DNA from: Saccoglossus kowalevskii
Taxonomy: Eukaryota > Hemichordata > Enteropneusta > Harrimaniidae
Assembly (NCBI RefSeq): GCF_000003605.2
Contig: NW_003129360.1
Location: 253,373-283,100 of the forward strand
Direction of reading: 5' to 3'
Length of the DNA: 29,728 nucleotides
Each line of letters opens with the position of its first letter. The stretch's first letter is position 1. Of this stretch, positions 1 through 29,728 are shown in pieces. A model generated the notes under the pieces. That model saw nothing but the letters and a program-made list of their open reading frames with translations, made no database searches and had not been told where the DNA came from. The translations under genes and the position numbers were made by a program.

Positions 1-98
1 TCAGCTCAGGCCGTAATACTTTGTATTATTTGTAGAACACCTACCACTAATTACTGTGAACACCATGAAAAATTATAAAATCAATTGGTATGGCAACA

Positions 99-99
<1 letters not shown>

Positions 100-137
<38 letters not shown>
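100..137. repeat. (TAA)n microsatellite
   Basis: About twelve uninterrupted TAA/AAT units are read directly. They run straight into the 13-bp tandem repeat that follows. Confidence 0.95.
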
Positions 138-171
138 TGATTAAAATAATTGATTAAAATAATTGATTACA
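137..171. repeat. 13-bp tandem repeat, nearly three units
   Basis: The unit ATTGATTAAAATA is repeated almost perfectly, with the last unit cut short at ATTGATTAC. It adjoins the TAA microsatellite and probably grew from it. Confidence 0.85.
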
Positions 172-1930
172 GCATCACTAAGTTATGCACAATTGATTAT
201 TCTAATTATTTAGCATGCATTTCTCTTGTTTATAAACTTACTTCACTAACCTACTAAGTAATTAGAAAGTGTCTTTCTTGTACGAGTTACCTTAAAGAGA
301 AAAAAACATTATTATTAAAATGCGTAGAATATTTACTGCCTATTCACTGTTTTTTTTTTACAAATACCTGAACAAGGTAGTACATGTACTCTGGCTAACA
401 CCAATTTACCTAAAGAGAAAAATACCCGATTAAAATACACGTGTTGTACACAAATCACATTCGCAACTGCGTAGCATTGTTTCAATAGCAGTTTAGAATA
501 ATTAATTAGCTAATTAGCATATTCATTGTACAAAAATTCAAATAATTGACATGTACCTTACCGGTACATATTTGTTACCAATACTAAATTTCATATATTC
601 ATCTGCAGAACATCCACAGATGTTGTAGTGTTAGGCCATGTTATCACACATTCGGCATAAAATCGTTCATAAAGTGAGTTATTCATGCGATAGAAAATCA
701 TGCGCAGAAAAGTTGCGCAATGAGATTGTGATTGCCAACATCACTTTTCATGAAGCCCAATACATATAGAAAGTGAAAGTAGGGTTGAAAAAAGTATAGC
801 AGCTGGCGTCAGGTTCAACCTTTTTATGTGCACTTTTCAAGGTCTGGCTCCCTGACTAAGAACTCGTAAAAGTAATTTATGGCAATGGCAATGTGCCATC
901 TGACATATAACCGGAGTGAATTGACCGCATGTGCAAAGACAGCATTGTTGGTTTGCATAAGACAGCTTGTCTATATTAAATACAATCATTTTAAACAATT
1001 TTTTTCACATGATGATATTAATATCAACTTTTGTTCATTTTAGAAAAAGATAACTCAATTCCATAAAAATAAAATTTGGCGATAATAACAAATGACAACA
1101 CTTGCCATTATTTAAGGTTGAGGTGAGTGGCATGAACTGTTGATCGGTGACACCATTTCAAAAATGGCAGCTGGCGACAGCAAAACTTTCACTGATGTAC
1201 ATATGTATGTAGTGAGCACAAGGAATTGGCCCCTATCAGTTTCTGCCTAATAAATAACAGTTATGTACATTCCTGTTGTGGCGATTTACCTACAATAGCA
1301 ACATCACAAGCATGATAAAAGCACTCTGATGTACACATTGTAGCTCTTGCTGTTTCTTGCATGTGACAAAAATCCCTCTAAATCACAAGAAAATTGTAGT
1401 GGGCCAAACAATGGTCATGAAAAAGTCAGAATAAATACAGCCAGCCATGCCAATGTGGTGAATGAAATTCAATTTCTTGCTTGACTTTCTATTCAATATT
1501 ATAGTGTGTGGTAGCCTATGCCGAATAATCAATGACGTGGTCACAAATGATCATGAAGATTAATCATGATCAAATACTTTATAGACACTACTAGTAGCTT
1601 CGCGGTAAGTGGCTTTCGCGATTAGTGGGTTTCGTATCTGGTGGGTTTCGCGTTGAGTCGGGCTTTGTCTCAGTAACTGGTCCTTTCATCCTTGTTGAGA
1701 ATTAAAGTTTTATGTTTCTTTAACAACTGGTGCTATTCTGGGAATACCATCCTGGCAGAAATTCCAAAATAAGACCCATGCACTGATAATGCCTCTAGTT
1801 ACAAAGACCAATAAACATTGCCATTATGATCTTATTGGTGTTGCAAAGGATAATTCCCATAACCGTTTTCCAATATAGATAAATTGCAGTACGTAACAAA
1901 CTGTATAACTCAGTCTCAACAATGAAATAA

Positions 1931-1939
1931 ATATATATA

Positions 1940-1977
<38 letters not shown>
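1931..1977. repeat. (AT)n microsatellite
   Basis: A run of AT dinucleotides with one or two interruptions near its left end. It is a simple repeat. Confidence 0.95.
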
Positions 1978-1980
<3 letters not shown>

Positions 1981-2214
1981 TTACATTATTACTAATGCAT
2001 TGCAATACAACTAATTCAAATTGAAAGAAATTGCAATATAGAATCAGTAATGCTTCTCAAAGGCGTATTTCGCGGTCAGTGTTATTTACGAAATATTTGT
2101 TTATAGGTTTATAAACTTGCTTGGCAATACCCACTCCAATTAGATATAATGTGTAGATATTTTAATAAATAAAAATGAAATATTAATTATTTCATATTTT
2201 ATTATATAACCTGT

Positions 2215-2588
2215 ACAAATGTAATCAATATTTTTCCTTGCTAGAATGATGTGTAACTTCATACGGGAAACCTGATAAAGTTCACAACTGGCGATTTAGC
2301 AATATATGGATTGTCAACTTCCTGTGAATTTGATTACCTAGCGTTTTTAGGTTCATGTGCTGCAAATTACAGAATACGTACCTAAGCGGCCCTCCCCAGC
2401 AAATAATTAAGCCAAGGTGGTTTCGATATCGAAATCAAGAAACTCTCCATTTTTACACAATCTGGGAAGTTTGAATTACTAAATGAAGTACAGAACAACG
2501 AAGCTGAAATATTCAAGAACCAACACATACCAAAAATCTCAAAAGTGAATATTCGCGGTGTATTTTAAGTCTAACCGGACCGGAAGTG
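2215..2588 (+). repeat. Dispersed repeat, tandem copy A
   Basis: This roughly 375-bp block is repeated immediately downstream at 2589..2966 with only scattered differences. Shared landmarks are GTTCACAACTGGCGATTTAG, CCAACACATACCAAAAATC and the end CGGACCGGAAGTG. The left flank back to about 2050 also resembles 5140..5280, so the full repeat unit is probably longer. No protein is visible in it. The family is unrecognised. Confidence 0.85.
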
Positions 2589-2966
2589 CACAAAAGTAAT
2601 CAATATTGTTCCATACAAAGAATGATGTATAACTTCAAACGGGTATCCTGATAAAGTTCACAACTGGCGATTTAGCAATATTGGGGATTGTCAACTTCCT
2701 GTGAATTTGATTACCTAGCGTTTTTAGGTTCATGTGCTGCAAGTTACAGAGCACATACCTAAGCGGCCTTCCCCCAGCAAATAATTAAGCCAAGGCGTTT
2801 TCGATATTGAAATCAGGAAACTCTCCGTTTTTACACAATCTGGGAAGTTTAAATTACTAAATGAAGTAGAGGACGACGAAGCTGAAATATTCAAGAACCA
2901 ACACATACCAAAAATCTCAAAAGTGAATATTCGTGGTGTATTTTAAGTCTAATCGGACCGGAAGTG
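2589..2966 (+). repeat. Dispersed repeat, tandem copy B
   Basis: This is the second tandem copy of 2215..2588, offset by 376 to 378 bp. After its CGGACCGGAAGTG end, similarity with copy C (7326..7655) continues through a stretch ending TTTTAGTATAAGG near 3020. This shows that the dispersed unit extends beyond the tandem block. Confidence 0.85.
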
Positions 2967-3159
2967 GGAATTTGTTAGTACATGTACTCCAAACATCCAA
3001 ACATATTTTAGTATAAGGCAGTAACAACTTGTCAATAATTATGGGATTATTTATAACCATAAGATTGTTGTGTGAACTTCGTTCATTAATGGAATACTGT
3101 GCGATGACGCTATGTTCAGGGCCTAACTGATTCAGACTCCTTTATTGACTATGTCTAGG

Positions 3160-4029
3160 CATGGACGTACTAGAGATGGACGCCACGGTGTTTACTCGCT
3201 TTGATGTATGTGCGTTGCCGCCACCAGCTGCAGATTACTGTTAATCCAGATCGTGTCTGCATAATTTCCTGTCCACGGGGAACGATCACGAACACGCCCG
3301 ATTATAGCTCGGTTCATCTTCGTTTTGTCCCGAACGCCCCCGACGATCTGTTTACGGTCGTCAAGAGAAAACAAAATGGCAACGAACAGGCAACAGGAAG
3401 TTTGGTTTCGGTTTGGATTTTGTTGATCCCGACATTTTAGAACTAGACGAAAATGATTTTGATATTGAAGACACTGAAACTGTCGACTCAGCCGTCCCTT
3501 AAGTGGACGAACAGCAGTATTGTTTCTCGCGAGAGCCCACCATGAATGTGAAAGCTAATGTTAAAGAAGTCCATGTTTAATATCGAATTACGGCGGCCGA
3601 ACTTTTCAGAACATTTTGAGCTTTGTGCCATCTGGAAATTTCACTCGAATTGAACATCGAATAAAAAATCGTCATCCGCTCACACCGGGTTTACTGGCAA
3701 TATTAAATTAAAATTGTTAACAAATGCAGAAGATCGGTACAAACATGCTCGTAAACTTGCCTAGAACATACAGAATTGCGTTAAACCTTCGATTTACAAC
3801 TTAACATTGCACCAGCTCACGGGCAAGGTCTGTATTTTTTTGACCCAATATAATATAAAATTTAAGATTCGAATCTTGTCGTGAAAAATCAAAACTAAGA
3901 TCGGGCGGCAACTCAGCCAAGATGAAAGTACGTCTGCCTATTCATCAATTTAAGATGAGTACAACAGAAAGACAATGCGTCTTATAAGGTGTGAATCACC
4001 ATGCAGCGTCCATCTCTAGTACGTCCATG
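3160..4029. mobile_element. 870-bp DNA transposon relic with CATGGA ends and 7-bp target duplication
   Basis: The ends are a perfect 24-bp inverted repeat (3160..3183 and 4006..4029) starting CATGGACGTACTAGAG. Weaker complementarity continues inward. Immediately outside each end is the same 7-mer, GTCTAGG (3153..3159 and 4030..4036), a clean target-site duplication. Inside, 3375..3500 has a short reading frame starting MATNRQQEVW and, in a shifted frame, an acidic stretch VDPDILELDENDFDIED. These may be decayed transposase coding sequence, but I cannot assign a family. The element is almost certainly non-autonomous now. A 7-bp duplication is unusual, since hAT and P elements usually make 8. 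Confidence 0.75.
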
Positions 4030-4051
4030 GTCTAGGGCTGTTTACTAGTAC

Positions 4052-4088
4052 CATGGAGGTAGAAAAGAGATTATTTTCTACCTCCATG
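4052..4088. mobile_element. 37-bp palindromic insertion with CATGGA ends and 7-bp target duplication
   Basis: Arms CATGGAGGTAGAAAA (4052..4066) and their exact complement (4074..4088) enclose a 7-nt loop. The 7-mer CTAGTAC flanks the palindrome on both sides (4045..4051 and 4089..4095). The ends share CATGGA with the 870-bp element whose right duplication ends 8 bp to the left. It looks like a minimal insertion: two ends and almost nothing between. Confidence 0.65.
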
Positions 4089-4129
4089 CTAGTACCAACC
4101 TACTTACTTGTCAGTGTCTGACTGTTATA

Positions 4130-4490
4130 TACAGCCCAGAACACGTCAGAATAGTAAAAAAAAGTCAGCAAATGTCAGTTGCCCGTGCCATGAGAGCCGG
4201 CCACATAACCAAAACAATCTGTGAGCCTTCGCCGCCCACAGCATCGATATGATTTTACATTGCATAGAAATGAACACTAAATGCAGCTATCCCCGGCCGT
4301 TCAGCAATCGAATCATCAATCTTCATGAGTGATGTAACTGGTATTTGCTTAGTGGTCCGTAAGTGAATGCTGTCAAGTTCGATAGTGTGTTTTGGCGTAC
4401 AGGGACGTGAACATTAGTGCTACAATTTTGGGCTTTAACATGTTCTATATTCACCCAAAACAATAACGAACTTGAAACAAAAGTAACCGC
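4130..4490 (+). repeat. Decayed large duplication, copy I
   Basis: This block resembles 5625..6330 by eye. Shared landmarks in order are GTCAGAATAGTAAAAAAA, GTTGCCCGTG, GCATAGAAATGAA, CAATCGAATCATCA, TGTCAAGTTCGA and GAACTTGAAACAAAAG. The copies differ by many changes, so the duplication is old. No coding frame is conserved between them. Confidence 0.6.
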
Positions 4491-5339
4491 AAAATGATAC
4501 AAAGTACAATGTAAATGACATATGTAATGATTCACAATTTTATAAACTGGCATGGAAATGATATGATTGCATATTTTAATACAAATACTCACTCAAAATA
4601 TTTATCATATAACCTGGACAAAAGATTTATTTATTATTTTTCCATGCCATGAGACTTTTCCCCTATCTGTGTTACTTCATATTTTAGTATAAGGTAGTAA
4701 AAATGCGTATACGTTAACTCGGATGTAACAGAAGTAAGTAAAAGTCACATCCTAGTAAGTAAAAGAACTAATGTTTTAATTGGTCGTAAAAGGGCTGGAG
4801 GAGACGACTTAACACTTACTGTCCGTCAATTACTGAGATACAAAGGGTGACAGTCGCCTGACTCAAGGTGTTGACAGGGTGTCAAATTGCGACTTTACAT
4901 ACTAGTACTCCTTGGCCGGTATGCCTTTGATATAGCTCTATAAAATTCACAATAATGAGTTTAATCCATGTGGGCATGGAAGCTGTGATGTTTTTCAATA
5001 AAGAAAACTTACTACGAACACATGTGTATATGTGCTATTTATCCGTTTTCAACGCACGAACTTCCCCTCGCGAACCCTGATACGTCGCGTTTTATGTTTG
5101 GATCCCCTCACCCACGATTTAATAAAATTAAGAAATTTCAATATAATATTTCCATCACTGACAATGATGGGTGTATTTTACGGTTATTGTTTGTTACGAA
5201 AATATTTGTTCACTATTTTATCAAATGCTTTTGTAATTCCCATCACCAAATATATATAATGCACATCATGTTACTACCGGTAATCCAAAATCACTCTCGA
5301 TAATTTTGTTTACTCTGTGTGTGTACTACGGTTGCATTT

Positions 5340-5540
5340 GAAGTTTTTATCATTTTAATGGTGTACATATTATACCGGTAGTACATAAAGATACACTTTA
5401 CAAAAATACCCATGATATATTAATTATATAATCCATTATACAACCTGGACAAAAGAAATTCTTATTTTTTCTTGATATAATGATAACATGTTACTTTATG
5501 TGGAAATCCTTGTAAATGGGATTTAAAAAAAGGGATTGTC
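5340..5540 (+). repeat. Relic of the 2215..2966 repeat family
   Basis: AACCTGGACAAAAGA and the following ATAATGATAACATGTTACTT match the left parts of the 2215 repeat, and also 4600..4700, with many substitutions. Similarity upstream at 5140..5280 matches 2055..2160. It is an old diverged copy. Confidence 0.5.
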
Positions 5541-5624
5541 ACTTGCCCATTAACGCTGTAAATTGATGCTACCTTCAGGTCCTACCTGTTATCCAGAGTC
5601 TCATGTGTACTATGCGCCGAATCG

Positions 5625-6330
5625 TTTACTTATCAGTGTAAAATTTGACCGAGAAAAAGTCGGAATAGTAAAAAAATAAATAAATTAAGTTGCCCGTGTC
5701 ACAATTGCATAAAATCACAATTGCATAGAAATGAAGAATACACCTATTCCGGCCATCGGACCATCAATCGAATCATCAGTCTTCATGATTGATTTAACTG
5801 CTATTTCCATTTATATGGTTAGTTGTCAGAGACTAAATGTTGTCAAGTTCGAGAGCGTGTTTTTACTTTAGGCGACGTCAACTTTATCGATTACATCACA
5901 GTCCCTCAACACTGTGATTACACATGGAACTATAAACCATAGTTTCGTTATTCTTCCTGGGGTTTATAGTTCCATGGATTACATTATTTTATTTACTTAT
6001 TGACTCTTACACAATCCCCGGAGGCAAAGAAAATGGTCACAAAGTACAAGGAGAAAAATATTTATAAAAACAAAACAGAAACACAATATACTAAATAACA
6101 AATACAATCACTAAATTACTAAATAATACAAAATCTCTAACATACTAACTAATATATTAATATTAAAGACGCATTGAAAAGGAAGTGCCATTGTAAAAAT
6201 TCAGAGAGTAGAGGACTTTTTATACTGGAGACGTTCCAGTGCGGATCAAAATTCTTTATTTGAAAAGGACATGTTCTATATATTCACCAAAATAACAACG
6301 TTGCCATGTTTCTATGCATACAACGAACTT
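5625..6330 (+). repeat. Decayed large duplication, copy II, interrupted by insertion
   Basis: This is the counterpart of 4130..4490 with the same landmark order. The stretch from about 5885 to 6260 has no counterpart in copy I and includes the palindrome at 5923..5976. Following that is TTATTTTATTTACTTATTG, which read on the - strand resembles the A/T-rich tail of a retroposon. Similarity resumes at ACATGTTCTATAT near 6268. Confidence 0.55.
5923..5976. mobile_element. 54-bp palindromic insertion with CATGGA ends and 7-bp target duplication
   Basis: Arms CATGGAACTATAAACC (5923..5938) and their exact complement (5961..5976) enclose a 22-nt spacer. GATTACA flanks both sides directly (5916..5922 and 5977..5983). 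Terminal hexamer and duplication length match the insertions at 3160 and 4052. Confidence 0.65.
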
Positions 6331-6680
6331 GAAACAAAAGAAATCGTTCGATCCAAACGACCTGCGTCCTTGGAAATCAAGTCTTATGGCCCTGGTGTTT
6401 CCGAGCGAAAATACCAGCGAAGATTCCCGGGGAACAACTATTAATGCTGTATTTCACTTTGATGTGGGAATAGGTGACAAAGGTCAAAACAAATTTAGGG
6501 GAATCCGAAAACGTAACTTACTGCACGTGAATTTCACGACGACGTTTTAAACGTTCCGGTTATCTCCGTGAGACAGTAGCTTTTGAAACAAAATTGAGGG
6601 ACTCTAAAAACGCAATGTATGGCTCGACAATACCGCAATGTAATGCAAGTAATGCAATATCACGACGAATGTTTCGAATG
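6331..6680. other. Unassigned stretch with a short open frame
   Basis: A 78-codon + frame (6314..6550) crosses the end of the duplication copy. It has no recognisable domain, no splice context and no paralogue in the window. I consider it fortuitous. Confidence 0.4.
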
Positions 6681-6914
6681 TTCGCCCATTCTTTCATGTT
6701 TATTTGACGATATGAATGATTCAGCAGAGCGCTTAGATAGGTTATTTATTAGAGGCGCCCGGGTAATCGAAATTTAGCGTGAATGGCTTTCCGAGCGAAA
6801 AATGTTGGGGGTAAAAAAAAGAAACTATTTTCGCCCATTTATTCATTTTTGGGGTGATATATCATTGGTTCAGCCCAGCGGTAGTGTAGTTTAGCGGTAG
6901 TGTAGAGGCGCCCG
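6681..6914 (+). repeat. Imperfect direct duplication, about 149-bp period
   Basis: 6681..6762 and 6830..6914 share TTCGCCCATT, a GATAT...TTCAGC stretch and the end AGAGGCGCCCG. The second copy also contains two 13-bp repeats of AGCGGTAGTGTAG (6880..6906). No coding meaning is apparent. Confidence 0.6.
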
Positions 6915-7325
6915 AGAACTTTTGGGACGGCGAGCGCAATTTAATGCGAGTGAATTTCTCTACTAATTTCCCTAGTTGTATGCGGTGTCCAATATGGCGA
7001 CCAAAGGCAAAAACAGTGTTATGCAAACTAGCTTTAGTTGAAAATTTGAGTTTTCTCGACAACAGGTACGTGCAATTGAACCAAAATGTTATCGGCAAGT
7101 AACAGCGACAGCCACTAAAACGTTATTGAAGGCAAATAAACACGTCAGGCAAAATAGACTGTTTCGAGTCGTGGCGTAAACTGGAGGCACATATCATGTT
7201 GACGCTTGAGGTGAATGGAAATCAGTTGATTTGAGGGTGTCACAATAAGCGAGGGAGCAAATCGTGTTTATGCTACGAAAAAATGCAGACCTTGAAACGT
7301 ACTTTTTGGACTTTAGTACTACGTC

Positions 7326-7655
7326 ATTTTTGTTTGATTACCTAAGGTTTTTAGGTTCATGTGATGCAAGTTACAGAGCACATACCAAAGCAGCTATCCC
7401 TCAGTAAATAATGAAGCAAAGGAATTTTAGATGTCGAAATCGCGAAATTCGTCCCTTTTACGCAAACTGGGAAGTTCGTATTACTAAACGAAGTACAGGA
7501 CGACGAAGCTTAGATATCCAAGAACCAACACATACCAAAAATTTATCTCAAAAGTGAATATTCGTGGTGTATTTTATCTCTAACCGGACCGGAAGTGAGA
7601 ATTTGTCAGTAATCTAAATATCCAAATATATTTTAGTATAAGGTAGTAATAACAT
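7326..7655 (+). repeat. Dispersed repeat, copy C
   Basis: It matches copies A and B at 2215..2966 from TTTGATTACCTA through CCAACACATACCAAAAAT to CGGACCGGAAGTG. It continues with copy B to TATTTTAGTATAAGG. The left part of the unit is missing. Confidence 0.8.
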
Positions 7656-8429
7656 TACATTAGTGGGCAAAGACTATAAATCATATCCATGCCCCTAGAC
7701 ATAGCTACATCCGATGTCATCATTTTGCCAATGCCATTCTTGCAATTTCATTATTGCTGGCTGCATAGATCAGACTATTAATGTACAAGTATTTACACAT
7801 ATCGACCTTATTTTGGTTTTAGATGCTATTTTATTGAGATGCATAGTGACAACGGTGGCCGTGAAGGACCGGTAGGTTATAGGTAATTGTTACTAGTCGC
7901 ACCGTGCATGTGCACATCACACAAATCATATGAGTTCACAGGCCATAGGTCCAGTAAATCGCTTTCATCATTTATGTACGATGGAATATTTGCCGATTTA
8001 TTTTTGGCCATTAGATTCCCTGATTCATGACATCATGTGCCAATAAATCCTGAAAATTGGCTTTGCTAAGCGATGAGTCGTTTAGTTCAAAACACTGAAT
8101 GATCATAGCAGTCCTCAGTTATGCGTTTAGGAATGACCTGGTGATCCAAAATTGACCTCGCATGAAAATACTGCCGCCTACGGCGAGTCCCGGGATCATT
8201 GCGTCCAGGAGAATGCGTATCAAATATCTAATGCGCAATAAACAACTTCGTGAAAAATGAAATCAACATAGAACCCACCAGACTCGCAACACAGTAGCCT
8301 CGAAAATTAAATTGAGGCAACCAAAGTTGAGATATCCAAAATTACTACCAATAAAACCCAAACAAAACATGAATTCTGCCGAATGAGCAGCAATAAATAG
8401 ACTACATCATTTAATACACAATTGTAATA
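7656..8429. other. Intergenic DNA, nothing recognised
   Basis: No repeat, conserved frame or RNA gene was recognised between the dispersed repeat and the Penelope-like relic. Confidence 0.5.
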
Positions 8430-8782
8430 AAACCATTCCACAAAGGTCGTGGCATTGCAATCATGAATACAACTGGCTATATATATGAAAGTCTTCGTCA
8501 ACTAAACAACGAGCAATATTATACTAAAATTAGTGGTAACGATACCATAGTTACAACTAATTTGGTCCATGAACTCGTTACAGAAACGTACAATCTGGAT
8601 TTAATCGATTACGACACGTATAAATATACAAGCCAATTTAACTACAAAGTTAGAACGCCCGGTGGTATCTACTGCCTAAAGTATATAAACCACCACCAGA
8701 GGGAAGTATATTTGTAGACCAATAATCAGTCAGTGGTTGCTCTGGTCCGACAGAGAAAATATCAGAATTAATTGACCACTTT
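8430..8782 (+). pseudogene. Penelope-like element reverse transcriptase fragment, broken
   Basis: The frame through 8463..8717 reads, including upstream codons, HKGRGIAIMNTTGY, then YESLRQLNNEQYYTK, and later KVRTPGGIYCLKYINHH. These match the N-terminal part of Penelope-like reverse transcriptases: the DKG-x-VVIM segment, the EGLRQL-x-D-x-YY segment and the TPRFYLLPKIHK motif. Homology resumes just after the frame's stop in two other frames: RPIIS at 8716..8730 and CSGPTEKISELIDHF at 8738..8782. These correspond to the family's RPIVS-x-CSGPTENIS motif. About 110 residues of a protein of 700 or more are left. Neither the catalytic YADD region nor a GIY-YIG endonuclease is present. It is a dead, truncated retroelement copy. 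The family assignment rests on motif recall. Confidence 0.7.
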
Positions 8783-9737
8783 TTAATTTTTGAGTTATCG
8801 CAGTCACCCGGGAAGTTGGTTGTTAACAACGCACCAGTAGCTGCGGTAGTGTATATCGTTGTTTTATTTCCGGTAAGCTTAGTATTTCGCTCGTCATCGA
8901 ACTAATTTTAAATATTCACAGAGCGGCAGCTACGCATCTAGTGACAGCGATGCATCATAAGTGACCGCACAACAACGATTATTAAAGTTTCTGCATTACA
9001 CAGCAGACATTCGATATTGGGAGTTATGGTTTTTAATGGTTGAACATGGTGTTACCTTGTTTTATATAAGACATACATGCATAATAATGCGAATATAAGT
9101 AACGCGTATCGAACTGTGAGGAGTTTCCTGTTTCACGGTCATATGACGCCTTAGTAGCCGATTTTGGCTAAAATTTCAGATATTTAAAACCATATTTAAA
9201 TGGCCAGTTTTCAGAGACATGGCGCGTGATAATTTTGAATTTTCCATTCTTCGTGCTGTTCGTGAGATAAAAGCAGCACACTGTCAACAGTTTTTCAGAG
9301 ATGTCGAATATCTAGACATGCAGTGAAACAACAACTATACGTGTTATTCATGTTTGTACGGTACGTAATGGACCCTGTGACGGTGATTGAGTGTAGAAAA
9401 TATTAATAATATATACATGTTTTATCACTATACTAATATATTAGTGTTTAATTATTACAACTGACAGAAATCAAGTGACTGTTTAAAAAAAGTATCCGTG
9501 TTTGAAATGTGCTGGTAATCAGTGTACCGGGTGCGTCAGGGCCCAATTGTCGAGCTGCGTCGATTTTCGCTGTATTTGTTTAGGGCAACTTTGTGATAAA
9601 TTTCGTTAACAGTTTCTTCGATGGAGGGCATTGATACAAAGTTTTATTTATCTATTAAACACGTCTTGCAACAACTATTCAATTTTTATATCAGCAGCGT
9701 TTGCGCGTACTGCTGACACAGTGGGGCAAATGTATTA
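8783..9737. other. Intergenic DNA, nothing recognised
   Basis: No gene, repeat copy or structured RNA was recognised. The segment is somewhat more GC-balanced than the left flank. Confidence 0.45.
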
Positions 9738-9858
9738 GCGCACGCCCGGGAATTGAGTCCCAAGCGACGATAACAACACACGCTAAATAGCAAAGACGTA
9801 AACAATGACACGCTACGGCCATCTGACGCATGCGCAGGTGACGACTTTCCCGTTTTAA
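9738..9858 (-). mobile_element. TTAA MITE, copy 1 (truncated)
   Basis: Reversed relative to the full copies at 11785 and 27173. It runs from GCGCACGCCCGG through AATTGAGTCC and GATAACAACACACGCTAAA to CGCATGCGCAGGTGACGAC and ends in TTTAA at 9858. The terminal part of one inverted repeat is missing on its left side. It lies about 660 bp upstream of the predicted tubulin start site. Confidence 0.8.
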
Positions 9859-10486
9859 ACCTTCCAGTATTTTTGTTAGTTGTGCTGCAATGCGACCAGC
9901 GATCTAAAAAATTACTACTATTATACTGTAGAATATAGCGATTGAACCAACGATGACTCATATATTTTGAAGTGCGCCCTCGCTCGACGATTCAATCCAT
10001 GTAAACAGTTTTTTCGCGTTCCAGTCACGGTATGAACTAGAAATAACCCGCAACATCGTGTTCTTCGTGTGTAATCGATGTCAACAATTCAACTATTGGT
10101 TTCTTATAAATAACGTAATATCGATGACGATATGTCCCGACTACATCGTTTTATTGGAGAGATCGCGGAACGGATGACAGTAAATTGAGAGCAAGCGACT
10201 CGTTTACAATGTGCATAGAAATTAAGGATGCCCTCGGAAGGTCATCCATGGCATCCCATGACTCAGTCTGCCACGTTGCAGTGCACAATGACGTATTCCC
10301 TTAATTTTGCTCCCATACGTCATGGGTCAACACAATTGGGTCCCGGTATTTTCTCGCACGAGTTACAAAAATGTTGCACGCGCAGCAACTATAACCGGTC
10401 TGGAAATGACTGGATATCCAATCCGGGGCAAGCTGAGTCATTGGAGGAAGTTATCGGAGACGATGACATCATTGTTTACCAGAAAG
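9859..10486 (+). other. Upstream flank of the tubulin gene
   Basis: No coding sequence is recognised; the 113- and 101-codon frames near 10228..10612 cross the predicted promoter and transcription start and are most likely fortuitous. Candidate factor sites are an imperfect RFX X-box-like dyad GTCATCCATGGCATC (10241..10255), a CRE/AP-1-like TGACATCA (10464..10471) and a forkhead-like TGTTTAC just after it. These are pattern matches only. Confidence 0.35.
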
Positions 10487-10494
10487 TATATAAG
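10487..10494 (+). promoter_or_regulatory. TATA box of the alpha-tubulin gene
   Basis: TATATAAG ends 134 bp before the start codon. The TATAAG core begins 31 bp before the A of an initiator-like sequence at 10518..10524, the standard TATA-to-start spacing. Confidence 0.55.
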
Positions 10495-10517
10495 CATGTG
10501 CATCGTTGCAAATATTT

Positions 10518-10524
10518 CCATACT
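10518..10524 (+). promoter_or_regulatory. Initiator-like transcription start, A at 10520
   Basis: CCATACT fits the metazoan initiator YYANWYY exactly and sits at the right distance from the TATA box. It predicts a 5' leader of about 109 nt ending at the ATG at 10629. Confidence 0.45.
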
Positions 10525-10628
10525 TCCCTTGTGCAACGACGCCTTGAAGTCACGGCACACGAAGTTTAAACGTGCAATAATTTCAGTTCTTTTATTTTCG
10601 ATCAACAAGTGACTCTGCTAAACTTAGG

Positions 10629-10634
10629 ATGAGT
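10629..10634 (+). CDS. Alpha-tubulin coding exon 1 (ATG AGT)
   Basis: Only two codons precede the donor in ATGAGT|GTAAGT. Vertebrate alpha-tubulin genes have only the ATG in this exon, so the extra AGT adds a serine. ATG followed directly by a donor was not found nearby; the alternative at 10755 (ATG|GTCCCC) is a poor donor. The 5'-most coding exon is therefore likely but not proven. Confidence 0.7.
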
Positions 10635-13610
10635 GTAAGTATATTTTGTGTGTTGTTTACGTCTTCCGCGTGCAGCTACAACCGCCAGGGAAATATTATT
10701 GTGCGCGCATACTCAACTAGTAATTATAATTTATCGGTTTATTTATCATTGTCAATGGTCCCCGCTGTCAGTATCGTATACCATCCTCGGATACAGGCCA
10801 TGACATGACGATATTAAATTTAGTATATTCCTCAGGCTGTACAGTGAATATTTACCATGATACATTTTGAATTCACAGCGTCAAGTCATTTCAGTTCATA
10901 TTGGACAGGCCGGTGTGCAGGTCGGCAATGCATGCTGGGAGCTATATTGTCTGGAACACGGCATAGAACCCGACGGACAGACGCCAAGCGATAAAAATGT
11001 TGCCAACGGTCACGGTATTGGGGACTGCTTCTTCAGAGAAACGAGTGCTGGAAAATATGTCCCGCGGTCAATCTTTGTTGACCTTGAGCCAACAGTAATA
11101 GGTGAGTACAAAATGACATTATTAAATAATACAGTTGTTGGGTCAACAAATTTTGATGAGCATGTCGAGCCGCTTCAGATAGTACAAACCTTAAAATGTA
11201 TAATTAGCATTGGGTTTTTAATTCACTAAAAAGCATACAAGATTTATGAATATGTTAAATAATATAAAACCTGAAAAATTAAATATATTTAGTGTAGAAA
11301 AGTTTTGGTTGGAATCGAGAAAACATTGGGTGATTTTCCGTTCACTGTGAGATTTAGCATAATACGCGAACGATGCCAAGTTTTGACATCACTACGGCGC
11401 CATGATCTTTGTTCTATTTTTACGCTTGATTTCACGCATAACGCGGGATCTCGCAGTTTTGTTATCTCCCACCTTTGACAGCGTTATTATACCAACTGTT
11501 CAACGTAAATATCAGTGCTTGTATTTTCGCTCCGTAGATGAAATCCGTACTGGTACGTATCGGCAACTCTTTCATCCAGAGCAAATGGTGTCTGGGAAAG
11601 AGGACGCAGCAAATAACTACGCCCGAGGTCATTGCACTGTTGGTAAAGATATTGCCGATTTGGTATTGGACAGAATCAGGAAACTTGTAAGTGGTATTTA
11701 TATGTTGGTCACACGTTCGTCTTGAAGACACTATTTATGTTAGTGTGCAAAAAAAAATTTCTATACTTTTTACATATGTGAAATTTAATGCGGGTAGTCA
11801 TCACCTGCGCATGCGTCAGATGGGCATAGCGTGTCATTGTTTACAAACAAGCATCTACCCATGAGCCTTTGCGTTTTTAGCGTGTGTTGTTATGATCGCT
11901 TAGGACTCAATTCCGCGCGTGCGCAGGTGACGACCCTCCCGCTTTAATGTTACAAGAATGGACAAATGAAATAACATTATGGGGTGACCTCAGTTCGGTG
12001 AAAATCATTGTACAAAAGGGAGTCAAATAAGATGTTCAATTGTTTACCATCATTTGCAAGGAACTCTCTCAACATTTTGTTCAGTGATATAGAGCGAACA
12101 AATTATGAATACTATTTTATAAGTTATTTGTTGATGCCAAGGACTATCACAACTTTTTTTACTGACGAGATGTGTTATGCGGTCTATGGAAATCGCTGCT
12201 ACTATCACCTGCGCATGCGTCAGATGGCCATAGCGTGCCATTGTTTACAAGCAAGCGTCTACCCATGAGCCTTTGCATTTTAAGCGTGTGTTGTTATCGT
12301 CGCCTGGGACTCAACGACCCTCCCGCTTTAACATTTTTTTCTAAAAAAATAATGACTGTGAAAAAAATATATATTTTTCGAAAACTATTGCGCCATTTAT
12401 GCATATTAGTGTCGGATCGGGATGTGTATTTTCATGATTCTTAAAGCGCGGTGGTCGTCGCGCAGCGCGTGTTCGAATTGTATGTAAATAAACAATGTAT
12501 TTTACACGCGCTGTGTACGTCGCTATGCGTCCATATCGAACAGGACGCTGCGCGACGACCGCCACCCTTTAATCAGTTGATTCGAATATTGAAAATAATT
12601 GAATACCTGGTTTATTTACATTGCAGGCTGACCAGTGCAACGGTCTACAGGGTTTCCTTCTCTTCCATAGTTTCGGTGGTGGCACTGGTTCTGGTTTCAC
12701 CTCCCTACTCGCAGAACGTCTGTCTATAGACTATGGTAAAAAGTCAAAACTGACATTTGCCATTTACCCCGCGCCGCTGATAGGGACCTCTGTCGTCGAA
12801 CCGTACAACTCGGTGTTGACAACGTCATCATCCATGAATCACGTGGACTGTGCGTTCCTTATGGATAACGAGGCTCTGTATGAAATTTGTCGACGTAATT
12901 TAGACATTGAGCGTCCGACATACACAAACCTAAACAGGTTGATTGCCCAGGTTGTGTCGTCGACTACTGCTTCACTGAGGTTTGACGGCGCCCTCAACGT
13001 TGATTTGAATGAATTTCAGACAAACTTGGTACCGTACCCACGGATTCATTTTCCGTTGACAACATACGCGCCAATTATTTCTTCAGAGAAAGCTTATCAC
13101 GAAAGTCTTAGCGTCGCTGAAATAACGAACGCCTGTTTTGAACCAGCAAATCAGATGGTCAAATGCGATCCGCGTCACGGCAAATACATGTCATGCTGTC
13201 TGCTTTTCCGAGGTGACGTGACTCCAAAAGACACTAACGCAGCCATAGCAAGCATTAAGACAAAACGGACGATCCACTTTGTCGACTGGTGCCCAACAGG
13301 TTTCAAAATTGGCATCAACTACCAACCACCAACCGTTGTTCCAGGCGGTGACTTGGCTAAAGTACAGCGTGCCGTCTGCATGTTAAGCAACACCACAGCC
13401 GTCGCCGAGGCCTGGGCTCGTCTCGATCACAAATTCGACTTGATGTACGCCAAGCGTGCCTTCGTCCATTGGTATGTCGGTGAAGGTATGGAGGAAGGTG
13501 AATTCTCAGAGGCACGTGAAGATTTGGCAGCCTTGGAGAAGGACTACGAAGAGGTCGGTGTCGATACAGTGGATGGGGAAGAAATATTAGAAGAACAGGA
13601 CGAGTATTAA
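10629..13610 (+). CDS. Alpha-tubulin, divergent, four exons, complete
   Basis: Joined exons 10629..10634, 10879..11101, 11538..11686 and 12627..13610 give 1362 nt, or 453 residues plus TAA, against 451 usual for alpha-tubulin. All introns are GT-AG and the phases fit. The product polymerises with beta-tubulin into microtubules. Visible landmarks are GQAGVQ (nucleotide-binding T1), K40 in PSDK, the GGGTGSG T4 loop, the catalytic Glu (E254 in standard numbering) in [10 protein letters not shown], and a C-terminal tyrosine after an acidic tail ending EEQDEY. The intron positions are those of vertebrate alpha-tubulin genes. Odd points: the N-terminus reads MSRQV instead of MREC, the K40 loop is rewritten ([10 protein letters not shown]), standard Y108 is Cys, and the tail carries IL among its glutamates. 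It looks functional, perhaps a specialised isotype rather than the housekeeping one. Confidence 0.96.
10879..11101 (+). CDS. Alpha-tubulin coding exon 2
   Basis: The acceptor is TTCACAG|CGTCAAG and the donor ACAGTAATAG|GTGAGT. It encodes standard residues 2 to 75 plus the first base of codon 76: [14 protein letters not shown] onward, K40, then the divergent loop and [15 protein letters not shown]. It holds most of the unusual residues of the protein. Confidence 0.93.
11538..11686 (+). CDS. Alpha-tubulin coding exon 3
   Basis: Acceptor CTCCGTAG|ATGAAATC; donor AAACTT|GTAAGT. It completes Asp76 and encodes [15 protein letters not shown] through [12 protein letters not shown] to LVLDRIRKL. The [10 protein letters not shown] segment has Cys where alpha-tubulins normally have Tyr108. 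Confidence 0.94.
11785..11947 (+). mobile_element. TTAA MITE, copy 2 (full length), in tubulin intron 3
   Basis: The 163-bp copy is bounded by TTAA at both ends. The inverted ends carry CACCTGCGCATGCG on the left and its near-complement CGCGTGCGCAGGTG on the right. The centre contains CATTGTTTACAAACAAGC, ACCCATGAGCCTTTGC and GTGTGTTGTTAT, shared with the other copies. It encodes nothing. TTAA duplications are typical of piggyBac and Kolobok transposases. I cannot choose between them. Confidence 0.85.
12202..12331 (+). mobile_element. TTAA MITE, copy 3 (shortened), in tubulin intron 3
   Basis: Same family and orientation as copy 2, starting at CTATCACCTGCGCATGCG with the outermost left end lost. 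It lacks about 20 bp of the right subterminal part between ACTCAA and CGACCC. It ends CCCGCTTTAA. Confidence 0.85.
12441..12572. mobile_element. Second TTAA MITE family, in tubulin intron 3
   Basis: 132 bp bounded by TTAA. The long GC-rich inverted ends read TTAAAGCGCGGTGGTCGTCG on the left and, reversed, TTAAAGGGTGGCGGTCGTCG on the right; pairing runs about 35 bp to a shared TTCGA. The TTAAAG start is shared with the 163-bp family, but the body is unrelated. That suggests a common transposase. Confidence 0.85.
12627..13610 (+). CDS. Alpha-tubulin coding exon 4
   Basis: The acceptor is TTACATTGCAG|GCTGACCAG. It encodes [10 protein letters not shown] to the TAA at 13608..13610, 327 residues. 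Strong conservation includes [67 protein letters not shown] and the helix 12 region. Changes cluster at [12 protein letters not shown] and [17 protein letters not shown]. The exon is clearly more GC-rich than its flanks. Confidence 0.97.
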
Positions 13611-13662
13611 TGAACTTATTAATTTCTCATCATTGTAATGAACCGGTGACACCACTAGTTCT

Positions 13663-13668
13663 ATTAAA
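13663..13668 (+). terminator. Candidate polyadenylation signal of alpha-tubulin
   Basis: ATTAAA lies 53 bp after the stop codon and is followed by a T-rich stretch. A canonical AATAAA at 13929..13934 is an alternative, giving a 3' UTR of about 330 nt. Confidence 0.4.
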
Positions 13669-14130
13669 TATATTTGTTTTAGAATGAACATTGTCATAAA
13701 TGAATGAACCATGTACCACCACCAACGTGCTTCTTGTTATATGTGATGAATTGGGCTTTCACTTTTCAATGTATATTGACAATGCCCCGGGTAACTTACA
13801 TTTTAACATTAACTTACATTTTAACGTTGTACAGATTTACATATCGAGACTGCATATGTTACGTATATATCTGATTTACAACGTATATGTAGAGTGGAGG
13901 CCACATTTTTATTACAGTCACGGTTACAAATAAATAAGTTTAAGATCAGTCGCAAATTATTATTCCGTTACACAAATAATTGTAAATATTATTTTATTAT
14001 TGTAATAATAATAGTAGTAGTAATCTCTCATAATATTTTGTAATAATTATTAAACCACTGTTTTTTGTGACTATTAATTATTAAATATCTATTATGATTA
14101 TCTGGATATTAGGTTGGTGTGTCAATAATG
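13669..14130. other. 3' flank of tubulin, very AT-rich
   Basis: There is no gene. It holds the alternative AATAAA and a short trinucleotide-rich patch (TAATAATAATAGTAGTAGTAA) around 14004..14024. Confidence 0.5.
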
Positions 14131-14232
14131 GAACACTGTATAGTATGAAAGCCAATTTGGGACATTTTTCGCATCTCCACTTACTATCTACAAAATGTCA
14201 CCAGTGGGCTTTCATAGTATAGTGACAGTATA
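14131..14232. repeat. Hairpin-forming inverted repeat, about 100 bp
   Basis: The left arm CACTGTATAGTATGAAAGCC and the right arm GGCTTTCATAGTATAGTG pair with two mismatches or gaps. Pairing resumes at GACATTTT / AAAATGTC further in. No flanking duplication was found. It could be a decayed MITE. Confidence 0.6.
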
Positions 14233-14515
14233 GTTGCTGGAGTATTTTACATGTTTATTATTTTAAAGAAACGTTCTAATTAAGCATGTCATGTTTTAAT
14301 TTTCTCGCCATCGGGTTTCATGATCTGTATAAAGTACGATTACGTTTATCTAAACACAAATCGACTTGTAGCTCCAATTCTTCCCATACAAGTGCACTGG
14401 TTGACGAATGTGTTAAGCCATCAGAGAGGGAGTTAGTGCATTTTCTAAAAACTTTCAAGTTGTTTCTTTTAACCTTCGCAAACACGTGACGACAGGTTAT
14501 TGTTTCTGTTAATAA

Positions 14516-14548
14516 AACATTATTATTATTGTTGTTGTTGTTGTTGTT
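14516..14548. repeat. (TTA)n(TTG)n microsatellite
   Basis: A run of TTA units followed by six or more TTG units, read directly. Confidence 0.9.
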
Positions 14549-14715
14549 ATTTAACCCCCTCCCCCAAAGCGAAATGTCGTTCAGCATTGTACGTGTTTGA
14601 TGGGTTAGTATTGTGATTGTTTGGTTCAATTTGAATACATTTTTGCAGGATTGTAGAGGTTGACCAGATGCACGCAAGTTGCATAAACATATACAGCAGT
14701 AGTCATCGAGCGATA

Positions 14716-15041
14716 TCCTCGGGGGCGGAGCTACGTCACGGACGTTCTACGTTGCTAAGGCGCGCACCACTGTACCACGTATTTCTATGGGCTTTGTGCG
14801 CGCTGCTGTGGAACGCCGGTGGAGCAGGTGAAAACTCGAGAAAACAACACAAACTCAACTTTGAAGTAATCCTGAACAACCAAATTCATATATGTTACAC
14901 ACGTAGGGCTAATCTTGTTACACTGTTCAGGGGACTCTCATCAACCATCGCAAAGTACCGTTTCCTGCAAGTTTTTGGTCTTTGTTTTCACCACGAGGGT
15001 TGCCAGGCGGTAGAAAATGCCCTGATGTCCGCCCCCGAGGA
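14716..15041. mobile_element. MITE with GC-rich ends and TA target duplication
   Basis: TCCTCGGGGGCGGA at 14716 and its exact complement ending at 15041 form 14-bp perfect ends, flanked by TA on both sides. The next 30 bp inward pair only loosely. The 142-codon frame over this region (14668..15096) straddles both ends of the element and resembles no protein I know, so I treat it as fortuitous. The TA duplication is compatible with Tc1/mariner-like or ISL2EU-like transposases. The ends match neither well enough to assign. Confidence 0.7.
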
Positions 15042-15324
15042 TACTGGTAATCTTTATGGAAGTTCGTCTCGTCTCGCAACGTTCATTTGGGTATGAGAAA
15101 ACATGTCTCGGATAAATGTGCAGCCAAGTGAATAATATTTCACTGCAACAATCTTTTGACTCAAATACATAACTTGACCATGATCATCCTGATTTGGTAT
15201 TGGTTAAAGTGGGTCAAGCCAAAAAGACTGTAGATAACATAATTATAGTTGAAAATACTTGGTTAAAATCTATGCAATCATTTTCTAGTGAGCCTGAAAG
15301 CCATTGTTTGTTATTAGCCATGAG

Positions 15325-15710
15325 CAACTAGATTTTCTGCTAAGGGAAGGCTTCAACATCCCTACCACATCCAAATTACTTGGTGTGTCTAAACGCACTG
15401 TATGGAGAAGAATGTCAGAGTTTGGACTTTCTGTGAGAGAGTACTATTCCACATTTAAGTGATGAAGAATTAGATAGTATTATTGAGGAAATTATTGTTA
15501 GGTTGCCAAATACAGGAATGAAACGAATGCAGGGACTCCTTCTTTCGCGTGGGATTCTTATTCCAATTTTTAAAATCAGATCAAGTCTGCGCCCTGTTGA
15601 TCCAGAGGGTGTGGCTACAAGACAGTTGTATACAGTATGGAGAAGATCGTACCATGTTCTAACGTATTATGGACACATTGACGGTAATCACAAGTTTATT
15701 ACCCGGGGTT
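15325..15710 (+). pseudogene. Fossil of an integrase-core (rve/DDE) protein, broken
   Basis: Coding pieces in more than one frame match a metazoan integrase-like family. There is an N-terminal helix-turn-helix stretch (QLDFLLREGF ... LLGVSKRTVWRRMSEFGLS), then a PNTGMKRMQGLL segment, an RPVDPEG segment, and HIDGNHKF, which carries the first acidic residue of the DDE triad. The rest of the catalytic core is not seen, so it is both truncated and broken. I know this family as a multi-copy gene type in fish and invertebrates. Which mobile element it came from is not clear from this piece. Confidence 0.65.
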
Positions 15711-16204
15711 TATTAGGTAAGTTAATAACATATGTTGTACTAACCGAACTCCTGTCATTGCCTAGTGAGGGCATATTGTTATATTTCTAGAACTCGTGCT
15801 TCCCCCCCCCCCATCTGTTGTATCACAGGTGGTTACACAAAGATGTGTTCTTTTATTCTCAGTATTTCACAGCAACACCTATACATTTGTTTGTTTATTT
15901 GTTCGCTCATTTTTGTATTTATTTATTTATTTATTTATCGACACCTCCTGAAACTAGACATGTATTATCAGTTTCAACAATCGCTAGTCGTTATTTAACA
16001 ACTACTTGCCTCCAGCAAGCAAATTGTAATTCGTGATGTACACATTACACTTGCACCTTATAATTATAACTATTATTATAATATGTGAATGTAGAACGTA
16101 TATCACGAATTATAATTTGCATACAGTCACGAGGATTACAATAAGAAGATAGTTGTAATTAAAGATTAGTAATTATTGAAACTGATAATATACGTCTAAG
16201 TTAT
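15711..16204. other. AT-rich intergenic DNA
   Basis: It contains a ten-C run near 15802 and a (TTTA)n run at 15917..15938. The 95-, 77- and 72-codon frames that cross this area are low-complexity or extend from the integrase fossil. Nothing else was recognised. Confidence 0.5.
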
Positions 16205-16313
16205 GGAATTGAGTCCCAAACGACGATAACAACACACGCTAAAAGGCTCATGGGTACACGCTTGTTTGTAAACAATGACATGCTATGCGCAGGTGACGAC
16301 TCCCCCGCTTTAA
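16205..16313 (-). mobile_element. TTAA MITE, copy 4 (shortened)
   Basis: Reverse orientation. It starts GGAATTGAGTCCC and runs through GATAACAACACACGCTAAAAG, GTAAACAATGACATGCTATG and GCGCAGGTGACGAC to the terminal TTAA at 16310..16313. It lacks one end and an internal stretch that includes the CGCATGCG site. Confidence 0.8.
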
Positions 16314-16530
16314 AACAGTCATTTTTAGTAAGGCCTGGATAAATCAAGGAGTTGGTCGCGAATTACCATTCCTTAAATTATTTAAACAAAGATAGTGCGA
16401 CATGGATTTCCAATGTTGGCAAGAACTTGAATTGCTCGAAACTTAACAAATATAAAAGATTTTTCAGCGGGAAAATATTATTACATTGAATTACCCTGAT
16501 CAGACTGAGTGTCCGCACATCATTTAAATA

Positions 16531-17110
16531 TAGTTGAACGCTGGTGACCTTGCCCTTTGTTATATAATATTCTCTTTATCATACCTTAGTGTGTTTCAAT
16601 ATGAATTGTCATAATTAATTTTGAATACAAACAAATTTTAGGTTTGAAACAATGGGAAAGCAGTCTATCGAATGTCCTTGATAGACACCATCTTACAAAA
16701 ACATTGGTGCCTAATTTGTTCAATTAATTTAAGGGACAAATAATTTCCAAATGCCTCATCTCAGAAAAAAGTGCTGCATTTAGACGTGAAAAAAACATGC
16801 AAGATAACAGAAAATATTAGCTGGTTCTCGTCCAAGTATTTTGTAAAGGTGTCTGTCAAAAATTAATGGTTCACCGAGACAAATATGAACTGCCTAATTA
16901 TATTCATTGTGTGACTACTGTATTATTTGAAAAGTAAAAAAAAACGCCCTCTACGAATAGCTATCATGCTGCAAGCTATGCTTTGTATGCAAGTCAACTT
17001 AAATAGTTTGTTGGTGTCAAGAATAGTCAACAGTACTGTTGCCTCCTGAAAATCTACATCTTCAAACACTAATCTTCGTTTTTGAAGTGCGTTTTTAAAT
17101 TAGTATCATA
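16531..17110 (+). repeat. Dispersed repeat R4, copy 1
   Basis: It aligns with 29098..29728 from ATAGTTGAAC and GGTGACCTTGCCCTTTGTTA through GCATTTAGACGTGAA and AGTCAACAGTACTGTTGCC to GAAGTGCGTTTT. There are scattered substitutions and small indels. No protein or terminal repeat is evident. Confidence 0.85.
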
Positions 17111-18470
17111 ACAGTTCCATCATACTGTTCTAGTAGCTGAAACAAATTGCTGTGAACTTTTCTTTAAGGATGTAGTAGACTTTCGCTGGGCAAAACAGAA
17201 AAAGCTTTATAAAAATAATAATGATTAATACCTTGCAACACTCTATCCAACAATTATGGTAACACTAATGTCAACGTTAATTACGTCACGTGACTGCTAA
17301 ATAAACCAAATCGATTGTTCAGCTATTTTTACTGCTACTAGAAAACGAAAACAGTTAGCCAACACATTTTTATGAGAAAGGGAAGACTACAATGTTCTCA
17401 ACAACAATGTAAAAGAGATACTTTCTGAATTGTTGGTGGAGTGTGGTGGAGAAGAATTCTGTAATAAATTAGAGTGCTCTATTTTCACAGGTCAATTAGT
17501 ATTGAAATATTACTGATACTTGAAAAAAGATTTTACATTTTGTTTTCAGTTAATCTTGAGTTCAATCTCTGAAAAAAACAATGAAATCGGACAAACTGTT
17601 TGCGTAATCGTGATTTTTGTTGTTTTAGACACTTACGTTTCAAATGGCTGAAAAGACTTAAAAACCAAAAGTAGCACAGTCGAGAGGATATTTTCTGTTC
17701 AGCGCATCGTATTCAGTTATTTTTTGATGTTTAAGATAGCTATTGTGTTGGTTTTATAAAAATCAAAACAATCCGTTTGGTACAAGGCCGATAAAGTTAT
17801 GAAAAAATCGATAATTTGAAAAAAGCAACGTGAAAACGAAGTATGGCCGCCCTTGAATAAACAGTGTAATCCCGTTATCAATTTAAGTTTATTTGCTTGA
17901 CAAGCTTAGTTTCGAGTGTTATACCATAGATCTTAGAAGGTCTATGGTCATACCACATCACAAGAAACACTTTATGTACAAAACGTGATATGTGACCGTT
18001 AAACTTGAACACTGTAGTGTCTACGCCACCTTTCACGCAAATTTCGCGTGAGCCACGGCACCTGAACCAAGCGAAAATGTCATCAGAGCAGAACTACATA
18101 ATGAGATGAGAGTACTCTGTAAAGCTACGCCTTTTTTTTAATTTTTACTAAAACTTTTGTTAAATATCGTAATTTACAAAAAAAGGCCTACTATTTGCTA
18201 ACTGAATCCGTTTGGAAGCAAGTCAGTCAAGTACTGTCGTGAATTACAGGTCGTCGTTTTTGCTCTATAACTCTTACAATCTGAGTTTAGTTTAGTTGAC
18301 TTGCATTACGATTGTTATACAATTATTACCAGCACAAAACAGTTTTCATTTCCAAGAGCTAAGAATGTACGTGTAACTGCTTTGTCTACGAACCACTGAT
18401 GCGTCACTAAAATTTGAAAGTCAGTCTGCCGTCCCACATGACACAATGAATCTGATTATTCTATTTTTGA
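17111..18470. other. Intergenic DNA, no gene recognised
   Basis: I see no coding sequence. A small imperfect hairpin (ACCATAGATC / GGTCTATGGT) lies at 17922..17947. TTACGTCACGTGAC near 17281 combines CRE-like and E-box-like sequence. Neither has supporting context. Confidence 0.45.
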
Positions 18471-18735
18471 CTACCTCGTATTCTTAGCCAATCCGCGTGC
18501 ATGTGTTATGTTTGAAAGGCCGCATGTGCACCGGAGACTAAAGTGAGATTCCCAGCCATAACGAGATTCTTCATGGATGAATATTTTTCCCTTTTTACAC
18601 AGAGAACATTTACAGTGGTCAGCCAGATTCGAAATCAATATATCCAGGTCGACGAGCCTCGTTATTAGCTTCACCACAAGCGTTGTCAGATACTGCAGAC
18701 TTTGCTGGCGATATTTTCCGTTTCGACATGCTCAT
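18471..18735 (-). pseudogene. Mutator-like transposase N-terminal domain fragment
   Basis: The - frame 18677..18471 encodes RLVDLDILISNLADHCKCSL, then CKKGKIFIHEE, SRYGWESHF and SLRCTCGLSN. This fits the zinc-binding domain found at the start of metazoan Mutator-like proteins: an LVDL-x-x-L segment, paired cysteines, an RYG motif and a closing CxxCG-like pair (here CTCG). Upstream, the ATG at 18735 opens MSMSKRKISPAKSAVSD, a plausible start for such a protein, but in another frame. The frame stops soon after the second cysteine pair, and no DDE domain follows. It is probably a transposon relic. Confidence 0.55.
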
Positions 18736-18739
18736 CCTG

Positions 18740-19330
18740 TACGTTGATGTCGTGTCGTCAGCCTCCAGTGACAGTATAGTGGTATCCTCATCGAGGTGGT
18801 TACGGTGGTTTCTTCAGTCTTAGTTGAATGTAAAATGTAGGAAAAAGGGTATATTCGCTGGATTTTTTCCCCCTGAACCATTCCTGCAGCTCCAAGCGAA
18901 AATAAAGTATTTTACAGTACTTAATAAAACTATTGTTGTACATTTGGACTGATGGTCTATGGTACGGAATAAATTTAAAATTATTTAAGAGAACAACGAA
19001 ATGTAGTCGAGACATAGTTTTGTGAAGTTTTTATTGACAACAAATTATAAACGAAACTTTGAAACAACCTAAATGTTTCAGAGTGTGACGAAGTAACGAT
19101 ATGTTGTTTTCCTAAAGATGTAAAAGACATTTAAACAATGCATTACTAAAATAAAATATACACTGCTATTATTACTCCACTAGTTACATAATATTCACTG
19201 TACATCATACTATGAAAAAAATACATACAGATTAAAAAGCTTCGAACAATTATTTAAAATATCTTGTTTAAAATTTGATTTTAAAAAAGTACACGTTTGT
19301 CTGTTCAATATCAAATGATTCCAGATGCGA
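18740..19330. other. AT-rich intergenic DNA
   Basis: No gene or repeat copy was recognised. The 71-codon - frame here is unremarkable. Confidence 0.45.
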
Positions 19331-19449
19331 CTTTGAGTTAGATAAATACACTTAATTTTACATCTGTGGGTTTCAGTTTAATTTATCCCAGAGTACTTCT
19401 ACCACAAGTTCAATTTAAATCGGATTTTTTCAGAAATTATGTTTTCATT

Positions 19450-20165
19450 ATTAAACTAATCGCATCTGTGGATTACCCTAAAGCAAATATGAACCAAATT
19501 TCAATGAAATGTGATGAATATTCACCTTGTGAAAATTTAGCAATTAGTATGTTCGAATGCCAAGTCTTAATGTTGCATTGTTTTTAACTATTTATGTACC
19601 AAGATTCATTAAATTAAGTACTTGAGTTATCAGTGGAAAAACCATAATTATGCAAATCAGGTAATTAATATGCACGATTTTCATTTAAAACTAATTAGGT
19701 CTGTGCATAATCCTAGAGCAACTATGTAATGAAATGTGATGATTAGGACGACATAGTATCAGCAGAAAAACCAAAAATTAACTTATTATGCAAAGATAAG
19801 TACCCAAAATTTTACAAGGTCTGTGTATTGTCCTATGACATCTATGTAGCAAGTTTCATTGTAATGTGATGATTAGTACTTGAGATATCAGTAGGAAAAG
19901 AAGAAAATTTACTAATACTTATGCAAATTAGGTAATTAATATGCATGGGGTTTTCACCCAAAACTAATCAAGTCTATGTACTAAGTGTATCATCAAATTC
20001 AAATGAATGTTGTTTTAGATATCACCGGAACAGATAACAGAATATCTAATCATGCAAATTAAAAAATAAATATGCATGGATTTAAATCAAAACCAAATAA
20101 AATCTGTGTATTAACCCAGAGCATCTATGCATCATTTTTCATCAAAATATCAGTAGAACAGACAG
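19450..20165 (+). repeat. Tandem array of about 133-bp units, each with an ATGCAAAT-like octamer
   Basis: Octamers start at 19650, 19788 (ATGCAAAG), 19921 and 20052, spacing 131 to 138 bp. Each is followed by a variant of GTAATTAATATGCA and then an AAAACTAAT-like phrase and TCTGTG. A more diverged first unit starts near 19456. The array ends in a tail with CAGACAGGCAGGTGCACATA, then ACTCCCACTGTGTGCTCGC. Confidence 0.75.
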
Positions 20166-20229
20166 GCAGGTGCACATACATGAAAACATTCATACATACA
20201 CTCTAACTGTAAAGACTCCCACTGTGTGC

Positions 20230-20590
20230 TCGCACATGGAGTCACCTAGAATATAACTAGATGGTTCATCTAAAAATAGGACTGATGTGACAACGACAAA
20301 GGGGAAACCTACCAGCTGTAAATACCACAAGCCAGAGTTACACTAAAACAGCAGGGTTATGAGCTGCAATTAACAATGACAATAATACAAAATTCATTTA
20401 AATAAAAAATCTATATTCAGTGTTTTTTCATTCATATCACATGCAAATAAGGCAAATGTACTCTTCAAAATGTCTTCTTATTGCACTCCCGACCAATTCC
20501 CATATGGAGTGGGGATTCCAGTTTCTAGTTTCACTTGGATCACTGTATGTCAGTTGCACTCAAGGTTAAATTCAGGCCCAATGATTAACT
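20230..20590. other. Short unassigned spacer between two repeat arrays
   Basis: No gene or repeat unit was recognised. Confidence 0.4.
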
Positions 20591-21420
20591 AGCAGCCTGT
20601 CGGCTGAAATGGCTCCACTGTTATCAATGCACGTTTCAATTAAAGAACTGAAGATATCATCAGAAAATGAACAATATGTACAGTATTAAAGCAATTGGAC
20701 TTGCTGTTTTCCCAAAAAAATTCGAAAATATAACTTTCTATCAAAAATATTCATTAAAATTAGATAATCGAAGAACAAAATCATCACAGAATGAACAAAT
20801 CTGAGAGAGGTCTACCTGTAGTACCTATGTAGTATATATAATATCAAAGCAAATCGACTTGCGGTTTTTAACAAGATGTCGAAATTATCACTTTTTACCA
20901 AAAATATTCATGAAAATTAGAGAATTTAAGATATCGAAAAGAACAAATCTGAGTGAGGTCCACATGTAGTACCTATATATGTAATATCAAAGCAATTGGA
21001 CTTGCGATTTTTAACAAAAAGTCGAAAATATCACTTTTTACCAAAAATGACAAAAATATTCATCAAATTAGAGAAATGAAGATATAACAAAATGAACAAA
21101 TCTGAGAGAGGTCTACCCAAGGTACCTACATACCAAGTATCAAAGCATTTGGGCTTGCGGTTTTCAAGAAAAAGTCGAAAATAGCATTTTGGACCAAAAA
21201 TAACAAAAATATTCACTATAAATAAAACAATTGAACATATCCACACGAAATGAACAAATCTGAGAGAGAACCACCCAAAGTACCTTCCTAGAAAGTTTCA
21301 CAGCTATACAGTTTGTAGTTCTTAAGAAGAAGTCGAGAATGTAAAGTTGATGACGACAACGATGCCGAAGGACGCCGACAGACAATCAGTAATACTATAA
21401 AGCTCAGCTCGACTTTGTCT
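20591..21420 (+). repeat. Tandem-core element H1, copy A
   Basis: The head AGCAGCCTGTCGGCTG is a small hairpin, followed by ATGGCTCCACTGTTATC. The core has units opening GAACAAATCTGAG at 20793, 20941, 21094 and 21252 (spacing 148 to 158 bp), each with TTGCGGTTTT and TCACTTTTTACCAAAAAT variants. The tail has GACGACAACG and GCCGACAGACAATC, then AGCTCAGCTCGACTTTGTC. The head and tail match those of copies B and C. Confidence 0.75.
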
Positions 21421-21480
21421 AAAATGTCCCAAAACAAACCACACATGTAGGGGCAGTGTTATGTAATAAGTTTTAGTTCA

Positions 21481-22446
21481 AACAAGTCATGTATGGCACA
21501 GTCCCCATTAGTTATCAAATTTAAGATATATAGTTTTGTTATAGTGATATAGTTGGAACATAAACATGTCAGAAATATGGATCCAGAAGCTGATGCTTGA
21601 TTATGATTTTTTAACATTAAAATGATTGTAATTCTTTCATCTGATCGTCAAACAAGTACTTGGTGCATTGAATAAAACAAAATGGCTATCAGTTGGCCAT
21701 TCTGAATCTGATCCGAAAAACAAAATGAAGTGCATCAGGGACCCATAATGTCTAATGTATGTACCAAGTTTGAACAAATCCATCAATAAAAGACCAAAAT
21801 CTGGTTCTGGAATGCAAGAAATGTTTGATTTTGATGATTTTTCAGCACAAAAAATAGCCATCATTCGGCCATCTTGAAACAGATTGTGAAACATAATGTA
21901 CATATGTATAATAATATTGTGTATGATCAGAGGTACATTACTACATTGGGGTTTGCAACTACGGTGACATGATACCAAGATCCCATTTCAATGTTGCTCT
22001 CGCATAAGCGTTCCTCAGAAAAATGCGAATGCGCATGCTCGAGGTAACTAGGATACTGAGATGTCCAGGTGGATGAAAATAGTTGCTCACGATATGACGG
22101 ATTACGATAACTATATTTTCTGTTCATTTTCGATGTATTACATTTTTTCACTATGAATGTGGTAATACATGTTTTATTGATTATTACAAACTGCTTATTT
22201 CATGTCAGAAGGTCGTAGCATCAGTCTCGCTATCTACGCGATGAGATTTGAATGGGATCTTGACATGATGCCACCATACAGTACTATACGCGTTGCAAAC
22301 CCCAAGTAATGTACCTCTGGTATGATACATGTGTGAAGTATGAATGTTATTCGTCCAGGCATATCTAAGATACAGGTTTGAACGCACAGATTCATGCACA
22401 GAGGTCAATCCATAAGTCCCCGTTTTCGGACTGGTGTCGCAGTTCA
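21481..22446 (+). repeat. Tandem-core element H2, copy 1, split by a hAT-like MITE
   Basis: The head is CACAGTCCCCATTAGTTATC. Inside are recurrent units with AAAATGGCTATCAGTTGGCC-type mini-palindromes and CCAAGTTTGAACAAA. The tail has GAGGTCAATCCATAAGTC, then a hairpin (AGTCCCCG / CGGACT). 21928..22319 is a later insertion. Without it the two parts align continuously with 25840..25985. Confidence 0.75.
21928..22319. mobile_element. hAT-like MITE nested in repeat H2
   Basis: The 392-bp element has ends CAGAGGTACATTAC and, reversed, the same 14 bases; complementarity continues at GGGGTTTGCAAC and AAGATCCCATT. GTATGAT flanks it on both sides (21921..21927 and 22320..22326). The related repeat copy has the unoccupied site, a single GTATGAT at 25861..25867. 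CAGAGG ends are typical of hAT elements, which usually duplicate 8 bp. Here 7 bp are exact. It has no transposase. Confidence 0.85.
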
Positions 22447-22571
22447 GCTGTGTAATGGTTTCCCACATTGCAGTTGCATTTCATAATTCCTTAGTTATGC
22501 TTGTTTTGTCATATGTATACACCATATAAGAGTTCATACTATCCAGATCAATTGTTCTCTCTTGGTAAAGG

Positions 22572-22798
22572 TCAGCATTTACCAATATGTAACCTAAGCA
22601 CACCATTCACATGCAGCTCTTTGAGCTTTAGAAACTCAGATGGCATTGAATGTTTCACTACTACTATCCATGTCTTGGGTGTGTCCTCTGCGTAGTGGTA
22701 TGGTACATAGTTACCATTTACATCAGTGGTAAACGGCCAGAATCCAAAAAGGTGGATTTCCTCACAGTATGTGAGTGCTAGATTGAACATCAGCATTC
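22572..22798 (-). CDS. Sialyltransferase last exon: motifs S, III and VS
   Basis: The acceptor is TTTTGCTCCTCAG|GAATG. It encodes [30 protein letters not shown] and HSMPSEF, then [14 protein letters not shown] and TGA at 22574..22572. The motif S cysteine and the VS His and Glu are present. Confidence 0.95.
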
Positions 22799-25700
22799 CT
22801 GAGGAGCAAAAAATGTCATTAAAACAATATTGACAGCTGGTGTTTGGTTGAATATTATTATCCATGCTGTCTACTTTGACCTAGCATTTGATTGGCTAAA
22901 AGGGTGGACCATTAAAAACCTTAGGAATAATTTAAAAAAAAAAATTTGATTGTATACATTTCCAATATTGGTTTTGACTGGCATCCAGGACTAGCGAAAC
23001 AAGTTTGTCTGAGTTTGTCTGGCATTTACAATAATGATATTGGGCAATTTTAACAAGCAGTCTCTCGGCTGAGATAGCTCTGTTGTCAGCAATGCACATT
23101 TCGATTAAAGAATTGTAAATATCATTAGAAAATTAACAAATCTGAGAGAGGTTCGCCTGAGATACATATATGTATAACATCAAAGCAATCAGATGCAGTT
23201 ATAACAAGAAGTGGGAAAATATCATTTTTTACCAAAAATTACAAAAATATTCATCAAAATTAGAGAATTGAAAATATCATCATGAAATGAGCAAATTGAG
23301 GTACCTATATGTATAACATCAAAGCATGATTGCTTGTAGTTTTTTAAAAAGTCGAAAAAGTAAAAAGTTGATTTGGACAATGATGGACGATCACTCGTAT
23401 GATAAGCTCCTCATGACAAAGTCGACAGCAGAGCTAAATAATTGAATTTCATGTATACAATGTATGTGGAATGTACATTTTTGTTCCCACATTATTGGAA
23501 GTTTTGATCGTTTCTACTCGTGACCTATATAAAATTCAAGGATCTGTATGCACAAAACTTACCTGTTGTTACCGATACAAATCGCTTACTTTCCCAAAAG
23601 TGTTCAATTGCAGACAAGTAATTTTTTTCAAATTCCATATCAATCAACTTAGTATTCTTATGCACATATGATACAAACTCATCTTCTGCTGGTCCAGAAA
23701 ACATTAGGTAACCATTATATACATGCAGATCCTTCTTAAATGCATCCAAATTGTTGTGGTACCTATACGAAAATATCACCGATACATGGATGAACAATTA
23801 ATGATTTCATTAAGGTCATCAATCTTTGAATGCATTACCTAACTCAATTTTATTTGAATGCAGTTGTTAATTACAAAAAAAACTTGGTACCCACCACTAT
23901 GCTACCATATTTTAGCCATGAATTAATTGTTGTTTTTCGGCAATCTACGCCTTCATAAGTCAGTATACGAAGAAATGCTAACACAAACTTTGTTTTCAGA
24001 GCAAAACAATAACGCAGAGTATGCCCTGTACTTTAGTAATATTGAATATAAAATCACTTTATTTTCGCTTGGAATTAATTTTGGCTACTTTTGCTTAAGA
24101 GTAATTCAGTGAAAATAAAATCCAGTGAATATACCTTGTTTTCTATATTTTACATGCAACTCGTCAGAAGTCAGTGAAAATAAATTCCATATAAAACATC
24201 CAAAAAGTCTTTTCAGCGAAAATTATTTCCAGCTAACAATGAAAAGAATAGTCAGATTATGTTTAAATATTGGGATAGTAGTTAGTATACAAGTTGACAC
24301 CTGGCCACAAACTATACTGATTTTTTAACTAGAAACAAACTGATATATGATAGTGTAAGTTGAAATATACGCATATACATTTGTACATATACGAGGGTCA
24401 ATACAATCGGATACTCTCAGCATAACAGCAGCAATGATGGGTGTCGCCAAATTGAAAAAACAATTCTGCCGAGTACACGTACCGAGTAACGTGACATACT
24501 GTTATTTAATGTGATTAGAATGGGTCATATGAGAACATAAAATCGGGTTGGTTATTTAAAAGCTACAATTAATTCCATCTTTTAAGTTTCAATTGTTCCT
24601 ATTTCTCACTGAATAACATTTTTTATTAGCGACACCTAGCAGCTATCTTGTTTCATACACAACACCATGGCAAAATCAAATGCAAAATGAACGACTGAAA
24701 TGAACACTTTCCTGGCACTTATGCACAAAGTAAAAAAATACTGCTCAACAATTAAAGTATCAAATCACAAATAAACACTGATTGTTTTGGGTGTGGTGAC
24801 ACGATTTACCAGGGTTGAAACTTTCTGGTATTATTGCCATAATGCATAAAGTAATAATGAATGAACATGGCAGCTACAGTTTGAAATCAAAATCTTGTTT
24901 TTTTTCGTTATTTATAATTGTATGGATTTCAAACTACACGTGTCTTTTCGCGGAACCGATATAATCACATAGAGACTTGTAACTTGAAATAAAATTTACC
25001 GACTTTACTTAAAAACATCCAATATTTTTATAGGCATAACACAGAACAGAAGTGCTTAAAACAAGCTCGAAGAAAATGCTATGACGTCACCATTGTCTCC
25101 CCACAAGCGCAACACACACTGTACACATAACTCGGGTGATTCACACCTTAGAACAATAGCGTTTCCTAACTGGGTGTTGAGGGACTGTGATAGAACACAA
25201 TGCTTGATCAACAAGCCATGCATGGCACAGTCTCTGTTAGTTATCAAATTTAAGATCTATAGTAATATAGCGTGAAACAAGTACTTGTCCATATTGAGAG
25301 ATATTGCTCTGGAACAGCATTCAAAATCAGCCATTTTGAATACATGTATATATATATAACATGATGTACAACAAATATATAAAATTTGAATATAATCAGT
25401 CAAAGCATTTAAGAGATATGGCTCTAGAAGCCCAATCATTAAAACAAAATGCCTGCCAGTCGGCCATTTTGAATCCAATCTGAAAAATAAAATGTAATGT
25501 CTAATGTATGTACCAAGTTTGAACGAGATCCTTCCATACATGCCAGAAATGCTTGATATTTGATGATATTTTAGCACAAAAATGGCCACCATTTGGCCAT
25601 TTTGAATAGGATCGTCAAACCAATATATCTGACTATGTATGACATGATGTATAATGAATATTTTCAATCTTATCTGAAAAACAAAATTATTCGCATCAAG

Positions 25701-27675
25701 GTCCCATAATGTCTAATGTATATACCAAGTTTGAACAAAATTCATCTGTAAACAGCTGAGAAATGCTTGATTTTTATGAATTTTAGCACAAAAATGACCG
25801 CCATTTGGCCATCTTGAATCAGATCGTGAAACAAATTGATGTGCATACGTATAATATCATGTATGATATATGTGTGAAGTTTGATTGTGATTGGTCCAGG
25901 CATTTATAAGATACAGGTCCGAACACACGTACACACACAGACACACTGAGGTCAAAACATAAGTCTCCGTTTCCGGACTGTGTCAGAACGGGGAATAAAA
26001 ATCAACATACACTCTGTTGTGCCACCAGGCGTGCCTAAAAAACAGTTGATGACATGTTCAAATTTTGCAGTTTTATTTGTTTTTCATAAAAATGGCCGCC
26101 ATTTCACTAAATTTCATTGAAATCAAAAAATAATTAAAAGCAACATTTAACCCATTACATCTTGCTTGCCTTTGTACCAAATTTAAACCCAATCTGTAAA
26201 ATCATCTCTGTGAATTGAGAAGAACACTCATAAAAAAACAAAATGGCCACCAGTTGGCTATTTTGAATTGAATCACAAAAAAAATGATGTGCATCAGTAA
26301 CCCACTATGACTGATGTCAATGTCAAGTTTGAATGAAATTGGTCAAGGCATGTTTAAGAAACGGTTGATGACATGTTTGAATTTTGCGATTTTATTTGTT
26401 TTTGACGAAAATAGCCGCCATTCGGACTTAATTTCAAGAAAACGAAAAAATGACTGAAAACAACATTTAACCCATTATATCTTGCCTTTGTATAAATTTT
26501 AATCCAAATCTGTACAATAATCTCTGTAAAATGAGAACAAAATGGCCACCAGTCCGCCATTTTGATTCGAATCACGGAAAAAAATGATGTGCATCAGTAA
26601 CACACCATGACTGATGTCACTTCCAAGTTTGACTGAAATCTGTCAAAGCATGTCTGAGAAATGATGGATGACATGTCCAAATTCTTTGGGACAAAAATGG
26701 CCGCCAGTCGATCAAAGTTTAACCGAATCAAAATTACTGATGCACGAACAGACAGAACCAAAACATAAGTCCCTGTTTTGGACTACGTCTGATGGGGACT
26801 AATTACAGACGTACCACCTACAACGTCACTACCAAAACGACAGCTTGAAATACACGTCGTAACACTGATATATCAGTCAGAAATACGTCAAATCTCGGAC
26901 TACACAAACAAATTGTAGATATATCCACACACATATAAAGCCATGTGATACCTTCTATGGATCATGCTTGGATTAAAAGTGGTAAAGTTACTCTTCTTTC
27001 CAACATCGTCTGAGAAGTTACTTATGTAAGGAAGATTAGCCCTAGAAAAAAACATTAGGAATCCATTTGTCGTATCAACATATATAATAGTGGTTCTAGT
27101 ATGACCGCAACTTTGAAATAAGGTCACACTCTGTTTATTTTGTCATTAAAATGTGCAGTTAAAACAAGCTATTTAAAGCGGGGGAGTCATCACCTACGCA
27201 TGCGTCAGATGGACATAGCGTGTCATTGTTTAAAAACAAGCGTCTACCCATGAGCCTTTGCATTTTTAGAGTGTGTTGTTATCGTGGCCTGAGACTATTC
27301 CTGTGTGTGCGCAGGTGACAACCCTCTCGCTTTAATAGTTTTTGCTATGCCCCGAACTGCAGATTAAGTTTATATTTGTACTGAACATTCACCAGACACA
27401 TTATTTAATGATATCACTCAAGCAATACTGCTTGATGTATAACAATGTTGTTAACAATTATTATGCAAATTAGCCACCATCCTTGACCAAAATCCTGGAT
27501 AGAACACTGTTTTCACACTAATTGATTGTGCCTATTACACATTTACAGTCTTGAGTTACCTGAAGATATAGTCTGCTTTGTCAATTTCTTCTCCACATCC
27601 ACTGTTTTTTAGGATACCTCCATTTCCTACAACACTACATCGTCTATATTTCGAGGTATCTTCATCAAATTTGTT
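22572..27675 (-). CDS. ST8Sia-type alpha-2,8-sialyltransferase (GT29), 3' part, four exons
   Basis: Exons 27675..27560, 27041..26952, 23762..23563 and 22798..22572 join in frame to 210 residues and a TGA. All junctions are GT-AG with matching phases (2, 2, 1). The family transfers sialic acid from CMP-sialic acid to sialylated glycans in the Golgi lumen. Motif L is [18 protein letters not shown] onward to NPS. Motif S runs from VTTG to [12 protein letters not shown]. Motif III is HYAED, and motif VS is HSMPSE (His-x4-Glu). The C-terminal Cys of the ST8Sia family is kept. Odd residues are FRANLP where FRCNLP is usual, and Ala in motif III where Tyr or an aromatic is usual. About 130 to 170 N-terminal residues (tail, membrane anchor, stem) are not in view. 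All three introns carry transposon or repeat copies. Confidence 0.93.
23053..23437 (+). repeat. Tandem-core element H1, copy B, in a sialyltransferase intron
   Basis: The head TAACAAGCAGTCTCTCGGCTG is followed by TAGCTCTGTTGTCAGC. There are one to two core units. The tail is GACGATCACTCGTATGATAAG, then GTCGACAGCAGAGCTA. The head TAGCTCTG and tail CAGAGCTA are complementary. Confidence 0.8.
23563..23762 (-). CDS. Sialyltransferase exon: variable middle region
   Basis: Acceptor TTTCGTATAG|GTACCAC; donor GTAACAACAG|GTAAGT. It encodes [12 protein letters not shown], a variable stretch and [16 protein letters not shown]. The last residues start motif S. The sequence between the motifs is poorly conserved in the family, as expected. 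Confidence 0.9.
23763..25205. other. Left part of the large sialyltransferase intron, no feature recognised
   Basis: Unique-looking AT-rich sequence. Several short + frames (61 to 67 codons) have no recognisable content, and no splice-flanked extra exon was found. Confidence 0.45.
25206..26803 (+). repeat. Tandem-core element H2, long copy or two joined copies, in a sialyltransferase intron
   Basis: The head CATGGCACAGTCTCTGTTAG matches 21489 onward. Units with AAAATGGCC...GGCCATTTT mini-palindromes recur at about 25446, 25583, 25791, 26241 and 26539, with partial ones at 26092, 26408 and 26695. One tail hairpin (AGTCTCCG / CGGACT) occurs near 25965. A second (AGTCC / GGACT) at about 26769 is followed by the end CTGATGGGGACTA, complementary to the head AGTCCCCAT of copy 1. 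Two tails suggest two copies end to end. Confidence 0.7.
26952..27041 (-). CDS. Sialyltransferase exon: second part of motif L
   Basis: Acceptor TTTTTTTCTAG|GGCTAATC; donor CATAGAAG|GTATCA. It encodes, after the split Arg, [19 protein letters not shown] and then [10 protein letters not shown]. The N of ANLP, which binds the nucleotide in relatives, and DVG and NPS are kept. Position one is Ala, not Cys. Confidence 0.92.
27173..27335 (+). mobile_element. TTAA MITE, copy 5 (full length), in a sialyltransferase intron
   Basis: 163 bp between TTAA ends, the same length as copy 2. The left end is TTAAAGCGGGGGAGTCATC and the right end, reversed, is TTAAAGCGAGAGGGTTGTC. The middle carries CATAGCGTGTCATTGTTT, ACCCATGAGCCTTTGCAT and GTGTGTTGTTAT. 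Confidence 0.87.
27560..27675 (-). CDS. Sialyltransferase exon: first part of motif L
   Basis: Acceptor TTTTTTCTCAG|AACAAA; donor ATCTTCAG|GTAACT. It encodes [10 protein letters not shown], then [18 protein letters not shown] and [10 protein letters not shown], 38 codons plus two bases. It carries the invariant motif L cysteine and the GNGG nucleotide-binding turn. It is the 5'-most exon recognised. Confidence 0.93.
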
Positions 27676-27747
27676 CTGAGAAAAAAATAATAAATTGCGG
27701 ATGTTAATTGTTGCATAAGTAAATATATTGTTTCATTGGTGTCAACA

Positions 27748-28260
27748 TGTGTCGCATACGACTTGTTTACCACTTCCGTGTGACTGAGAATGTTCTAGAA
27801 CCGTACTGTGTCTGGGTGGAATTTTTAGAAACTGGTTGAATAGGTAATGGAACATTCTAGAAATTTGTATTAAGTTCCAGACTCATTATGTATGCTGATG
27901 TAATGGTCTATTTATAGACAGTGTGGGTATATATAGGGGAGTTGTTCAGCACTGAGATCAGATCGGAGATCTCGTTGAATTGTATTGGAGTTTAAGTATC
28001 TAGTTAGGAGTAGTGGAGTTTTACCGCGTTATTGTACTTGATGTTCGCAGAGTATAATACCAGTACCAGTTGAAACCTCATCTGTTGGCTCCGTGTTCGT
28101 ATTTTATCATCGCCGCCAGGGAAGTCTTTTTGTTACTGTTGCCATTTTGGTATTTGAACCATCACACCTGTACTATACCAATTACGGTAATATTACGTTG
28201 CGTGTGACAACATGTTATAATTACAAATACTGCTAAATCATTCTTGTTTGACATTCAACA
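27748..28260 (+). mobile_element. Isolated LTR of a Ty3/gypsy-like retrotransposon (fossil)
   Basis: About 513 bp from TGTGTCGCATAC to ATTCAACA, followed directly by TGGTGACAAC, which looks like a primer-binding site. Inside are a promoter-like TATATATAGGGG (27929..27940) and two heat-shock-element-like triplets. No matching second LTR or gag-pol region is in the window, so it is a solo or cut-off remnant. Family and exact ends are inferred from structure. Confidence 0.55.
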
Positions 28261-28302
28261 TGGTGACAACTGAATGGTTCCGGCTTCTTCAGTGGTAATA
28301 AT

Positions 28303-28840
28303 TTAACAAGCAGCCTTTCGGCTGAGATAGCTCCGCTGTTAGCAAGGCACATTTCAATTGAAAAACTGAAGATACCGTATCATTAGAAAATGAACAATAT
28401 GTATAGTATGTATAGCAATCCGACTTTCTGTTTTTAACAAGAAGTCAAAAATATCACTTTTTACCAAAAATGACAAAAATATTCACCAAAGATAGAGAAT
28501 TTTAGATATCATCACGAAATGAACAAACCTGAGAAAGGTCCACATGTAGTATCTATATATGTAATGTCAAAGCAATTGGACTTGCGGTTTTTAACAAGAA
28601 GTCAAAAATATCACTTTTTACCAAAAATTATAAAAATATTCACCAAAATTAGGGAATTGAAGATATCATCATGAAATGAACAAATCTAAGGAAGGTCTAC
28701 CCCAGGTACATACACGCCAAGTATCAAATCATTCAGGCTTGTAGTTTTCAAGAAGTCGAAAAAGTAAAACATTGACACGGACGACGACGGACAATCACTC
28801 ATATGATAAGCTCCGCTCAACAAAGTCGACAGCGGAGCTA
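28303..28840 (+). repeat. Tandem-core element H1, copy C
   Basis: The head is TTTAACAAGCAGCCTTTCGG with TAGCTCCGCTGTTAGC. Core units open GAACAAACCTGAG at about 28520 and GAACAAATCTAAG at about 28678. The tail has GACGACGACGGACAATCACT, ATATGATAAGCTCCG and GTCGACAGCGGAGCTA. TAGCTCCGCTGT at the head is the exact complement of ACAGCGGAGCTA at the tail. Confidence 0.85.
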
Positions 28841-28854
28841 ATTATATAATTCCA

Positions 28855-29095
28855 CAATAACGTTTCTTAGACCCGATAATATAGTTTTCAAGAAAAGTTT
28901 AAAATAGAATTGTTGATGGACGAACAATCACCTACAATAACAGCTCCAGTCTGTTATCTTCGATGACAGTGGGGCTTAAAATGTTGGAAAAAAATACAGA
29001 ATTGTATCAAAGCAATTGAGCTGGTAGTTTTTAAGAAGTCAAAAATATAATTGTTAATTGATGGCTTATGGACAAACTTTGACAGCAGACCTAAA
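28855..29095 (+). repeat. Diverged partial copy of element H1
   Basis: It retains ATCAAAGCAATTGAGCTGG, TTTTTAAGAAGTCAAAAAT and a tail-like TTTGACAGCAGACCTAAA. It directly abuts repeat R4 at 29098. Confidence 0.55.
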
Positions 29096-29097
29096 CA

Positions 29098-29728
29098 TAG
29101 TTGAACTCTGGTGACCTTGCCCTTTGTTATATAATATAATTCCCTTTATCACAGTTTGTTTCAATATAAATATGCATTGTCATAATTAATTTTGAATACA
29201 AACAAGTTTTGGGGTTGAACCAACAGTGGGGAATCAGTCTACCAAATGTCCTTAAAAGATGTAAATATCTTACAAAAACATTGGTGCCTTATTTGGTTTA
29301 ATTATTTTAAGGGACATAATTTCCAGCTTTATTCAAAGTAATTCAGATATTTTAGTATAAAAATAAATGCCTCATCGCAAAAAAAAAAGTTCTGCATTTA
29401 GACGTGAATAGATTCATAAAACATGCAAGATAACAAAAAATCTTAGCTGGCTTTTGTCCAAGTATTTTGTACAGGTGTCTGTCAAAAATTAATGATTCAC
29501 CAGTCAAATATGAACTGCCTCATTGTGTGACTACTGTATTATATGAAAAGTAAAAAAAAACACCCTTTATGAATAGCTATCATGTTGCAAGCTCTGCTTT
29601 GTATGCAAATCAACTTAAATAGTTAGTTGGTGTCCAGTGAAGGAGAAGTCAACAGTACTGTTGCCTCCTGAGATCTACATCTTCAAACGCTGCATCTTCG
29701 AAGTGCGTTTTAAACTAGTATTATGAAA
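29098..29728 (+). repeat. Dispersed repeat R4, copy 2, cut by the window edge
   Basis: It aligns with 16531..17110 over its length, including GGTGACCTTGCCCTTTGTTA, GCATTTAGACGTGAA and CAACAGTACTGTTGCCTCCTG. Both copies start at the same ATAGTTGAAC, which marks a probable left boundary of the family. Confidence 0.85.

Follow-up and report, generated by a model that had tools for sequence, protein, structure and literature searches.

Short CATGGA palindromes beside a resident element in Saccoglossus kowalevskii are probably excision footprints of P-like transposon families

Introduction

In Drosophila, the second-strand cut made by P transposase is reported to lie 17 nt into the terminal repeat (PMC7776569), and the end-joined excision products described for P read as the duplication, up to 17 nt, an optional filler, up to 17 nt and the duplication again (PMC2895639); a terminal repeat string published as a guide target (PMC11368186) has AGGTGG after the 17-nt tail. 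Galileo, a Drosophila member of the P superfamily, is described as making mostly 7-bp duplications, with the consensus GTATTAC/GTANTAC and a 15-bp palindromic target motif (PMC4168063). A literature search for genome-wide surveys of P-type footprints, covering titles and the starts of abstracts, returned no such paper.

The DNA analysed here, from the hemichordate Saccoglossus kowalevskii, shares features with several known systems. It has the same footprint layout as the excision products of the D. melanogaster P element, whose end starts with CATG (PMC2895639); unlike P, for which 8-bp duplications, one tail length and an identified autonomous element are reported, it shows 7-bp duplications and tails of about 17, 18 or 19 nt depending on the family. 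It has 7-bp duplications and a palindromic target in common with Galileo (PMC4168063), so that the 7-bp size, which a preliminary description of this DNA had placed outside the common classes, has a precedent in the P superfamily, although Galileo is described with long terminal repeats, against 24-37 nt here, and with a target motif that differs from ours, TnnGTnnnACnnA. Similarly to the P-MITEs of Anopheles gambiae, which share P transposon ends and are thought to borrow P transposase, the elements are short, whereas the P-MITEs are reported with 8-bp duplications (PMC1562414). Zebrafish Pdre2 and THAP9 also combine CAT-type ends (CATA in Pdre2) with a P-type transposase, but with 13-nt ends and 8-bp duplications (PMC10983969).

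Three inserts in the window

The window, by which we mean the whole stretch of 29,728 nucleotides analysed, covers positions 253373-283100 of its contig within a 572-Mb assembly of the same genome, which can itself be searched. The three inserts of the preliminary description, with their CATGGA ends and perfect flanking duplications of 7 bp, are borne out to the base by a direct check of the sequence (Table 1): the 870-bp insert (3160-4029) has exact 24-nt inverted ends with GTCTAGG on the left and right, the 37-bp insert (4052-4088) has 15-nt arms flanked on both sides by CTAGTAC, and the 54-bp insert (5923-5976) has 16-nt arms flanked on both sides by GATTACA.

Table 1. Positions of the three inserts, their parts and their target duplications in the window.
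Feature	Positions	Strand	Evidence or locus
Target duplication GTCTAGG, left copy of 870-bp insert	3153..3159	.	
870-bp transposon copy without recognised transposase, exact 24-nt inverted ends CATGGACGTACTAGAGATGGACGC; family member	3160..4029	+	28 genome end matches, control 0; three sister copies
Target duplication GTCTAGG, right copy of 870-bp insert	4030..4036	.	
7-bp target duplication CTAGTAC, left copy of 37-mer	4045..4051	.	
37-mer: probable 19-nt tail of departed element (family end CATGGAGGTAGAAAAGAGA followed by AGGAGTG...; full copies examined 740-799 bp)	4052..4070	+	
37-mer: 3-nt filler TTA, probable repair junction	4071..4073	.	locus L053
37-mer: probable 15-nt trimmed tail of opposite end	4074..4088	-	locus L053
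Target duplication CTAGTAC, right copy of 37-mer	4089..4095	.	
7-bp target duplication GATTACA, left copy of 54-mer	5916..5922	.	
54-mer: probable 16-nt tail, one end of departed element (family end CATGGAACTATAAACCCC followed by AGGAAGAACAAC; full copies examined 544-757 bp)	5923..5938	+	
54-mer: 1-nt junction filler	5939..5939	.	
54-mer: 37 nt of opposite end, same family (36/37 identical), longer than tail; probable partial gap repair	5940..5976	-	
Target duplication GATTACA, right copy of 54-mer	5977..5983	.	

Chance can be excluded for these inserts, as the preliminary description had argued from their flanks, because among the nine CATGGA/TCCATG pairs at most 1000 bp apart in the window the flanks are equal at 7/7 positions in three and at 0-3 in the other six, and because a scan for inverted ends of at least 12 nt with an exact 7-bp repeat (size 26-1500 bp) finds four inserts in the window and none in any of 200 dinucleotide shuffles. 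The fourth insert is that at 21928-22319. With ends of only 6 nt the same scan gives 11 in the window against 0-6 in 100 shuffles, and short near-perfect palindromes with flanking repeats give five rows against a mean of 0.03 in 60 shuffled windows, these five being the 37-mer and the 54-mer, one of them listed twice, and two rows that overlap each other within an AT tract. An Rfam scan gave no matches, and neither did a scan of viral contigs with the 24-nt end of the 870-bp insert, in a set that may omit records of the window's own genome. Elsewhere in the window, alpha-tubulin exons fall between 10861 and 13607, and 22575-22880 is a sialyltransferase exon.

Three families and their remnants

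The three inserts represent three separate transposon families, whose examined copies are mostly 0.5-0.9 kb in length and carry 7-bp duplications. The genome-wide search for ends that had been proposed earlier was run family by family, with matches well above the controls, and it recovered longer copies sharing the ends, as anticipated.

For the 870-bp insert, a 23-nt end has 28 genome matches with at most two mismatches (control 0). Its sister copies L001, L005 and L007 are 863-875 bp long, each with a perfect 7-bp duplication, and the family also includes a 2178-bp copy and a nested copy (L103, L104), in whose frames inspection by eye recognised no transposase. We take the 870-bp insert to be a resident non-autonomous element. 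The 12 rows listed for this family contain, besides remnants, four slightly altered full ends (L103, L104 twice, L106), the other arm of L031, and L113, a probable chance match. The tails of the six remnants measure 17, 17, 17, 16, 13 and 12 nt; scars with exact repeats lie at L031:226-259 and L059:529-553, and shortened tails are fused to interior sequence in L004, L062, L105 and L003, with an identical 7-mer visible at both ends in L004 and L105 but not in L003.

The arm of the 37-mer, CATGGAGGTAGAAAA, matches the genome at 494 places with at most one mismatch, against 31 for a reversed control, and forms the end of 740-799-bp elements (L016-L020), which have exact 7-bp duplications in 5/5 cases and whose inverted ends continue as CATGGAGGTAGAAAAGAGAAGGAGTGAGGACGCTATT. 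Searching the genome for both arms with 1-30 bases between them yielded 14 loci (control 0), of 32, 34, 34, 35, 35, 35, 36, 36, 37 (the window), 38, 38, 38, 38 and 39 bp, so that only 32-39 bp was found in a search that permitted 31-60 bp. Exact 7-bp repeats, all distinct, flank 13 of these 14 loci, and the remaining one agrees at 6/7 positions. In all of them the retained arm is at most 19 nt of the ~37-nt terminal repeat, 38 bp being 19+19. Twelve different interiors occur among the 14, one 36-bp form and one 35-bp form each being present twice.

A broader view of this family comes from 81 places, namely the window and 80 stretches drawn from a listing of 100 exact matches to CATGGAGGTAGAAAA; the 80 were the first in contig order and are thus a non-random sample. 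They comprise 29 footprints with an exact repeat, 18 full ends (mismatches allowed), 14 places without an exact repeat nearby, and 20 with a different fixed repeat; these last carry CATGGAGGTAGAAAAGACAATG or a variant of it in constant surroundings and were excluded as another repeat (12 rows under a stricter label). Among the 29 footprints, the tail on the strand met first is 15 nt in 5, 16 in 2, 17 in 7, 18 in 2, 19 in 12 and 20 in 1, and the second tail ranges from 0 to 19 nt; the search required 15 nt on one side, and places with two shorter tails escape it. The 14 places without an exact repeat have tails of 15-20 nt, exactly 19 in six of them, except for L079, a full end carrying an additional base, and in two (L026, L074) the flanks are equal at 6/7 positions. 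One-sided remnants are also present, as 19+0 (L030) and as recurrent 19+9 and 17+9 joins, and in L063 the tail is partly doubled, as expected of templated insertion.

Elements and footprints of the 37-mer family have a common palindromic target motif, TnnGTnnnACnnA (20 sites), with T at -2 in 34/40 half-sites and a GT...AC score of z=8.6, that is, 8.6 standard errors above background over the same 20 sites. The motif analysis was repeated on 43 rows, two of which are chance pairings (L024, 76 bp; L053, 66 bp). On this motif the target sites of the 870- and 54-bp inserts in the window are weak, 2% and 14% of random sites scoring as well; the 54-bp site lies outside it.

The arm of the 54-mer has 361 genome matches with at most one mismatch, against 7 for the control, and is the end of 544-757-bp elements whose terminal sequences are CATGGAACTATAAACCCCAGGAAGAACAAC, with exact 7-bp repeats in four of the five examined (L129-L133, L131 being the one without). 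Fifteen short stretches of this family contain 12 footprints with exact adjoining repeats, one with 6/7 (L125), one whose repeat is shifted by one base (L137) and one full end (L143). Two-armed forms of 18+18 (L125, L126), 18+17 (L124) and 17+17 (L127, L128) occur beside trimmed ones, and tails do not exceed 18 nt except in L141, where 19 nt match but the final A is ambiguous between the two sides. On its minus strand the 54-mer of the window reads as 37 nt of element end, identical at 36 positions, then a single base and a tail of 16 nt; its supposed loop is therefore element sequence. Two other places resemble it: L015, 105 bp long, has one end extended to about 85 nt and an 18-nt tail at the other, and L004 has interior sequence joined to a 17-nt tail with the same 7-mer on both sides. 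All three are probably products of gap repair that broke off and was completed by end joining. An earlier candidate, templating of the filler from the 54-mer's own arm, rested on a 6-nt match that was equalled by 933 of 10,000 shuffled fillers, and it is superseded by the match to the element end. A 71% copy at 4313-4416, considered as an empty site for the 54-mer, stops short of the site.

Other families and empty sites

A scan of 140,344 bases (loci L001-L062, deduplicated, plus the window) for arms of at least 6 nt with exact 7-bp repeats found 30 sites after simple AT repeats were dropped, against 1 in ten shuffle rounds, most of the 30 being loci chosen on purpose. Incidental sites include L027, CAGGGAGCTGTAATGAG joined to CTCATTACAGCTCCCTG, of 34 bp (17+17), and a 31-bp form in L003. 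In L074 a CAGGG footprint adjoins a CATGGAGG footprint, the two having the same 7-mer in common except for one base at the far end.

At L024, a 36-bp palindrome with the repeat ATGTACC lies inside a dispersed repeat, and its two flanks, once joined, can be aligned over the site with 18 further copies among the retrieved loci. Base-by-base alignment of 10 copies shows one ATGTACC kept in four (L022, L034, L075, L101) and differences within it in six, L101 being identical over 89 bases. Likewise, for the 392-bp insert at 21928-22319, which is flanked by GTATGAT, the window itself contains a paralogous stretch that lacks the insert (~25759-25984) and carries a single GTATGAT. Empty sites with a single 7-mer thus establish a 7-bp duplication by insertion directly for these two inserts, but not for the three CATGGA inserts. 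In the fetched DNA, no locus was seen in both full and footprint form.

Origin of the short palindromes

We consider it highly likely that the 870-bp insert is a non-autonomous element still in residence, and that P-like excision of members of two further families of the same broad type left the 37- and 54-mers behind as footprints. Insertion by a transposase would create the 7-bp duplication; at excision one strand would be cut at the element end and the other 17-19 nt inside the terminal repeat, leaving the chromosome with the duplications and single-stranded tails of 17-19 nt. End joining would then fill and join these tails, giving 19 + TTA + 15 in the 37-mer, and in some cases repair synthesis may recopy part of the element before joining, giving 37 nt + 1 + 16 in the 54-mer. 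Support for the ceilings differs between families, the 19 nt coming from one family, the 18 nt from 14 loci and the 17 nt from six remnants. The earlier view of the inserts as transposon-related is thus retained, all three belonging to families, while the 37- and 54-mers look like excision remnants and not like units that moved.

The preliminary description had instead proposed that the transposase itself moves palindromes of 37-54 bp and needs little beyond CATGGA. Near-identical palindromes of 32-39 bp do lie at many loci, each with its own flanking 7-mer, and two of the forms recur, the 36-bp and the 35-bp one at two loci each. Copies of a self-mobile micro-palindrome would be identical including the interior, whereas here interiors and one-sided remnants (19+0 and 19+9 nt) vary as in end joining; moreover, the length ceiling is twice the tail and the filler of the 54-mer is sequence from inside the element. 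On the strength of this junction variety, the tail ceiling and the element-derived filler we reject the proposal, which we regard as very improbable, and, as the inverted ends of the families are 24-37 nt long, it cannot be concluded that the transposase recognises little more than CATGGA. Inverted repeats are prone to deletion, and replication slippage could in principle remove the interiors of palindromic elements without any transposase; terminal repeats of 24-37 nt should then give many arm lengths, but the arms end near 17, 18 or 19 nt according to family, which makes slippage scarcely credible.

PF21787, an RNase H domain of P-type transposases, which are further characterised by a THAP domain and GTP dependence, matches at 13 places (best E 3.4e-26; two of them possibly one gene), among them one open frame of 610 aa, while PF12017 has 0 matches, like its control. 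In three regions of 8.4-9.4 kb that contain transposase matches, no inverted ends accompanied by a 7-bp repeat stood out convincingly, the remaining PF21787 matches were inspected to about 1.5 kb on each side, and no autonomous element with the ends of these families was found around the matches examined; the ends to be matched in such a partner are CATGGAGGTAGAAAAGAGAAGG or CATGGAACTATAAACCCCAGG. These results, together with tails of 18 and 19 nt that differ from the 17 nt of P, would suit excision by a different, undescribed superfamily that makes 7-bp duplications and cuts 17-19 nt inside. We consider this rather unlikely, since 7- or 8-bp duplications, ends of the CAT type, palindromic targets and long tails are all known from the P superfamily, and the genome does encode P-type transposase domains. 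Exact 7-bp duplications are found in 13/14 two-armed footprints, in 5/5 of L016-L020 and in 4/5 of L129-L133; CATGGA begins the ends in three families; the target of the 37-mer family, the one family in which it was tested, is palindromic and centred on the duplication; and the ceilings of about 19, 18 and 17 nt point to donor tails, near the 17 nt typical of the superfamily, from a long staggered cut. The hAT superfamily makes 8-bp duplications and leaves footprints confined to the flanks, whereas here duplications are 7 bp and terminal remnants reach 19 nt. The P superfamily is thus the most likely assignment, and a P-type transposase presumably acts on these ends.

A possible cut rule and its meaning

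In two families the tail stops directly before AGGA (19 nt then AGGAG; 18 nt then AGGAAG), and the 870 family departs from this mark (17 nt then TGGACG). Given tails that are specific to the family and a stop at AGGA, with AGG in Drosophila, the second-strand cut may thus follow a sequence mark. We suggest, tentatively, that tail length depends on the family, at about 17, 18 or 19 nt, that a short sequence mark and not a fixed distance places the cut, and that the genome records perhaps thousands of excision repairs, outnumbering the resident elements; the AGGA rule is drawn from a small sample, and the footprint density is a guess from non-random stretches.

With such footprints, one assembly is enough to read the probable cutting mode of a transposase in an unstudied animal, as well as the way in which that animal's germ line joins breaks. 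If tail length does vary by family and follow a mark, the 17-nt cut of P would be one case of a testable rule. Furthermore, annotators are warned that very short palindromes with target duplications may be scars and not mobile units.

Insertions and their unoccupied counterparts

Two insertions can be set against a copy of their site that lacks them. For the 392-bp element of the window, an unoccupied paralogous copy holds a single GTATGAT, the heptamer that is duplicated around the element itself. For the perfect 36-bp palindrome of L024, a stretch fetched from the same genome, comparison of the flanks shows them to be identical in another such stretch, L101, where the palindrome is absent. 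Separately, the window contains tandem repeats, namely a 378-bp duplication with a diverged third copy and several blocks of units of about 153–158 bp.

Locations of the insertions and other features
Feature	Location	Ends or sequence	7-bp duplication
392-bp element	window 21921-22326	CAGAGGTACATTACT (15 nt)	GTATGAT
Its unoccupied paralogous site	window ~25759-25984		
36-bp palindrome	L024:1133-1168	CTCAGACTAGTAATACAA|TTGTATTACTAGTCTGAG	ATGTACC
52-bp stretch	window 28204-28269	CATGTT start, 6-nt arms	GTGACAA, exact
378-bp tandem duplication and third copy	window 2215-2966, 7312-7662		
Blocks of tandem units	window 20585-21340, 23050-23300, 28303-28770		

Further probable or possible footprints and related ends

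The 52-bp stretch is possibly another excision footprint, and possibly a chance occurrence. A dispersed repeat, present in L022, L024, L029 and L034 among others, has GTCTGAG or GCCTGAG followed by CATGGAGGTAGAAAAGACAATG or a similar sequence in a fixed context; it perhaps contains an ancient footprint, or else a related end, that was carried along as the repeat spread. The footprint in L063 has its tail sequence doubled in part, the pattern that a templated insertion gives when ends are joined. In L074, two footprints from different families adjoin and have the 7-mer GTATAAC in common, with GTATAAT as the far-end copy; it seems that a single target there served for two transposons.
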